Origin: Sphingomonas sanxanigenens DSM 19645 = NX02 | GTDB taxonomy: Bacteria > Pseudomonadota > Alphaproteobacteria > Sphingomonadales > Sphingomonadaceae | Direction: 5' to 3' | DNA: 64,000 nucleotides | Assembly: GCF_000512205.2 (NCBI RefSeq) | Contig: NZ_CP006644.1 | Coordinates: 5,601,501 to 5,665,500 of the forward strand | Shown: positions 1-64,000 of the stretch, piece by piece | Layout of the letters: every line of letters starts with the position of its first letter | Position numbering within the stretch: the stretch's first letter is position 1 | Position numbers and translations under genes: made by a program | The notes under the pieces: generated by a model | Told to the model about the DNA's origin: nothing | Database searches by the model: none | The model's input: only the letters and a program-made list of their open reading frames with translations

Positions 1-103
1 GCCCCTGCGCGCCGTGCGTCACCAGGGTTGCGAGCGGATAGGCGCGGATCGCGGCCTGGAGGTGATCGGAGCGGTCTTCGCGAAAGGCGGGCGGTCTGTA
101 CAT
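1..103 (-). CDS. FMN-binding negative transcriptional regulator (PaiB-like), N-terminal fragment
   Basis: Only the first 34 codons are in the window; the gene runs off the left edge. The start is ATG at 101-103. The peptide opens MYRPPAFREDRSDHL and continues with AIRAYPLATLVTHG, the characteristic N-terminus of the PaiB family (split-barrel FMN-binding proteins, named for a Bacillus regulator of protease and sporulation genes). It lies 37 bases downstream of the ABC transporter ATPase on the same strand, so it could be the last gene of that transcript. Function beyond the family name cannot be judged from this fragment. Confidence 0.72.
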   Translation of the reverse strand, partial: MYRPPAFREDRSDHLQAAIRAYPLATLVTHGAQG

Positions 104-140
104 CGTCGATCCATGGCGGTGCGCCCGTAATATAGCCGCG

Positions 141-1685
141 TCAGCCGCTCGCCGCGACCAGCCGCTGCGTCGCCGGATGTTCGGGGGCGGTTACAACGCG
201 CTCGGTTTCGCCCTGCTCGACGATGCGGCCCGCCTCCATCACCGCGATGCGGTGGCACAGCCGGCGCGCGACGGCGAGGTCGTGGGTGATGAACAGGATA
301 GCGAGGTCGCGCTCGCGCTGCAGCCGTTCGAGCAGGTCGAGGACATGGCCGGCGACGAGCACATCGAGCGCCGAGGTCGCCTCGTCGAGCAGCAGCAGTT
401 CGGGATCGCAGGCCAGTGCGCGGGCGATGGCGACGCGCTGCGCCTGTCCGCCGGAAAGCTCGGCGGGCTTGCGGTCGGCGAAGGCGGCCGGCAGCTCGAC
501 CTCGTCCAGCACCGATTTCACCCGGCCCGCACGGCCCCATGCGCCGAGATCGGGGCGCAGATGCTTCAGCGGCTCGGCGACGATCTCCGACACGCGCCAG
601 TGCGGATCGAGGCTGGCGAGCGGATCCTGGAAGACGGGCTGGAGCAGCCGACGATGCACGGGCGTCATGCGCTTGCGATCCGGCAGCGGCTCGCCACGCC
701 AGCGCACCGTGCCGCCCGCCATCGGCCCGATCCGGCCGATCGCGCGCGCGAGCGAGGATTTGCCCGACCCCGATCCGCCGACCAGGGCCACCGCCTCACC
801 CTCGCCGATCGCCAGCGACGCATCGATCACCGCGGGCACCGCGCGCGGCCGCCAGCCTTCGCCGCGGTGCGAGACCGAGACATGCTCCGCCTCGATCAGG
901 CAGGGACCGACCTCGGGCAGGTCGGGCGGGGGCATGTCGAGCCGCGGGACGGCCGCGACCAGCCGCGCGGTATAGTCTTCCGAGGGCGCGGCGATCAGCC
1001 GCGCGGCCGGGCCCGCTTCCACCATCCGCCCCTCGCGCAGCACCACCGCGCGGTCGGCATGGCCGGCCACGCTCGCCAGATCATGGCTGACGAGCAGCAT
1101 CGCCATGCCCCGTTCGCGCTGCAGCCGGTCGAGCAGCGCCATCACTTCATGCCGCAGCACGGCGTCGAGCGCGCTGGTCGGCTCGTCCGCGACGAGCAGG
1201 GATGGGCCGTGCGCCACCGCCATCGCGATCGCCACGCGCTGGCGCTGGCCGCCGGAAAGCTGGTGCGGATAGCGGCGCAGCAAATGGGCGCCCAGGTCGA
1301 CGCGGTCGAGCATCGCCGCCAGCGCGTTGCGGTCGGGGCGGGGCGCGCCCGCCTGCATCGCCGCCTCGGTCAGCAGCTGCGCGACGCGGAGGTGCGGGGT
1401 GAGCGCGGTCGCGGGCTGCTGGAAGACGAAGCCCGCGTGGCGCGCGCGCAGCGGCCGGATTTCGGCGTCGCTGCGCCCGACCAGTTCGGTGCCGCACAGC
1501 CGCGCGGACCCGCTCGGCGTGCCGGCGGAAAGGCCGAACGGGGTCAGGCAGCTCAAGGTCTTGCCGGATCCCGAGCCGCCGACGAGCGCGACGCACTCGC
1601 CCGCCTCGATCGCGAGGCTGACGCCCTCGACGAGCCTTCGCCCGGCGACGGCGACCTCCAGCCCGTCCAGCGCATAAACGGTCAT
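141..1685 (-). CDS. dipeptide/oligopeptide/nickel-type ABC transporter, fused double ATPase
   Basis: A 514-residue protein with two complete ABC ATPase domains in tandem, like YejF or a DppD-DppF fusion. Domain 1 has Walker A GGSGSGKT near residue 35, signature LSGGQRQRVAIAMA and Walker B LLVADEPTSALDA. Domain 2 repeats these as GGSGSGKS, LSGGQAQRVAIARA and LLLLDEATSALDV. It would energise the two permeases encoded just upstream in the operon. The ATG at 1683-1685 overlaps the permease stop (ATGA), which fixes the start; a longer open frame further upstream is not coding. No periplasmic substrate-binding protein is encoded in the window, so the substrate is unknown. Confidence 0.93.
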   Translation of the reverse strand: MTVYALDGLEVAVAGRRLVEGVSLAIEAGECVALVGGSGSGKTLSCLTPFGLSAGTPSGSARLCGTELVGRSDAEIRPLRARHAGFVFQQPATALTPHLRVAQLLTEAAMQAGAPRPDRNALAAMLDRVDLGAHLLRRYPHQLSGGQRQRVAIAMAVAHGPSLLVADEPTSALDAVLRHEVMALLDRLQRERGMAMLLVSHDLASVAGHADRAVVLREGRMVEAGPAARLIAAPSEDYTARLVAAVPRLDMPPPDLPEVGPCLIEAEHVSVSHRGEGWRPRAVPAVIDASLAIGEGEAVALVGGSGSGKSSLARAIGRIGPMAGGTVRWRGEPLPDRKRMTPVHRRLLQPVFQDPLASLDPHWRVSEIVAEPLKHLRPDLGAWGRAGRVKSVLDEVELPAAFADRKPAELSGGQAQRVAIARALACDPELLLLDEATSALDVLVAGHVLDLLERLQRERDLAILFITHDLAVARRLCHRIAVMEAGRIVEQGETERVVTAPEHPATQRLVAASG

Positions 1686-2464
1686 GCGGTGAAGCGGTCG
1701 CGTACGCGCTCGCCCGCCAATGTCAGGCAGACGAGGATCGCGATCAGCACGCCGCCGGGCAGCGCCAGCGCGAAGGGGGCGATGTCCATGTCGTCGGCAC
1801 CCTCCTTCACGAGGATGCCGAGCGAGGTCAGAGGCTCCTGCACGCCGAGGCCGAGGAAGGAGAGGAAGCTTTCCACCATCACCACCTGCGGCACGGTGAG
1901 CAGGAGATAGGCGATGGCGACGCCGGCGATGTTGGGGATGATGTGGCGCATGACGATGCCGGGGGCTCGCGCGCCCGCCGCCTCCGCCGCGGTCACGAAC
2001 GGCCGGTGCTTCAGCGCCAGCACCTGCCCGCGCACGACGCGCGCCATCGTCAGCCACTCGACCACGCCGATGCCGAGGAAGACGAGCAGGATCGAGCGGC
2101 CGAACACCACCATCAGCAGGATGACGACGAACATGAAGGGCAGCGCGTAGAGCCCGTCGACGACCCGCATCATCGCCTCGTCGACGCGGCCGCCGACCCA
2201 GCCCGCGGTGGCACCCCAGGCGACACCGATGACCAGCGCGACCAGCGCGGCGGCGGCGGCGACCGCCAGGGTGATGCGCGTGCCGACCAGGGTGCGGGCG
2301 AGCAGATCGCGGCCGACGCTGTCGGTACCGAGCAGATGGCCGGGGCTGAACGGCGGCACGCGGATCGCATCCCAGTCGATCGCGTCATGGCTCCATGGCA
2401 AGAGCGGCGGCAGCAGCAGCGCGGTGGCGACGATCAGCAGCAGGATCGCGACCGGCCAGCGCAT
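1682..2464 (-). CDS. ABC transporter permease, DppC/YejE type
   Basis: A 260-residue inner-membrane permease of the peptide/nickel family (BPD_transp_1). It opens with a hydrophobic helix, then has the DppC-family motif GTDSVGRDLLARTLVGTRI near residues 47-65, several membrane helices, and an EAAGARAPGIVMRHIIPN segment near 160-180 that matches the EAA loop contacting the ATPase. Its start directly abuts the stop of the other permease and its stop overlaps the ATPase start, so the three genes are one translationally coupled unit. Substrate (peptide, murein peptide, nickel or opine) cannot be told from sequence. Confidence 0.92.
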   Translation of the reverse strand: MRWPVAILLLIVATALLLPPLLPWSHDAIDWDAIRVPPFSPGHLLGTDSVGRDLLARTLVGTRITLAVAAAAALVALVIGVAWGATAGWVGGRVDEAMMRVVDGLYALPFMFVVILLMVVFGRSILLVFLGIGVVEWLTMARVVRGQVLALKHRPFVTAAEAAGARAPGIVMRHIIPNIAGVAIAYLLLTVPQVVMVESFLSFLGLGVQEPLTSLGILVKEGADDMDIAPFALALPGGVLIAILVCLTLAGERVRDRFTA

Positions 2465-3385
2465 CTAGCCGCGCACCCGCGGATCGAGCCAGCCGTAGAG
2501 CAGGTCGGCGACGAGGTTGAAGAGGACGATCAGCCCCGCGTAGAGCAGCACCACACCCAGCACGAGCGGATAGTCGCGGTTGAGCGCGCCCTGCACGAAG
2601 TAGCGGCCGAGCCCCGGCAGCGCGAACACCGTCTCGATCACCACCGCGCCGGTCAGCAGCCCCGCCGCCGCGGGGCCGAGATAGCTTGCCACCGGCATCA
2701 GCGCCGGGCGCAGCGCGTGGCGGATCAGCAGCCGCGCAGGGGGCAGGCCGCGCGCGCGGGCGGCGAGGATATGGTCCCTGGTCAGCACCCCGGCGAGGCC
2801 GGCACGGGTCAGCTTGGCGATCGCGCCCGCCACCGGCAGCGCCAGCGCGATCACCGGCAGGATCAGGTTGGTCGGGCGCCCCTCGCCCCAGCCCGAGGCG
2901 GGGAGCCAGCCGGCCCACAATGCGAGCAGCAGCACGAGGATCGGCGCGACGACGAAGCTGGGCAGCGCGGTGAGGATGGTCGATCCCAGCATCAGCACCC
3001 GGTCGCGCCAGCCGTGCGGATCCGTCGCGGCGCCGATCCCGGCGGCCATGCCGAGCGCGAGCGCGAGGATCAGCGCCAGCGCGCCGAGCGTCAGCGAGAC
3101 GGGCAGGCCTTGGGCGACCAGATCGGTGACGGCGAAGTCGCGATAGACCAGCGAGGGGCCGAAATCGCCATGTGCCAACCGGCCGAGATAGAGCAGGATC
3201 TGTTCGGGGAGCGGCTTGTCCAGCCCATAGGCGGCGTCGAGCGCGGCGCGGGTGGCGGCATCGAGCGGGCGTTCGCCATCGAACGGCCCGCCGGGGGCGA
3301 GGCGCATGAGGACGAAGGAGAGAATGACGACGCCGAGCAAGGTCGGAATCGCGGTCAGCAGGCGGCGGATGAGGAGGTCGAGCAC
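2465..3385 (-). CDS. ABC transporter permease, DppB/YejB type
   Basis: A 306-residue permease, first gene of the three-gene transporter operon. The N-terminus (LIRRLLTAIPTLLGVVILSF) and the following RLAPGGP motif are typical of DppB/OppB/YejB proteins. The EAA-like loop is AARARGLPPARLLIRHALR near residues 205-225. The start is GTG at 3383-3385. The complementary permease follows with no spacer. Upstream lies about 150 bases of repeats separating it from the DUF3035-like gene, so this operon may have its own promoter, though I see no clear one. Confidence 0.92.
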   Translation of the reverse strand: MLDLLIRRLLTAIPTLLGVVILSFVLMRLAPGGPFDGERPLDAATRAALDAAYGLDKPLPEQILLYLGRLAHGDFGPSLVYRDFAVTDLVAQGLPVSLTLGALALILALALGMAAGIGAATDPHGWRDRVLMLGSTILTALPSFVVAPILVLLLALWAGWLPASGWGEGRPTNLILPVIALALPVAGAIAKLTRAGLAGVLTRDHILAARARGLPPARLLIRHALRPALMPVASYLGPAAAGLLTGAVVIETVFALPGLGRYFVQGALNRDYPLVLGVVLLYAGLIVLFNLVADLLYGWLDPRVRG

Positions 3386-3394
3386 CGCTTTACG

Positions 3395-3428
3395 CCCTCT
3401 CCCTCATGGGAACAGGGCGGGGAGAGGG
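3395..3428. repeat. CCCTCTCC-type palindromic repeat, copy 1
   Basis: Perfect 9-bp inverted repeat: CCCTCTCCC at 3395-3403 and GGGAGAGGG at 3420-3428, with a 16-base loop. It belongs to a dispersed intergenic palindrome seen again at 3505-3527 and 29289-29311. It lacks a T-tract on either strand, so it is a repeat first and a terminator only possibly. Confidence 0.75.
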
Positions 3429-3465
3429 GGGTAAAAAGAGATGCGCATGGCGCTCACTGCGCCTC

Positions 3466-3495
3466 TCCCTGCCGCGCTGTTCCCTGCCGCGCTGT
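3466..3495. repeat. 15-bp tandem direct repeat (two copies)
   Basis: The 15-mer TCCCTGCCGCGCTGT occurs twice back to back at 3466-3480 and 3481-3495. It lies between the two CCCTCTCC-type palindromes in the gap between the permease and the DUF3035-like gene. No function is apparent. Confidence 0.85.
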
Positions 3496-3504
3496 GCGCG
3501 GCGT

Positions 3505-3527
3505 CCCTCTCCCCGGAGGGGAGAGGG
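3505..3527. repeat. CCCTCTCC-type palindromic repeat, copy 2 (possible terminator)
   Basis: Perfect 10-bp arms CCCTCTCCCC (3505-3514) and GGGGAGAGGG (3518-3527) around a 3-base loop. It starts 6 bases beyond the stop of the minus-strand lipoprotein gene and could act as its terminator, but no T-run follows on the minus strand. Confidence 0.75.
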
Positions 3528-3533
3528 TTAAGG

Positions 3534-3953
3534 TCATTGCGGCGTGGAAACGCGTGCGTCCTCGCCGTCGCCTTCAGGCGCGGCGATGATGTCGCGGGTG
3601 GTCGAGCCCTTGTTGACCGTGGTCGTCGCGGGATCGCCGGCTTCCGAACGGATGCCGGGCTCGGCGCGGGCGCCGCCGGCCTGGTTGATCGCGGCGGCCT
3701 CCGAAGCGCTGCGTTGCGCCGCACCACCGAACATGGCCTCCAGCGCCTGGGTGCTCGAATCCGCTTCCTGCGGGCGCGGGGCGCCGGGCTTGGGCGGGGT
3801 CAGCGCGAAATCGGGCGGGATCACCAGCGGCGCCTGCCGCTGCACCGCGAACTCGTCCGGCCGGGCGCGGTTGAGCCCGCCGCCGCCGCTGCCGCATGCC
3901 GAGAGCGCCAGCGCGATCAGCGTCGCACCTGCCGAAATAACCACCTTACGCAT
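3534..3953 (-). CDS. DUF3035-like lipoprotein
   Basis: A 139-residue protein with a lipoprotein signal: basic N-terminus MRKVV, a hydrophobic stretch, and lipobox ALSAC with Cys near residue 19. The mature part has LNRARPDEFAV and PLVIPPDFALTPP, which I associate with the DUF3035 family of alphaproteobacterial envelope lipoproteins. The rest is low-complexity and Ala/Gly/Glu rich. The ATG at 3951-3953 overlaps the lspA stop by one base (TGATG); an in-frame TTG precedes it. It follows ileS-lspA in one transcript, fitting a substrate processed by the neighbouring signal peptidase II. Function unknown. Confidence 0.82.
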   Translation of the reverse strand: MRKVVISAGATLIALALSACGSGGGGLNRARPDEFAVQRQAPLVIPPDFALTPPKPGAPRPQEADSSTQALEAMFGGAAQRSASEAAAINQAGGARAEPGIRSEAGDPATTTVNKGSTTRDIIAAPEGDGEDARVSTPQ

Positions 3954-4453
3954 CAAATTTTCTCCGCCGGGGCCTGTTTATCACGCAGCAGCAGCGCCCG
4001 GAGCAACAGGATCAACACGCCTATCGTAATCGCCGCATCGGCGACATTGAAGACCAAAAAGGGACGCCACCCGCCGATGTGGAGGTCGGCGAAATCCACG
4101 ACATGGCCCAGCCGCATGCGATCGATGATATTGCCGAGCGCGCCGCCGAGCACGAGACCGAGCGCGGTCACGTCGGAACGGTTGCGCTCCCGCCACATCC
4201 ACACCGTCACGCCGATGCTGATCGCCGCGGTCAGCGCCACCAGCGCCCAGCGCGAAACCTCGCTGTCGGCGCGCAGGAAGCCCATCGAGACACCGTAATT
4301 CTCCACCCACGTCAGGCTGAAGAAGGGCAGCAGTTCGATCGATCCCATCTGCTCCAGCTTGAGCGGGTGGGTGACGAGCCATTTGACGAACTGGTCGATC
4401 AGCAGCACCAGCGCCGCGATCGAAAGGCCGAATTGACGCATCGCGTTACGCAT
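3953..4453 (-). CDS. lspA: lipoprotein signal peptidase (signal peptidase II)
   Basis: A 166-residue inner-membrane aspartyl peptidase that removes signal peptides from prolipoproteins. It shows four hydrophobic segments and the family blocks VLLIDQFVKWLV, ENYGVSMGF (usually ENxGxAFG), GALGNIIDRM and NVADAAITIG; the Asp residues of the last two blocks are the catalytic pair. The ATG at 4451-4453 overlaps the ileS stop by 8 bases; a second ATG at 4439-4441 would avoid overlap and is possible. The ileS-lspA order is conserved in many proteobacteria. Confidence 0.95.
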   Translation of the reverse strand: MRNAMRQFGLSIAALVLLIDQFVKWLVTHPLKLEQMGSIELLPFFSLTWVENYGVSMGFLRADSEVSRWALVALTAAISIGVTVWMWRERNRSDVTALGLVLGGALGNIIDRMRLGHVVDFADLHIGGWRPFLVFNVADAAITIGVLILLLRALLLRDKQAPAEKI

Positions 4454-7400
4454 CGACCACCTCGGCGCAGCGGTCGCACAGCGCGCCGTCTTCCTTCACC
4501 TCGGGCAGATGACGCCAGCAGCGGCCGCATTTCTCATGCCCCGTGCGCGATACGGCGAGCGCGTCGCCCGCAGTCACGGTCGAGCTGATGAACACCTCTT
4601 CGAGCAGGACATGGTCGAGCGGCATTTCGGGCACCGTCACCGCGGCTTCGAGGCTCGACCGGATGGTCTTCTCGCGCCGGAACGGCTCGATCGCCTCGGT
4701 CACCTGCTCGCGCAACCCGCGCACACCTTGCCACTTCGTCGCCAGCGCCTCGTCGCGCCAGCCGGCGTCGACCTCGGGCCATTCGAGGAAATGGACCGAG
4801 CCATCCTCGCTCGGGAAGCGGCTCTGCCACACTTCCTCGGCGGTGAAGCAGAGGATCGGCGCGGCATAGCGGACGAGCGCGTGGAACAGCGTGTCGAGCA
4901 CGGTGCGATAGGCGCGGCGCTTGGCCGAGCCCGGCGCATCGCAATAGAGGCTGTCCTTGCGGATATCGAAGAAGAAGGCCGAAAGGTCGTTGTTGGCGAA
5001 GTCGGTCAGCGCGCGCGCGTAGCGGTTGAACTCGAACGCGTCGGTCGCTGCGCGCAGTTCCGCATCCAGCCCGGCCAGAAGATGGAGCATGTAGCGCTCC
5101 AGCTCGGGCATTTCCGTCACTGGGACCCGTTCAGCGTCATCGAAGCCTTCGAGCGCGCCGAGCATGTAGCGGAAGGTGTTGCGCAGCTTGCGATACGCGT
5201 CCGACGTGCCCGCGAGGATCTCCTTGCCGATGCGGACGTCCTCGAAATAATCGACCGAGGCGACCCACAGCCGCAGGATGTCGGCACCGCTTTCGCGAAT
5301 GATGTCGAGCGGATCGACGACATTCTTGATGCTCTTGGACATCTTGCGGCCATTGCCGTCGAGCGCGAAGCCGTGCGTCAGCACCGCGTCATAGGGCGCG
5401 CGGCCGCGGGTGCCGCTGCTCTCCAGCAGCGAGGACTGGAACCAGCCGCGATGCTGGTCCGAACCCTCCAGATAGAGATCGGCGCGGACGCCCTCGCCAT
5501 AGCGCGCCTCGATCACGAAGGCGTGGGTCGAGCCGCTGTCGAACCAGACGTCGAGGATGTCGTTGACCACCTCATAGTCGGCGAGCGCATGGTCGGGCCC
5601 GAGGATCGCCTGATGGTCGGCGGCGAACCAGGCGTCGGCGCCGCCGTCCTGGAAGGCGGCGACGATGCGGGCGTTGACCGCGGGATCGCGCAGATAGTCG
5701 CCGGACTGGCGGTGGACGTAGAGCGCGATCGGCACGCCCCACGCGCGCTGGCGGCTGATCACCCAGTCGGGGCGGCCCTCGACCATCGCGTGGATGCGGT
5801 TGCGGGCTTTCTCGGGGACCCAGCGGGTGCGCTCGATCGCGTCGAGCGCGGTTTCGCGGAGGGTGGCGCCGTTGGAAGAAGCAGCGGGGGCAGAGCTTGT
5901 CTCGGATTCCGCCCACGGCGCGCTCTGCGCGCCGACCTCCGCGCTGCGGCCTGCCCCCGGCAGGCCGCTGTTCGCGCTTCGGTCCATCGGGATGAACCAT
6001 TGCGGCGTGCAGCGGAAGATGATCTTCGCCTTCGAGCGCCAGCTGTGCGGATAGCTGTGCAGGAAGTCGTCGGAGGCGGCGAGGAGCGCGCCGGCTTCGC
6101 GCAGGCCGGTGCAGATCGGGCCGTTACTGGCGACGAACTTCTTGTTGATCACCGAACCCTGGCCGCCGAGCCACGCCCAGTCCTCGCGATACATGCCGTC
6201 GGCGGTGACCGCGAACACCGGGTCGAGGCCATTCGCCTTGCACAGCAGGAAATCGTCCTCGCCATGGTCGGGCGCCATGTGGACGAGGCCGGTACCGGCA
6301 TCGGTGGTGACGAAGTCGCCAGCGAGGAAGGGGCGGAGGCGCTTGGAGAAGAAGCCGCCTTTCTCATGCATCGGGTGACGCGCGTAGGCACCGGCGAGCT
6401 TCTCTGACCTGATCTGGTCCATCTCGGTCGGAACTAACTTACCCGGCAGGTCTATGCCGTCTGCCGCGAGTTCCGCGCGAACGGCGCGAGAAACGCGATC
6501 CGCGAAGGCCTCGGCCAACTGCGGAGCCAAGAGCCATTTTTGATCACGAAGTCGATTCAACGCGGGATGGTCAGGCCAATCGAAGCCTCCATCCAGAAAA
6601 TCGTTGAACCTAATCAGGACATAGTCGATCGACTCCCCATAGGCCAAAGCCTGGTTGACCGGGATCGTCCACGGCGTCGTCGTCCAGATCACCGCATGCG
6701 CGCCGACCAGTTCGGGCGCGTTCGGCGCCTCGACGATCTCGAACGCGACGTCGATCTGCGTCGAGACGATATCCTCATACTCGACCTCGGCCTCGGCGAG
6801 CGCGGTCTTCTCCACCGGGGACCACATCACCGGCTTGGCGCCGCGATAGAGCTGGCCGCTCCCCGCAAACTTCAGCAGTTCGTTGACGATCGCGGCCTCG
6901 GCCTCGAACTTCATCGTCAGGTACGGGTCTTCCCAGTCGCCCATCACCCCCAACCGCTTGAACTGGTCGCGCTGGATCGCCACCCAGCGCTCGGCATAGG
7001 CGCGGCACTGGGCGCGGAACTCGGCCGGGGGAACCTCGTCCTTGTTCAGCTTCTTCTTGCGATATTCCTCCTCGATCTTCCATTCGATCGGAAGGCCGTG
7101 GCAGTCCCAGCCGGGCACATAGGGCGCGTCCTTGCCGAGCAGGCTCTGGCTGCGGACGATGATGTCCTTCAGCACCTTGTTCATCGCATGGCCCATATGA
7201 ATGTCGCCATTGGCGTAGGGCGGGCCATCGTGGAGGATGAAGCGGGTGCGGCCGGCGCGCGTCTCGCGCAGCCGGTCGTAAATCCCGATCCGCGCCCAGC
7301 GATCGAGAATCTGCGGCTCCTTCCCCGCGAGGCCCGCTTTCATCGGAAAGTCGGTCTTGGGGAGGAACACGGTGTCGCGATAGTCGGGAGCGTCGGTCAT
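4446..7400 (-). CDS. ileS: isoleucyl-tRNA synthetase
   Basis: A 984-residue class I aminoacyl-tRNA synthetase that charges tRNA-Ile. The HIGH-type motif lies in GDIHMGHA near residue 68, the KMSKS motif as KMSKSIKN, and the C-terminal zinc finger as CGRCWRH and CDRC. The ATG at 7398-7400 (MTDAPDYRDT) is chosen over an in-frame extension upstream because family proteins begin about this far before the first conserved block. An in-frame extra segment of roughly 37 residues, rich in Ala, Ser and Gly and built over two palindromes, sits between FIPMDR and TLRETAL in the catalytic domain; the family normally has only a short linker there. The reading frame is intact on both sides. Confidence 0.97.
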   Translation of the reverse strand: MTDAPDYRDTVFLPKTDFPMKAGLAGKEPQILDRWARIGIYDRLRETRAGRTRFILHDGPPYANGDIHMGHAMNKVLKDIIVRSQSLLGKDAPYVPGWDCHGLPIEWKIEEEYRKKKLNKDEVPPAEFRAQCRAYAERWVAIQRDQFKRLGVMGDWEDPYLTMKFEAEAAIVNELLKFAGSGQLYRGAKPVMWSPVEKTALAEAEVEYEDIVSTQIDVAFEIVEAPNAPELVGAHAVIWTTTPWTIPVNQALAYGESIDYVLIRFNDFLDGGFDWPDHPALNRLRDQKWLLAPQLAEAFADRVSRAVRAELAADGIDLPGKLVPTEMDQIRSEKLAGAYARHPMHEKGGFFSKRLRPFLAGDFVTTDAGTGLVHMAPDHGEDDFLLCKANGLDPVFAVTADGMYREDWAWLGGQGSVINKKFVASNGPICTGLREAGALLAASDDFLHSYPHSWRSKAKIIFRCTPQWFIPMDRSANSGLPGAGRSAEVGAQSAPWAESETSSAPAASSNGATLRETALDAIERTRWVPEKARNRIHAMVEGRPDWVISRQRAWGVPIALYVHRQSGDYLRDPAVNARIVAAFQDGGADAWFAADHQAILGPDHALADYEVVNDILDVWFDSGSTHAFVIEARYGEGVRADLYLEGSDQHRGWFQSSLLESSGTRGRAPYDAVLTHGFALDGNGRKMSKSIKNVVDPLDIIRESGADILRLWVASVDYFEDVRIGKEILAGTSDAYRKLRNTFRYMLGALEGFDDAERVPVTEMPELERYMLHLLAGLDAELRAATDAFEFNRYARALTDFANNDLSAFFFDIRKDSLYCDAPGSAKRRAYRTVLDTLFHALVRYAAPILCFTAEEVWQSRFPSEDGSVHFLEWPEVDAGWRDEALATKWQGVRGLREQVTEAIEPFRREKTIRSSLEAAVTVPEMPLDHVLLEEVFISSTVTAGDALAVSRTGHEKCGRCWRHLPEVKEDGALCDRCAEVVDA
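5868..5978. repeat. in-frame palindromic insertion within ileS
   Basis: About 110 bases that encode the extra Ala/Ser-rich segment of IleS. They contain two perfect inverted repeats: GGCGCG/CGCGCC at 5917-5922 and 5928-5933, and a 10-bp stem GCGGCCTGCC/GGCAGGCCGC at 5946-5955 and 5959-5968 with a CCC loop. The arrangement resembles small palindromic elements known to insert in frame in genes of some alphaproteobacteria. Boundaries are approximate. Confidence 0.55.
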
Positions 7401-7452
7401 AAGGCGATGGGCCTTAGAGGCTGGAAGGCGCGGCGGCAATATTTCCGCGGAA

Positions 7453-8391
7453 TCAGACTTCCAGAGGCTGGGCGAGCAGGCGGCGGGCCTCGTCGCAATC
7501 GCGCGCGATCTGCGCGGTCATCGCGTCGATCGTGTCGTATTTGGCCTCGGGGCGGATGAAATGGTGGAACTCCACCTCGATCATCTGGTCGTAGAGATCG
7601 CCCGAGAAGCCGAAGAAATGGGGTTCGAGCAGTTCCTTGGGCGGATTGAAGGTGGGGCGGATGCCCATGTTCGCGGCGCCGTCGAACATCCGCCCGTCGG
7701 GCAGGCGACCGCGAATCGCATAGATGCCGTAGCGCGGGCGCAGATAATTGTTGAGCGCGAGGTTGGCGGTGGGGAAGCCGATCGTGCGGCCGAGCTTGTC
7801 GCCATGCAGCACGCGCCCCTCGATCGAGAAGGGGCGGGTCAGCAGCCGCGCCGCGGTCACGCAGTCGCCATCCTTCAGCGCGTCGCGAATCCGGCTGGAG
7901 GAGACGACTTCGCCATCCAGCGTCACCGCCGGCACCGCCTCGGCGGTGATGCCGTGGGCGGCGGCGAGGTCGGCGAGCACCGCCACGGTGCCGCTCTTGC
8001 CGCGGCCGAAGGTGAAATCCTCGCCGGTCACGACGCCCGAGGCGCCCGCCAGTTCGGCGAGGCGCTGGGAGACGAACTCCTCGGCGGTCAGGCTTGCCAG
8101 CGCGGCATCGAATCGGAACACCAGCATCGCGTCCGCGCCGGCTTCGGCGAAGAGCCGCTCGCGCTGGGCGAGCGTCGTCAGCCGGAAGGGTCTCGCGTCG
8201 GGCTGGAAATAGCGCACCGGGTGCGGATCGAAGGTGGCGACCAGCACCGGCCGCCCCTCGGCGCGACCACGCGCGACCGCGCGGCCGACCACGGACTGGT
8301 GGCCGGCATGGAATCCGTCAAAGTTTCCGAGCGCGACGATGCCGCCGCGAAGTCGCGCCGGGACCGCCGAGCCGCCGTCCAGCCGCTCCAT
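7453..8391 (-). CDS. ribF: bifunctional riboflavin kinase / FAD synthetase
   Basis: A 312-residue enzyme converting riboflavin to FMN and then FAD. The N-terminal nucleotidyltransferase domain shows GIVALGNFDGFHAGHQ near residues 15-30 and SSSRIRDAL near 175-185; the C-terminal riboflavin kinase domain has GRTIGFPTANL and DGAANMGIRPTF. I chose the ATG at 8389-8391 (MERLDGGSAV) from usual family length. An upstream in-frame ATG at 8449-8451 overlaps the stop of the 48-aa gene by ATGA and would add 20 residues; coupling argues for it and length against it. Next downstream on the strand is ileS. Confidence 0.94.
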   Translation of the reverse strand: MERLDGGSAVPARLRGGIVALGNFDGFHAGHQSVVGRAVARGRAEGRPVLVATFDPHPVRYFQPDARPFRLTTLAQRERLFAEAGADAMLVFRFDAALASLTAEEFVSQRLAELAGASGVVTGEDFTFGRGKSGTVAVLADLAAAHGITAEAVPAVTLDGEVVSSSRIRDALKDGDCVTAARLLTRPFSIEGRVLHGDKLGRTIGFPTANLALNNYLRPRYGIYAIRGRLPDGRMFDGAANMGIRPTFNPPKELLEPHFFGFSGDLYDQMIEVEFHHFIRPEAKYDTIDAMTAQIARDCDEARRLLAQPLEV

Positions 8392-8447
8392 GCGCCGCGC
8401 TATAGAGAGCGGTTCCACGCTTGCCAATCGCTGCCGATTCGGATCGG

Positions 8448-8594
8448 TCAATCGCGGCGATCGAACGATGATTCGCCATCGCCCGGCTGCCGCGCCGGCG
8501 AATCGTCACCGCGCGCCTGCGCCTTGCGCCGCCGCAGATTGTCTCTGAGCGCCTGCGCAAGCCTTGCCTGCCGCTCTTCTTCCGCCTTCGTCAT
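8448..8594 (-). CDS. small conserved-looking basic protein, 48 aa
   Basis: A 48-residue charged protein starting MTKAEEERQARLAQALRDN and continuing with a basic LRRRKAQARG stretch, then a polar tail. The N-terminal half looks like a single amphipathic helix, a pattern I recall for short hypothetical proteins next to ribF in sphingomonads. Its stop codon overlaps a possible ribF start (ATGA). No function can be assigned; nucleic-acid or ribosome binding is conceivable from the charge but unsupported. Confidence 0.6.
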   Translation of the reverse strand: MTKAEEERQARLAQALRDNLRRRKAQARGDDSPARQPGDGESSFDRRD

Positions 8595-8698
8595 GGGGGT
8601 TCGATTAGCCTCAGCGACATTCCCGTCGCAAGCCGCCTTGACCTGCGTCGCAGCATTCGCCATAGGGCCCGCCTCTGTCGCGGCCAATGCCCGACAGT

Positions 8699-8773
<75 letters not shown>

Positions 8774-9170
8774 TTTCTTCTCCGCACCGTGAAACGAAAT
8801 ACCCCCCAGGGGGGCAAAAACGGCGTTAGCCGCGACGATCCGGCAAGCGGGTGGCTGGTAAGGATCTTCGCCGGCTGGGGCGGGCAGAGGGGCATCGTCC
8901 GCATCGTCTTCACCACCAGGCGCGGCCTGCCGCCTGCGGTTCGCACCTTCATCGATCCTCCCGCCGCAACCATCGCGTCGTTCACGCCGGCGGCATGATC
9001 GGGCTCGACCGGGCGTGGCGCGGCGCGAATCGCCGCAGGCCCGGCGTGCGGGCGCTGCCGTGGAAGACGTTCGGCCGGATCCGGCGCGCCGATCGGTTCG
9101 ACGCCAAGCGGATCGCGGCCGCGTGATCGACCTTCTCCCTCCGTCCCTTCGGGGGGAAGGGGCATTCCCG
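8774..9170. other. intergenic region without a convincing gene
   Basis: Nearly 400 bases between the tRNA and cfa. Short open frames exist on both strands, but none shows a recognisable motif, a good ribosome binding site or a signal peptide. Near the cfa stop there is a weak hairpin CCCTTC (9145-9150) / GAAGGG (9156-9161) that might serve as a cfa terminator. Confidence 0.6.
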
Positions 9171-10397
9171 TCACCGCGCCAGCAGCGTTTCCGTCGCCCC
9201 GATATAATCCCGGGTGATCGGCAGCGCGCGGCGGTTGCGGACGAACTGGTACTGGTGGTTGCCCATGCCGCCGCTTTCGAACGCGGCGATGGCGCCCGCC
9301 AGATAGAAGGTCCACATGCGGAAGAAGCGTGCGTCGTAGAGCGCCTCGATCTTCTCGCGATTGGCGACGGTGCGCTGGTACCAGTGGCGGATCGTCATCG
9401 CGTAATGCAGCCGCAGCGTTTCCATGTCGCTCAGCAGCAGCCTGCATTGCTCGCTCGCCGCGACGACCTCGCTCACCGCCGGGATATAGCCGCCCGGGAA
9501 GATATATTTGCGGGTGAAGGCGTCGGTGGTGCCGGGCGTTCCGAAGCGGCCGATCGTATGCATCAGCAACACGCCGTCTTCGGTCAGCAGGTCGTGGCAT
9601 TTGCGGAAATAGTCGCGATAGTGCGGCGGGCCGACATGCTCGAACATGCCGACCGAGACGATGCGGTCGAAGCGGCCCTGGACGTCGCGATAGTCGATCA
9701 GCTCGAACTTCACCCGATCCGACACGCCGGCGGCCTCGGCACGGGCGCGGGCGACCTTGAGCTGTTCCTCGGACAAGGTGATGCCCAGCACGTCGACGTC
9801 GGCGGCGCGGTTGAGATACAGCGCCATGCCGCCCCAGCCGCAGCCGATGTCGAGAACGCGCTGGCCGGGCTTCAGGTGGAGCTTGGCGGCGATATGCGCC
9901 TTCTTGTCGGCCTGCGCCTGTTCCAGGCTGTTGTCCGGATGGGTGAAATAGGCGCAGCTGTACTGGCGGTCGGCGTCGAGGAAGAGCGCGTAGAGATCGT
10001 CCGAAAGGTCGTAATGATGCGCCACGTTGCGCTTAGATTGCGCCGCCCAGTTGAACCGCGAGACACGCTCGGCGGCGCTGGAGGCGGCGCGGCGCAGCGG
10101 GTTCTTGATCTCGAGATTGCCGCCCTTCTCCCACGGGCCGTTGGCGCGGATCAGGCTGATCAGGTCGAGGATGTCGCCGTCCTCGATCAGCAGCCGGCCG
10201 TCCATGAAGGCTTCGGCGGCACCGAGCCGGGGGTGGCTGACGACATAGTTCGCCGCCCCCGCGTCGGCGAAGCGGATCGCCACATGAGGAAAACCTTCGG
10301 CGGGGGTGCCATAATGCACCGTGCGGCCGTCATGATGCGTCATCGTCAGCGTGCCCTGCTTGACGATGCGCTGGAGGAATGTGTCGATGAGCGCCAT
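9171..10397 (-). CDS. cfa: cyclopropane-fatty-acyl-phospholipid synthase
   Basis: A 408-residue SAM-dependent enzyme that adds a methylene bridge to unsaturated acyl chains of membrane phospholipids, usually in stationary phase or acid stress. The SAM-binding motif VLDIGCGWGGMALYL is at 181-195. Family landmarks NVAHHYDLSDDLYALFLD and YSCAYF (Cys148) precede it, and GMFEHVG and HTIGR follow. The C-terminal part carries the usual Arg/Trp-rich segment RHWYQRT. Length and order fit the family. It appears monocistronic, with a 179-base gap upstream holding a strong hairpin that belongs to the next operon. Confidence 0.95.
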   Translation of the reverse strand: MALIDTFLQRIVKQGTLTMTHHDGRTVHYGTPAEGFPHVAIRFADAGAANYVVSHPRLGAAEAFMDGRLLIEDGDILDLISLIRANGPWEKGGNLEIKNPLRRAASSAAERVSRFNWAAQSKRNVAHHYDLSDDLYALFLDADRQYSCAYFTHPDNSLEQAQADKKAHIAAKLHLKPGQRVLDIGCGWGGMALYLNRAADVDVLGITLSEEQLKVARARAEAAGVSDRVKFELIDYRDVQGRFDRIVSVGMFEHVGPPHYRDYFRKCHDLLTEDGVLLMHTIGRFGTPGTTDAFTRKYIFPGGYIPAVSEVVAASEQCRLLLSDMETLRLHYAMTIRHWYQRTVANREKIEALYDARFFRMWTFYLAGAIAAFESGGMGNHQYQFVRNRRALPITRDYIGATETLLAR

Positions 10398-10537
10398 GGG
10401 AGGCTTCTAGAACAAGCCGTTACCGCTCCGGAACCTTCTTTTTCGTTCAGACCCGATGCAATCGTCGCATGCGCCCACACCGGGCCGCTCGGTCTGCGAC
10501 CGATCGGGAGAGGGCGCTCAGGTGCCACGCGGGCTAA

Positions 10538-10574
10538 ACCGGAATGCGACGCGTCGAACGCATCGCATTCCGGT
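10538..10574 (-). terminator. stem-loop after the molybdopterin oxidoreductase operon
   Basis: Perfect 12-bp inverted repeat ACCGGAATGCGA (10538-10549) and TCGCATTCCGGT (10563-10574) with a 13-base loop, one base beyond the stop codon of the minus-strand oxidoreductase. A T-run is lacking, so factor-independent termination is only likely, not certain. Confidence 0.6.
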
Positions 10575-10575
10575 A

Positions 10576-11337
10576 TCAGATGCCGGCATACCATTCATAT
10601 CGGGAGACATCTTCCCAATAGCCGCCCTTGCCGCCGCCGATCCCGTCGAGGCTCGCGACCGCTTCCACCGCCATCAGATATTTGGCGTGCTTGTAGCCCA
10701 GCATCCGCTCGACGCGCAGCCGCAGCGGTGCGCCGTTGGGAACCGGCAGCGCACGGTCGTTGAGCGCCCAGGCGAGGATCGTCTGCGGATGGAACGCGTC
10801 GATCAGGTCGATCGATTCATAATAGGCGGTGCCCCGCGATTCGTCCGCGCAGCGGAAAACGATGTAGCGTGCGCCGTCGCGCAGCCCGGCAAGGTCGAGC
10901 AGCAGCTTCAATGGCACGCCGCTCCACTTCGCGATCGCGCTCCAGCCCTCGACGCAGTCGTGCCGCGTGATCTGGTGGCGCGTCGGCATCGAGCGGAGCT
11001 GCGCCAGCGACAGGCTGAGCGGCCTGGCGACCAAGCCCGTCACCTGCAGCCGCCAGTCGGCGAAATTGCCGGCCATTAGCGCCTGATACGCCGGCGAGGC
11101 CGGCATGCGGTTGCCGTTGGAGCGGAAGATCGGGGAACGCTGGTCGGCGCTGAACTCTTTCGCCAGCGCGCCGCGGTTGGAGATCAGCCGCTGCAGCCCC
11201 TGATTGGCGCGCTCGCCGGATTGCAGCACCGACTGGAAGGTCGGGCTCTCGTTGAACGCGTCGCAGCCGATGACGAGTCCGCCGGCGCCGGCAACGAGGC
11301 CGGTCATCAATGTCCGGCGGGTGACGATGCTGCTCAT
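10576..11337 (-). CDS. Tat-exported molybdopterin-dependent oxidoreductase (sulfite oxidase / MsrP-like)
   Basis: A 253-residue protein of the sulfite oxidase-like Mo-pterin family (Oxidored_molyb). A twin-arginine signal (VTRRTLMTGLVAGAGG) is followed by a lipobox-like GLVIGC with Cys25. The Mo-ligating Cys is in RHDCVEGW (Cys128); later family blocks are YESIDLIDAFHPQTILAWALN and PLRLRVERMLGYKHAKYL. It probably acts in the periplasm with the cytochrome b encoded next to it, as MsrP works with MsrQ, although the partner here is b561-like. The ATG at 11335-11337 overlaps the cytochrome stop by ATGA. Substrate (sulfite, methionine sulfoxide or another S/N-oxide) is not determined. Confidence 0.88.
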   Translation of the reverse strand: MSSIVTRRTLMTGLVAGAGGLVIGCDAFNESPTFQSVLQSGERANQGLQRLISNRGALAKEFSADQRSPIFRSNGNRMPASPAYQALMAGNFADWRLQVTGLVARPLSLSLAQLRSMPTRHQITRHDCVEGWSAIAKWSGVPLKLLLDLAGLRDGARYIVFRCADESRGTAYYESIDLIDAFHPQTILAWALNDRALPVPNGAPLRLRVERMLGYKHAKYLMAVEAVASLDGIGGGKGGYWEDVSRYEWYAGI

Positions 11338-12197
11338 CGGCCTTTCTCCTGCGGCACGCGGAACCAGCCGGTGATCATCGATCGCACCTCGTTGATCGGT
11401 CCGGCCAGCAGCACCAGCACGAGGTGGACGACGATGAACGCGGCGATCAGCGTCGCGGCGATGAAGTGCAGCGACCGCGCCGATTGCCGCCCGCCGAACA
11501 GATCGACCAGCCAGCCCCACGCCGCGTTCATGGCAGGCGACATGGTGAGGCCGGTGAGAATCAGCAGCGGGATCAGCCCGAAGATGACGAGGCTGTAGGC
11601 GATCTTCTGGATCGGGTTGTAGCGCAACGCCGCCTCTCCCTTCGGGAAGCGCAGCCGGGCGTGATCCTTGATGTCCTGCCACAGGTGGCGCGGCGCCACC
11701 TCGGCGCGGCTGAGCGCGATGTCGCGCTGGAAGTGGCGGTTGACGAGACTCGCGATCATGTAGGCGAGCAGGCCGAAGCCGAGCACCAGCGCAAAGAACA
11801 GATGCCAGTGGCGGGCATCGGCCAGGCTGTAATGGCTGGGGATCGTCGCCCAGTGCGGGAAGGCGCGGTTGACGGGGGTGCCGTCGGGGCCGGTCCACCG
11901 GCCGAGCCAGCCGGTGGTGTCGATCATCGTCTCGCCGATGCGCAACATGCCGCGTTCGCCGACCGCGCCGATCTGCAGCCAGGCATGGTCGAAATTGGCG
12001 CCATAGTCGCCCCAGTAGAGCCGCGGATGCGCGTTGAAGATCATCAGCCCGCTCATCAGCATCACGATGATCGTGACCGCGTTCAGCCAGTGCCACAGCC
12101 GCGTCGCGAGGCGATGGCGGTAGGCCTTGACCGGAACCGCAGGGGCGGGCGGTGGCGCGGCAACGGGTGCTTCGGTATCGGCGGCGATGGTGATCAT
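11334..12197 (-). CDS. b-type cytochrome membrane subunit (cytochrome b561-like)
   Basis: A 287-residue inner-membrane protein with four clear transmembrane segments and histidines placed for haem ligation: HRLATRLWHWLN at the first helix, WHLFFALVLGF at the second, LHFIAATLI and VVHLVLVL at the last. The N-terminal 35 residues are Ala/Pro rich and cytoplasmic. The start ATG at 12195-12197 follows a good GGAAGG ribosome binding site. It is translationally coupled to the Mo-pterin protein downstream and would pass electrons to or from it through quinone. Confidence 0.88.
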   Translation of the reverse strand: MITIAADTEAPVAAPPPAPAVPVKAYRHRLATRLWHWLNAVTIIVMLMSGLMIFNAHPRLYWGDYGANFDHAWLQIGAVGERGMLRIGETMIDTTGWLGRWTGPDGTPVNRAFPHWATIPSHYSLADARHWHLFFALVLGFGLLAYMIASLVNRHFQRDIALSRAEVAPRHLWQDIKDHARLRFPKGEAALRYNPIQKIAYSLVIFGLIPLLILTGLTMSPAMNAAWGWLVDLFGGRQSARSLHFIAATLIAAFIVVHLVLVLLAGPINEVRSMITGWFRVPQEKGR

Positions 12198-12256
12198 AGG
12201 GCGTCCTTCCCCCGATATACGCAGTCTCACCGGCTAAGGTTACAGCGTAAAGCGTT

Positions 12257-13015
12257 TCAGGCGTAGGCGCGCCAGAAGAAGATGATCGTCATCGCCGCCG
12301 TCACCCCCAACGTGACGTAGCGGATCACCGGTGCCGGCAGCACCCGCGCCAGCCGCGCGCCGACATAGCCGCCGACCACCGAGCCGACCAGCATCGGCGC
12401 CGCGAGCCCCCAGGCGACCATGCCCGCGGCGATGAAGATGATCGCTGCGGCGGCGTTGGCGACCGCCAGCATCAGGGTGCGGTGCGCGCCGAGCAGATGC
12501 GGCTCGGCGCGCGCGAGCAGCCCCCAGGCGGCGACCATCATCAGCCCCACGCCACCACCGAAATAGCCGCCATAGATGCCCAGCAGGCACTGGACGACGA
12601 GCAAGGTCTTGATGCCGATCGTAAGATGATGGTGCAGCGCGTTCGACGCGGTGCGCCCGAACGCCAGCGCAAGCGTGGCGAGCAGCAGCAGCCACGGCAC
12701 GACGATGTCGAACGTCCGCGCCGGCGTCGCCACCAGCAACAGGCTGCCGACGATGCCGCCGATGAAGGTGATCGCGGTGAGCGTGCGGACGCTGGCGCCG
12801 CCCAGCGGCCCCAGATCCTTGCGATAGGCCCAGGCGGCGGAAATCGCGCCCGGCTGCAGCGAGACATTGCTCGTCGCATTGGCGATGGGGGAAGGCAGGC
12901 CGAGCGCGATCAGCGTCGGCATCGTCGCGAAGGTGCCGCCCCCCGCCAGCGCGTTCATCGCGCCGCCGGCGGTGCCGGCCAACGCCGCGAAAATCGCGAC
13001 CGCCGGATCGATCAT
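12257..13015 (-). CDS. TauE/SafE (TSUP) family membrane exporter
   Basis: A 252-residue membrane protein with about seven or eight hydrophobic segments. The family pattern GGAMNALAGGGTFATMPTL near the start, with NATSNVSLQPG in the first half and GGYFGGGVGLMM in the second, marks the two TauE/SafE repeats. Characterised members export sulfite, sulfoacetate or similar anions, which would fit its place beside the sulfite-oxidase-like pair; that link is inference. The ATG at 13013-13015 gives a normal TSUP length; an upstream ATG at 13079-13081 would add 22 polar residues. Confidence 0.9.
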   Translation of the reverse strand: MIDPAVAIFAALAGTAGGAMNALAGGGTFATMPTLIALGLPSPIANATSNVSLQPGAISAAWAYRKDLGPLGGASVRTLTAITFIGGIVGSLLLVATPARTFDIVVPWLLLLATLALAFGRTASNALHHHLTIGIKTLLVVQCLLGIYGGYFGGGVGLMMVAAWGLLARAEPHLLGAHRTLMLAVANAAAAIIFIAAGMVAWGLAAPMLVGSVVGGYVGARLARVLPAPVIRYVTLGVTAAMTIIFFWRAYA

Positions 13016-13093
13016 TGGCGGCTGAGCGGGCGAAGCGGCATGGTGCCGGGCGCTATAGGACGTTGGTGTCGCCCGCGCCATCGCCGGATCGAA

Positions 13094-13981
13094 TCAGCCG
13101 AACGGCAGCAGATGGCGATAAGGAAACCCGTTTTCACGCCAATGCGCGACGTAGCAATGCGGCGCTTCCAGCGTGACGCTGAACTGCAGTTGCGGTCTCG
13201 CGGCGTGCAGAGCCCGGTACTGCGCTTCGGTCAGGTGCGCGTTGCGCAGGCGCATCCCCGACAACTGGCGGGTGATGGGCGCCGCGAACAGACGCTCATA
13301 ATCGGCGAACGGCGTCGAAGACCATTCCGCGGGCTGTTGCTCGTCCATCATGAACGGCGCGAGCGAATCCGTGAAATCGACAAACCGCAGGGATGGCAGC
13401 GTCGCATCGGCGAGGTGGTGGATGAAACCGCGGGTGCGGTGATCGCCCCCGGTACGGATTGCACGAAGATCGGGCAGGGGCAGCCGGAAGAAATCCGGTT
13501 CGGGCGCCTGCGGCAACTCCATTTGGCGCAGCGCCGGCATCAAGGCGAGAAGAGGAGGCAACTGATCGTCGGCGATCATGCTCTGATTATGGTCGCCGGG
13601 GTCGGTCAGTCCGATGCGGAAATCGACGAGCCGCGGAAAGCCCGGCGCGGCGGCGATCAGGCTCGCGAAGTCCCACGCCTTCAGGCCGTTCGCGCCGATG
13701 TCCGGGCCGCTGAGGTCGAGAAGGAGGATATGGTCGGCCACACTTTGCCGGCTCAGCACATCCTGCAGGATCGGCCAGCTTTCGTGCGGGTCGCCGCGAA
13801 AGCTTACCGCCAGCCCGCCACCCATGTCCGAAACACCGATGCGTGCGCCGGCATAATCCGGTTCGACCAGACGCACTGGCGGGTGTCCGGCTTCTGCCGG
13901 CCATGACTGGTCGGATCCGGCATTCAAGTCGGCCTGCGCCGCGACGAGCGCGGCGATGGCATCGTCGAGCCCGCGGCTCAC
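13094..13981 (-). CDS. leucine-rich hypothetical protein, STM4015-like
   Basis: A 295-residue soluble-looking protein. The GTG at 13979-13981 overlaps the rlmN stop (GTGA), fixing the start. The middle has short repeated segments with [42 protein letters not shown] and [17 protein letters not shown], a spacing that suggests leucine-rich repeats. The C-terminus reads [19 protein letters not shown], again LRR-like. It resembles STM4015-type LRR proteins, but I am not certain. No catalytic motif or signal peptide is seen. Coupling to rlmN gives no clear hint of role. Confidence 0.68.
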
Positions 13982-15162
13982 CCCAGCGCCGCCTGCTTCT
14001 CTTCCGCCAGCCGGTCCAGTTCCGCCCGGCTCTTCCGCTCCGCATTGGTCTTGAGCTGCCCGCAGGCCGCATCGATGTCGCGCCCGCGCGGGGTGCGGAC
14101 CGGGGCGGAGATGCCCGCCTCGAACACGATGTTGGAGAAGGCCTTCACCCGCTCCGGCGTCGAGGTGTCGTAATCGGCGCCCGGCCATGGGTTGAACGGG
14201 ATCAGGTTGACCTTCGCCGGCAGCTTGTAGTGGCGCAGCAGGCGGACGAGTTCGTGCGCGTCCTCGTCGCTGTCGTTCTTGTCCTTCAGCATCACATATT
14301 CGAAGGTGATGCGGCGCGCATTGTTGACGCCGGGATAGTCGGCGCAGGCCTGCAGCAGTTCCTCGATGCCGTATTTCCGGTTGAGCGGCACGATCTCGTC
14401 GCGGACCTCCTTGGTCACCGCGTGCAGCGAGACTGCGAGATTGACGCCGATCTCCTCGCCGGCGCGCGCCATCATCGGCACGACGCCGCTGGTCGACAAG
14501 GTGATGCGCCGCTTGGAGAGGGCGAGGCCGTCGCCATCCATCACCAGCTTCAGCGCGTCGCGGACGTTCTCGAAATTATAGAGCGGCTCGCCCATGCCCA
14601 TCATGACGATGTTGGTGAGCATGCGGCCCTCTGGCTGGCTCGGCCATTCGCCAAGCGAATCGCGCGCCAGCATGACCTGGCCGACGATCTCGGCGCTGGT
14701 CAGGTTGCGCACCAGCCGCATCGTGCCGGTGTGGCAGAAGCGGCAGTTGAGCGTGCAGCCGACCTGGCTGGACACGCACAGCGTGCCCCGATCGGCATCG
14801 GGGATGAACACCATCTCATAATCCTGGCCGTCATCCCCGCGCAGCAGCCATTTGCGGGTGCCGTCTGTGGAGACCTGCGCCTCCACCACCTGCGGGCGGC
14901 CGACGACGAAGCGCTGTTCCAGCCAGTGGCGCATGTCCTTGGCGATGTCGGTCATCAGCTGGAAGTCGGTGGCGCCGCGATTGTAGATCCAGTGCCAGAG
15001 TTGCTTGGCGCGCAGCTTGGCCTGTTTCGGATCGAGCTGATAGGATTCGAGCACCGCGCGAAGCTGGTCGCGCGTCATCCCGATCAGGTCGATGCGGCCA
15101 TCGGCGCGGGGAATCGCGGCGCGGGGCACGGGAACGGGGTCGATATGGCCGGGGATCTGCAT
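13978..15162 (-). CDS. rlmN: dual-specificity 23S rRNA/tRNA adenine C2-methyltransferase
   Basis: A 394-residue radical-SAM enzyme that methylates A2503 of 23S rRNA and A37 of some tRNAs. The radical-SAM cluster motif is CTLNCRFC, followed by [34 protein letters not shown] and NLAVSLHA are typical family blocks. The methyl-carrying Cys near the C-terminus is in DIDAACGQL. The ATG at 15160-15162 (MQIPGHIDP) is preferred; a GTG nine bases upstream is in frame. It overlaps the next gene by GTGA. Confidence 0.96.
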
Positions 15163-15217
15163 CGCGCGCACATAGTCGCAAACCCGTCATTTTTCCAGCA
15201 TCGGCGGGACGGATCGT

Positions 15218-15718
15218 TCAAAGGCGGCGGGCGCAGCCCAATGTCGCCGCGTCGATTGCGGTGGCGGCGCCGCGCAACGGATAGATGTCGGTGAAGCGCC
15301 GGCCCGTCGCACCGGTCGCCGTCACGCGCATCTCCGGGGCGTTGCGGATCGCCTTGACGATCGCCGCATCGGCTTGCGCATCGCGCGCCCAGGCGTCGGC
15401 ACCGCCGCCGCCGAGCGCGAAACGCTGGCCGCCCACGACCAGTTCGATCGGCCGGCCGGGGGCTGCGGCGCGGCTCAAGCGGATGTGAAGCTGGCCGCGA
15501 ATCCTGCGGCCGGGCCAGGTCGCGACGCTTGCGAACGGCCGCCAGCCGCGCGATCGGCCGCCGCCATCGGGTTCGGCGATCGCGAAGCAGCCGGGCGGAC
15601 GCGTCTCCCGGAATGCGCCCCATCCGCCGAACACCCCCAGCGAATCGCGGCCCGACGCGGGCGCCGCCGCGACCAGCGCCGCCACCACGGCGACCAGGCG
15701 CACCGTCCGCGCGGTCAC
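15218..15718 (-). CDS. secreted IalB-like protein
   Basis: A 166-residue protein with a Sec signal (VRLVAVVAALVAAAPASG) and a mature part starting DSLGVFGGWGAF. The pattern GCFAIAEP, then GQLHIRLSRA, then a short strand and the C-terminal Cys (LGCARRL) resembles invasion-associated locus B (IalB) family proteins, small periplasmic beta-rich proteins common in alphaproteobacteria. The start is GTG at 15716-15718, overlapping the phosphatase stop (GTGA). Role unknown. Confidence 0.72.
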   Translation of the reverse strand: MTARTVRLVAVVAALVAAAPASGRDSLGVFGGWGAFRETRPPGCFAIAEPDGGGRSRGWRPFASVATWPGRRIRGQLHIRLSRAAAPGRPIELVVGGQRFALGGGGADAWARDAQADAAIVKAIRNAPEMRVTATGATGRRFTDIYPLRGAATAIDAATLGCARRL

Positions 15719-16353
15719 GATGCGGGCGCGGTACCGTCGCCGCGGTGGATGCAGGTCTCGATGCCGTCCTCGATCAGCGCGATCGAGCCCTGCGGCAGCG
15801 CGTCGAGCACCGGCGCGCGATGCTCGGCACGCGCAGGCGCACCGGTCAGCAGCCCGCGCAGCACGCGGCTGGACGTGCCGTGCATGAGGACCAGCTTGTC
15901 GCCGGGCGTCTGGCCATGGTCGGCGATCCACCCCTCCAGCCGGCGGGCGATATCGTCATACCATTCGCCATCGTCGGCACGGCGCAGGAACAGGCCGGTG
16001 ACTGGATCGAGCAGCGGCCCGCCTTCCTGATGTAACTCGTCATAGCCCCGCCCCGTCCAGCTCCCGACGTCGATCTCGCGCAGCCGTTCGTCGGTGCGGG
16101 CGCCGTGCCAGTCGAGGCCGAGATGCTCGACGATGACGGCCAGCGTCTGGAGCGCACGGCCGGTGGGGGAGGACCAGAGCGTCAGCGCCGGCTTCGGCCC
16201 CAGTCGCGCACGCAACGCCGCCCCCATTGCGTCGGCCTGCGCGAATCCGGTGCGCGTCAACGGCGTATGGGGAATGTCACCCTGCAAACGACGCGTCGAA
16301 TTGAAGACCGTCTCGCCATGTCGCGCAATGTAAAGGCGGCCTGCAGAACCCAT
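15715..16353 (-). CDS. histidine phosphatase family protein
   Basis: A 212-residue phosphoglycerate-mutase-like phosphatase. The catalytic motif is LYIARHGETVFN near residues 7-18, with the acid block ERLREIDVGSWTGRGYDEL and the second His motif LVLMHGTSSRVLRGLL. The ATG at 16351-16353 has a GGAG site 9 bases upstream and sits closer to the RHGE motif than upstream alternatives. It starts a short minus-strand unit with the IalB-like gene. Substrate is not predictable; relatives act on sugar phosphates, alpha-ribazole phosphate or nucleotides. Confidence 0.9.
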   Translation of the reverse strand: MGSAGRLYIARHGETVFNSTRRLQGDIPHTPLTRTGFAQADAMGAALRARLGPKPALTLWSSPTGRALQTLAVIVEHLGLDWHGARTDERLREIDVGSWTGRGYDELHQEGGPLLDPVTGLFLRRADDGEWYDDIARRLEGWIADHGQTPGDKLVLMHGTSSRVLRGLLTGAPARAEHRAPVLDALPQGSIALIEDGIETCIHRGDGTAPAS

Positions 16354-16493
16354 CGAACGCTCCGTCGAAACGCTGTTGCTGCTATGCAACAGTTTGAAAC
16401 CGTTGTCTCCCGTTCATGCAACGGACAGGTGGTCCATGCGCTTAGGCGGCTCCCCCGACTTGTGCGGGGAAGTTTGAGTGAATGGAGTATTTT

Positions 16494-17084
16494 ATGCGTA
16501 AGTTCCTGACCGCGGCGCTGCTGGCCGCTCCCGCCTTTGTCGGTCTTTCCGCACCTGCGTTCGCGCAGGAAGCTGCGCCCTTCACCGGGCCGCGCGTGGA
16601 AGGCATCGTCGGCTGGGATCGCACCCAGGCGGAAGGCGATCATGAGGACGGCGTCGTGTATGGCGCGGTTGTCGGCTATGACTGGCAGATGGGCAACACC
16701 ATCGTCGGCGCCGAACTCGAAGCGACCGACAGCTCGGCCGATGTCTGCGCGCGCGACGTGAGCCGCGTGGGCGATCGCCTGTGCGTCGGCGCCAAGCGCG
16801 ACCTGTATGTCGGCGCCCGCGTCGGCACCGCCGTCACCCCGAGCACGCTGCTCTATGCCAAGGCCGGCTACACCAACGCCCGCTTCGGCTACGACTATGA
16901 CGATGGCGGCAACGGCGACCTCGATTACGGCGACGGCACCAACCTCGACGGCGTTCGCGTCGGCGCCGGCGTCGAGCAGAAGATCGGCCCGAACACCTTC
17001 GTGAAGGGCGAGTATCGCTACTCGAACTACGAAGCCGGTGTTTCGAAGAATCAGGTGCTCGCCGGTTTCGGCGTCCGCTTCTGA
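16494..17084 (+). CDS. outer-membrane beta-barrel protein (Omp25/opacity-like)
   Basis: A 196-residue protein with a Sec signal ending at APAFAQ (cleavage near residue 21). The mature part is Gly/Tyr/Asp rich with alternating strands such as GAVVGYDWQMGNTIVGAELEA, LYVGARVGTAV and LLYAKAGYTNARFGY, ending in LAGFGVRF with a C-terminal Phe, the outer-membrane insertion signal. It fits an eight-stranded porin-like barrel (OMP_b-brl). The ATG at 16494 is chosen because GGAG lies 7 bases upstream and the signal peptide starts there; an ATG 12 bases earlier is in frame. A strong terminator follows, so it is monocistronic. Confidence 0.92.
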   Translation: MRKFLTAALLAAPAFVGLSAPAFAQEAAPFTGPRVEGIVGWDRTQAEGDHEDGVVYGAVVGYDWQMGNTIVGAELEATDSSADVCARDVSRVGDRLCVGAKRDLYVGARVGTAVTPSTLLYAKAGYTNARFGYDYDDGGNGDLDYGDGTNLDGVRVGAGVEQKIGPNTFVKGEYRYSNYEAGVSKNQVLAGFGVRF

Positions 17085-17127
17085 TCGGACCGGACAGGGG
17101 GCGCTCGTTGCGTCCGCTGACGAAACA

Positions 17128-17160
17128 GGGGTCGGAGCGCTTGCTCCGGCCCCTTTTCTT
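17128..17160 (+). terminator. intrinsic terminator of the outer-membrane protein gene
   Basis: An 11-bp stem GGGGTCGGAGC (17128-17138) / GCTCCGGCCCC (17143-17153), one G-T wobble, GCTT loop, followed by TTTTCTT. Classic factor-independent terminator 44 bases after the stop codon. Confidence 0.93.
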
Positions 17161-17246
17161 GCTAATGAAGGCGACCGGCAAGAACGCCCACCCGGGCGGC
17201 GCCGGTGCGACGAACCGCCCGCATGCGCGGGCTCCGGGGGATTTGG

Positions 17247-18362
17247 ATGAAGGCGACGATCGAACGCGCGACTCTGCTGAAAAGCCTCAGCCATGTGCAG
17301 AGCGTGGTCGAGCGGCGCAACACGATCCCGATCCTGTCGAACGTGCTGATCGAGGCGTCCGCCGGCGGCGGCCTGCGCCTGATGGCGACCGACCTGGATC
17401 TGCAGATCGTTGAGGAAGTGGCGGCAATCGTCGACGTGGCGGGCGCCACGACGGTCTCCGCACACACGCTGTTCGATATCGCGCGCAAGCTGCCGGAAGG
17501 CAGCGAGGTGCTGCTGGAGGCGGGCGAGGGCAAGCTGCACGTGCAGGCGAGCCGCTCCAAGTTCAACCTGCCGACCTTGCCGCGGGACGATTTCCCGGTC
17601 ATCGCCGAGGGCGAGCTGCCGACCAGCTTCGAGCTGCCGGCCGAGACGCTCAAGCAGATCATCGACAAGACCCGCTTCGCGATCTCCACCGAAGAGACGC
17701 GCTATTATCTGAACGGCATCTTCATCCACGTGTCCGAGGACAATGGCCAGCCGGTGCTGAAGGCCGCGGCGACCGATGGCCACCGTCTCGCGCGGGTCAC
17801 CGTCGCGCGGCCCGAAGGCGCCGACGGCATGCCGGACGTGATCGTGCCGCGCAAATGCGTTGCCGAACTGCGCAAGCTGCTCGACGAGGTCGACGGTTCG
17901 GTCGCGATCTCGCTGTCGCCCAGCAAAGTCCGCTTCGGTCTCGGCAACGCGATCCTCACCTCGAAGCTGATCGACGGCACCTTCCCCGATTATTCGCGGG
18001 TGATCCCGACCGGCAACGACAAGATGCTGAAGATCGACCCCAAGAGCTTCATGCAGGGTGTCGACCGTGTCGCGACCATCGCCAGCGAGAAGACCCGCGC
18101 GGTGAAGATGGCGCTGGATCGCGACAAGATCACGCTTTCGGTCACGAGCCCCGAGAACGGCACCGCAGCTGAGGAAGTGCCGGGCGAATATGTCTCGCCG
18201 GGCTTCGAAATCGGCTTCAACGCCCGCTATCTGCTCGACATTCTCGGCCAGATCGACAGCGATCTCGTCGAGGTGCACCTGGCGGACGCGGTGGCGCCGA
18301 CCCTGATCCGCGAGAACGACAAATCGTCGGCGCTCTACGTGCTGATGCCGATGCGCGTCTGA
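17247..18362 (+). CDS. dnaN: DNA polymerase III subunit beta (sliding clamp)
   Basis: A 371-residue protein matching the usual clamp length. N-terminus MKATIERATLLKSLSHVQSVVERRNTIPIL is the standard opening of alphaproteobacterial DnaN (quoted in parts: MKATIERATLLKS, then VVERRNTIPILSNVLIE). Later landmarks are ETRYYLNGIFIH in domain 2, SDYSRV-like FPDYSRVIPTG in domain 3 and the C-terminal YVLMPMRV. The clamp encircles DNA and tethers polymerase III. A G-rich ribosome binding site precedes the ATG. dnaN here is not beside dnaA or recF, which is common in this group. Confidence 0.96.
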   Translation: MKATIERATLLKSLSHVQSVVERRNTIPILSNVLIEASAGGGLRLMATDLDLQIVEEVAAIVDVAGATTVSAHTLFDIARKLPEGSEVLLEAGEGKLHVQASRSKFNLPTLPRDDFPVIAEGELPTSFELPAETLKQIIDKTRFAISTEETRYYLNGIFIHVSEDNGQPVLKAAATDGHRLARVTVARPEGADGMPDVIVPRKCVAELRKLLDEVDGSVAISLSPSKVRFGLGNAILTSKLIDGTFPDYSRVIPTGNDKMLKIDPKSFMQGVDRVATIASEKTRAVKMALDRDKITLSVTSPENGTAAEEVPGEYVSPGFEIGFNARYLLDILGQIDSDLVEVHLADAVAPTLIRENDKSSALYVLMPMRV

Positions 18363-18380
18363 GGGCAATGGCGCCCGCTT

Positions 18381-18398
18381 CGCGCCGCGTGCGGCGCG
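18381..18398 (+). terminator. GC-rich hairpin after dnaN
   Basis: Perfect 8-bp arms CGCGCCGC (18381-18388) and GCGGCGCG (18391-18398) with a 2-base spacer, 18 bases after the dnaN stop. No T-run follows, so it may stall or protect RNA rather than terminate. Confidence 0.4.
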
Positions 18399-18441
18399 CG
18401 GGTGCTTCACGCCTCCGCATCGTTCCTGTATCAGCCCCGCG

Positions 18442-19539
18442 ATGGCAGTGATCGGCCTCAGCCCGCAGCCCTTTTTCGGGGACAAGAACCGCGCCTTCTG
18501 GAACCTCCAGACGCTCGGATGGACCGGCTATCTGGTGCTGCGCCTGATCTCGGGCTTCTCGAACGGCTTCCCGCTTTCCTTCATCGTGCCGCTGGTGATC
18601 TCGACCGCCACCGGCTATTCGCTGACACTGGTGATGGCGGCGGCGTTCCGCGCGCTGCTCAGGCGCAAGCCGGTAATCACCTGGACGGGATCGATCCTGA
18701 CCGTCCTCGTCGCGACGCTCATCTACACCACGATCGATGCGTGGATGTACAACGCGCTGCAGCGGCCGGGCGAGGCGATCGAACTGCGGCTGATCTTCGG
18801 CTATGTCTTCCTCGACGTGCTGCTGCTGTCGGGCTGGTCGGCACTTTATTACGGCATCAATTTCTACCTGATCGTCGAGGAACAGGCTGACCAGCTCCTC
18901 AAGCTGGAGAACCAGGCGTCGTCGGCGCAGCTTGCGATGCTGCGCTATCAGCTCAACCCACACTTCCTGTTCAACACGCTCAATTCGATCTCGACGCTGG
19001 TGCTGCTCAAGCAGACCGAGCGCGCGAATGCGATGCTCAGCCGGCTCTCGTCGTTCCTGCGTTATACGCTGGTGAACGAGCCGACCGCGCAGGTCACGAT
19101 GGCGCAGGAGATCGAGACGCTGAAGCTCTATCTGGATATCGAGAAGATGCGCTTCGAGGAACGGCTGCGCACCGAGTTTCAGATCGACCCGCGCGTGGCG
19201 GCGGCGCGGCTGCCCTCGCTGCTGCTTCAGCCGCTGGTCGAAAACGCCATCAAATATGCGGTGACGCCGCTGGAAGATGGCGCCGATATCAATATTACCG
19301 CGCGGCTTGCCGGGGATCGGGTGCAGATCACCGTATCCGATACCGGCCCGGGCTTGAACGACGGCACGGTCAGGCCCAGCTATTCGACAGGCGTGGGCCT
19401 TGCCAATATTCGGGATCGGCTGGCCCAGGCCTACGGAACGGATCATCGTTTCGAAGCAAGATCGAACCCGGCAGGGGGGTTTGGCGTTGTGATCGAGATA
19501 CCGCACCAGATCGAACAACAGCCACGTGAGGCAGCATGA
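18442..19539 (+). CDS. LytS/YehU-type sensor histidine kinase
   Basis: A 365-residue membrane histidine kinase. The first 160 residues hold about four transmembrane segments and no evident extracellular sensor domain. A short linker leads to the His_kinase domain (PF06580 type) with the phosphorylated His in LRYQLNPHFLFNTLNSIS, then the ATP-binding part: N-box LVENAIKYAV and G-box DTGPGLNDG and GVGLANIRDRL. It overlaps the LytTR regulator by ATGA, so the two form a cognate pair. The stimulus is not predictable from sequence. Confidence 0.93.
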   Translation: MAVIGLSPQPFFGDKNRAFWNLQTLGWTGYLVLRLISGFSNGFPLSFIVPLVISTATGYSLTLVMAAAFRALLRRKPVITWTGSILTVLVATLIYTTIDAWMYNALQRPGEAIELRLIFGYVFLDVLLLSGWSALYYGINFYLIVEEQADQLLKLENQASSAQLAMLRYQLNPHFLFNTLNSISTLVLLKQTERANAMLSRLSSFLRYTLVNEPTAQVTMAQEIETLKLYLDIEKMRFEERLRTEFQIDPRVAAARLPSLLLQPLVENAIKYAVTPLEDGADINITARLAGDRVQITVSDTGPGLNDGTVRPSYSTGVGLANIRDRLAQAYGTDHRFEARSNPAGGFGVVIEIPHQIEQQPREAA

Positions 19540-20339
19540 CAATCCGCACCATCCTGGTCGACGACGAATCGCTCGCGATCAAGGGTATGCAGTTCCGTCT
19601 CGAACAACATGACGACGTCGAGATCATAGACACCTGTACCAACGGCCGCGAGGCCATCCGCTCGATCAAGACGAACAAGCCCGATCTGGTTTTCCTCGAC
19701 ATCCAGATGCCCGGCTTCGACGGGTTCTCGGTCGTCCAGGGGCTGCTCGAGGTGGAACCCCCGCTGTTCGTGTTCGTCACCGCCTATCAGGATCACGCCA
19801 TTCGCGCCTTCGAGGCGCAGGCGATGGATTATTTGATGAAGCCGGTGGAAGAGCAGCGGCTGGCCGACACGCTCGACCGCGTCCGCCAGCGTCTGACGGA
19901 AAAGCGCGGGGTCGAGGAGGTGTCGCGCCTGAAGGAGGTGCTCGCCGAGGTCTCGCCCGAGGCGGCGGAGAATTTCGAGGACTCGGGGGATGATGCGCCA
20001 TCGTCCAACCGGTTCGAGAAGCTCATCAACATCAAGGATCGCGGGCAGATCTTCCGCGTCGATGTCGATACGATCGAGCGTATCGATGCCGCCGGCGATT
20101 ACATGTGCATCTACACCGGCGACAACACATTGATCCTGCGCGAGACGATGAAGGATCTGGAAAAGCGCCTCGACCCGCGCCGTTTCCAGCGCGTCCATCG
20201 CTCGACGATCGTCAATCTCGACCTCGTCAAGCAGGTGAAGCCCCACACCAACGGCGAATGCTTCCTCGTGCTCGACTCGGGTGCGCAGGTGAAGGTGAGC
20301 CGAAGCTATCGCGACGTGGTGGCGCGCTTCGTCCACTGA
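19536..20339 (+). CDS. LytTR-family response regulator
   Basis: A 267-residue response regulator. The receiver domain occupies about residues 3-120, with phospho-acceptor Asp55 in LVFLDIQMPG, acidic pair DDE at 9-11, the conserved Thr in FVTAYQDHAIRAF and Lys in DYLMKPVEEQ. A charged linker (about 125-160) precedes a LytTR DNA-binding domain with GDYMCIYTG, TMKDLEKRLDPRRFQRVHRSTIVNL and VKVSRSYRD. LytTR proteins bind imperfect direct repeats at promoters of virulence, bacteriocin or surface genes. It is translationally coupled to the kinase. Confidence 0.95.
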   Translation: MTIRTILVDDESLAIKGMQFRLEQHDDVEIIDTCTNGREAIRSIKTNKPDLVFLDIQMPGFDGFSVVQGLLEVEPPLFVFVTAYQDHAIRAFEAQAMDYLMKPVEEQRLADTLDRVRQRLTEKRGVEEVSRLKEVLAEVSPEAAENFEDSGDDAPSSNRFEKLINIKDRGQIFRVDVDTIERIDAAGDYMCIYTGDNTLILRETMKDLEKRLDPRRFQRVHRSTIVNLDLVKQVKPHTNGECFLVLDSGAQVKVSRSYRDVVARFVH

Positions 20340-20428
20340 GTTCAACGGGCGGCCTGCGGGTCGCCCGCTGACTTTGTTCCCATTTTGTTCTAACATGGGC
20401 AGCGACTCGATTCGCCGGAAGAACGCCC

Positions 20429-20971
20429 ATGTCCCACACCGTCCGCTATCGCTATCTGCTGTTCGCGCATCTGAGTTCGACCGCGCGGGACGCCTGCGCC
20501 TTTGCCCGTGACCGGTTTGTGAGGCCGGCCAAACCGGTCTCCGATCCGCGGTTGCATATGACGATCGCACGGCTTGCCGAGCGTGACGATCCCGACCCGT
20601 TGATCGGGCCGCGCGTCGTTGAAGCGTTCCAGGGCGTGGAGTTGCCAGGGTTCGATATCGGTCTCGATCGGATCCGGATGAATCCCGATATCGCGATGCT
20701 GCAGGGTAAGGGCAACCGGCCGGCACTGGTCCCGCTCCGCCAGCCGGTTCGTGACCGCCTGCCGCGCGCTGGCATCCTGCCCTATATTTCGCGGACGGAA
20801 CCGCATGTCACGCTTGGCTATGAGATCGGCCGCAACGATTGCCAGCCGATCGAGCCGATCCGGTGGATTGCGGACCGGCTGGATCTGGTGGAAAGCTGGG
20901 CCGGCCGAACGGTGCACAGGACATTGGCGAGCTGGCCGCTGGTGAACCGCCAGCTCAGCTTCGGTTTCTGA
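20429..20971 (+). CDS. 2H phosphoesterase family protein (2'-5' RNA ligase-like)
   Basis: A 180-residue protein with the two His-x-Thr motifs of the 2H superfamily: HMTIARL at about 43-49 and HVTLGYE at about 131-137. This superfamily includes the 2'-5' RNA ligase/cyclic phosphodiesterase ThpR, which opens 2',3'-cyclic phosphates. The first 25 residues (YRYLLFAHLSS) form the usual first strand. It lies alone between the LytTR regulator and a repeat pair. Which substrate it acts on is unknown. Confidence 0.85.
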   Translation: MSHTVRYRYLLFAHLSSTARDACAFARDRFVRPAKPVSDPRLHMTIARLAERDDPDPLIGPRVVEAFQGVELPGFDIGLDRIRMNPDIAMLQGKGNRPALVPLRQPVRDRLPRAGILPYISRTEPHVTLGYEIGRNDCQPIEPIRWIADRLDLVESWAGRTVHRTLASWPLVNRQLSFGF

Positions 20972-20979
20972 ACCGGCCA

Positions 20980-21056
20980 CCGTTCGTCCCGAGCGCAGTC
21001 GAGGGACGAGTCGTGCGCGCCGCGGCCGGTGTCTCGACGTCGCTCGACACGAACGG
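20980..21056. repeat. pair of REP-like palindromes in inverted orientation
   Basis: Two related hairpin units facing each other. Unit 1 (20980-21010) reads CCGTTCGTCCCGAG then returns through GTCGAGGGACGAG. Unit 2 (21029-21056) reads GTGTCTCGACGTCG then GCTCGACACGAACGG. Both share the CGTTCGT-x-CGAG core, and unit 2 is in reverse orientation, like a bacterial interspersed mosaic element. It lies between convergent genes (2H phosphoesterase and msrB) and may help termination. Confidence 0.8.
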
Positions 21057-21073
21057 TTCGGAAAATCCCGTCC

Positions 21074-21568
21074 TCAAGCCTTTGCCGGCCGGAACTGCAG
21101 CGCCACCCCGTTCATGCAATAGCGCTTGCCCGTCGGCTTCGGTCCATCGTCGAACACATGGCCCAGATGCCCGCCGCAGCGGCGGCAATGAACCTCGGTG
21201 CGTGCATAGCCGATCGCGAAGTCCTTGCTCGTGCCGACCGCATTGGCCAGCGGCTGCCAGAAGCTCGGCCAGCCGGTGCCGCTGTCGAACTTCGTCCGTG
21301 ACGAGAACAGCGGCAGGCCGCACCCTGCGCAGGTGAACACGCCGGGGCGATGTTCCTTGTTGAGCGGGCTGCTGAACGGGCGCTCGGTCGAGGCCTGGCG
21401 CAGCACGGCGAACTGCGCTGGGGTAAGCCGCGCCTTCCACTGGGCATCGCTGAATGCAACCTCGTAACGGGCCGCGGGCTTGGGCTTGCCCGCCGCCCAC
21501 AGCGCGGCGCCGCCGACGGCGCCGGCGGCAATACCGCCGCCGATCAGCGTGCGACGTGTGATCTGCAT
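21074..21568 (-). CDS. msrB: peptide-methionine (R)-S-oxide reductase, Tat-exported
   Basis: A 164-residue SelR-type MsrB that reduces methionine-R-sulfoxide. Zinc-binding CAGC (in FTCAGCGLPLF) and CRRC (in VHCRRCGGHLGHVFDDGP) are present, with the catalytic Cys in RYCMNGVAL near the C-terminus. The N-terminus MQITRRTLIGGGIAAGAVGG is a twin-arginine signal, so it should act outside the cytoplasm. The ATG at 21566-21568 has a GGAAGGA site 9 bases upstream; an ATG 18 bases earlier is in frame and encodes the site itself. It is transcribed toward the REP pair. Confidence 0.94.
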   Translation of the reverse strand: MQITRRTLIGGGIAAGAVGGAALWAAGKPKPAARYEVAFSDAQWKARLTPAQFAVLRQASTERPFSSPLNKEHRPGVFTCAGCGLPLFSSRTKFDSGTGWPSFWQPLANAVGTSKDFAIGYARTEVHCRRCGGHLGHVFDDGPKPTGKRYCMNGVALQFRPAKA

Positions 21569-21635
21569 GACATCATGTCCTTCCATGCCCCAAGCTACGG
21601 CGCGGCGCCGGGCGCGGATGCAGCGGCCGCGCCGC

Positions 21636-22856
21636 TCAGCCCTTTGCGAACAGCCCCTTGAACCCGCGCCGGCCGCCCGATTTGAGCACACCCCGGCGAA
21701 ACCACCGCGCGGCCAGCCAGATCACCAGCGCCACCCACAGCCCCTGCCAGGTCAACGCCAGCAGATGGGGCCAGATCTCGGGTTCGGTCGCAGCGCGCCC
21801 GGCCATCGCGAACGGGCTGCTGAACGGAAACAGCGCAGCGAAGATCGCCAGCGACGAATCCGGCGGGCTGTCGGCGGCGGCCGCGGACAGGCCGAACATC
21901 GCGACCTGCAGCACCGAGATCGGCAGCGACAGCATCTGGATCTCGCGCATCGAGGCCGCCTGCGCCCCTATGCCGAGGAAGACGGCGCCGAGCAGCAGAT
22001 AGGCCATCGCGAAATAGAGGCCGAACAGCAGCGTGAAGGTCAACGATCCGATCGCCGGCTGGAGCTCGCTCAGCGACACCAGTTCGGGCGGGATGAACGC
22101 CGCGACCTGCGCCAGCAATGTCGCCCAGAATCCGATGAACAGCAGCGCGACGCCGAACAGGCCGATCAGCTTGCCGAGGAACACCGCCTCCAGCGGCACC
22201 GCCGCCGCCAAAATTTCGATCACCTTGTTGCTCTTTTCCTCGGCGAGCATGCCAACCGACTGGCCGGCGAGCAGCAAGGTCAGCAGGAACATCGCCATCA
22301 CCGCACCCAACCCCGCCGCCTGCCGCCCCGAATCGGTCGATCCGGTGCGCCGGAAGGGTTCGATCGTCGCGGTAGAAAGCGTGCCCGGCATGCCGGCGCG
22401 TCGATCCCTCAGGGCCTGTTCGGCCAGCGCTGCGAGGTAGGCGGCGGTGCGGCCGCCCTTGCGGCCATGCAGGATGGTCGGCCGGTCGAGCGGGCCGAAC
22501 AGCACTGCCGAGGCCTCGATCGTATCGTCGGCGAACAGCGCCTGCGCGGTGCGCCGGGGCTCTGCCCCCGGCGGCCGGATCGCCAGCGGCGGCGGCGCCT
22601 CCGAAAAGCGGAACATCGCGCGCAGCCGGGTGTCGGCGTCGGTCAGCGCCTTGCCGTCGCGCTCGTCCGCAAGCGCGACGATTCGCACGCGATCGTCGCT
22701 GCCCTGCGCGAGCTTCGCCGCGCCAAGCCCGCCGACGAGGCTGAAGCCCATCATCAGCAGCGGCGCCAGCAGAAAGATGAGGAAGGTCGGTGTGAACACG
22801 GTGGCGACGAAGTCCCGCCGCGCGATCACCAGCGTCTGCCGCGCGAGCCGGCTCAT
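21636..22856 (-). CDS. ABC-2 type permease (NatB-like)
   Basis: A 406-residue membrane protein with one N-terminal helix (FLIFLLAPLLMMGFSLVGG), a soluble extracytoplasmic segment of about 130 residues, then five or six C-terminal helices. This arrangement is typical of NatB/YhaP-type ABC-2 exporters. AEEKSNKVIEILAAAVPLEAVFLGKLIG is the conserved cytoplasmic loop before the second helix block. It overlaps the ATPase gene by ATGA and would form the transmembrane half of that transporter. Characterised relatives export Na+ or small molecules; the substrate here is not known. Confidence 0.9.
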   Translation of the reverse strand: MSRLARQTLVIARRDFVATVFTPTFLIFLLAPLLMMGFSLVGGLGAAKLAQGSDDRVRIVALADERDGKALTDADTRLRAMFRFSEAPPPLAIRPPGAEPRRTAQALFADDTIEASAVLFGPLDRPTILHGRKGGRTAAYLAALAEQALRDRRAGMPGTLSTATIEPFRRTGSTDSGRQAAGLGAVMAMFLLTLLLAGQSVGMLAEEKSNKVIEILAAAVPLEAVFLGKLIGLFGVALLFIGFWATLLAQVAAFIPPELVSLSELQPAIGSLTFTLLFGLYFAMAYLLLGAVFLGIGAQAASMREIQMLSLPISVLQVAMFGLSAAAADSPPDSSLAIFAALFPFSSPFAMAGRAATEPEIWPHLLALTWQGLWVALVIWLAARWFRRGVLKSGGRRGFKGLFAKG

Positions 22857-23815
22857 GCCGCGGCCCCCTCTTCTTCGGCGGCCGGCGCTTCCTCCTGCAC
22901 GACGTCGCCGGTGTCGCCGCCGCCGGTGCGGCGCACGATCGCGACGAACGCGTCGTGCAGCCGTGGCCGATCGAGCAGCAGCCCCGAAATGCCGTGGCCC
23001 TCCGCGATCAGCTGCGCGAGCAACGCTTCGATGCCGCCCTCGGGCACGATGAAGCGATAGCCGGCGCCGTGCGGCACCGCATCGGGCGGCAGCAGCGCCG
23101 CGACCGTGTCGTCGCCCGCGCGCGGCTCATAATAGGCCTGCATCGGCAGCACCGCGCGTGCCTGGTCCACCGTGCCCTCGAAGCGGCGGCGTCCGCCGGC
23201 GATCACCGCCACGCGGTCGCACAGCCGCTCGGCATGCGCCATCACATGCGTCGAGAAGAGGATGGTGGCGCCGCGGTCGCGCTCGGCGCGCACCAGCCCC
23301 TCCAACCGCTCCTGATTGACCGGATCGAGGCCTGAAAAAGGCTCGTCGAGCACGATCAGCTCGGGGCTGTGGACGATCGAGCCGAGGAGTTGGACGAGCT
23401 GCGCCATGCCCTTGGACAATTGCCGGATCTTGCGATCGACGGCATAGCCCAGACCCGCCGCCTCCAGCATCTCCACCGCGCGATCGCGCGCCAGGCGCAG
23501 CTTCATGCCGCGCAGCGCGCCCATGAAGGCGATCGCCTCGCGTGCCTTCATCGCCGGATAGAGGCCGCGTTCCTCGGGCAGATAGCCGACGCGGTGGCTC
23601 TGCGCACGCGGATCGGTGCTGCCCAGCAGGCGGCGTTCGCCCGCATCGGGATCGATGATCCCCAGCAACATCCTGAGCGTCGTCGTCTTGCCGGCGCCGT
23701 TGGGGCCGAGCACGCCGTAGATGCTGCCGGCGGGCACCGCCATGTCGACGCCGTCCACGGCGCGCGCACCGCCGAAATCCTTGATCAGCCCCCTGGCTTC
23801 GATGACGAACGTCAT
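22853..23815 (-). CDS. ABC transporter ATPase (NatA-like)
   Basis: A 320-residue ATPase with Walker A GPNGAGKTTT, Q-loop region VGYLPEERGLYPAM, signature LSKGMAQLVQLLGSI and Walker B LIVLDEPFSGLDPVNQ. The signature deviates from the common LSGGQ but LSKGMxQ is usual for this subfamily. A 100-residue C-terminal extension follows, ending in a Glu/Ala-rich tail. The ATG at 23813-23815 (MTFVIEARGL) gives the standard start; queG starts divergently 34 bases away, so the two units share a promoter region. Confidence 0.93.
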   Translation of the reverse strand: MTFVIEARGLIKDFGGARAVDGVDMAVPAGSIYGVLGPNGAGKTTTLRMLLGIIDPDAGERRLLGSTDPRAQSHRVGYLPEERGLYPAMKAREAIAFMGALRGMKLRLARDRAVEMLEAAGLGYAVDRKIRQLSKGMAQLVQLLGSIVHSPELIVLDEPFSGLDPVNQERLEGLVRAERDRGATILFSTHVMAHAERLCDRVAVIAGGRRRFEGTVDQARAVLPMQAYYEPRAGDDTVAALLPPDAVPHGAGYRFIVPEGGIEALLAQLIAEGHGISGLLLDRPRLHDAFVAIVRRTGGGDTGDVVQEEAPAAEEEGAAA

Positions 23816-23849
23816 TTTGTACGCGCCCGGCTTCCTGTACTGGGCGGCC

Positions 23850-25001
23850 GTGGTAGCGCGTTCGGACACCGGAGCAAACAGCGGCCTCGTCGACCGCCTG
23901 AAAGCCGAAGCGGAAGCGCTCGGCTTCGTCGCGTGCGGCATCGCCCCGGCCGATGCGATCCCCGAGGCGGCGCCGCGGCTGCGCCAGTGGCTTGCCGAAG
24001 GCGCACACGGGTCGATGGGCTGGATGGAGGAGCGCAGCCATCAGCGCGGCGCCGCCCCCGCGCTCTGGCCCGAAGTGCGGTCGGTGGTGATGCTGGGGAT
24101 GAGCTATGCGCCGCCCGAGAACCCGCTGCGGCTGGCGGGGGAGCGCGATGTCGGCCGCATCTCGGTCTATGCGCAGGGGGCCGACTATCATGATGTCGTG
24201 AAGCGCGCGCTCAAGCATCTCGCGCGCTGGCTGGTGGCGGAGGCCGGCGGCGATGTGAAGGTGTTCGTGGACACCGCGCCGGTGATGGAGAAGCCCTATG
24301 CAGCCGCCGCCGGGCTCGGCTGGCAGGGCAAGCACACCAACCTCGTCAGTCGCGCCGAGGGAAGCTGGCTGCTGCTCGGCGCGATCATGACGACGCTGGA
24401 TCTCGAACCCGATCTGCCCTCGGGCGACCGCTGCGGATCGTGCGACGCCTGCCAGCGCGCCTGCCCGACCGAGGCCTTCCCTTCGCCCTACCGGCTCGAT
24501 GCGCGGCGCTGCATCTCCTACCTTACGATCGAGAACAAGGGGCCGATCCCGCACGCGTTCCGCGCCGCGATCGGCAACCGCATCTATGGCTGCGACGATT
24601 GCCTGGCGGTGTGCCCGTGGAACAAGTTCGCCGCCGCCGCCGCGGCCAACAAGGCGTTCGCGCCGCGCGCCGAACTGGCGGTGCCGCAGATCGCCGATCT
24701 GCTCGCGCTGGACGATGCGGGGTTCCGGCAGGTGTTCGCCGGATCGCCGATCAAGCGCATCGGCCGCGACCGGATGGTGCGCAACTGCCTGATCGCGGCG
24801 GGGAACAGTGGCGATGCCGGTTTCGTGGCGCAGGTGGCGGCACTGCTGGACGATCCGGCGCCGGTGGTGCGGGGGGCCGCGGTCTGGGCGCTCGAGCGGC
24901 TCGACGTGGCGCGCTGGACGGCGGAGCGGAGCGCGCGGGCGCTGGCCGAGCCCGACGAAATGGTCCAGGCCGAATGGCGCCGTCCGTTCGCGCCGGGATG
25001 A
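23850..25001 (+). CDS. queG: epoxyqueuosine reductase
   Basis: A 383-residue iron-sulfur, cobalamin-dependent enzyme that makes queuosine from epoxyqueuosine in tRNA. It has two 4Fe-4S motifs, CGSCDACQRACPTEAF and CDDCLAVCPWNKF, and the family blocks VDTAPVMEKPYAAAAGLGWQGKHTN and RRCISYLTIENKG (each quoted in part: VDTAPVMEKPYA, GWQGKHTN). The C-terminus has a HEAT-like repeat segment VAALLDDPAPVVRGAAVWAL. The most reasonable start is GTG at 23850; an open frame continues upstream but over the divergent ABC gene. Confidence 0.94.
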   Translation: MVARSDTGANSGLVDRLKAEAEALGFVACGIAPADAIPEAAPRLRQWLAEGAHGSMGWMEERSHQRGAAPALWPEVRSVVMLGMSYAPPENPLRLAGERDVGRISVYAQGADYHDVVKRALKHLARWLVAEAGGDVKVFVDTAPVMEKPYAAAAGLGWQGKHTNLVSRAEGSWLLLGAIMTTLDLEPDLPSGDRCGSCDACQRACPTEAFPSPYRLDARRCISYLTIENKGPIPHAFRAAIGNRIYGCDDCLAVCPWNKFAAAAAANKAFAPRAELAVPQIADLLALDDAGFRQVFAGSPIKRIGRDRMVRNCLIAAGNSGDAGFVAQVAALLDDPAPVVRGAAVWALERLDVARWTAERSARALAEPDEMVQAEWRRPFAPG

Positions 25002-25038
25002 TCGCTGACGACGGTGGCGGGGGAGGCGTGCAACAAAA

Positions 25039-25071
25039 ACGTCACGAAAGCCTCATCGACCTGACACGGCC
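25039..25071 (+). promoter_or_regulatory. Pho-box-like element
   Basis: Three consecutive 11-base units, ACGTCACGAAA, GCCTCATCGAC and CTGACACGGCC, carry the GTCAC / TCAT / GACAC core at 11-base spacing, as in PhoB binding sites built of CTGTCAT-like repeats. It ends 40 bases before the TonB-receptor start and precedes a receptor-PhoD operon. The match is partial and reads as a prediction. Confidence 0.45.
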
Positions 25072-25111
25072 CGCCCCTAGCGCCGCGAACAAAGATGAAA
25101 AGGGGTTCCCC

Positions 25112-27622
25112 ATGCGTTATCTGTGGACGCTCGGCGCAAGTGCCGTTGCGATTGCCGCCACCTCGACCGCCGCTTATGCTCAGGACGCGAACGACAGCGA
25201 TGTCATCGTCGTGACCGCGCAGCTGCGCGAACAGGACCCGATCGAGGTGCCGATCACGCTCACCGTGGTGACCGGCGAGGAACTCGACCGCTTCGGCATC
25301 GTCGATTTCGAGGAATTGTCGCGCTTCACGCCCGGCTTCGAGGTGCAGAACCAGTCGCCCAACAATCCCGGCTTCGTGATGCGCGGCATCACCTCCGACA
25401 GTGGCTCGGCGTTCAACGAGCCGCGCGTGTCGGTTTTCCAGGATGGCGTGTCGATCTCCAAGTCGCGCGGGTCGTTCGTCGAGCTGTTCGACGTCGAGCG
25501 CGTCGAGGTGGCCAAGGGCCCGCAGTCGACGCTCTACGGGCGCGGCGCGCTGATCGGCGCGGTCAACATCGTCCAGAACAAGGCGAAGCTCGGAGAGTTC
25601 GCCGTCGCTGGTCAGGCGTCCTACGGCAATTACAACGCCTGGCAGGCCGAGGGCATGGTCAATGCGCCGATCGCCGACGAAATGGCGATCCGCCTGTCCG
25701 GCCGCATCCGCAAGCGTGACGGCTATACCGAAAATCTGCTGGGCGGTGCCGACTTCAACTCGGTCGACACCTATGCGCTGCGCGGCGCCTTCCATGGCGA
25801 AAATGGCGCGCTGTCGTTCGACCTGATCGGCAACTACCAGAAGGATACGCCCAACGGCACCGCATTCAAGTCGATCGCCTACAACCCGACCGATCCGGCG
25901 ACGGGCGCGGTGATCGGCGATCGCGGCCGCAACAGCGGCGCCGCGCTGGCGCCGGCGGCGGGTTTCGAAGGTGGCAAGCCGCTGGGCCTCGACCGGCAGG
26001 TGTGGGGCGTCACCGGCATCGCCAATCTCGATCTGGGGGAGAGCCTGAAGCTCACCTCGATCAGCGCCTTCCGCAAATTCGACTCGCTCGAGATCTTCGA
26101 TGCAGACGGCATCTCGCTGCCGATCCTGACCGCCGCCGAGGAAGCGCATGGCGAACAGACCAGCCAGGAACTGCGCCTGACCTACGATCAGGGGCCGGTA
26201 ACGGCCTTCTTCGGCGCCAGCTATTTCCACGAGAAGGGCTATCAGCGCGCGCCGGCGACGTTCAACGAGCGGGCATTGCTTGCGCGCTTCGCCAATGTGC
26301 TGAATGGCGGCGGCGCGATTCCCGGCCGTCCGGCGAGCGATCCGGCGCCGCTGGGGGTGCTCCAGAACGCGGCGCTGGGCAGCCTGATCCTGCAGCAGGG
26401 TTTCGGCCTGCCCGCGCCCCTCGCCAACGGCATCGCCGCCAACCTCAAGACCGACCATTCCGAAACGAGCACCAACTTCTCGCGCACCGAGGCGTTCGAC
26501 GTGTTCGGCGACGTGACGGTGAAGCTTTCCGAGCAGTTCGAGCTGGGTGCCGGCCTGCGCTACACGCATGACGACAAGCGCAGCGCCTATACCGCATCGG
26601 TGCTCAACGGCCGCTCGATCGCAGCGGGCGTGATCGCGGCGCAGTCGATCGCGGCGCAGGGCGGCAATCCGCTGCCGCTGCTGACCGCGCTCGCCACCCC
26701 CGGCGCGGTCAACTTCCCGGCGACGCTGCTGCCGCTGTTCGGCCTGGGCAGCCAGCCGACCTCGGGCAATGGCGACATCGACAGCGCCGAGCACAAGAAT
26801 GGCGGCTTCTCGTGGCGCCTCACCGCGCGCTACAGCCCGTCCGATGCGGCCAGCCTCTACGCGACCTATGCGCGTGGCCGCCGTCCCGAAGTGCTCGCCC
26901 CCTCCGGCCCCTCGGCGCCGTTCGGCGAGACCAGCTTCGACGTGCTCGACAGCGAAACGGTCGACAGCTTCGAGGTCGGCGCGAAGACGGTGCTGGCCAA
27001 CCGCACGCTGTTCCTCGACGGTGCGGTCTTCTTCTACCAGTACGACAATTTCCAGACGACGGTGCAGCAGGGCACGCAGTTCATTACCACCAACGCCGGC
27101 AAGGCCGAGAGCTACGGCTTCGAGGGCCAGGCGCGGTGGGTGCCGAACGACATGATCAGCCTGTTCGCGACCTATGCCTACAACCATAGCCGCTTCAAGA
27201 CGGGCGTGCGCGACGGCAACCGCTTCCGCCTGTCACCCGATCATTCGGCGTCGCTGGGGGCGATCCTGAGCGCGCCGGTGGGTCCGGGCCGCGTTTCCTT
27301 CGTGCCCAGCGTCACCTGGCAGTCGCGCGTCTTCTTCGACGACGACAACGACCGGCCGGACCTGCAGGTGCCGCCCGCGGCGCTGGTCGCCGACCTGATC
27401 CAGGACGAACTGCAGAACAGCTATGCGCTGGTCAATGCGCGCCTCGGCTACGAGGCACCCGGCGGCGCATGGCGAATCGAGGGCTTCATCGAGAACGCGT
27501 TCGACGAGAAGTTCATCAAGGATGCCGGCAACACCGGTGACGGGCTCGGCATGCCGACCTTCATCGCCGGCGAGCCGCGCTTCTACGGCGTCTCCGCCTC
27601 GTTCAAGTTCGGTGGCAAATGA
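25112..27622 (+). CDS. TonB-dependent outer-membrane receptor
   Basis: An 836-residue receptor with a Sec signal ending at AAYAQ (about residue 24). The DVIVVTAQLREQD segment resembles a TonB box and plug start. The plug domain (about 40-160) has GEELDRFGIVDFEELSRFTPG-type text and VAKGPQSTLYGRGALIGAVNIV, a plug-domain hallmark, followed by a large beta-barrel ending in FYGVSASFKF with a near-terminal Phe. Its stop overlaps the start of the PhoD-type phosphatase (ATGA). This coupling suggests uptake of a phosphorylated compound or of the phosphatase product; the ligand is otherwise unknown. The barrel looks intact with no frameshift. Confidence 0.95.
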   Translation: MRYLWTLGASAVAIAATSTAAYAQDANDSDVIVVTAQLREQDPIEVPITLTVVTGEELDRFGIVDFEELSRFTPGFEVQNQSPNNPGFVMRGITSDSGSAFNEPRVSVFQDGVSISKSRGSFVELFDVERVEVAKGPQSTLYGRGALIGAVNIVQNKAKLGEFAVAGQASYGNYNAWQAEGMVNAPIADEMAIRLSGRIRKRDGYTENLLGGADFNSVDTYALRGAFHGENGALSFDLIGNYQKDTPNGTAFKSIAYNPTDPATGAVIGDRGRNSGAALAPAAGFEGGKPLGLDRQVWGVTGIANLDLGESLKLTSISAFRKFDSLEIFDADGISLPILTAAEEAHGEQTSQELRLTYDQGPVTAFFGASYFHEKGYQRAPATFNERALLARFANVLNGGGAIPGRPASDPAPLGVLQNAALGSLILQQGFGLPAPLANGIAANLKTDHSETSTNFSRTEAFDVFGDVTVKLSEQFELGAGLRYTHDDKRSAYTASVLNGRSIAAGVIAAQSIAAQGGNPLPLLTALATPGAVNFPATLLPLFGLGSQPTSGNGDIDSAEHKNGGFSWRLTARYSPSDAASLYATYARGRRPEVLAPSGPSAPFGETSFDVLDSETVDSFEVGAKTVLANRTLFLDGAVFFYQYDNFQTTVQQGTQFITTNAGKAESYGFEGQARWVPNDMISLFATYAYNHSRFKTGVRDGNRFRLSPDHSASLGAILSAPVGPGRVSFVPSVTWQSRVFFDDDNDRPDLQVPPAALVADLIQDELQNSYALVNARLGYEAPGGAWRIEGFIENAFDEKFIKDAGNTGDGLGMPTFIAGEPRFYGVSASFKFGGK

Positions 27623-29280
27623 TCAAGGTCGATCGTCGTTCCGCGCTCGGCCTCGTCGGGGCCGGCCTCACCCTTCCCGGCGCGGCGGCGCGCGGCGCGC
27701 CGTCGGCGGGCGCCAGCTTCGCCCATGGTGTCGCCAGCGGCGATCCCACCGCGCGGGGGGCGATTCTCTGGACGCGGGTGACGCCGGCGGATGCCGGCCA
27801 CGTCGCGCCGATCGCGGTCGAATGGCATGTCGCGGAGACCGAGGGCGGCAAGGCGCTGGAAAGTGGCCGTGCCGAGGCGCGGCCGGCGCGCGACTTCACC
27901 GTCAAGGTGGAGGCGGTGAAGCTCAAGCCGGGCCGCGACTATGTCTATTGGTTCACGCTGGCAGGCGGCACGCGTTCGCCGGTGGGCCGCTTCCGCACCC
28001 TGCCGGAAGGCAGCATTGCCGATGCCGTCTTCGCGGTGGTGTCGTGCCAGCTTTATCCGGGCGGCTTCTTCAACGCCTATCGCGCGCTCGCTGGCCAGGC
28101 GCGGCTCGATGCGGTGATCCACCTCGGCGACTATATCTACGAATATGGCGCTGACGAGTATGGCGGGGCGATCGGCGCCAAGCTCGGCCGCGTGCCGCAG
28201 CCCGCGCATGAGATCGTCACGCTCGCCGACTATCGGATGCGCCACGCGCAGTACAAGACCGATGCCGACCTGCAGGCCGCGCACGCCCGCGCCGCCTTCA
28301 TCTGCGTGTGGGACGATCACGAGACCGCCAATGACAGCTGGGTGGGCGGCGCCGAGAACCATCAGCCCGAGACCGAGGGCGAGTGGAAGACGCGCAAGGC
28401 CGTGGCGATGCAGGCCTATTTCGAATGGATGCCGATCCGCGACCCGAAGCCGGGTGCGCCCTGGGAGGCGATCAACCGGACGTTCGAGTTCGGCGACCTC
28501 GCGACCTTGATGATGGTCGAGACGCGGCTGCTCGCGCGCAGCGAGCAGGCCGAGCCCAAGGGCCATTCGCCCGACGCCGCCGGCATCGCCGCGGTGATCG
28601 CCGAACGCAACCGCGCGGATCGCGAACTGCTGGGCGCGCCGCAGCGGGCGTGGCTGGAAGCCGGGCTGAAGGCATCGGTCGATGCCGGCAAGCCGTGGCA
28701 GGTGTTGGGCAACCAGGTGGTGATGGCGCGCGTCGAAGGGCCGGAGCTGACCAGATTGTTCGGTGCCGAGACCGCGCAGGCGATGGTTGCCGGCCTCGCG
28801 CCGGCGATCCGCACGCAGGTGGAGGCAGCACAGGCCGGCTATCGCGCCGGGCTGCCCTTCAACCTCGACAGCTGGGATGGCTACCCGGCGGCGCGCGAGC
28901 GTCTCTACGCCGGACTCCGCCGCGCGGGATCGCACCCGCTGGTGCTGTCGGGCGACAGCCATGCCTTCTGGGCGAACAGCCTCGCCGACGCCTCGGGCAC
29001 CACCGTTGCGAGCGAATTCGGCACCAGCGCGATCAGCAGCCCCTCGGTCGGCGACATGCTGCCGAGCGTCCCGCTGGGCGACCTGCTCGACAAGGCGAAC
29101 CCGGAAGTCGTCTTCTGCGACCAGACGGCGAAGGGCTATATCCTGCTGACGCTGACGCCCCAGGTCGCCAAGGCGGATTATATGGCCGTCTCCACCATCC
29201 TCGACCGCAAATTCGAGGAGCGCGTACTGGCGCGCTTCGAAGTGCCAGCGGGCAAGGAACGCGCGCTGAAGAGGATCTGA
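27619..29280 (+). CDS. phoD: alkaline phosphatase D family protein (PhoD), Tat-exported
   Basis: A 553-residue phosphatase/phosphodiesterase. The N-terminus DRRSALGLVGAGLTLPG is a twin-arginine signal. An N-terminal Fn3-like domain begins FAHGVASGDPTARGAILWTR, typical of PhoD, followed by the metallophosphatase domain with SCQLYPGGFFNAY, HLGDYIYEYG, WDDHETANDSW and LSGDSHAFWA, which carry the metal ligands (Ca and Fe in characterised PhoD). It hydrolyses phosphate mono- and diesters in the periplasm. Translational coupling to the receptor and the upstream Pho-box-like element suggest induction by phosphate starvation. Confidence 0.95.
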   Translation: MIKVDRRSALGLVGAGLTLPGAAARGAPSAGASFAHGVASGDPTARGAILWTRVTPADAGHVAPIAVEWHVAETEGGKALESGRAEARPARDFTVKVEAVKLKPGRDYVYWFTLAGGTRSPVGRFRTLPEGSIADAVFAVVSCQLYPGGFFNAYRALAGQARLDAVIHLGDYIYEYGADEYGGAIGAKLGRVPQPAHEIVTLADYRMRHAQYKTDADLQAAHARAAFICVWDDHETANDSWVGGAENHQPETEGEWKTRKAVAMQAYFEWMPIRDPKPGAPWEAINRTFEFGDLATLMMVETRLLARSEQAEPKGHSPDAAGIAAVIAERNRADRELLGAPQRAWLEAGLKASVDAGKPWQVLGNQVVMARVEGPELTRLFGAETAQAMVAGLAPAIRTQVEAAQAGYRAGLPFNLDSWDGYPAARERLYAGLRRAGSHPLVLSGDSHAFWANSLADASGTTVASEFGTSAISSPSVGDMLPSVPLGDLLDKANPEVVFCDQTAKGYILLTLTPQVAKADYMAVSTILDRKFEERVLARFEVPAGKERALKRI

Positions 29281-29288
29281 TGTTCCGG

Positions 29289-29311
29289 CCCTCTCCCCTC
29301 GGAGGAGAGGG
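29289..29311. repeat. CCCTCTCC-type palindromic repeat, copy 3 (possible phoD terminator)
   Basis: Arms CCCTCTCC (29289-29296) and GGAGAGGG (29304-29311) with a 7-base loop, 8 bases after the phoD stop. Same core as the copies at 3395 and 3505. Confidence 0.75.
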
Positions 29312-29378
29312 AGAAAATGCGCGCGATCATCGCGGCTGAATTCGATATACCGCGCCGCTCGATAGTGGAGTGGCCACC

Positions 29379-29858
29379 ATGCAACGCATTGAAATCCAGG
29401 TCAGTGGCGGTTGCCAGTGCGGCGCGGTGCGATATCGGGCGAGCGCGATGCTGGACAATGCGCATATCTGCCATTGCCGGATGTGCCAGAAAGCGGTCGG
29501 CGGGCCGTTCGCAGCACTCGTCGCGGCGCCGCGCGATGCGCTCGTCTGGACGCGTGGCGTGCCCGCCGAGTTCATGAGTTCGGACCATGTCGCGCGCGGC
29601 TTCTGCGCGGCGTGCGGCACGCCCCTGTTCTACGATTATCGGTCGGGCGAACGGATCAATCTGACGATCGGGTCGCTCGATACGCCGCAGATTTTCCCGC
29701 CGAAACGGCAGATGGGGCTGGAAGCACGGATGCCGTGGCATGATCGCCTGTGCAGCCTTGAGGAGGTCGGCACGACGGAGGAGACTATGGCAGAGGCCGC
29801 GGCTGCGATCCGCGCGAGCAACCATCAGCATCCCGATCATGACACGCCGAATGTCTGA
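29379..29858 (+). CDS. GFA family (CENP-V/GFA) zinc-binding protein
   Basis: A 159-residue protein with the GFA zinc motifs: GGCQCGAVRYR, HICHCRMCQKAVGG and GFCAACGTPLFYDY. Glutathione-dependent formaldehyde-activating enzyme gave the family its name, but most members have no proven activity. The ATG at 29379 has GGAG 8 bases upstream; a GTG 9 bases earlier is in frame. The C-terminal 25 residues are polar and His-rich (ASNHQHPDHD). Its end overlaps the following acetyltransferase gene by 8 bases. Confidence 0.9.
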   Translation: MQRIEIQVSGGCQCGAVRYRASAMLDNAHICHCRMCQKAVGGPFAALVAAPRDALVWTRGVPAEFMSSDHVARGFCAACGTPLFYDYRSGERINLTIGSLDTPQIFPPKRQMGLEARMPWHDRLCSLEEVGTTEETMAEAAAAIRASNHQHPDHDTPNV

Positions 29859-30291
29859 CGGCTGCGAACCCCGGCCGCTGGCGATCGATTCCTGCGATGA
29901 CCTCGCCGAATTGTGGACCGCATGCGGGCTGACCCGCCCGTGGAACGATCCGGTGCGCGACGCGCGTGCCGCGATCGAGGGGGCGACGTCGGTCGTGCTC
30001 GGCGTGCGCGAGGGCGAAGAAGGGCGACTGATCGCCTCGGCGATGGTCGGTTTCGACGGCCATCGCGGCTGGGTCTATTATCTGGCGGTCGCGCCGGACC
30101 GGCAGCGCGCCGGCCTCGGCCGCCGGATGATGGCAGCGGCCGAGCAATGGCTGCGCGCGCAGGGCGTACCCAAGATCCAGCTCATGGTCCGCGAAGACAA
30201 TCACGCCGCGATCGGTTTCTACGAAGCGCTTGGCCTCGCCCGTCAGCCGGTCGTCACGCTCGGGCGCTTCCTCGACGAGAAAGCGCCCTGA
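29851..30291 (+). CDS. GNAT acetyltransferase, YpeA-like
   Basis: A 146-residue acetyltransferase. The acetyl-CoA motif is VAPDRQRAGLGRRMMAAAEQWL (Q/RxxGxG/A form, quoted in part as APDRQRAGLGRRM), with KIQLMVREDNHAAIGFYEALGL as motif B. The N-terminus DDLAELWTACGLTRPWNDP matches YpeA-type proteins. Start ATG at 29851 overlaps the GFA stop by 8 bases; an ATG at 29839 in the same frame is an alternative. Substrate unknown. Confidence 0.88.
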   Translation: MSDGCEPRPLAIDSCDDLAELWTACGLTRPWNDPVRDARAAIEGATSVVLGVREGEEGRLIASAMVGFDGHRGWVYYLAVAPDRQRAGLGRRMMAAAEQWLRAQGVPKIQLMVREDNHAAIGFYEALGLARQPVVTLGRFLDEKAP

Positions 30292-30295
30292 GCCG

Positions 30296-31111
30296 TCAGC
30301 CGACGAACGCGCGCTCGATCACATAGTCGCCGGGCGCGGCGTTCGAGCCCTCTGTGAAGCCGAGCGCGTCGAAGCGGGCGGCGAGATCCTTGCACATCGC
30401 CATGCTGCCGCACATCATCACCCGGTCGGTCTCGGGATCGAAACGCGCGCTGCCGCCGATCTTCTCGAGGAACAGCCGGCCATCGTCGATCAGCGCATCG
30501 ATGCGTCCGGTGGTGTGGAAGTCCTCGCGCGTCACCGTCGGCAGATAGGCGAACTGCTGCAACGCCTGTTCCTCGACCAGCGGATCGCCGGCAAGCTGCG
30601 TTTCCAGCGTGGTGCGGAAGGCGAGGTCGGAGACGCGGCGCACCGAATGCACCAGCACGATCGCGCTGAACCGCTCATAGATGTCGGGATCGCGGATGAT
30701 GCTGAGGAAGGGCGCGAGGCCGGTGCCGGTGGAAAGCAGGAACAGCCGCGCGCCGGGGCGCAGCGCATCGGCCACGAGCGTGCCGGTGGGCTTGCGTCCC
30801 AGGAACAGCTGGTCGCCCGGGACGATCTTCTGCAGGCGCGAGGTCAGTGGACCATCCTGCACCTTGATCGAAAGGAATTCCAGTTCCTCGGCATAGGAGG
30901 GGCTGGCGATGGAATAGGCGCGCAGCAGCGGGCGGCCATCGCCTGGCAGGCCCAACATGACGAACTCGCCCGAGCGGAACCGGAAGCTCGGCGGGCGCGT
31001 GATCGTGAAGCTGAACAGATGCTCGTTCCAATGGCGCACCGAGCGGACATGTTCGACGGTGAGCGCGGCGGAGGGTTCGAGCGACGCCACGGTCGCGAGA
31101 CGATCGCTCAT
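30296..31111 (-). CDS. fpr: ferredoxin/flavodoxin--NADP+ reductase
   Basis: A 271-residue FAD enzyme of the bacterial Fpr class that shuttles electrons between NADPH and ferredoxin or flavodoxin. FAD binding: RAYSIASPSY; NADP binding: LLSTGTGLAPFLSIIRD; the pyridine-nucleotide end block MMCGSMAMCKDL; and the C-terminal YVIERAFVG, which stacks on the flavin in bacterial Fprs. A GGAGG site is 8 bases before the ATG. A consensus-like promoter with a Fur-type site lies upstream, so iron or redox control is likely. Confidence 0.95.
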   Translation of the reverse strand: MSDRLATVASLEPSAALTVEHVRSVRHWNEHLFSFTITRPPSFRFRSGEFVMLGLPGDGRPLLRAYSIASPSYAEELEFLSIKVQDGPLTSRLQKIVPGDQLFLGRKPTGTLVADALRPGARLFLLSTGTGLAPFLSIIRDPDIYERFSAIVLVHSVRRVSDLAFRTTLETQLAGDPLVEEQALQQFAYLPTVTREDFHTTGRIDALIDDGRLFLEKIGGSARFDPETDRVMMCGSMAMCKDLAARFDALGFTEGSNAAPGDYVIERAFVG

Positions 31112-31198
31112 CGGCCAGCCTCCGAATCCGACGCGAACAGGACGATTTCATTACGGCCGCGATCGGCACAGGCAGACATTAATCACTCACTCCGCTAT

Positions 31199-31213
31199 TG
31201 CGAATTATTCTCA
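31199..31213 (-). promoter_or_regulatory. Fur-box-like operator at the fpr promoter
   Basis: On the minus strand the site reads TGAGAAT-A-ATTCGCA, a 7-1-7 inverted repeat matching the Fur consensus TGATAAT-N-ATTATCA, with 6 of 7 arm positions self-complementary. It lies directly downstream of the -10 hexamer, where repressor binding would block transcription. Confidence 0.55.
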
Positions 31214-31216
31214 TCG

Positions 31217-31245
31217 GCTCTAGTCAGCGCGTCTTATGCTGTCAA
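31217..31245 (-). promoter_or_regulatory. predicted sigma-70 promoter of fpr
   Basis: Minus strand: -35 TTGACA (31240-31245), exact consensus, 17-base spacer, -10 TAGAGC (31217-31222). It points at fpr, whose start codon is about 105 bases downstream. Confidence 0.55.
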
Positions 31246-31295
31246 CGCGCCGAAGCCGGTTCCCAGACCGTGGCCGGCCGCGCTAAGGCGCGGGC

Positions 31296-31643
31296 ATGAC
31301 GACGATCTATGGCATCCCGAACTGCGACACGATCAAGAAAGCGCGCGCCTGGCTGGCCGAGCACCACGTGGCGTATCACTTTCACGATTACAAGAAAGCA
31401 AGCCTTGAGGCCACCCGGCTGCGCGCTTGGGTCGACCGGCTTGGCTGGGATGTGTTGCTCAACCGCGCTGGAACGACCTTCCGCGCGCTGCCCGATGCCG
31501 ACAAGCAGGGGCTGGATGCCGAAAGGGCGATGGCGCTGATGCTGGCGCAACCCTCGATGATCAAGCGCCCGGTGCTCGAAACCGCGGATGGCCGGCTGCT
31601 CGTCGGCTTCAAGCCGGCGGACTATCAGGCGGTGTTCGGCTGA
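31296..31643 (+). CDS. ArsC/Spx-family reductase-like protein (YffB type)
   Basis: A 115-residue thioredoxin-fold protein with IYGIPNCDTIKKARAWL: the single Cys (residue 10) in PNCDTIKKA is the ArsC/YffB signature. KRPVLE lies near the C-terminus, as in Spx/ArsC proteins. It lacks the additional cysteines expected of true arsenate reductases of the thioredoxin type, so YffB-like (glutathione-dependent thiol reductase) is the better label. It diverges from fpr; both may respond to redox stress. Confidence 0.88.
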   Translation: MTTIYGIPNCDTIKKARAWLAEHHVAYHFHDYKKASLEATRLRAWVDRLGWDVLLNRAGTTFRALPDADKQGLDAERAMALMLAQPSMIKRPVLETADGRLLVGFKPADYQAVFG

Positions 31644-31690
31644 CGGCCATGAGTCTGGCTCCCGGCGGCGACAGGCGCTAGAGGGCGACG

Positions 31691-32563
31691 ATGTCCACGA
31701 CCTTCACGATCGACACCGCCACGAGCCGCGCCAACCCCACCCCGGCGCCGATGAAGCGGCTGACGGTGCCCGCGGTCCGCGCGCGCAAGCAGGGCGGCAC
31801 CACGGTGGAGCCGCTGGTGATGCTCACGGCCTATTCGGTGCGCATGGCGCAGATCCTCGATCCGCATTGCGACATGCTGCTGGTGGGGGACAGCCTGGGG
31901 CAGGTGATCTACGGCCTGCCCTCGACGGTGCCGGTCAGCCTCGACATGATGTGCGCGCATGGTGCCGCGGTCGTGCGCGGCAGCTATCACAGCCTCGTCG
32001 TCGTCGACATGCCGTTCGGCAGCTATGAGGGCTCCCCCGAACAGGCCTTCGCCAGCGCCGCGCGCATCCTGAAGGAAACCGGCGCCGCGGCGGTGAAGCT
32101 GGAAGGCGGCGAGGCGATGGCCACCACGATCCGCTTCCTCGTCGATCGCGGCATCCCGGTGATGGGCCATGTCGGCCTTACCCCGCAGGCGGTGAACGCG
32201 CTGGGCGGCTATGGCGCGCGCGGCCGCAGCGAGGCCGAACGCGCCAAGATCGTCGCCGATTCGCTGGCGATCGCAGAGGCTGGCTGCTTCTCGATCGTGG
32301 TCGAGGGGGTGATCGAGCCGATTGCGATCGAGATTACGGAGAAGGTCGCCTGCCCGATCATCGGCATCGGCGCCTCGGCGGAATGCGACGGCCAGGTGCT
32401 GGTCGTGGACGACATGCTGGGCATGTTCGATCGCGTGCCGCGCTTCGTGAAGCGCTACGACGATTTGGCGACGCGCATCGGCGAGACCGTGGCCACCTAT
32501 GCCGCCGAGGTGCGTGACCGCAGCTTCCCCACCGCCGATCAGGTCTATCGGCCCAAGAATTGA
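31691..32563 (+). CDS. panB: 3-methyl-2-oxobutanoate hydroxymethyltransferase
   Basis: A 290-residue enzyme, first step of pantothenate (coenzyme A) synthesis: it transfers a hydroxymethyl group from 5,10-methylene-THF to 2-oxoisovalerate. Landmarks: [69 protein letters not shown] and [18 protein letters not shown] 20-residue polar N-terminal extension precedes the usual start. panC is not adjacent, so the pathway genes are split. Confidence 0.96.
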
Positions 32564-32638
32564 CCGGCGGGAGCCGCTTTCCCTTTTTCGGCTTCGCGGC
32601 TAGGGTCCGCGCCGATTTGCGTGCTTTGGAGATGAATT

Positions 32639-33337
32639 TTGGCAATCGCGCCGCAGAATAACCAAGCCTTCCTGCGCGAGGTGGACGATGAGCTGCGTCG
32701 CGAGCAACTCGCCGGCTTCTGGACGCGCTACGGCCGTTGGGTGCTCGTCGCGGTGGTGGCGGGGCTGCTCGCGTTCGCCGGCTATCTGTACTGGCAACAC
32801 CGCCAGAACGGTCAGGCGGATGAAGCTGCAGAGGAACTGACGGGTGCATTGCGCGCGCTTGGGGAGGGCAAGGCGGTCGAGGCCAAGCCCAAGCTCGCCG
32901 CGCTGGCCGCCTCGCCGATCGAGGGCGTGCGCGCCGCGGCGCTGCTCGCACAGGCGGGCACGCTGGCAGACGCCAACGATCTCAAGGGCGCCGCCGCGCT
33001 CTACAAGAAGGTCGCTGACGATGCGTCGCTCGCGCAGCCCTATCGCGATGTCGCACTGCTCCGGCAGACGACGCTGGAGTTCGACCAGCTCAAGCCCGAC
33101 GTGGTCGTGCAGCGGTTGAAGCCGCTCGCGGTGGCCGGCAATCCCTGGTTCGGCAGCGCTGGCGAACTCGTCGCCATCTCGTACCTGCGGATGAAGAAGC
33201 CGGAACTGGCTGCACCGATCTATGGCAAGATCGCCGAAACCGAAGAGTTGCCGCGCACGGTCCGTTCACGGGCAAGACAGATGGCTGGGGTATTGGGCGT
33301 GGACGCCGTCGACCAGAAGGAAAGCGCAGCTCAATGA
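32639..33337 (+). CDS. membrane-anchored TPR protein (YfgM-like)
   Basis: A 232-residue protein with a cytoplasmic N-terminus, one transmembrane helix near 34-52 (WVLVAVVAGLLAFAGYLYW) and an alpha-helical periplasmic part with TPR-like helix pairs rich in Ala and Leu. The start is TTG, 9 bases after GGAG; a nearby ATG at 32632 is out of frame. It overlaps bamB by ATGA, matching the YfgM-BamB-Der order of gammaproteobacteria, where YfgM is a periplasmic chaperone associated with the Sec translocon. Same role is inferred here. Confidence 0.88.
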   Translation: MAIAPQNNQAFLREVDDELRREQLAGFWTRYGRWVLVAVVAGLLAFAGYLYWQHRQNGQADEAAEELTGALRALGEGKAVEAKPKLAALAASPIEGVRAAALLAQAGTLADANDLKGAAALYKKVADDASLAQPYRDVALLRQTTLEFDQLKPDVVVQRLKPLAVAGNPWFGSAGELVAISYLRMKKPELAAPIYGKIAETEELPRTVRSRARQMAGVLGVDAVDQKESAAQ

Positions 33338-34668
33338 AGATCGACCTGAGGATTCCGGCAGCGGCGCTGGCACTGCTGGCGCTGAGTGGCTGCGGCGTGT
33401 TCGGCATCGGCGGCAAGGGGAACAAGCCGAAGACCCCGGTGCTGGGGGATCGCGTGGCGGTGCTCACGTCCGAATCGAGCGTCGAGCTCGATCCGGGCCT
33501 GTCCGACGTCGCCATCCTGTTGCCGCCGCCCGAGGCCAATAGCGGCTGGACGCAGCCGGGCGGCAACGCCGCCAAGGCGCCGGGGCATCTGGCGCTGGGC
33601 AGCGGCACCAGCCGCGTGTGGACCGCAAGCGTCGCGGGTGGCGGCAACCGCGCCCGCCTCGCCGCGGCGCCCGTCGTTGCCAATGGCAAACTCTATGTCG
33701 TCGATATCGACGCCAAGCTGACCGCGTTCAACGCCGAGACCGGCGCGCGGTTGTGGTCGGTGCCGATCGGCGACACCAAGAAGAATGCGCCGTCGCGCTT
33801 CGGCGGTGGCGTCAGCGTCGAGGGCGAGCGGGTCTACGCGACCAACGGCGTGGGCGACGTCGGCGCCTATAACGCTGCCGACGGCAGCCAGATCTGGGTG
33901 AAGCGCCCCGCCGGCCCGCTGCGCGGCGCGCCGACGGTGGCCAATGGCAGCATCTACGTGATGTCGCAGGACAGCCAGCTCTTTGCGATGACCGAGGCCG
34001 ACGGCACGGTGCAGTGGCAGGAAGCCGGCGCGCTCGAAGTCGCCGGCGTGTTCGGCGTGGCCGCTCCCGCGGTGGCGCAGGGCACCGTCGTCTCGGGCTA
34101 CAGCTCGGGCGAACTGCGCGCCTATCGCTATGAAAATGGCCGCCCGCTGTGGGATGATGCGCTGTCGCGCACCAGCATTTCCACATCGGTGTCGTCGCTG
34201 TCGGATATCGACGCCGATCCGGTGATCGACCAGGGCCGCGTCTACGCCGTCGGCCAGGGCGGCCGCATGGTGTCGATGGATCTGGTGACGGGCCAGCGCA
34301 TCTGGGAAATCAACATCGCCGGCATCTCCACGCCGTGGGTCGCCGGTGAGTGGGTCTATGTGGTGACGGACGATGCCAAGCTGCTCTGCCTGGCGCGAGC
34401 CAATGGCAAGGTACGCTGGATGGCGCAGCTTCGTCGCTGGCGCGACGAGAAGGATCGCAAGGGGCCGATCAACTGGACGGGCCCGGTGCTGGCGGGCGGC
34501 AAGCTGATCGTTGTCAACACGCGCGGCGAGATGATCCATGTCTCTCCGGCGGACGGTACGGTTCAGCAGACGGTCGATGTGGGCAAGCCGATGCACCTGT
34601 CGCCGGTTGTCGCGAACAACATGCTCTATCTGCTCGATGACGAGGGCCGGATCACCGCCTGGCGCTGA
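33334..34668 (+). CDS. bamB: outer-membrane assembly lipoprotein BamB-like (PQQ-repeat propeller)
   Basis: A 444-residue lipoprotein with lipobox LALSGC (Cys20) and eight-blade beta-propeller repeats: LYVVDIDAKLTAFNAETGARLWS, VYATNGVGDVGAYNAADGSQIW and IYVMSQDSQLFAMTEADGTVQW are clear PQQ/YWTD-like repeats (each 15-21 residues, abbreviated). It ends NMLYLLDDEGRITAWR. BamB assists BamA in inserting outer-membrane proteins. Neighbours YfgM-like and der are the conserved partners. A strong terminator follows. Confidence 0.92.
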   Translation: MKIDLRIPAAALALLALSGCGVFGIGGKGNKPKTPVLGDRVAVLTSESSVELDPGLSDVAILLPPPEANSGWTQPGGNAAKAPGHLALGSGTSRVWTASVAGGGNRARLAAAPVVANGKLYVVDIDAKLTAFNAETGARLWSVPIGDTKKNAPSRFGGGVSVEGERVYATNGVGDVGAYNAADGSQIWVKRPAGPLRGAPTVANGSIYVMSQDSQLFAMTEADGTVQWQEAGALEVAGVFGVAAPAVAQGTVVSGYSSGELRAYRYENGRPLWDDALSRTSISTSVSSLSDIDADPVIDQGRVYAVGQGGRMVSMDLVTGQRIWEINIAGISTPWVAGEWVYVVTDDAKLLCLARANGKVRWMAQLRRWRDEKDRKGPINWTGPVLAGGKLIVVNTRGEMIHVSPADGTVQQTVDVGKPMHLSPVVANNMLYLLDDEGRITAWR

Positions 34669-34715
34669 CCCGCTGTCCTCCGTTCGGGCGGACTCTGTCG
34701 AACTTGGCGATCACG

Positions 34716-34749
34716 CCTCCCCGTGCCGACGCGCACGGGGAGGATTTTT
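34716..34749 (+). terminator. intrinsic terminator after bamB
   Basis: Perfect 11-bp stem CCTCCCCGTGC (34716-34726) / GCACGGGGAGG (34733-34743), 6-base loop, then ATTTTT. It separates bamB from der, so der needs its own promoter or read-through. Confidence 0.94.
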
Positions 34750-34775
34750 CATTTAAACTCGTTTACAGGCGGGTC

Positions 34776-36152
34776 ATGTCGAACCTTCCCACCGTTGCGA
34801 TCATCGGCCGACCAAATGTCGGCAAATCGACGCTGTTCAATCGTCTTGTCGGCAAGCGTCTGGCGCTGGTTGACGATATGCCGGGCGTAACCCGTGACCG
34901 TCGCGAGGGCGATGCATCCTTGCTCGGGCTCGATTTCCGCATCGTCGATACCGCCGGGTTCGAGGAAGAAGATCCCGAAAGCCTGCCCGGCCGCATGCGC
35001 GCGCAGACCGAGGCGGCGGTTGCCGGTGCCGACGTCGCCCTGTTCATGATCGACGCGCGCGCGGGCGTCGTCCCGCTCGATGCGGAGATCGCCCGCTGGC
35101 TGCGCTCGGGCGCGACACCGGTGGTGCTGGTCGCCAACAAGGCGGAAGGGCGCGCCGCCGAGGCCGGACTGATCGAAGCCTATGAGCTCGGCTTCGGCGA
35201 ACCGGTGCAGATGAGCGCGGAGCATGGCGAGGGCCTCGCCGATCTGTTCCAGGAACTGCTGCCGCATCTTGAGCGCGACGAGGATGATTTCGCGCTCGAC
35301 GAAGAGGACCAGGATGAGGACTCGCCGGACGCGCCGCTGAAGCTCGCGATCGTTGGCCGTCCCAACGCCGGCAAGTCCACCTTGATCAACCGCATGCTGG
35401 GCGAAGACCGGCTGATTACGGGGCCCGAGGCGGGCATTACCCGTGATTCGATCGCGATCGACTGGCAATGGCACGCGCCCGACGGCGTCGAGCGCGCGGT
35501 GCGGCTGATCGACACCGCGGGCATGCGCAAGAAGGCGCTGGTGAAGGACAAGCTGGAAAAGCTCTCCGTCGCCGACGCGCGCCATGCGATCGACTTCGCC
35601 GAGGTCGTCGTGCTGCTGCTCGATGCGACGCGCGGGCTGGAAGCGCAGGATCTGCGCATCGCCGATGCGGTGCTGCAGGAAGGCCGCGCCCTGATCATCG
35701 CGCTCAACAAATGGGATGTCGCCCAGGACCCCAGCAGCCTGTTCAACGGCGTGCGCGGCGCGCTCGACGAGGGGTTGGCCCAAGTGAAGGGGTTGCCCGT
35801 GCTCACCGTCTCGGCGGTGACCGGACGCGGGCTCGACCAGATGCTCAAGGCCGCGTTCGAAACGCGCGAGGCCTGGTCGCGCCGCGTCTCGACCGGGCAG
35901 CTCAACCGCTGGTTCGAGCGCGCGATCGAAACCAATCCGCCGCCCGCGCCCGGCGGCAGGCGCATCAAGCTGCGCTATCTGACGCAGGCCAAGACGCGCC
36001 CGCCCGGCTTCGTGCTGTTCGGCACCCGCGTCGACGAACTGCCCGAAAGCTATCGCCGCTATCTCCTCAACGGCATCCGCCGTGATCTGGGCTTCGGCGC
36101 GGTGCCGGTGCGGCTGACGGTGCGCGCGCCGAAAAACCCGTTCCAGAAGTGA
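34776..36152 (+). CDS. der: ribosome-associated GTPase Der (EngA)
   Basis: A 458-residue GTPase essential for 50S subunit assembly, with two tandem GTP-binding domains. Domain 1: G1 GRPNVGKST (residues 11-19), PGVTRDRREG, DTAGF, NKAE. Domain 2: GRPNAGKST, AGITRDSIAI, DTAGMRKKA, NKWD. A KH-like C-terminal domain follows with PPGFVLFGTRVDELPESYRRYL (quoted in part: PPGFVLFGTRVD). A very acidic linker (DEEDQDEDSPDA) joins the two G domains. The ATG at 34776 fits the family; upstream in-frame sequence crosses the terminator. Confidence 0.97.
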   Translation: MSNLPTVAIIGRPNVGKSTLFNRLVGKRLALVDDMPGVTRDRREGDASLLGLDFRIVDTAGFEEEDPESLPGRMRAQTEAAVAGADVALFMIDARAGVVPLDAEIARWLRSGATPVVLVANKAEGRAAEAGLIEAYELGFGEPVQMSAEHGEGLADLFQELLPHLERDEDDFALDEEDQDEDSPDAPLKLAIVGRPNAGKSTLINRMLGEDRLITGPEAGITRDSIAIDWQWHAPDGVERAVRLIDTAGMRKKALVKDKLEKLSVADARHAIDFAEVVVLLLDATRGLEAQDLRIADAVLQEGRALIIALNKWDVAQDPSSLFNGVRGALDEGLAQVKGLPVLTVSAVTGRGLDQMLKAAFETREAWSRRVSTGQLNRWFERAIETNPPPAPGGRRIKLRYLTQAKTRPPGFVLFGTRVDELPESYRRYLLNGIRRDLGFGAVPVRLTVRAPKNPFQK

Positions 36153-36385
36153 GCGGGTCGCCGCTGCTGGTGGATGCGCGGGGCATGCGCTGCCCATGGC
36201 CGGTGCTGCGCGTCGCCCGCGCGGCGCGGCAGGCGGGGGCGGGGGTGACGATCCATGTCGTCGCGGACGATCCGGCGGCCCCCGGCGAGCTGGCGCGGCT
36301 GGTGGCGGCCAATGGCTGGAGCATATCGCCCGCCGACACCGCGATCGGGCGCGGCAGCGCGATCACGGTGCCGCCGCGCGATTGA
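36149..36385 (+). CDS. TusA/SirA-like sulfurtransferase
   Basis: A 78-residue protein with the TusA signature LLVDARGMRCPWPVLRVARA; the Cys of CPxP carries the persulfide in relatives. The start is GTG at 36149, overlapping the der stop by GTGA. TusA proteins relay sulfur for tRNA 2-thiouridine or molybdenum cofactor assembly. The latter would fit the three Mo enzymes in this window, but the link is inference. Confidence 0.86.
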   Translation: MSGSPLLVDARGMRCPWPVLRVARAARQAGAGVTIHVVADDPAAPGELARLVAANGWSISPADTAIGRGSAITVPPRD

Positions 36386-36398
36386 CTGCCGCGCTATT

Positions 36399-38708
36399 TT
36401 ACCGCAGCCGCTCGATCGCCTGCGCCAGCGCGACGTAGAGCTTGCCATTGTCGGACGACAACAGGGTCACCCCCAGCACCGATCCGTCGCGCGTGGCGAG
36501 CACCATGCGCAGCATTGCCTCGAAATCGTGGATGTAGCGGTTGACCTGCGTGCGGAAGTCCGGATCGCCGTCATAGTGGCGGCTGACCTCGCGAACCTCA
36601 CCGCTATCGAGCAGCCGCACCGCGCGGCGCGCGAAGATGCCGCGCTCGCCCTTCAGATAGGCGGACCAGGCGCTGTCGGTGACTTCTGCGGAAAGCACCT
36701 TGCCGATGTCGATCGCGGTCGAGTTCAGCGCTTCGATCAGCAGCGCGACGCGGCGTGCGAAGCTGTCCTGGCTGGCGGCTTCCGCCTCTTCCTGCGCGCG
36801 GGAGATTCGCGCTTCCATCGCCGCACTGGTCTCGCGAATGGTCTCCAGCTTCTGGTCGAGCCGGGTGGAGGCGGATTGCGCGGCGTTGACGGCGCGTTCG
36901 GCGGTCGCCGCGATCTCGTCGAGCTGACCCTGCACCTTGTCCATCAGCGCGCGCTGCATCGCGTCGGCGGCATGATCTCCCATGCGCTGGCTGACCTCAG
37001 GGATCACGGCGCCCAGCGCGGCGCGCGCCTTGTCCGCCGCCTGCGTCGCCGTCTCCCGTACGCGCAGCAGCGCCTCGATCAGAAGCGGTGCGGCGCGCTC
37101 GGTCAGCGCGCGGGCCTCGCCATCGGCGGTGGTGATCGCCGCGCTCAGCGCGGTCACCTGCTGGCGGCCATCGTCCAGGCTGCGCTCGGCGGCGGCAATC
37201 AGCCCGGCGACGCCGTCATGCTGGCGCGCCAGCAGCGTCTCGGCCTCGCCCAGCCGCGCAAGCGCAGTGCTGGTGGCGTCGTCGAGCCGGTCGATCTCGG
37301 GGGAGAGCGACCCCATCGTCGCCTTGGCCTGGCGGCTATGGTCGTTGAGGCGGTTGAATGCCGCGGGCAGCGTTTCGTCGATCTCGCGCGCGCTGGCGTT
37401 GAGCGCCATCAGCAGTTGCTCGACGCGCATGATGAAGCCGTCCGCCGCCCCGCTGCCGGCATCCAGCGCGAGGCGCGCGCGCTCGCTGTCGGCGGTCAGG
37501 CCGCTGATCGCACCCGAAAGCCGCCCGGCTCGCTCGATCCCGTCCTGGTCGAGCTGGGCCAGCCGGGCGTCGAGCCCGGCGAGTTCGCCGCCCAGCCGCT
37601 GCAGCATCGCGCTGGTCCGCGCGTCCTGCTCGCCGATGAGATTGCCCAGCCGGTCGAGCCGCGCGCCGATCTCGGCAAGCCGCAACGCCATCGCATCGGC
37701 CGATTCGGCGCCGGCGCGTTCCATCGCCGTGCGGCCCTGATCGAGCATCGACCGCAGCGACTCGGCCTGCGCGTCAAGCCCCTGGCGGGCACCGTCGATG
37801 CCCTCGGCAGCGCGCGCGAGCGCGGTGTCGGCGGCGCTCGTGAGCTGCTGCGCGACGGCGTCCAGCCGGTCGCTCGCGGCCTCGCTCGTGGTTTCGATAC
37901 GGGCGATGTGCGCGCCCAGCCGTTGCGCGGCGCCGCCGGCAACCTCGTCCGCTTCGCGGCTGCGCGCGGCGAGCGCTGCAAGCTGCGCTTCGAGCGCGCC
38001 GGCGCGCTCATGCGCGACCAGCCCGGTCTCGCGCAGCGAATCGGCAAGGCCGCGCGTCTCTTCATGCGCCTTGGGCAGTCCGGTCAGCAGCGCCCCCAGA
38101 TCGTTTCGAGCGCCGGCGGCGGAGACACGCAGCGTTTCGGCATGGCGGGCGATCGACGCGCCTTCCGATTCGATCGCGCCATTGATGTTGACGAGGCTGC
38201 GCGTCGCATCCTCGCCGCGCGCCACCAGTTCGGCGATGTGCGCGGCAAGGCTGGCGCGGGTTTCGTCGAGTCGGGTCGAGGCGGCGGCCAGCGAGGCCTC
38301 GAGCGCGGCGGCTTCCGCACGCAGCGCGGCCGCGCTGCGGCCGAAACGTCGTGCCTCGGCGCGGCTGTGGCGTTGCATCAGCAGATAGAGGATGCCGATC
38401 AGCGCAAGCGGCGCGCTGATCATGGCGATCCACTGGGCGACCAGCGGCAGCGCGGGCGGCTGCCCGGCCGTCGCCATACCGATCGCGACGCCGGCCAGCG
38501 CAAGCCAGCTGATCGCGAGCAGCGCGGCCGCGGCGATCATGCCCCATGGCCGGCCGCCATCCAGCGCCGGTGTATCCTGGCCGTAATCATGATCCCCGAA
38601 CATCGATACATCGCCCGTTGCCGGCGCGGCCGGCGCGGCCTCCGCGCTTTCGTCCTGCCCCATGCTCCGGTCCTGCCAGAGCTCGATCTTTCGCGGTCCC
38701 CCGTTCAT
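36399..38708 (-). CDS. large membrane-anchored coiled-coil protein of unknown function
   Basis: A 769-residue protein. An acidic N-terminus is followed by two hydrophobic segments near 56-80 and 87-110, then about 550 residues of nearly pure alpha-helix rich in Ala, Glu, Arg and Leu with heptad-like spacing, and a compact C-terminal domain (about 670-769) containing FARRAVRLLDSGEVREVSRHY and DGSVLGVTLLSSDNGKLYVAL. The layout recalls polar-anchoring or chromosome/cell-envelope scaffold proteins, but no named family is recognised. Start uncertain: ATG at 38708 or MGQDES at 38663, the latter having an AGGA site. It is convergent with tusA. Confidence 0.72.
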   Translation of the reverse strand: MNGGPRKIELWQDRSMGQDESAEAAPAAPATGDVSMFGDHDYGQDTPALDGGRPWGMIAAAALLAISWLALAGVAIGMATAGQPPALPLVAQWIAMISAPLALIGILYLLMQRHSRAEARRFGRSAAALRAEAAALEASLAAASTRLDETRASLAAHIAELVARGEDATRSLVNINGAIESEGASIARHAETLRVSAAGARNDLGALLTGLPKAHEETRGLADSLRETGLVAHERAGALEAQLAALAARSREADEVAGGAAQRLGAHIARIETTSEAASDRLDAVAQQLTSAADTALARAAEGIDGARQGLDAQAESLRSMLDQGRTAMERAGAESADAMALRLAEIGARLDRLGNLIGEQDARTSAMLQRLGGELAGLDARLAQLDQDGIERAGRLSGAISGLTADSERARLALDAGSGAADGFIMRVEQLLMALNASAREIDETLPAAFNRLNDHSRQAKATMGSLSPEIDRLDDATSTALARLGEAETLLARQHDGVAGLIAAAERSLDDGRQQVTALSAAITTADGEARALTERAAPLLIEALLRVRETATQAADKARAALGAVIPEVSQRMGDHAADAMQRALMDKVQGQLDEIAATAERAVNAAQSASTRLDQKLETIRETSAAMEARISRAQEEAEAASQDSFARRVALLIEALNSTAIDIGKVLSAEVTDSAWSAYLKGERGIFARRAVRLLDSGEVREVSRHYDGDPDFRTQVNRYIHDFEAMLRMVLATRDGSVLGVTLLSSDNGKLYVALAQAIERLR

Positions 38709-38822
38709 TCGAATATGCCTAACATGAAATTATGTCGTGCGGGAACCGGGAGGAGACGCGGCGGGCCGGCTTTTGCAACCGACGTGATAAACGCCTAACT
38801 GTCGCGCCCCGGCGCGGCCGGG

Positions 38823-40046
38823 TTGCTTTTGGGGGTGGTGTTGGCGCTTGCGTGCTTGATCGTCGGTTGTGAGGAAGCGCGCGGCGGTGGGCGTCTGCGC
38901 AGCGAACTGCCCTTCGCGGGCGCGTCGGTGATCGATTATCAGGCGCGTCAGGCGGCCGCCGCCGGCGCGAAATATATCGTCATTCTCGTCGAACGACTGC
39001 CGGCGGCGCTGGTGGCGGCGATCGACCGGCTGAAGCGGGATGGGCTTCGCGTGGAAGTGGCGCGCAGCGTGACCGATGCGGCGGATCATATTCATCCCGA
39101 CGAACGGCTGCTGCTGATGGCGGACGGGGTGATCGTCGATCATGACACGCTCGACCGGATGGTCGTCGAACCGTCCCCCACGGTGCTGACCATCGCCGAC
39201 CGGGCGGATACCCAGCATTGGGAACGCATCGACGCCACGCATCGCTGGGCAGGGCTGGCGATGCTCGATGGCGCGCTGCTGCGGCGTACGGTCGAGATGC
39301 TGGGCGAATGGGATCTGCAGTCGACCTTGCTGCGCCGCGCGGTGCAGGCGGGCGCGGCGGCGCTGGATGCCGAGGCCGAAGGCGCCGATCCGCTGCTCTA
39401 CATCATCGACGAGGATCGCACCGCACAGGCGATCGAGCGCGCCCATGCGGAGCGGGTCGTGCTCGATGCATCGGGCTGGCCCGACGCACGATTGTTCGCG
39501 CCGGTCGCGCGCCTGCTCGCGCCCGAGGCGCTGATGCGCGGTGTGCATGGCACCGTGCTGCGCGGGGTCGGGCTGGGGCTGACCGTGGTCGGGCTGCCGC
39601 TGGCGGTGTTCGGCTGGTTCTTCCTCGCGGCGTTGGCCGCGGTGCTGGGCGGGCTGGTCGATTCGGTCGGCCGCCACGCCGACGGGCTCAGCCTCGGCAC
39701 GCGGCGGCATTGGCCGCTGTGGCAGCGCGCACGCCTGTCGTTGCTGGCGGCGCTGCTGGCGATCGTGCCGGCGCGCCTGGTCGAACAGGGCGGCGGCTGG
39801 GGCCATGGCGTCGTCGCCGCCGCCACGCTCGGCGCGATGCTGTCGCTTGCGCTGCAGCGCCGGATGGGGCCGCGCCCCCCGGCCTGGACCGCGGATGCCG
39901 AGGCGCTCCTCCTGTTGTTCGCGCCGTGCGCGCTGATCGGGCAGCCGGGGATCGGGCTGGCGCTGGCGGCGCTCTATGCCTTCGCCTCGCTGATCGCGGC
40001 GCAGTGGCGCGCGGTCCGTGCCGCCGCGGCGCGCCCGCGCGGCTGA
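38823..40046 (+). CDS. nucleotidyltransferase-like membrane protein of unknown function
   Basis: About 407 residues. The first 200 look like a Rossmann-type nucleotidyltransferase: a hydrophobic first strand, LPFAGASVIDYQARQAAAAGAKYIVI, then MADGVIVDHDTLDRM, resembling sugar-phosphate transferases but with the usual GxGxR loop replaced by EEARGGGRLRS. The last 180 have four to six membrane helices without the CDP-alcohol transferase motif. Start is uncertain: TTG at 38823 is the longest non-rare start; an in-frame CTG lies at 38799. Oriented away from the coiled-coil gene, sharing a 114-base promoter region. Confidence 0.65.
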   Translation: MLLGVVLALACLIVGCEEARGGGRLRSELPFAGASVIDYQARQAAAAGAKYIVILVERLPAALVAAIDRLKRDGLRVEVARSVTDAADHIHPDERLLLMADGVIVDHDTLDRMVVEPSPTVLTIADRADTQHWERIDATHRWAGLAMLDGALLRRTVEMLGEWDLQSTLLRRAVQAGAAALDAEAEGADPLLYIIDEDRTAQAIERAHAERVVLDASGWPDARLFAPVARLLAPEALMRGVHGTVLRGVGLGLTVVGLPLAVFGWFFLAALAAVLGGLVDSVGRHADGLSLGTRRHWPLWQRARLSLLAALLAIVPARLVEQGGGWGHGVVAAATLGAMLSLALQRRMGPRPPAWTADAEALLLLFAPCALIGQPGIGLALAALYAFASLIAAQWRAVRAAAARPRG

Positions 40047-40070
40047 TCGGCCGAACCGACTTGCGAAGGC

Positions 40071-40706
40071 TCAACCGGCGGGGCAGTGCGCCCCGCTTTC
40101 GACCCACGCCTTGATCAGCGCGCCGAACTGCGCCTGCGTGCCCGGCGCGGGCCTCCTCCCTTCGCCGGGATGCCAGGCCCAGCCGACCAGATGATCCTCG
40201 CCCATGTGCGGGATCAGCTTCTGCAGCGTGAACCCGCCGTTGCGCCGGGGATCCTTCACCTGTGCGCAGATCTGCGTCAGCGTCCGCCCCTGCCAGGCCA
40301 TTTCCGCCGGCGCCAGTCCCCAGTGCGGATTGCCCGGGATGGTCTTGATGCCGGGGCTCGATGTCGGCTGGTTCTCGGCGCCGTGGCAGGTCGCGCAGGG
40401 CAGGCCCGCCGCGCCATGGTCGCTCACGCCGCCGACCATCGGCGGCACGTGCGGGCGCAGATGGTCGCCCTGCGTGGGCACGCGCGTCGCCGGATGGCAG
40501 TTGAGGCAGCGCGGATGCTGGATCACCTTGCCCGCTTCCACGAACAGGGCCGCGGAGCGCTTTGCGGGATCGCGGATCGACGCGAAGCTCTCGACGCTGC
40601 GAAGCGTGTCGCCGGATACGCCGTCGGCCGCCGGCGAGGGCGCGATGGTGCCGCCGAGCGCGAAGGCTGCCAACACCGGCAGCAGGCGGGTCGCCGCGGC
40701 GCTCAT
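40071..40706 (-). CDS. dihaem cytochrome c, electron-transfer subunit of a Mo hydroxylase
   Basis: A 211-residue protein with a Sec signal (LLPVLAAFALGGTIAPSPAA) and two haem c motifs, CLNCH and CATCH. Between them is HLRPHVPPMVGG and after them GLAPAEMAWQGRTL. The ATG at 40704-40706 overlaps the stop of the Mo subunit (ATGA). Such small cytochromes accompany isoquinoline 1-oxidoreductase-like enzymes in alphaproteobacteria and pass electrons to the respiratory chain. Confidence 0.9.
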   Translation of the reverse strand: MSAAATRLLPVLAAFALGGTIAPSPAADGVSGDTLRSVESFASIRDPAKRSAALFVEAGKVIQHPRCLNCHPATRVPTQGDHLRPHVPPMVGGVSDHGAAGLPCATCHGAENQPTSSPGIKTIPGNPHWGLAPAEMAWQGRTLTQICAQVKDPRRNGGFTLQKLIPHMGEDHLVGWAWHPGEGRRPAPGTQAQFGALIKAWVESGAHCPAG

Positions 40707-42850
40707 GCCGAGAGCCCCGTCATCGCGGGTTCGAGCGGCAGCGATCGCAATCGCCTGCCGGTCGCCGCGAAGATCGCATTGACCACCGCGGGCGCGACCA
40801 CCGTCGTCCCCGGTTCGCCGACGCCGCCGGGATCCTCGCGATTCTCGATCAGCACGACCTCGATCTCCGGAACCTCGTTCATCCGCACCACCGGATAGTC
40901 GTGGAAGTTGGATTGCTCGATCTGCCCGCCGCTCATGGTGATGCGGCCGTAGAGCGTCATGCTGAGACCGAAGAGCACGCCGCCCTCGATCTGCTGGCGG
41001 ACGATGTTGGGATTGACCATCTGGCCGCAATCGATCGCGCAGGTGATCCGCGTCACCTTCACCCGGCCGCTTTCCGCCACCTGCACCTCGGCGACGAGGC
41101 CGACATGGCTGCCGAAGCCGCTCAGGATCGCAACGCCGCGCCCGCTGCCCGTGGGCAAGGGGTTGCCCCAGCCGGACGCCGCCGCCAGCCGATCCAGCAC
41201 GTTGAGGATTCGCGATCCCGGCGCGAGCAGGCGGCGGCGATAGGCGACCGGATCCTGCTTGGCGCGCGCTGCCAGCTCATCCATCGCCACCTCGACGGCG
41301 AAGCCGTTGCGGGTTTCGCCGACGCCCCGCCAATTGCCGGCCAGCAGGCCCGGCGGCGGATCGTTGCGGACGAAATCCACCGCGACGTTGGGGAATTGAT
41401 AGGGCCCGAACGAGGAATTGGTGACGTCGAGATCGATACCGTCCTTGAAGAAGGCGGCGAGGAACCAGGCCATTATCGCGGGGCCAACGATGCGATGCTC
41501 GAAGGCCAGTGGATTCCCGGCCGCGTCCAGCCCCACCCGTATGCGGCTGTGGTTGTGGTAGCGATAGGAGCCGTGGCGCATATCCTCGTCGCGGCTCCAC
41601 ATCACCTTGACCGGCGCATCGACCTGCCGCGCGATGAGCGCCGCCTGCACGATCCATTCGGACTGCAGCCGCCGGCCGAAGCCGCCACCGACGAGATGAT
41701 TGGTGACGCTGACCTTTTCGGGCGGCAGTTTCAGCGCCGCCGCCACCTCGCGCCGCGCACGGCCGGGCACCTGGCTGCCCACCCACACGTCGCAGCGGTC
41801 GGCGCGGGCGTGGACGGTCGCGTTGAGGGGTTCCATCGCCGCGTGCGCGAGCATCGGCATGCGATAGACCGCCTCGAACTGCGCGGCGGCGTCCTTCATC
41901 GCGGCGGCGGCATCCCCCTTGCTGTGCGCGGTCAGCCCCTGCCGTTCGAGCGCGGCGTCGCAGCCGGCGACGAGGTCTGCGGTGGACAATCCAGTGCTGC
42001 CGCCCTCCCATATCGGGGCCAGCGCCGCGAGCCCCTTGCGCGCCGCGCCGGTGTGTGCGGCGATCACCGCGACCGCATCGGGCAGCCGCACGACCTGGGT
42101 GACGGCTGCCACCGCCAAAGCCGGCGCGTCGTCCACCGATTTCAGCCGCCCGCCGATGACGGGGCAAGCCGCCACCGCGGCATAGCGCATGCCGGGCAGC
42201 CGCACGTCGAGCCCGAATATGGCACTGCCATCGACCTTGCCCGGCGTATCGGTCCGCCGCGCGCTGGTGCCGATAACGCGAAAGTTGCCGGTCTTGAGCG
42301 GCGGATCCTTCGGCACCGGCAGCGCCGACGCTGCTTGCACCAACGCACCGTAGGACAGCGACCGGCCACTGCCGGGATGCAGCACCCGTCCGCCCTCGGC
42401 CGCGCAGGCCGACGGGGCGACAGACCAGCGCTTCGCCGCCGCCTCGATCAGCATGATCCGCGCTGCGGCACCCGCAGCGCGCAGCTGCTTCCAGGCGGCG
42501 CCAAGGCTTGCCGAGCCGCCGGTTATCTGTTCGCCGAAGACCGGGCTGCCATAGAGCGTGTCGTCGCCCGGCGCATGCTCGGTGCGCACCGCACCCGGCT
42601 CGACCTCGAGCTCCTCGGCAACGAGCATCGCGGCGGAGGTCAGCGAGCCCTGCCCGATCTCGGCATAGGGCACGATCACGGTCACCAGGCCGGCGCGATC
42701 GATGCGGACGAAGGCGTTGGGATGCAGCGCACCGCCAGCGGCGGGCGCCGCGGCGGAGAGCCGGACGCCGATCACCAGGTCGCCGGCAAGCGCGGCGGCA
42801 GCCGCCAGAAAGGTCCGGCGGCTGGTGACGAGCGGGGGGGCGGCGGCCAT
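40703..42850 (-). CDS. molybdenum hydroxylase large subunit (isoquinoline 1-oxidoreductase / aldehyde oxidase type)
   Basis: A 715-residue molybdopterin-binding subunit. A Tat signal (SRRTFLAAAAALAGDLVIG) precedes domains with PNAFVRIDRAGLVTVIVPY, EIGQGSLTSAAML, GTSARRTDTPGKVDGSAIFG, MEPLNATVHA, VGGGFGRRLQSEW and GVGEPGTTVVAPAVVNAIF, the conserved C-terminal Mo-binding text where Glu of GVGEPG is the catalytic base. It forms a heterodimer with the 2Fe-2S subunit upstream. Substrate may be an aldehyde or N-heterocycle; none is indicated by neighbours. Confidence 0.93.
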   Translation of the reverse strand: MAAAPPLVTSRRTFLAAAAALAGDLVIGVRLSAAAPAAGGALHPNAFVRIDRAGLVTVIVPYAEIGQGSLTSAAMLVAEELEVEPGAVRTEHAPGDDTLYGSPVFGEQITGGSASLGAAWKQLRAAGAAARIMLIEAAAKRWSVAPSACAAEGGRVLHPGSGRSLSYGALVQAASALPVPKDPPLKTGNFRVIGTSARRTDTPGKVDGSAIFGLDVRLPGMRYAAVAACPVIGGRLKSVDDAPALAVAAVTQVVRLPDAVAVIAAHTGAARKGLAALAPIWEGGSTGLSTADLVAGCDAALERQGLTAHSKGDAAAAMKDAAAQFEAVYRMPMLAHAAMEPLNATVHARADRCDVWVGSQVPGRARREVAAALKLPPEKVSVTNHLVGGGFGRRLQSEWIVQAALIARQVDAPVKVMWSRDEDMRHGSYRYHNHSRIRVGLDAAGNPLAFEHRIVGPAIMAWFLAAFFKDGIDLDVTNSSFGPYQFPNVAVDFVRNDPPPGLLAGNWRGVGETRNGFAVEVAMDELAARAKQDPVAYRRRLLAPGSRILNVLDRLAAASGWGNPLPTGSGRGVAILSGFGSHVGLVAEVQVAESGRVKVTRITCAIDCGQMVNPNIVRQQIEGGVLFGLSMTLYGRITMSGGQIEQSNFHDYPVVRMNEVPEIEVVLIENREDPGGVGEPGTTVVAPAVVNAIFAATGRRLRSLPLEPAMTGLSA

Positions 42851-42851
42851 C

Positions 42852-43313
42852 TCAGGCCGCCTGCGCGGCAGCGGCCGCCTGTTTGATCGCCGTACGGATG
42901 CGGCCATAGGTGCCGCAGCGGCAGATATTGCCCGACATCACATGGTCGATATCGGCATCGCTCGGCGCGGGGTTGGCGGCGAGCAGCGCCGCCGCCTGCA
43001 TCAACTGGCCCGACTGGCAATAGCCGCACTGGACGACCTCGATATCCAGCCACGCCTTTTGCAGCGCCTTGCCCGCGGTCGTGCCGCCCAGCGCCTCGAT
43101 CGTCATCACCTCGGCATCGCCCACCGCCGACACCGGCAGAACGCAGGCGCGCTTGGGCACGCCGCCGACGTGCACCGTGCAGGCACCGCACATCGCGATG
43201 CCGCACCCATATTTGGTGCCGGTCAGCCCGACGACGTCGCGAATGACCCAGAGCAGCGGCGTATCGTCTTCAACGGCGGCGTCGTGGACACGCCCATTGA
43301 TCTTGAGTTGCAT
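42852..43313 (-). CDS. molybdenum hydroxylase small (2Fe-2S) subunit
   Basis: A 153-residue iron-sulfur subunit with two [2Fe-2S] clusters: plant-type [15 protein letters not shown] near 36-50, and the C-terminal motifs [12 protein letters not shown] and [11 protein letters not shown]. It relays electrons from the Mo centre to the cytochrome c. It is first in the operon: 2Fe-2S, Mo subunit, cytochrome c; ATG at 43311-43313 after a GGGGTG site. A direct-repeat operator lies about 94 bases upstream. Confidence 0.95.
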
Positions 43314-43406
43314 GGCCGAGCACCCCAAAACTGGCTGGAGGCCTCGACATAACAAGGATCGCGTCCGGGCTCGATCACGCGGGCGGTTAAAAGACGTAAA
43401 ACGAAG

Positions 43407-43443
43407 AATCGATCGGTTGAGAAATAATCGGTCGGTTGAGAAA
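43407..43443. repeat. 18-bp direct repeat upstream of the Mo hydroxylase operon
   Basis: AATCGATCGGTTGAGAAA (43407-43424) and AATCGGTCGGTTGAGAAA (43426-43443) differ at one position and are set 19 bases apart. They lie 94-130 bases upstream of the 2Fe-2S start, where a regulator could bind in tandem. Confidence 0.7.
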
Positions 43444-43525
43444 GACTTGCAGCGGTGCCGCCAGGCCGCAGCGGCCGCCATTATCACTTGGTCGGCGTTC
43501 TGCGGATACCGGCGCCTGCCCGTGG

Positions 43526-46500
43526 TCAGCGGTGAAGATCGATCCGCTCGACAATGGTCCGTTCGCGCGCGCCCGTTCCGCCGCAGGCGATCAGCGCGTC
43601 GAAGGCGCGGACCGCGGCGTCGAAATCGTCGCGATGGCGCGGATTGCAGAAGCCGACGCTCTGTCCCTTGTAGTGCGTCAGCGCCGTCTCCTTGACCGGA
43701 TTGCCCGAGAAGGGACAGGTGCGGTTCACCGTCGCTGCCGGCGTCGGGCGGGCGGGCTGTGCCGGCCGGACGGGCACCGGGGTCGGGCCACCATGGTCCT
43801 GGCCATGGCCCCGCGTCGGATCGGCGGTTTCGGTCGGGGCTGGTCGCTCCGGCCCGCTCGACGATCGCGATGTGGCATGCACTTGCGGCACCGCGAGGGG
43901 GGCGAGCGCCGTGACGCGCGCGCGCGCCGGCTTCGTCTGCTCCTGTGAGAAGGCCGCGATCGCCGCCGCGAAGCGGTCGCGGTGCGCGGGGCTGCAGAAG
44001 CCGACGATATGGCCCTCATAGCGCATCAGCGAGTCGTCGCTGACCGGCCGGCCAGACCAGGGGCAACTGCGGTTGAGCGCACCGTCCGCCGCGCGGCCCT
44101 GCCGGGCGCGGACCGTCGCGCGCAGCCGGTCGCGCAGCGCGGTCAGCAGCACCGTTTCCAGGCAGGCTTCCACCCGGTCGAACCGCCAGTCGCGGTCGCA
44201 GTCGCGCAATACGAAGCCGTCGAACCGGCCGCAGCAATCATAATGCAGCCGCTCGACGGCGCCGGTGACGCAGAATGTCCTGCTCTTCTCGTCCGGGTGC
44301 GCGGGGCCGCCGGGCTTGCCGCCGGTGCCATGGGGATCGGGCGCCACCGCATCCGGATCGCCGCCGAACGCACGCACGCGGTCGCCCAGTTCGGCCAGAT
44401 AGCGCTTGAACACCGGGTACCAGCGATTGCCCTCGGGGATCGCCGCCGCGACATGCTTGAGCACGCCGAGATTGTGGGTAAAGCGCGGCAGCAGCGCGGC
44501 GGCGTTGCGCACCTCGATGCGGAATTCGGTCGAGCCCAACACCTTGTAGGTACGCCCTGAAACCTGCCGCAGCACGATCCGATGGACCTTGCCCTCGCTG
44601 ACGCCGGGCGGCAGCTGGACGGTCATGAGCCCGGCGATCGTCCGGTTGAGCGGCCCAGGGATGGGGATGAAGCCGACATCGCTCACCTTGCAGCGGATCG
44701 TGTCGACAGCGGCGGCGGCGAGGTTGCCCGGCGCCTGCCGTACCGCACCGGCGCGGACGATCTCGCGCGCATCGACCTGCGGCATGTAGAAGGTCACCAG
44801 CGCGTCGCGCGGCAGGTCGCCCCAGTCGATCACCAGTTCGTCCGGGTGCAGCCGCCGGCGGACCGCGGCTGCCGCGTTGCCCGGCGCGAACACCGACTGG
44901 TCGAACGAGACCGGCGACGGCTTCAGTTCGAAGGTGTGGTGCACCAGATGCGCGGCGAAGCTGCCGGGATTGTCCGAATAATCGAACAGGATATTGCGCT
45001 GCGCGATATTATCGGAGGATCCGGGCGTCGCCAGCGGCGGGATCGGATCCTGCGCATAATGGATCTCGGCTACGAGGCACTGGTGCAGCCCGCGCATCAG
45101 TTCCTGGATGCTGCGCAGTCCTTCGGGATCGTCGCCATCGTCGAACGGCCCGTCGGACTGTGGCGAGAGCGGGAAGCGGGCGACGTCCTGGTTCACGTCG
45201 AGCCAGCAGCCGAAATAGCCATGCACCTCGGTCGCGCCCGTGCCGGACAATGTGCGGCGGTTGGTGGGATCCTGCTGGTCGCGCATGTTGGCCGTGCGGG
45301 TCTGCGCGAAGCAGGGAATGTTGTTGACCTCGCCGCCCTCGATCCCGAGCAGCGGCGTCGCCGACGCGCCGTTGCCGAACCGCCGGTAGCTCGCATTGGT
45401 ATCGAATTCGAGCGCCGACCAGCCCGTCGTCCACATCCGGAAGAACAGCCGCACGTCGACCGCATCGACGCCTTCGGGCGCGACGAAGCGCACCCGCGCG
45501 ACAGCATAGTTGAATACCGGATCGCCATTGGCATCGTTGGTGCCGAGTTCGAGCCGATTGACGTCCTGATCGACCGGCAGCCCGTCGAATGGATGATCGT
45601 CCTCGCCCGCCGCACCATTGAGCGCCGCCACGAGGTCGCGGATGTATTGATAGGCATTGTCCGCACCGGCCGCCGGATGCGCGATGTCCGCGACCGGCGC
45701 CTGGCCGGGATTGGCCTTGAACACGCGCAGGTCGACGCTGAGCCAGGGCGGATCGCCGTCGCGCATCCTGGGATTGGGATTTTTGGAGAGCTGCAGCCTG
45801 GTGTCGGCCTGGAACAGCCCGGCGGTCGCCGAGAAGGTCATGTCGATGAAATCCTCGGCCGCCGGAATCTCGTCGAACGCGTCGAGCGAGGTGAAGCGCA
45901 GGCGGACGGGATAGACGATGCGCTGCGCGATATCGGGTTGATCGGATCCCGCCTCATACTGGGGGGCGCCGAAGGATATTTCGACGTCGGGAACGGGGTC
46001 GCCGCCGGGCAGGCGCAGCGAATATTCGATGGGTACCACCTCGTGCGGCATGAAGCCGTCGAACACGACGAACAGCGCTTCCTCGAACGTCGCGGGCGGG
46101 CCGAGCGCATCGACCTCGTGGATCGAATAGGTGGAGATCTCGACGGAGATGACGAGCTTCTGGCGTGACAGGCGGACGAAGGATGCGCGCTCGCATACTC
46201 GCCCCTGATCGTCGATCAGGAACAGCATATAATAGCCCGGCGGGGCGATTTCGGCCGAGGGTGGCGCGTAGATCTCCAACGCGCCGGCATTGAGCGCGTT
46301 GAACTGCAGCCCGACATAGCGCTGGTCCGAATTGAACCCGTGGGTGATCGATCCGCAGCGCATCAGCGCGACCCTGGCGATCTGCTGCGCATCGGGGGTC
46401 GTGACGTAGAACGGCGCGAGATAGCCGATATTGCCGGGGCATTCGGTGATCGTTGGCCGTCCCGCGGCGCCGATATAGGCGGGCGCGAACAGCTCGAAAT

Positions 46501-47743
46501 CGCGGTTGGCACCGTCTGCGGACGTGGTCGAACCGCCGTGCCACACCCGCCCGTCGGGCAGCAGCAGTGCGCCCGAATGATAGCCGCGCCGGGTGGGGGC
46601 GGGTTCATCGATCGTTTCCCAGCGTTCTTCGTCGCTGTTGGAGAAATTGCCCGCGCCCCAGTCGATGCCGGGTGTGTAGAGTTCGGGCTCGCGCGTGGCC
46701 TCGGTCGGATCGTCTGCGCCCGCGGCGCCTTGCCAGCCGCCGGTTACGAGCACCTGGCCCGTCGGAAGCAATGTGGCGCAGCCATGTTCGCGATTGCGCG
46801 CCGCCGCGGCCCCCTGCCGCGGCACCGTCGCGACCCAGGTAGGCGATGCGTCGACGTCAATCCGGAACGCGGTGGCATCGGGGCTGTTGGTGGCGAGCAC
46901 GCGCGCGGGATAATTGGGTGGCAGCAGCGGCAGCAGCACCGACGAGGCCGCGCTGCCGCGGTCATAATAGCTGGGCAGCGTAGCGAGCCCGCCGATATCG
47001 GCCCCGGTCCACACACCGGCATAGGGGTCGAAGATGCGCTTGGGTCCCTCGTCGCCCGCCGTATCCGAGAACAGCAGGCCATCGGGCAGCGCATGGAAGC
47101 GCGGATAGCCATCGGTGGAATAGGCGAAACCATTGGGCGCGGTCAGTGCCGAGGTCATCAAGGTCCACGCGTTGGTGCCCGGCGAATAGCGTTCCGGCGT
47201 GTTGTTGTTGTGCCGCTGCTCGCCATCGGCGGGATAGAAATCGTCGCCGGCGGGATGGCCTCCCGCCGCGAACACCTCGCCATTGGCCAGGGTGACCAGC
47301 GTGGGATACCAGCGCCCGCCACCCTGTGAGACGCTGCCGGGCTGGAAGTTGAGATCGTCAGCGCGGACCCAGCGTCTGGCGCGAGGCAGATAGATCCAGC
47401 ACGCCCGCTCGCCGTCATAATGGGGAAGGTGGATGCCTTCATGCGTCTCCGCCCAGCCGAAGGTCCCGCCGGCCGAGAGGAGCCGTCCGTCGGCAAGAAG
47501 GGATTGGCCGCCGCAGAAACAGTCGGTGTCGGGCAGGGCATCGTCGGAGAAAGTCTCGATCGGGTTGGCGAGACCGGGCGCCAGCCGGTAGAGGCGGCTG
47601 AACGTCAGGTTCTGGACCTGCGCGCCGCCGCCGCTCGCGGCCCAATCGCCGTAATAGAAGATGACACCGTCCGGTTCGGTCGGGAGCAGCGCGGCGTGGA
47701 TCGCGGTGAGCTGCGAATCGTTGCTGATGGTCGTCCAGGGCAT
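43526..47743 (-). CDS. galactose-oxidase-like copper radical oxidase fused to two TRASH/YHS-like modules
   Basis: A 1405-residue protein. Residues about 20-440 form a kelch-type propeller with all copper-radical-oxidase residues in place: Cys77 (DCFCGGQS), Tyr146 (GRWYPT), Tyr388-His389 ([16 protein letters not shown]) and His468 ([11 protein letters not shown]); the Cys-Tyr cross-link pair, axial Tyr and two His ligands. A DUF1929-type domain follows ([16 protein letters not shown]). About 550-1220 is an unassigned region with blocks such as [19 protein letters not shown] and [20 protein letters not shown]. At the end are two Cys-rich modules at 1224-1265 and 1340-1381, CPxSGxPV...YxGxxVGFCxPxHRDxF, 24 of 42 identical. 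No signal peptide is visible from [10 protein letters not shown]; an in-frame ATG at 47776 adds 11 residues. A large multidomain oxidase of unknown substrate. Confidence 0.9.
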
Positions 47744-47950
47744 GGCGACTGGCCTCGCGCACTTGCAACTGCACATCGACGGCGCCAGTCGCCCGATCGG
47801 CGCCAGCGTCCGGAACAGTCATCGCGACCCTTGGATATCGTCAATTCTGCGACTCCGCCCGTGGATGGTACAACCGAACGCCGCTGCAAACCAGATGCGA
47901 ATGCGAACGACTCTCTGGTCAGCCGCGATCCAATTGGGCAAGGACGGACG

Positions 47951-49105
47951 ATGAGCAATCGCGCCATCAAGGCCTGGTATCTTGTCCACAAATGGACGAG
48001 CCTCGTCTGCACCCTCTTCCTGCTGATGCTGTGCCTCACCGGCCTGCCGCTGATCTTCCATGACGAGATCGACGCGCTGACCGAAGATCGGGCGCCGTTG
48101 CGCGCGATGCCTGCCGGCGCGCGGGCGTTGCCGCTCGACGATATCGTCGCTGCCGCCGTACGCCTCTACCCGGGCGAGCGGCCCTTGTTCATGAGCTTCG
48201 ACGACGACCGCCCGGTCGCCAACGTCACCACCGGCCCCACCGCGGACGCCGGGCGTGACGAGATGCACATCACCGCTTTCGACATGCGCACCGCCGAACC
48301 GGTCGGCCCGCTGCTGGAGGAAGGCGTGATGGCGGTGATATTGCGGCTGCATGTCGACATGTTCGCCGGGCTCCCAGGGGAGCTGTTCCTCGGCTTCATG
48401 GGCTTCCTGTTCTTCGTCGCCACCGTCTCCGGCGTCGTGCTCTACGCGCCGTTCATGCGGAAACTGGACTTCGGTGCGCTGCGCTGGTCCCGCAGCCGGC
48501 GGGTCCGCTGGCTGGACATGCATAACATGCTGGGCATCGTCACGCTCGCATGGGTCAGCGTGGTGGGGCTGACGGGCGTGATCAACACGCTCTCCGATCC
48601 GCTGGTCGATTTCTGGCGCGTGGACCAGCTCGGCAAGCTGGTCGCCCCCTATGAGGGGCTGCCGCCGGTGCCGGTGGCCGAATTCGGGTCGCTGGAAGCC
48701 GCGGTGGCTCGCGCCAGGGCTGAAGCACCGGGGACACGGCCGCAATTCGTCGCCTTTCCCGGCGTGCGCTTCAGCAGCAATCATCATTATGCGGTCTGGT
48801 TGAAGGGCGCGACACCGGCGACCGACCGGTTGCTGACCCCGGCGCTGATCGACGCGCGCTCCGGCGATCTCACCGCGATGCGCACCATGCCCTGGTACAT
48901 GCTGGCCCTGCGCCTCTCGCAGCCGCTGCATTTCGGCGACTATGCCGGCATGCCGATGAAGATCCTGTGGGCGCTGCTCGACATCGCAGCGATCGCCATC
49001 CTCGGCAGCGGCCTCTATCTGTGGCTCGGCCGGCGCGCCGGATCGATCGAAACGCGTGTGCGCGAGCTGCGGACCGGCGCCGCGATGCCGGTGCCCGCCG
49101 AATGA
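47951..49105 (+). CDS. PepSY-associated transmembrane protein
   Basis: A 384-residue inner-membrane protein with N-terminal helix LVCTLFLLMLCLTGLPLIF preceded by HKW, a periplasmic segment, two central helices (GFMGFLFFVATVSGVVLY; NMLGIVTLAWVSVVGLTGV) with conserved His near their ends (LDMHNMLG), another periplasmic part and a last helix before a cytoplasmic tail. This is the PepSY_TM (PiuB-like) architecture, linked to iron-siderophore or ferric reduction. It diverges from the copper oxidase gene, so it may be its partner or share a regulator; this is inference. Confidence 0.9.
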   Translation: MSNRAIKAWYLVHKWTSLVCTLFLLMLCLTGLPLIFHDEIDALTEDRAPLRAMPAGARALPLDDIVAAAVRLYPGERPLFMSFDDDRPVANVTTGPTADAGRDEMHITAFDMRTAEPVGPLLEEGVMAVILRLHVDMFAGLPGELFLGFMGFLFFVATVSGVVLYAPFMRKLDFGALRWSRSRRVRWLDMHNMLGIVTLAWVSVVGLTGVINTLSDPLVDFWRVDQLGKLVAPYEGLPPVPVAEFGSLEAAVARARAEAPGTRPQFVAFPGVRFSSNHHYAVWLKGATPATDRLLTPALIDARSGDLTAMRTMPWYMLALRLSQPLHFGDYAGMPMKILWALLDIAAIAILGSGLYLWLGRRAGSIETRVRELRTGAAMPVPAE

Positions 49106-49296
49106 GCACGCCGCGCGCGAAACGCCGCGATGGGCGGCTGGGCAAGGTCTTCGCGATGCCGCTGCTGCTCTGCCTGACCAGCCTTGCCGCGCTGGTGGTG
49201 GGGTTGCTCGACGACGGGCCGTTCGACGTGCTGTGCTGGCTGGGGCTGGCCGCGCCGGTAGCGGCGGCGCTGTGGGCATGGCGCGCGCGAAGCTGA
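49102..49296 (+). CDS. small two-helix membrane protein, 64 aa
   Basis: A 64-residue protein with a basic N-terminus (MSTPRAKRRDGRLGK) and two hydrophobic helices (MPLLLCLTSLAALVVGLL and FDVLCWLGLAAPVAAALWAW). It overlaps the PepSY protein stop by ATGA and so is probably cotranslated and may be a small subunit of that membrane complex. Similar short proteins sit beside PepSY genes in related genomes by my recollection; not verified. Confidence 0.75.
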   Translation: MSTPRAKRRDGRLGKVFAMPLLLCLTSLAALVVGLLDDGPFDVLCWLGLAAPVAAALWAWRARS

Positions 49297-49369
49297 TGCG
49301 ATGGCGCCCTTTCCGGCGCCGATATCGGCGCGCCAGCGGCACCGCCGGCGTCCGGCGCGCAGACTCCGC

Positions 49370-49398
49370 TTGCCGCCCGCCGCGACCCGGACTATATA
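49370..49398 (+). promoter_or_regulatory. predicted promoter of the rimP-nusA-infB operon
   Basis: -35 TTGCCG (49370-49375), exactly 17 bases, -10 TATATA (49393-49398). The distance to the rimP start (about 90 bases) leaves room for a leader; a short GGCCC-CGAAA-GGGCC hairpin lies in it near 49437-49451. Confidence 0.6.
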
Positions 49399-49489
49399 GG
49401 CGCTGCTTTTCTCGACATCGTTAAACATGCCGAGGCCGGCCCCGAAAGGGCCCGGTGCCCAAAGCGCTTGTTCTGATTCCCGGAGGCCC

Positions 49490-50014
49490 ATGGCGGATAT
49501 CGCCGAACTGACATCGCTGATCGAGCCCGAAGCCAAGGCGCTCGGGCTGTCGCTGGTGCGCGTCGCTATGTTCGGCGGCAAGAGCGATCCGACATTGCAG
49601 GTGATGGCGGAACGGCCCGACACGCGGCAGCTCAACCTCGACGATTGCGCCGAGCTGTCGCGCCGCCTGTCGGACGTGCTCGATGCTGCCGATCCGATCG
49701 AATATGCCTATCGGCTCGAGGTCAGCTCGCCGGGGATCGACCGCCCGCTCACCCGCCTTCAGGACTATGCCGACTGGGCTGGGTTCGAGGGGCGCGTGCG
49801 CATGGCCGAGGCTATCGGCGGGCGCAAGGTCTTCGAAGGCAAGCTCGGCGGCATCGCGGGCGACTGCATCAAGATCGACGTGCCGAAGCTGGGCGAGACC
49901 GAATTGCCCTTCGCCGGCATTCTCAACGCGAAGCTGTTGCTGACCGACGCGCTGATCGACGCAACAATGCCGCTCTCTTCCGAGGGCGCCGACAAGTTCA
50001 AGGTAGAAGGATAG
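49490..50014 (+). CDS. rimP: ribosome maturation factor RimP
   Basis: A 174-residue 30S assembly factor. N-terminal domain: LTSLIEPEAKALGLSLVRV, then NLDDCAELSRRLSDVLD and EYAYRLEVSSPGIDRPLT, the conserved RimP signature. The second (SH3-like) domain ends KFKVEG. ATG at 49490 follows GGAGG with a 4-base spacing to the CCC; an open frame upstream is not coding. First gene of the rimP-nusA-ylxR-infB operon, spaced 9 bases from nusA. Confidence 0.96.
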   Translation: MADIAELTSLIEPEAKALGLSLVRVAMFGGKSDPTLQVMAERPDTRQLNLDDCAELSRRLSDVLDAADPIEYAYRLEVSSPGIDRPLTRLQDYADWAGFEGRVRMAEAIGGRKVFEGKLGGIAGDCIKIDVPKLGETELPFAGILNAKLLLTDALIDATMPLSSEGADKFKVEG

Positions 50015-50023
50015 GACTGGGCC

Positions 50024-51643
50024 ATGGCTACCGCCATTTCCGCCAACAAGGCTGAACTGCTCGCGATCGCCGATTCGGTCGCCAAGGAAAAGCTGATCGA
50101 TCGCGAGATCGTGATCGAGGCGATGGAAGACGCGATCCAGCGCGCCGCCCGCGCGCGCTACGGCGCCGAGAACGACATTCGCGCCAAGATCGATCCGCGC
50201 AGCGGCGACATGCGCCTGTGGCGCGTCGTCGAGGTGGTCGAGGCGGTAGACGACTATTTCAAGCAGGTCAGCCTGGCCGATGCGCAGAAGCTGCAGAAGG
50301 GCGCAGCCGTCGGCGATTTCATCGTCGATCCGCTGCCGCCGATCGAGTTCGGCCGCATCGCGGCGCAGGCCGCCAAGCAGGTGATCTTCCAGAAGGTCCG
50401 CGATGCCGAGCGCGAGCGCCAGTATGACGAGTTCAAGGATCGCGCGAGCGAGATCATCACCGGCGTCGTCAAGCGCGTCGAGTTCGGCCATGTCGTCGTC
50501 GATCTGGGCCGCGCCGAAGGCGTCATCCGCCGCGACGCGCAGATCCCGCGCGAAGTCGTCCGCGTCGGCGATCGCGTCCGCAGCCTGATCCTCAAGGTGG
50601 TGCGCGAGACGCGCGGACCGCAGATCTTCCTCAGCCGCGCGCACCCTGACTTCATGAAGAAGCTGTTCGCGCAGGAAGTGCCCGAGATCTACGACGGCAT
50701 CATCGAGATCAAGGCGGCCGCCCGCGATCCGGGCAGCCGCGCCAAGATCGGCGTGATCAGCCACGACAGCTCGATCGATCCGGTCGGCGCCTGCGTCGGC
50801 ATGAAGGGCAGCCGCGTTCAGGCGGTCGTCCAGGAGATGCAGGGCGAGAAGATCGACATCATCCCCTGGTCGCCCGACACCGCGACCTTCGTCGTCAACG
50901 CGTTGCAGCCGGCGAATGTCAGCCGCGTCGTGATCGACGAGGAAGAGGATCGCATCGAGGTGGTCGTCCCCGACGATCAGCTCAGCCTCGCGATCGGCCG
51001 CCGCGGCCAGAATGTCCGCCTCGCCAGCCAGCTGACCGGCAAGGCGATCGACATCCTGACCGAGGCCGATGCCAGCGAGAAGCGTCAGCGCGAGTTCGTC
51101 GAGCGTTCGGAGATGTTCCAGAACGAGCTCGATGTCGACGAGACGCTCGCGCAGCTGCTGGTCGCCGAGGGCTTCGGCGCGCTCGAAGAGGTCGCCTATG
51201 TCGAGGTCGACGAGTTGGCGGCGATCGAGGGCTTCGACGAGGAACTGGCGCAGGAACTGCAGAGCCGTGCGCAGGAAGCGCTCGACCGCCGCGAGCAGGC
51301 CGCCCGCGACGAGCGCCGTGCGCTTGGTGTCGAGGATGCGCTGGCCGAGCTGCCGTATTTGACCGAAGCGATGCTGGTCACGCTTGGCAAGGCCGGGATC
51401 AGGACGCTCGACGATCTGGCGGATCTCGCCACCGACGAGCTGATCCAGAAGAAGCGCGCCGAACCTCGCCGCCGTGGCGAGAACAGCCAGCGTGAGAGCC
51501 GGCCCGAGGACAAGGGCGGCGTGCTGGCGCAGTATGGCCTGAGCGAAGAACAGGGCAACGAGATTATCATGGCAGCGCGGGCCCACTGGTTCGACGACGA
51601 GCCCGAATCCGAGGAGGTCGCTCCTGCGGATGGCGAACGATGA
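50024..51643 (+). CDS. nusA: transcription elongation/termination factor NusA
   Basis: A 539-residue protein. The N-terminal RNA-polymerase-binding domain (about 1-130) leads to an S1 domain (about 135-200, TGVVKRVEFGHVVVDLGRAEG), two KH domains (PVGACVGMKGSRVQAV and LAIGRRGQNVRLASQLTG) and a helix-hairpin-helix acidic C-terminus (AEGFGALEEVAYV; LGKAGIRTLDDLADLA). This is the usual alphaproteobacterial NusA organisation. It overlaps the ylxR gene by 14 bases. Confidence 0.97.
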   Translation: MATAISANKAELLAIADSVAKEKLIDREIVIEAMEDAIQRAARARYGAENDIRAKIDPRSGDMRLWRVVEVVEAVDDYFKQVSLADAQKLQKGAAVGDFIVDPLPPIEFGRIAAQAAKQVIFQKVRDAERERQYDEFKDRASEIITGVVKRVEFGHVVVDLGRAEGVIRRDAQIPREVVRVGDRVRSLILKVVRETRGPQIFLSRAHPDFMKKLFAQEVPEIYDGIIEIKAAARDPGSRAKIGVISHDSSIDPVGACVGMKGSRVQAVVQEMQGEKIDIIPWSPDTATFVVNALQPANVSRVVIDEEEDRIEVVVPDDQLSLAIGRRGQNVRLASQLTGKAIDILTEADASEKRQREFVERSEMFQNELDVDETLAQLLVAEGFGALEEVAYVEVDELAAIEGFDEELAQELQSRAQEALDRREQAARDERRALGVEDALAELPYLTEAMLVTLGKAGIRTLDDLADLATDELIQKKRAEPRRRGENSQRESRPEDKGGVLAQYGLSEEQGNEIIMAARAHWFDDEPESEEVAPADGER

Positions 51644-52445
51644 GCAGCCTGACGGCCTGAAGGCGGCGTCTGCCCTCCCCGGGCGCGGGGGGGGATCGAG
51701 GGGAGGGCGTGTCCGCCAGCCCCGCGATGGCGAAGACGCGCCCGCTTCCCCGGCGGAAAGGGATGGCCCCGAGCGCCGGTGCATCATCACCGGCGAGCGG
51801 GCGCAGCGTGATTCGCTGATTCGACTTGCATTGGCGCCCGATGGCACCGTCGCGCCCGATGTGCGCGCCAAGGCGCCGGGGCGGGGTGCGTGGATCGCCG
51901 TGGACCAGGCGGCGCTGACGACGGCGATCGCGAAGGGCAAGCTCAAGGGCGCGCTGCTGCGTGCTTTCAAGGGCGCGCAGATCCTGATTCCCGATGATCT
52001 GCCCCAGCAGATCGAACGCGCGCTCGAACGCGCCGCGCTCGATCGCATGGGGCTGGAAGCCAAGGCGGGCACGCTCGTCACGGGGGCCGAGAAAATCGCC
52101 GAAGCCGCGCGCCGCGGCACCGTGACGTTGCTGATCCATGCCCGCGATGCCGCCGAAGACGGCAAGCGCAAGCTCGACCAGGCCCTTCGTGTCGGACTCG
52201 ATATGGAGGGCAGCGATGCGCGCGGGGTGGTAATCCCCGCAAGTCGGGCCATATTGTCGGTGGCGCTTGGCCGCGAAAATGTTGTACACGCCGCGCTGAT
52301 CGCGCCGGCGGCAGCTGCGCGCGTCGCCCAAGCACTTGGCCGGTGGCGCGGCTTTATTGGACGGAAAGAAGGCGTCGAGCCTTGCGATGGCGAATCGCAG
52401 GGGCAATCGGCGCAGCATGATGCGAGTGAAGGATCCGGGTTCTAG
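51630..52445 (+). CDS. YlxR-type (DUF448) RNA-binding protein, long form
   Basis: A 271-residue protein. After a 45-residue low-complexity start, the DUF448 domain appears: RRCIITGERAQRDSLIRLAL, GRGAWI. The C-terminal half has ribosomal L7Ae-like text (LVTGAEKIAEAARRGTVTLLIHARDAAEDGKRKL, quoted in part as GTVTLLIHARDA). YlxR in other bacteria is a small nucleoid or RNase P-associated protein; alphaproteobacteria carry this longer fused form. Located between nusA and infB, as everywhere. Confidence 0.92.
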   Translation: MANDEQPDGLKAASALPGRGGGSRGGRVRQPRDGEDAPASPAERDGPERRCIITGERAQRDSLIRLALAPDGTVAPDVRAKAPGRGAWIAVDQAALTTAIAKGKLKGALLRAFKGAQILIPDDLPQQIERALERAALDRMGLEAKAGTLVTGAEKIAEAARRGTVTLLIHARDAAEDGKRKLDQALRVGLDMEGSDARGVVIPASRAILSVALGRENVVHAALIAPAAAARVAQALGRWRGFIGRKEGVEPCDGESQGQSAQHDASEGSGF

Positions 52446-55058
52446 ATGAGCGACGACAACAAGCCGAAACTGGGAATGCGCGCGCCGCTGGGCCTCAAGC
52501 GCACCGTTGAAACGGGCAAGGTGAAGCAGAGCTTCAGCCATGGCCGTTCGAACACGGTGGTCGTCGAGGTGAAGCGCCGCCGTGTGCTCGGCAAGCCCGG
52601 CGAGGGCGAGACGCCCGAAACGACGTCTGCGTCGGCGCCCGCTCCGGCCCCGGCGCCCGCTCCCCGCGCGCCCGTCGCGCCGCCGCGCGCCACGACTCCG
52701 CCGCCGCCGCCGCGTCCTCCCGGCAGCGATCTGCTGTCGCGGCAGGAGCTTCAGGCGAAGCTGCTGCGCGAGGCCGAGGAAGCGCGGATGAACTCGCTCG
52801 AGGAAGCGCGCCGCCGCGAAGAGCAGCAGCGCCTTGCCGCCTCGGAAGAGGAAAAGCGTCGCGTCGAGGAAAAGCGCCGCGCCGAGGAAGAGGCGCAGCG
52901 CGCCGCCGAGGAAGAGGCCGTCCGCACGGTCACCGAGGAGGCTGCGCCCGCGGCTGAACCCGCCGCGCAGGCGGCGTCCGCTGCCGCACCGAGCGCGGCT
53001 GAACCTGCGCCCGCCGCGGCTCAGGCCCCGGCGGCTGTCGCTGCTGCGCGCCCTGCCACGTCGGGCGATGCGGACCGCGTCCGCCGCCCCGGCCCGGCGG
53101 CGCCGGCGCCCGTCCGTCGTCCCGAACCGCCCCGGCCTGGGGCGAACCGTGGACGCGACGATCGTCGCCAGTCGGGCAAGCTCACCGTCACGCGTGCGCT
53201 GGATGATGATGGCGGCGCGCGTGCGCGCAGCCTTGCGGCGCTCAAGCGTGCCCGCGAGAAGGAACGGCGTGGCCATGGCGGTTTCGCCGGTCCGTCGGCG
53301 AAGCAGGTGCGCGACGTCGTCGTGCCCGACAACATCACGGTCGGCGAACTCGCAAACCGCATGGCGGAGCGCGGCGCCGATCTCGTGAAGGCGTTGTTCA
53401 AGATGGGCATGCCCGTCACGGTCAATCAGCCGATCGACCAGGACACCGCGGAATTGCTCGTCACCGAGTTCGGCCACAACATCAAGCGCGTGTCCGACAG
53501 CGATGTCGATATCGACGCCAGCGAGGATGTGGACGCGACCGAAACGCTGCTGCCGCGTCCGCCGGTGGTCACGATCATGGGCCATGTCGATCACGGCAAG
53601 ACCTCGCTGCTCGACGCGCTGCGCGGGACCGACGTGGTTGCGGGCGAAGCCGGCGGCATCACCCAGCACATCGGCGCCTATCAGGTGACGGTGAAGTCGG
53701 GCGAGAAGATCACCTTCCTCGACACGCCTGGCCACGAAGCCTTCACCGAGATGCGCCAGCGCGGCGCCAACGTGACGGATATCGTGGTGCTGGTGGTTGC
53801 CGCCGACGATGGCCTGCGTCCGCAGACGATCGAGGCGATCAACCATACCAAGGCGGCCGGCGTGCCGATGATCGTCGCCATCAACAAGATGGACAAGCCC
53901 GAGGCCAATCCGAAGAAGGTTCGCGAGGACCTGCTTCAGTATGAGGTCATCGTCGAAGAGATGTCGGGTGACGTGCAGGACGTCGAAGTCTCCGCGATGA
54001 AGCGGACCGGTCTCGACGATCTGATCGAGAAGATCCTGCTGCAGGCCGAACTGCTCGACCTCAAGGCGAACCCCGATCGCGCCGCAGAAGGCAATGTGAT
54101 CGAGGCGAAGCTCGACAAGGGCCGCGGCCCGGTGGCGACCGTGCTGGTTCGCCGCGGCACGCTGCGCGTCGGCGACATCTTCGTCATCGGCGCCGAAAGT
54201 GGCAAGGTTCGCGCGCTGATCGACGACAAGGGCCGCAGCGTGAAGGAGGCACAGCCCTCCACGCCGGTCGAGGTGCTCGGCATGTCGGGTACGCCGGGCG
54301 CGGGCGATCAGCTCTCGGTCGTCGAGAACGAGTCGCGTGCCCGTGAGGTCGCTGCCTATCGCGCCGGCGTCATCCAGCAGAAGCGGACCACCGCAACCCC
54401 GGCAAACCTCGAATCGATGTTCTCCGCGCTGCGCGAGAGGCAGGCGATGGAGTATCCGGTGGTGGTCAAGGCCGACACGCAAGGGTCGGTCGAGGCGATC
54501 GTCGGCGCGCTCAACAAGATCTCGACCGACGACATCAAGGTCCGGATCCTGCATTCGGGCGTGGGTGGCATTACCGAGAGCGACGTCGTCCTGGCCTCGG
54601 CCAGCCGCGCGCCGATCATCGGCTTCAACGTGCGCCCCAACGCCAAGGCCCGCGAGATCGCCCATCAGGATAAGGTCGCGCTCAAATATTATGACGTGAT
54701 CTATCACCTGACGGACGAGATCCGTGCCGGCATGGCCGGCCAGCTCGGCCCGGAAGCGATCGAGACGATCGTCGGCCGCGCCGAGGTCCGCGAGGTCTTC
54801 TCCGCGGGCAAGCATGGCAAGGCCGCCGGTCTGCTTGTGCTCGAGGGCTATATCCGCAAGGCGCTGCGTGCGCGCATCACCCGCGACGACGTGATCGTCT
54901 ACAACGGGTCGATCGCCTCGCTGCGGCGCTTCAAGGATGACGTCGCCGAAGTGCGTGCCGGCCTTGAATGTGGTGTGACCTTCGAAAGCCACACCGACAT
55001 CAAGCCGGGCGACTATCTCGAGACCTACGAAGTGGAGATGCGCGAGCGTACGCTTTGA
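52446..55058 (+). CDS. infB: translation initiation factor IF-2
   Basis: An 870-residue GTPase. The first 220 residues are a long low-complexity arm with a [22 protein letters not shown] start, an Ala/Pro-rich block and a charged coiled coil. The IF2_N module [26 protein letters not shown] is followed by the G domain: [28 protein letters not shown]. Domains II-IV follow to the C-terminus [12 protein letters not shown]-2 places initiator tRNA on the 30S subunit. Long N-termini are typical of this group. Confidence 0.97.
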
Positions 55059-55064
55059 GCTCGA

Positions 55065-55123
55065 GCCGAGGCAATCGTGACCGTTGGTACCACAGGGTGG
55101 GAGACGGTCTTGGTTGCCTCGGC
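55065..55123. repeat. structured spacer between infB and rbfA
   Basis: Perfect 10-bp inverted repeat GCCGAGGCAA (55065-55074) / TTGCCTCGGC (55114-55123). The following 70 bases hold further GC-rich repeats (GGCTGC, CTGGC, GCCTG). No gene with plausible motif is present; it may be an RNA-processing or weak termination site. Confidence 0.65.
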
Positions 55124-55194
55124 GAGGCAGGCGAAGCTGGCTGCGGCTGCCTGTCGCTGGCTTCCTGCATAATCTTCGCGATCTGGTTGTTCTG

Positions 55195-55584
55195 ATGCGT
55201 AACGAAACTCCCGAAACCCGCTCCGTGCGTCTGCTTCGCGTTGGCGAACAGGTTCGCCATGTGCTGAGCGAGATCCTGATGCGCGGCGACGTGCACGACG
55301 ACACGCTGGCCAAGCACAGCGTCAGCGTGACCGAAGTGCGCATGTCGCCCGATCTGCGTCATGCCACCGTCTTCGTGAAGCCGCTGTTGGGCGGTGATGA
55401 GGAGGCGGTGCTGAAGGCGCTGCGCACCAACACCGCCTACCTCCAACGCGAAGTCGCGCACCGCGTGAACACCAAATATGCGGCCAAGCTGAAATTCCTC
55501 GCTGATGAGAGCTTCGACGAGGCGAGCCACATCGACCAGCTTCTGCGCGCGCCCAATGTGAAGCGAGATCTGGACGAAGATTGA
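55195..55584 (+). CDS. rbfA: ribosome-binding factor A
   Basis: A 129-residue 30S cold-shock assembly factor with the KH-like fold. Landmarks: [40 protein letters not shown] and [23 protein letters not shown] at 55195 follows the structured spacer after infB; upstream in-frame sequence lies in the spacer and looks non-coding. truB, normally the next gene, is displaced by 2.2 kb of other genes here. Confidence 0.94.
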
Positions 55585-55594
55585 CCGGCCTTCC

Positions 55595-55612
55595 GGTAAG
55601 ACGTATCTTACC
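55595..55612. promoter_or_regulatory. palindromic operator of the toxin-antitoxin pair
   Basis: Perfect 7-bp arms GGTAAGA (55595-55601) and TCTTACC (55606-55612) with a 4-base centre, ending 4 bases before the antitoxin ATG. AbrB/MazE-type antitoxins commonly bind such palindromes to autoregulate. Confidence 0.65.
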
Positions 55613-55615
55613 TGT

Positions 55616-55876
55616 ATGAATGCCTTCACCAAGCTGTCGTCCAAGGGGCAGGTCGTCATTCCCAAGGAAATCCGCGACGCGCTGCGCCTGTCGCCGGGAG
55701 AGACCCTGTCCGTTTCGCGGCAGGGGCGCCGCATTGTCCTCGAAGTAGCGGACGAGCAGGCGCCGCGCATCAGCTATGACGAATTCAAGCGGCTTGTACC
55801 GGCCTATGCCGGCGTGCCAGTGAGCATCGAGGCGATGCGTGATCTTGGCGCCGCGTTCGACGATTGGAAGAACTGA
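55616..55876 (+). CDS. AbrB/MazE-type antitoxin (VapB)
   Basis: An 86-residue protein with an N-terminal SpoVT-AbrB fold: LSSKGQVVIPKEIRDALRLSPGETLSV is the family signature (quoted in part as SSKGQVVIPKEIRDALRL). The C-terminal tail (APRISYDEFKRLVPAYAG) would wrap the toxin. It ends inside the coding start region of the PIN-domain gene and forms a type II toxin-antitoxin pair. Its own palindrome upstream suggests autoregulation. Confidence 0.9.
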   Translation: MNAFTKLSSKGQVVIPKEIRDALRLSPGETLSVSRQGRRIVLEVADEQAPRISYDEFKRLVPAYAGVPVSIEAMRDLGAAFDDWKN

Positions 55877-55881
55877 GCATT

Positions 55882-56271
55882 TTGCGCAGCATCGATACCA
55901 ACATCGTCGTGCGATTGCTGCTGCGCGATGACCCGGCACAGGTCGCGCTCGTCGATGCGCTCGTGGCGGAGGGCGGTCTCATCGTTTCACCTACGGTGCT
56001 GATCGAGACCGAATGGGTGCTGCGCGCGGTCTATCGTCTCGATCGGCCGACGGTATCCCGCTTGTTGACGCTGCTGGTGGATATCGAGGGCGTCGATGTT
56101 CCCGATCCGCCGGGGGTGCGCTGGGCGCTTGGCCGCCACGCAGCCGGCGCCGATCTGGCCGACATGATCCATCTGATCGTTACCGAAAGCGATGCTTTCG
56201 TCACCCTCGACCAGCGGCTCGCCAGCGATGCCGGTTCATCCCCCCGCCAACCCGTGACGGTCCTGCGCTGA
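55882..56271 (+). CDS. vapC: PIN-domain toxin (VapC)
   Basis: A 129-residue PIN-fold ribonuclease. Acidic catalytic residues can be placed: Asp near residue 4 ([16 protein letters not shown]), Glu in [10 protein letters not shown], Asp in [12 protein letters not shown] and Asp in FVTLDQRLA. VapC toxins cleave tRNA or rRNA. The start is probably the TTG at 55882 (MRSIDTN on reading TTG as Met); an earlier TTG at 55864 overlaps the antitoxin stop. It overlaps tdk by TGATG. Confidence 0.88.
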
Positions 56272-56846
56272 TGGCCAAGATATATTTCTACTATGCTTCG
56301 ATGAACGCGGGCAAATCGACCACGTTGCTGCAGGCCGATTTCAACTATCGCGAACGCGGCATGCAGACGATGCTGTTCACCGCCGCGATCGACGACCGCT
56401 TCCACCGCGGCCACATCGCGTCGCGCATTGGGCTGGAGGCGTCGGCGCACGCGTTCGACCCGACCACCGACCTGCGCGCCGCCGTCGCGCACGAGTTGGC
56501 GAACCGGCCGCTGCACTGCGTCCTGGTGGACGAGGCCCAGTTTCTCACCCGCACGCAGGTGCTGCAGCTCGCCTCGGTGTGCGACCAGCTCGACATACCG
56601 GTGCTCGCCTATGGGTTGCGCACCGATTTCCGCGGCGAATTGTTCGAGGGCAGCGCGGCGCTGCTCGGGCTCGCGGATTCGCTGGTCGAGCTCAAGGCGA
56701 TTTGCGAATGCGGGCGCAAGGCGACGATGAACCTGCGGGTCGATGCCGCCGGCCAGTCCGTCACCCAGGGCGCGCAGACCGAGATCGGCGGCAATGACCG
56801 CTATGTCGCGCTATGCCGCCGCCACTTCATGGAACGCACGCAATGA
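56271..56846 (+). CDS. tdk: thymidine kinase
   Basis: A 191-residue type II thymidine kinase for thymidine salvage. Walker [28 protein letters not shown] carries the conserved DEAQF; the C-terminal lasso region has [13 protein letters not shown] and a final C-x-x-H (ALCRRHF), giving a CxC plus CxxH set for zinc. Its ATG overlaps the vapC stop by TGATG and its stop overlaps the next gene by ATGA. Linked to the TA pair as one transcript. Confidence 0.95.
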
Positions 56847-57439
56847 CCGCCCTGCATCGACCGCTGACCGATGGTGATCTGACGCTCGAACCGCTCAGCC
56901 CCGCGCACCGCGAGGGGCTGCGCGCTGCCTGCGCTGCCGACAGCGCGATCTGGGAAATCTATCCCAAATCCTGGGCGCCCGAGCATTTCGACACCCAGTT
57001 CGATGCGCTGCTCGCCAGCAACCGTCTGCCATTCGCAATCGTGCATGGCGGCGAGGTGGTGGGGATGACCGCTTATATCGGCGTCGATGCCGAGCGCGCC
57101 GTACTCGAAATCGGCAACAGCTTCATCCGCCCCGACCGGCGCGGCACCGGGCTCAACGGCCGCATCAAGCGGCTGATGCTCGACCATGCGTTTGCCCAGG
57201 GCGTGCGCCGCGCCGAATTCCGCGTCGACGCGCGCAACGGCCGCAGCCAGGCCGCAGTCCTCAAGCTGGGCGCGGTGCGCGAGGGCGTGATGCGCGCGGA
57301 ACGGGTCACCTGGAACGGCCATGTCCGCGATACGGTGCTGTTTTCGATCCTGAGCCATGAATGGAACGGGGAACGATCAGCCGCGGTTCAGCCACGATCG
57401 GGCACAAGCCCAGTGCCGATTCGGAAGGACGATCGATGA
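56843..57439 (+). CDS. GNAT acetyltransferase, RimJ/RimL type
   Basis: A 198-residue acetyltransferase. [28 protein letters not shown] is the acetyl-CoA-binding core (RRGTGxN, quoted in part as [16 protein letters not shown]), followed by [23 protein letters not shown] and [15 protein letters not shown], which are RimJ/L-type. The C-terminal 25 residues are polar. It overlaps tdk and the small secreted-protein gene by ATGA overlaps, so it is inside one operon. Substrate unknown. Confidence 0.88.
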
Positions 57440-57792
57440 TCAGGACCATCCTCGCTGTCACCGCCCTCAGCCTCGCCGCCCCCGCGCTTGCCGAAGAGGC
57501 GGCTGCGCCGCCGGCCGGCGATCAGGTCGCGATTCCCTTTGCCTCCCGCGAGATCATCGAATGGAAGGTCGACGGCAATCGCGGCCTGTTCATCCGCGCC
57601 AACGGCAAATGGTACTATGCCCGGACGCAGGCGGACTGCCGCCGGATGATCCCCTCCATCGGGCTCGGTTTCGAAACCAGCCCCGGCGACCAGCTCGATC
57701 GCTACAGCGCGATCCATGCGCAGGGCTGGCGCTGCCAGCTCGACAGCGTCACCCGCTCCGAAGGGCCGCCGAAGAAGCATCGCAAAGGCTGA
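57436..57792 (+). CDS. small secreted protein (DUF6491-like)
   Basis: A 118-residue protein with a Sec signal ([20 protein letters not shown]). Mature text IPFASREIIEWKVDGNRGLFIRANGKWYYARTQADCRRM and a second Cys in GWRCQLDSV resembles a DUF6491-type family of sphingomonads, by recollection. GGAAGGA lies 7 bases before the ATG. The Cys pair probably forms a disulfide. Its stop is 31 bases before truB. Function unknown. Confidence 0.7.
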   Translation: MIRTILAVTALSLAAPALAEEAAAPPAGDQVAIPFASREIIEWKVDGNRGLFIRANGKWYYARTQADCRRMIPSIGLGFETSPGDQLDRYSAIHAQGWRCQLDSVTRSEGPPKKHRKG

Positions 57793-57823
57793 CAAACCCT
57801 TTCGGTGCCGGTAGGGCGCCGCG

Positions 57824-58708
57824 ATGCATGGCTGGATCATTATCGACAAGCCGGTCGGGCCAGGCTCGACCGACATCGTTTCCCGCGTAAAGCGCGCATT
57901 GCGCCAGGGCGGTTACCCCAAATTCAAGATCGGCCATGGCGGCACGCTCGATCCGCTGGCGAGCGGCGTGCTGCCGGTGGCGATCGGCGAGGCGACCAAG
58001 CTCGCCGGCCGGATGCTCGACAGCGACAAGGTCTATCGGTTCGCGATCGGCTTCGGCGTCGAGACCGACACGCTCGATGCCGAGGGCAAGCCGGTCGCGA
58101 CCAGCGACGTACGGCCCGATCTCGCCGCGCTGCAGGCGGTGCTTCCCCGCTTCACCGGCCCGATCGAACAGATGCCGCCGGCCTATTCCGCGCTCAAGGT
58201 GGACGGCAAGCGCGCTTATGACCTTGCCCGCGCCGGTGTCGCGGTGACGCTGGCGGCACGCGCGGTGACGATCCACCACCTGTCGATCGTCGATGCGGCG
58301 CTGCCCGATGCGGTGACTCTGGAGGCGCGCGTCTCCAAGGGCACCTATATCCGCAGCCTCGCGCGGGACATCGCGCAGGCGCTCGGCACGGTCGGCCATG
58401 TCACCCTGTTGAGGCGCACCAAGGCCGGCCCGTTCGGGCTGGAATCCGCAATTTCGCTGGACATGCTGGACGAATCCGCTATGGCCCGCCGACTTGAAGA
58501 GATCACCTTGCCATTGACGGCGGGGCTGGACGGTATCCCGGCTCTAGACGTCACCCCCGACCAGGCGAGGCTGCTCCGCCAGGGGCAGAAGCTGGTCGGG
58601 ATCGCTGCAATGCCGGGCCTGTCGCTGGCGACCGAGCGCAACGCGCCGGTTGCGCTGGTGGAGGCGGAAGGACGCGAAGTCCGGGTGGTGCGCGGCTTCA
58701 ACCTGTAG
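57824..58708 (+). CDS. truB: tRNA pseudouridine(55) synthase
   Basis: A 294-residue enzyme making pseudouridine 55 in the T loop of tRNAs. MHGWIIIDKPVGPGSTD opens the protein; GHGGTLDPLASGVLPVAIG holds the catalytic Asp; KVYRFAIGFGVETDTLD, PPAYSALKVDGKRAYDLAR and SKGTYIRSLARDIAQALG are further family blocks. Followed by rpsO after 24 bases, the conserved partner. Confidence 0.96.
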   Translation: MHGWIIIDKPVGPGSTDIVSRVKRALRQGGYPKFKIGHGGTLDPLASGVLPVAIGEATKLAGRMLDSDKVYRFAIGFGVETDTLDAEGKPVATSDVRPDLAALQAVLPRFTGPIEQMPPAYSALKVDGKRAYDLARAGVAVTLAARAVTIHHLSIVDAALPDAVTLEARVSKGTYIRSLARDIAQALGTVGHVTLLRRTKAGPFGLESAISLDMLDESAMARRLEEITLPLTAGLDGIPALDVTPDQARLLRQGQKLVGIAAMPGLSLATERNAPVALVEAEGREVRVVRGFNL

Positions 58709-58732
58709 CCCGATACCGAGGGAAAGAGACAT

Positions 58733-59002
58733 ATGACGATTACCGCCGAGCGCAAGGACGTGCTGATCAAGGACAACGCCCGTTTCGAGGGCGACACGGG
58801 CAGCCCCGAGGTCCAGGTCGCGATCCTCACCGAGCGGATCACCAACCTGACCGAGCACTTCAAGACCCACGCCAAGGACAATCATTCGCGTCGTGGTCTG
58901 CTGATGCTGGTCAACAAGCGCCGTTCGCTTCTCGATTATCTGAAGAAGAAGGACGGGACCCGCTACACGGACCTCATCGCGAAGCTCGGCCTTCGCAAGT
59001 AA
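58733..59002 (+). CDS. rpsO: 30S ribosomal protein S15
   Basis: An 89-residue protein, standard length for S15. [50 protein letters not shown] is diagnostic (landmarks: [22 protein letters not shown]). It binds 16S rRNA helix h22 early in 30S assembly. GGAAAGAG site upstream. Followed by a strong terminator. Confidence 0.98.
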
Positions 59003-59007
59003 CGCTA

Positions 59008-59032
59008 AGAGCCCCGCTCGCGGGGCTCTTTT
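59008..59032 (+). terminator. intrinsic terminator after rpsO
   Basis: AGAGCCCCGC (59008-59017) pairs perfectly with GCGGGGCTCT (59020-59029), 2-base loop, and the stem runs into TTTT. In relatives this separates rpsO from pnp, with read-through or an RNase III-processed leader. Confidence 0.92.
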
Positions 59033-59057
59033 CGCATTCCGGCCCTGCCGGATGCAT

Positions 59058-59137
59058 GCGGCGCCGAAACAGGCGCCGCGACGACGGGACGAACGGCAAT
59101 CCGGCCGCTCGCTCACTCAGGGACGAGTATTCGTCCC
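59058..59137 (+). promoter_or_regulatory. pnp leader with two hairpins
   Basis: Two perfect inverted repeats precede pnp: GCGGCGCC/GGCGCCGC (59058-59065, 59072-59079) and GGGACGA/TCGTCCC (59120-59126, 59131-59137). In enterobacteria the pnp leader is cut by RNase III for autoregulation; a similar role is only inferred. Confidence 0.45.
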
Positions 59138-59207
59138 GAACCGCGCGGGCCGGCACGCCCGCACATAGGCCCCGGCGGCATAGGGCTGCCGGTATGAAGG
59201 AAATCAG

Positions 59208-61547
59208 ATGTTCGATACCAAGAAGGTAAGCATCGAGTGGGGCGGACAGACCCTCACACTCGAAACGGGCCGCGTTGCCCGCCAAGCCGACGGCGCGGTG
59301 ATCGCGACGCTCGGCGAGACCGTGGTCCTCTGCGCAGTGACCGCCGCCAAGTCGGTGAAGGAAGGGCAGGACTTCTTCCCGCTCACCGTCCACTACCAGG
59401 AAAAATATTCGGCCGCCGGCCGTATCCCGGGCGGCTTCTTCAAGCGTGAGCGCGGCGCGACCGAGAAGGAGACCCTCGTCTCCCGCCTGATCGATCGCCC
59501 GATCCGCCCGCTCTTCCCGGAAGGCTTCTACAACGAGATCAACTGCATCGCGCAGGTGCTCTCGTACGACGGCGAGAATGAGCCGGACGTGCTGGCGATG
59601 GTCGCCGCGTCCGCGGCGCTCACGCTTTCGGGCGTGCCGTTCATGGGCCCCATCGCGGCTGCCCGCGTCGGCTACAAGGATGGCGAGTATCAGCTCAACC
59701 CGACCGACACGCAGATCGAGGAAGGCGAACTCGACCTCGTCGTCGCCGGTACGCATGACGCGGTGATGATGGTCGAATCCGAAGCCAAGGAGCTTTCGGA
59801 GGAGATCATGCTGGGCGCGGTGATGTTCGCCCACCGCGGCATCCAGCCGGTGATCGACGCGATCATCGATCTCGCCGAACAGGCCGCCAAGGATCCGTGG
59901 GAAATGGCGGCGCAGGCCGATGTTTCCGCTGCCAAGACCAAGCTCAAGAAGCTGATCGGCACCGACATCGCCGCCGCCTACAAGCTGACCAACAAGTCGG
60001 CCCGCTCGGAGGCGCTCAATGCCGCCCGCGCCAAGGCGAAGGACGCGTTCAGCGACGCGACGCCGCAGGACCAGATGGCCGCGATGAAGCTGGTCAAGAA
60101 GCTGGAAGCCGAGATCGTCCGCGGCGCCATCCTGAAGACCGGCATCCGCATCGACGGCCGCGACACCAAGACGGTCCGCCCGATCCTCGCCGAGGCGCAT
60201 TTCCTGCCCCGCGCGCATGGTTCGGCGCTGTTCACCCGTGGCGAGACCCAGACCATCGCCACCTGCACCCTTGGCACCAAGGATGCGGAGCAGATGATCG
60301 ACGGCCTCACCGGGCTGCACTACGAGCATTTCATGCTGCACTATAACTTCCCGCCCTATTCGGTCGGCGAAGTTGGCCGCTTCGGCGCGCCGAGCCGTCG
60401 TGACGTCGGCCATGGCAAGCTGGCGTGGCGTGCGCTACAGGCGGTGCTGCCGACCAAGGACGAGTTCCCCTACACGATCCGCGTCACCAGCGACATCACC
60501 GAGTCCAACGGCTCCTCGTCGATGGCGACGGTGTGCGGCGGCAGCCTCGCGATGATGGATGCCGGCGTGCCGATCAAGCGCCCGGTTTCGGGCATCGCGA
60601 TGGGCCTGATCCTCGAAGGCAAGGATTTCGCCGTCCTGTCGGATATCCTCGGCGACGAGGATCATCTCGGCGACATGGACTTCAAGGTCGCGGGCACCAG
60701 CGAGGGCATCACCAGCCTTCAGATGGACATCAAGATCGCCGGCATCACCGAGGAGATCATGAAGGTCGCGCTCGAGCAGGCGAATGCCGGCCGCGCGCAC
60801 ATCCTGGGCGAGATGGCCAAGGCGCTCGATCACACCCGTGAAGAGCTCTCGGCGCATGCGCCGCGCATCGAGACGATGCAGATCGACAAGGCGAAGATTC
60901 GCGAAGTCATCGGCACCGGCGGCAAGGTGATCCGTGAGATCGTCGCCACCACCGGCGCCAAGGTCGACATCGACGACGAGGGCCTGATCAAGATCAGCTC
61001 GTCCGACGTCGCCCAGATCGAGGCCGCCCGCGCCTGGATCCTCGGCATCGTCGAGGAGCCCGAGGTCGGCAAGGTCTACAACGGCAAGGTCGTCAACCTC
61101 GTCGATTTCGGCGCGTTCGTGAACTTCATGGGCGGCCGCGACGGTCTCGTCCACGTCTCGGAGATCAAGAACGAGCGTGTCGAGAAGGTCGCCGACGCCC
61201 TGACCGAAGGCCAGGAGGTCAAGGTCAAGGTGCTGGAGATCGACAGCCGCGGCAAGGTTCGTCTGTCGATGCGCGTCGTCGACCAGGAGACCGGCGCCGA
61301 GCTGGAAGATACCCGCCCGCAGCGCGAAGAGCGTGCGCCGCGCGGTGACCGTGGTGATCGCGGCGATCGCGGTGATCGTGGCCCGCGTCGCGATGGCGAC
61401 CGTGGCCCGCGTCGTGACGGCGGTGGGCGTCGTGATGGCGGCGGTGGCCGTGGTGGCGATCGCGGCCCGCGCCGCGAGCGTTCGGAGAAGGATGACGGCC
61501 CCGAGCCCGAATTCGCACCGGCCTTCCTGAAGCGCGACGACGACTGA
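59208..61547 (+). CDS. pnp: polyribonucleotide nucleotidyltransferase (PNPase)
   Basis: A 779-residue 3'-5' phosphorolytic exonuclease, degradosome partner. First RNase PH domain: [45 protein letters not shown]; second: [31 protein letters not shown] (landmarks: [23 protein letters not shown]). The KH domain has [16 protein letters not shown] and the S1 domain [26 protein letters not shown] (in part: [15 protein letters not shown]). The last 85 residues are a disordered RGD/RR-rich tail with [10 protein letters not shown] repeats. Confidence 0.97.
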
Positions 61548-61575
61548 TCGTCCGCGCATCAGCGGGAAATGAAAG

Positions 61576-61604
61576 AGGGGCACCGTTCGCGGTGCCCCTT
61601 TTTT
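61576..61604 (+). terminator. intrinsic terminator after pnp
   Basis: AGGGGCACCG (61576-61585) / CGGTGCCCCT (61590-61599) around a TTCG tetraloop, followed by a run of six T. Strong factor-independent terminator. Confidence 0.96.
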
Positions 61605-61682
61605 CTTTGCAAGACCGGAGAATGGCGCCGCTGGCGCCGATCGCCGACTGTGCTAAACGGTCGGCAGGGGTGTGGCGGGGCG

Positions 61683-62660
61683 ATGCGCAGGACGGGCTTC
61701 TTTCAACGATTGCCGTTGTTGGCGGATCGTCCGCTGATGGCGCTGGCGGCGACCCTGGCGCTCCTCGCCCTTGCCTATCTGATCCGCCGCGCGGCCGATC
61801 CGTTGCTCCCCGTGGGCTTTCCCTACGCGACATTCTTCCCCGCGGTGGTCGCAGCGGCCGTCTTGTTCGGGCTGCGCGCGGGGGTGATCGCCGCCGTCGT
61901 TGGCGGGCTGCTGGCGTGGTATTATTTCATTCCACCCTATCACAGCTTCGCGATCACGGCTGTCACGGTCGCAGCAATGACGCTTTATACCTTCGTGGTC
62001 GTCACGCAGATCGCGCTGGTGGAACTGATGATGGCCGCCAATCGTAGACTGGCGAAGGAACGCGAGACCAGCGCGCTGCTGTTTCGCGAACTCCAGCACC
62101 GCGTGTCCAACAACATCCAGATGGTGGCGGCGCTGCTGAGCCTGCAGAAACGCGGCATCACCGATCCGACGGCGCTCAATGCGTTGGACGAGGCATCGCG
62201 TCGCCTCGGCGTGATCGGCCGCATCAGCCGCCAATTGCACGATCCGGATGGCGGCGGCCTGGGGCTGCGCACGTTCCTCGAGCAGCTTTGCGCTGATATC
62301 GTCGAGGCCAATGGGCATGGCGGGGTAAGCCTGGAGATCGATGCCCCGGCCGATCTTCGGCTGGAGCCCGACGCGGCAATCCCGGTCGCGCTGATCGTGG
62401 CCGAGGCCGTCGCCAACGCGATCGAGCACGGCTTTTCCGGGCGCGCCAGTGGCCGGATCACGGTGCGGGTGGTCGACGATGCGCGCGGCGTGGTCGTCAG
62501 CATCCGCGACGATGGCCATGGTCTTCCTGCAGGCTTCTCGCTCGCTTCGTCGCCCAGCCTCGGGCTGGGTATCGCGTCGATGCTGGCGAAGCAGCTCAGG
62601 GGGCGGTTCGAACTGATTGCCGAAGGCGGCACCGAGGCGCGGCTCTCGATCCCGCACTGA
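61683..62660 (+). CDS. sensor histidine kinase, DUF4118 / HisKA_2 type
   Basis: A 325-residue membrane kinase. The first 130 residues hold three or four helices with FFPAVVAAAVLFGLRAGVIAAVVGGLLAWYYF, the KdpD-type DUF4118 fold. The HisKA_2 dimerisation domain carries His in LLFRELQHRVSNNIQMVAALLSLQ, and the HATPase follows with AEAVANAIEHGF, DDGHGLPAGF and SLGLGIASMLA. Such kinases in alphaproteobacteria often act in the general stress (PhyR) network; whether this one does is unknown. No regulator is adjacent. Confidence 0.93.
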   Translation: MRRTGFFQRLPLLADRPLMALAATLALLALAYLIRRAADPLLPVGFPYATFFPAVVAAAVLFGLRAGVIAAVVGGLLAWYYFIPPYHSFAITAVTVAAMTLYTFVVVTQIALVELMMAANRRLAKERETSALLFRELQHRVSNNIQMVAALLSLQKRGITDPTALNALDEASRRLGVIGRISRQLHDPDGGGLGLRTFLEQLCADIVEANGHGGVSLEIDAPADLRLEPDAAIPVALIVAEAVANAIEHGFSGRASGRITVRVVDDARGVVVSIRDDGHGLPAGFSLASSPSLGLGIASMLAKQLRGRFELIAEGGTEARLSIPH

Positions 62661-62934
62661 CGTCGCTCAGGCCGTCTCTCCTGCGCTGGACAGCGAAAGA
62701 CCGGCGCGATGCTATGCACCACGCCGGCCCATGTGCGACCCGATTGGCTCGGTTTCTGACCTTGCTTACCATCCGGTACGAAGGAACAAAGCAGATTGTT
62801 CCTTAACCTCAGGCAACGAAGGCCGTCGGCGAGACGGATAGAACTGTTTTAACGATGAACCAAATGACATTTCGGTAACATCGGCAAACGGCGCGCGTCG
62901 TTACCGTCTCATCCCTGAAGGGGCCGGCCGCGGG
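62661..62934. other. intergenic region with two inverted repeats
   Basis: No gene is seen. It holds AAGGAACA/TGTTCCTT (62781-62788, 62797-62804), an 8-bp palindrome that contains GGAAC on both strands and may be a terminator or a stress-sigma promoter part, and CGGTAAC/GTTACCG (62873-62879, 62900-62906), a candidate terminator of the minus-strand ssrA gene. Confidence 0.55.
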
Positions 62935-63275
62935 CATGCGATGAAGAAGGTCGGGGGGTTCTGTTGCCCGGCCCCCCCGGAGCCGCTGGAATCCGCTTCT
63001 GTTGCCCGGTGCGGCCCGAACCGCGTTCAAGCCTTGTAATCTAAGCCGTTAGGCCGTGATTACGCGGCAATCGCGAGCGCCTCGTTGTCGTTGGCACTTG
63101 TGGTTTCGAGCCTTTAACGGGTTACTCAGCCCGGGCAAAAACACCGTGTCCGTCCGCACGTCGATCCTGGTTCGGCCCCGTCAGGAGCCCCCGTTTCCGG
63201 AGGTTTCTGGTGGAGCCGCCGGGTACTGCCCCCGGGTCCGCTGCGCCGAAGCGCGGTATCATTTATCGCCATAGC
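62935..63275 (-). ncRNA. ssrA: two-piece (circularly permuted) tmRNA
   Basis: Read on the minus strand, the acceptor piece comes first: a T-arm-like CCGGG...CCCGG, then CGGCTCC and ACCA ending at 63208. A 28-base loop (63180-63207) separates it from the coding piece, which starts GGGGCCGAACCAGGATCGACG at 63179; GGGGCCG pairs with CGGCTCC to make the acceptor stem, as in tmRNA with one G-U. The tag frame GCC AAC GAC AAC GAG ... GCG TAA encodes ANDNEALAIAA. Two copies of TTCTGTTGCCCGG (62959-62971, 62997-63009, plus strand) lie in the downstream pseudoknot part. This order is the alphaproteobacterial permuted form, in which the precursor is cut into two RNAs. 5' and 3' ends are approximate. Confidence 0.93.
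63060..63095 (-). other. tmRNA proteolysis-tag reading frame
   Basis: Eleven sense codons plus TAA encode ANDNEALAIAA, starting at the resume codon GCC. The ending AA and hydrophobic ALAIAA are recognised by ClpXP and related proteases on stalled-ribosome products. Preceded by CCACAAGT upstream of the resume codon. Confidence 0.92.
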
Positions 63276-63295
63276 CGGCCGTAGCCGGCAACGCC

Positions 63296-64000
63296 CTATA
63301 TAGGCGAAGTTGCAGCGAAGGGAAGGGCGGCGCGAAACAGCCGCGCGAGCCGCGCGGCCCAGCCCGCAACACCCGCGCCCGACACCAGCAAATCCTGCCG
63401 AATCTCGAGCTCCAGATAAGGCAGACCGGTCGGATAGGCGTGGCGTGGCACACTGTGGTCGGTCGCGTCCATCCGGTAGGGCTCGTTGTCGCCAACAAGC
63501 AGGTCGGGCTCGGTTCGGAGCGCCGCGAGCATCGCGCGTGCAAAGCGCGTATCGCCGCCATCATGCAACACGCCGGCATGCCAGGGGCGGCCGATGCCGC
63601 CCATGACGGGGGTGAAGCTGTGCAATGAAATCAGCACGATCCGCCTCTCGCTGGCCAGACGATGCGCGATCAGCGCGGCGATCGCCGCATGATAAGGGGC
63701 GTGGATCGCGCAGGTCCGCGCCGCGCGGTCGGCGGGCGAGAGCGCCGCGTTGGCGGGAATCACGGTGCCGTCGCTCACCGCCGGCATCGCATCCGTCGAA
63801 GCGGGATCGCGATTGCAGTCGATCACCAGCCGCGAATAGGTCTGCGCGACGAAGGGCGCGTCAAGCGCCGCCGCAAGCAGCATGCCCAGTCGCGCGGTGC
63901 CGATGTCGCGGCCGATATGCCGCGCCCGTTCGGCCGCACTGACCCCCAGTCCGTCGAGGCTGGCGGGCACGGCATCGCCGGCATGATCGCCGATCAGCAG
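63296..64000 (-). CDS. N-formylglutamate amidohydrolase family protein, C-terminal part
   Basis: The 3' 234 codons are present; the gene enters from the right edge. Landmarks: GDHAGDAVPASLDGLG (zinc/substrate loop), GTARLGMLLAAALDAPFV, LVIDCNRDPAS, SLHSFTPVMGG, VGDNEPYRMDATDHSVPRHA and GLPYLELEIRQDLL. This family removes formyl from N-formylglutamate in histidine degradation, or acts on related formyl amides. Its stop codon lies in the -10 region of the ssrA promoter. Confidence 0.92.
   Translation of the reverse strand: MLIGDHAGDAVPASLDGLGVSAAERARHIGRDIGTARLGMLLAAALDAPFVAQTYSRLVIDCNRDPASTDAMPAVSDGTVIPANAALSPADRAARTCAIHAPYHAAIAALIAHRLASERRIVLISLHSFTPVMGGIGRPWHAGVLHDGGDTRFARAMLAALRTEPDLLVGDNEPYRMDATDHSVPRHAYPTGLPYLELEIRQDLLVSGAGVAGWAARLARLFRAALPFAATSPI
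63297..63325 (-). promoter_or_regulatory. predicted promoter of ssrA
   Basis: Minus strand: CTTCCC (-35, 63320-63325), 17 bases, TATATA (-10, 63297-63302). The -10 overlaps the stop codon of the amidohydrolase gene, so transcription would begin about 10-15 bases before the acceptor piece. Confidence 0.55.

Follow-up and report, generated by a model that had tools for sequence, protein, structure and literature searches.

The protein encoded on the minus strand at 43526-47743 of the window (the whole 64,000-nt stretch of DNA analysed here) combines an oxidase head with a long conserved module and two short Cys/His modules. Our preferred reading, to which we assign a probability of roughly 55%, is that of a mobile scaffold, a chain of immunoglobulin (Ig)-like domains on which interchangeable enzymes of mostly extracellular types are mounted, here a GlxA-type copper radical oxidase. 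As judged by sequence comparison, the module constitutes an uncharted family that behaves unusually, and it is more the discovery than the oxidase. A preceding inspection of the DNA (the sequence-only reading) had proposed an undescribed system at this locus. This holds for the middle region, whereas the postulated link to a neighboring PepSY protein and the copper-supply role of the Cys/His modules found no support. The gene is made up as follows:

43526..47743 (minus strand): whole fusion gene, 1405 aa, ATG at 47743 (MPWTT...)
46169..47743 (minus strand): copper radical oxidase head, aa 1-525, kelch propeller and GO-like E_set domain, with C77, W145-Y146, Y388-H389 and H468; Pfam match PF09118 above its cut-off (5.9e-20)
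44078..46162 (minus strand): conserved head-swapping module, aa ~528-1222, which follows unrelated heads across about ten phyla
43949..44074 (minus strand): Cys/His module 1, aa 1224-1265 (C1227-x22-C1250-x3-H1254), with a standalone homologue of ~62 aa encoded beside atpD
43601..43726 (minus strand): Cys/His module 2, aa 1340-1381 (C1343-x22-C1366-x3-H1370), aligning with module 1 without gaps

The reading frame is single and without interruption. A second in-frame ATG lies 11 codons upstream of position 47743, but the MPW start is common to most homologues in the alignment. Since homologues with the same head-plus-module architecture exist, an assembly join is an unlikely origin of the fusion.

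The oxidase head

The head adds a new member to an established enzyme family, the AA5 copper radical oxidases. Cys77, Tyr146, Tyr388, His389 and His468, already noted in the sequence-only reading, are all present and invariant in eight homologous oxidases, and a profile alignment with solved structures places them on the active-site motifs FC, RWYP/RGYQ, YHS and TH of GlxA and galactose oxidase. The structural model of the head matched GlxA (4unm) with a Z-score of 40.4 over 450 residues (rmsd 2.2), galactose oxidase (1gof) with 39.2 and 9n3u with 35.9, the matches to GlxA and galactose oxidase at Z about 40 spanning 435-452 residues. From this fold match and the alignment we infer that the five residues cluster in space. 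The prediction of catalytic competence is thereby strengthened. W145 falls into the column of GlxA Trp288, which is occupied by Ala in the deposited W288A chains 5lxz/5lqi; on the basis of this alignment the second sphere is assigned to the GlxA type, with the stacking Trp immediately preceding the cross-linked Tyr; its counterpart in galactose oxidase, W290, is supplied from another position. Against the NCBIfam GlxA equivalog NF052501 the head reached 128 bits, below the curated cut-off of 800. Taken together, the head is probably a GlxA-type copper radical oxidase with a full set of metal and radical residues, and putatively functional. Its substrates would be primary alcohols or aldehydes, either free or glycan-borne, with H2O2 as a product. 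Copper radical oxidases that lack both a signal peptide and the module, with a similar N-terminus, are also encoded on plasmids of Streptomyces virginiae and Cupriavidus oxalaticus (L026, L027).

The module behind the head

The middle region had previously been regarded as unassignable. No known family was matched indeed: Pfam, NCBIfam, PHROG and PDB sequences contained no relative of the module, the phage and viral collections none either, and a Pfam scan of 35 module members returned no family apart from collagen-like repeat matches in two of them. The region is not unique, however. Its ~690 residues share ~30-40% identity with the C-terminal portions of a set of proteins that are mutually unrelated in their N-terminal portions. 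While a single-protein query of the genome contigs gave no module matches, a query with the module alignment, run as a profile scan across 84,980 species genomes, revealed 39 loci in about ten phyla (Cyanobacteriota, Acidobacteriota, Pseudomonadota, Chlorobiota, Verrucomicrobiota, Actinomycetota, Bacteroidota, Myxococcota, Eremiobacterota and a Bacillota MAG), a lower bound because the scan requires pattern matches. By direct search, the module turned up in only 3 of 398 genomes from the window's phylum, the window's own counted; it is single-copy in the window genome and apparently likewise in the other genomes checked. One plasmid-borne copy, from Paraburkholderia sprentiae, emerged from a plasmid search. 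In a Bryobacterales MAG (L064:9371-12081), the module gene is broken by several stop codons or frameshifts. Our literature search for modular bacterial oxidases with such a domain, itself incomplete, found no description.

The N-terminal parts fell into at least eight clusters of unrelated heads, one of which nearly always precedes the module. Four of these are named by Pfam, namely the GO-like oxidase, pro-kumamolisin/S53 (sedolisin), multicopper oxidase and BNR_2 (sialidase-like) heads; a VPS10-like head gave a Pfam match below threshold, and 'TTNFW', GATase/ThuA-like, HEIAE metallopeptidase-like and PQQ-propeller-like heads, for which there was no Pfam match, were described by inspection. 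One module protein (L037) has no head. The commonest head, formed by the N-terminal ~300 aa of L045, L047-L049, L052, L053, L055, L057, L058, L060 and L061 and marked by motifs such as 'NFW.RYE' and 'GEGLS', lies outside all Pfam families and could be an enzyme that has yet to be named.

On the module tree, a quick tree with SH-aLRT support only, the 10 head classes required at least 11 head changes, against a possible minimum of 9 and a mean of 23 after shuffling; on supported branches, no fewer than three changes fall to the ThuA-like head and two to the sedolisin head. The tree, in which some members are MAG contigs and misbinning is possible, is discordant with taxonomy: the window sequence is nearest to an Acidobacteriota sequence and then to Nodosilinea, Halomonas groups with Nostoc, and Caballeronia with the Bacillota MAG. 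Horizontal transfer accompanied by head exchange is the simplest reading of this topology. In practical terms, searches with the module can lead to new bacterial copper radical oxidases, a group of biocatalytic interest, and to enzyme heads still without a name.

Structure prediction, earlier suggested for residues 550-1220, was carried out with AlphaFold2 on 35 sequences, the plasmid-derived row being left out. In the model, mostly confident over residues 529-1225, roughly four Ig-like beta sandwiches are followed by a helical hairpin and then by a small beta-beta-beta-alpha-beta-beta domain:

45785..46159 (minus strand): module domain 1, Ig-like beta sandwich, aa 529-653; pLDDT mostly >85, Ig-fold matches with Z 7-8.7 over about 100 residues
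44912..45766 (minus strand): module domains 2-3, beta-rich in the model, aa 660-944, with near-invariant C846 and invariant C889
44507..44839 (minus strand): module domain 4, beta-rich in the model, aa 969-1079
44369..44503 (minus strand): helical hairpin with a conserved NRWYPV..RY motif, aa 1081-1125, from model and conservation
44078..44278 (minus strand): small OB-like tail domain in the model, aa 1156-1222, with a coupled Cys pair at about aa 1170/1182

Structure searches with the module gave Ig-fold matches of a generic sort only (Z up to 8.7), for which reason no function was read from them. The order of secondary structure elements in the modeled tail domain agrees with an OB fold, and sequence searches with this domain gave no match. 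It occurs once per genome, on the module protein, with one weak extra match in a single genome (G542). In five members (L033, L034, L036, L037, L039), transmembrane-like C-terminal helices take the place of the OB-like tail domain.

Location of the enzyme

The lack of a signal peptide, pointed out beforehand for the fusion protein, was borne out by a hydropathy scan that detected a hydrophobic N-terminal segment neither in the window protein nor in any homologue scanned. Copper radical oxidases, pro-kumamolisin-bearing sedolisins, multicopper oxidases and BNR sialidase-like proteins are types that are normally exported. The cysteines of the module are a second indication of location. C889 is invariant (35/35 members), and its partner C846 nearly so (30/35). 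In the tail domain, both cysteines of the first pair are present in 14 members and absent from 15, those of the second pair present in 5 and absent from 24, with not a single half-pair in either case. On a module tree built without the tail, the two pairs require at least five and at least two changes (at least seven in all), counts that may be inflated if the tail domain recombines separately from the rest of the module. That the pairs are either complete or missing makes disulfides, and hence an oxidizing compartment, the likeliest cause, although the tail cysteines could alternatively bind metal.

Because most identified heads are of extracellular types and the tail cysteines co-occur in the manner of disulfides, the module may display or anchor its enzyme head outside the cytoplasm, and export would then proceed by a route without a recognizable N-terminal signal. 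Extending this to the whole family, the module might be a signal-peptide-free export-and-display cassette that has spread across about ten phyla by horizontal transfer with head exchange, a proposal that we put forward tentatively. Members without a signal, some of them with C-terminal transmembrane helices, by default imply a cytoplasmic head, and this speaks against the scaffold-display reading. The family thus points either to an undescribed export route or to intracellular enzymes that look extracellular.

The second of these options corresponds to a cytoplasmic or inner-membrane-tethered enzyme, with the Ig chain as an internal spacer and the tail as an anchor to the inner membrane face or to a partner. 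Such an arrangement would be in line with the missing N-terminal signals and with the transmembrane tails of the five members named above. We nevertheless consider it doubtful, as it sits badly with heads that are mostly of normally exported types and with cysteines that co-vary like disulfides; moreover, H2O2 generated inside the cell would presumably be harmful.

A cargo of an injection or release machine, be it an extracellular contractile injection system (eCIS) or cell lysis, with the module as the delivery part, would likewise account for proteins without a signal. Tube genes of the Phage_T4_gp19 type were found in 10 of 38 module-bearing genomes versus 18 of 299 sampled phylum members, two sets that differ in taxonomic mix. 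Most module genomes, however, are without a tube gene, the fusion gene does not lie inside an eCIS locus, and among the ten ORFs around the two gp19-type genes of the window genome no sheath or baseplate gene was recognized, all of which leaves this explanation as a weak and improbable lead. Tandem PF06841 tube-like matches lie at L083:10058-10984 (G000:C1, about 778 kb), with no sheath or baseplate recognized nearby, and paired PF06841 matches occur in other genomes of the family as well.

C-terminal pair, neighboring genes and known systems

The two 42-residue Cys/His modules are identical at 24 of 42 positions without gaps, as reported before, and their alignment score of 140 far exceeds that of 2000 shuffles (mean 20, maximum 46). 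The AlphaFold2 run also covered residues 1224-1385, for which a prediction had been proposed; the segment came out mostly at low confidence. The modules are absent from all other module proteins, including full-length homologues with complete active sites, and so are dispensable for the oxidase family; the earlier idea that they are an integral copper supply for the active site loses its footing here. Relatives exist as standalone proteins of ~62 aa, encoded in 12 of the 119 other family genomes; in the window genome, no copies were found besides the two in the oxidase. In most of the cases inspected, the standalone gene lies directly behind atpD in the ATP synthase operon (L002:1498-1683, L069:1468-1653, L004, L003, L068, L070, L071); in L015 it sits before ffh.

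The proposed likeness to TRASH/YHS domains applies to the standalone relatives, which carry C-x22-C-x3-C and match PF04945 (YHS) weakly (E 0.005-0.009, 16-17 bits, below the gathering score of 30.3). The fused copies have His at the third position, matched no Pfam family, YHS included, and do not fit the YHS/TRASH metal motif, which we take to be C-x(19-22)-C-x3-C. The pair looks like a recent, local, lineage-specific fusion in which the third Cys is now His; metal binding is plausible, and the pair may be a late decoration of the scaffold.

Genes adjoining the fusion gene are:

47951..49105 (plus strand): divergent PepSY_TM protein, 384 aa, PF03929 4.8e-58
49102-49296: 64-aa ORF, diverging from the oxidase alongside the PepSY_TM gene
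40071-43313 (minus strand): [2Fe-2S] subunit, Tat-signal-bearing molybdopterin-binding subunit and cytochrome-c-like ORF

Beyond the PepSY_TM gene and its 64-aa companion lies the rimP-nusA-infB operon (rimP and nusA named from sequence). A partnership of the PepSY protein and the 64-aa product with the oxidase as an electron or metal link, as the sequence-only reading had envisaged, was rejected: the window genome contains 13 PepSY_TM matches, and no PepSY_TM-like protein lies beside the module genes of other loci. The PepSY_TM protein is probably an unrelated neighbor. More generally, no family recurs beside module genes beyond close relatives and common families, and the neighborhoods point to no export machine. 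Directly downstream of the oxidase and on the same strand, the [2Fe-2S] and molybdopterin-binding subunits are of the xanthine-dehydrogenase type, and the set resembles isoquinoline/aldehyde oxidoreductase; a pathway from alcohol via aldehyde to acid can be imagined, albeit with no support from conservation.

A self-contained copper system, with Cys/His modules that load or sense copper and the PepSY protein and its partner as the link, could invoke the C-x22-C-x3-H pattern kept in both modules and the weakly YHS-like relative, but is very improbable given homologues with complete active sites and no such modules, the non-conserved PepSY gene, and the re-oxidation of copper radical oxidases by O2, which needs no electron partner.

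Among known systems, the head comes closest to Streptomyces GlxA (AA5; PMC3543389, PMC11022532), with which it shares the kelch propeller, the GO-like E_set domain, the Cys/Tyr/Tyr/His/His set and the stacking Trp before the cross-linked Tyr. GlxA, however, has a signal peptide, is associated with the cell surface (PMC3543389) and lacks the C-terminal module. The fungal galactose and glyoxal oxidases (1gof, 9n3u) agree with the head in fold and metal site, but have no Ig-chain module either. For the module itself, the Ig-like chains of the adhesins PrgB, ClfB and SdrD show a likeness in their tandem beta sandwiches, with weak Foldseek matches, yet global TM-scores are about 0.1 and a sequence relation is undetectable. 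These adhesins are Sec-exported with signal peptides. Overall, the protein belongs to a known kind, enzymes carried on an Ig-like scaffold; the chance that its module is an unrecognized export or display device is a real one.
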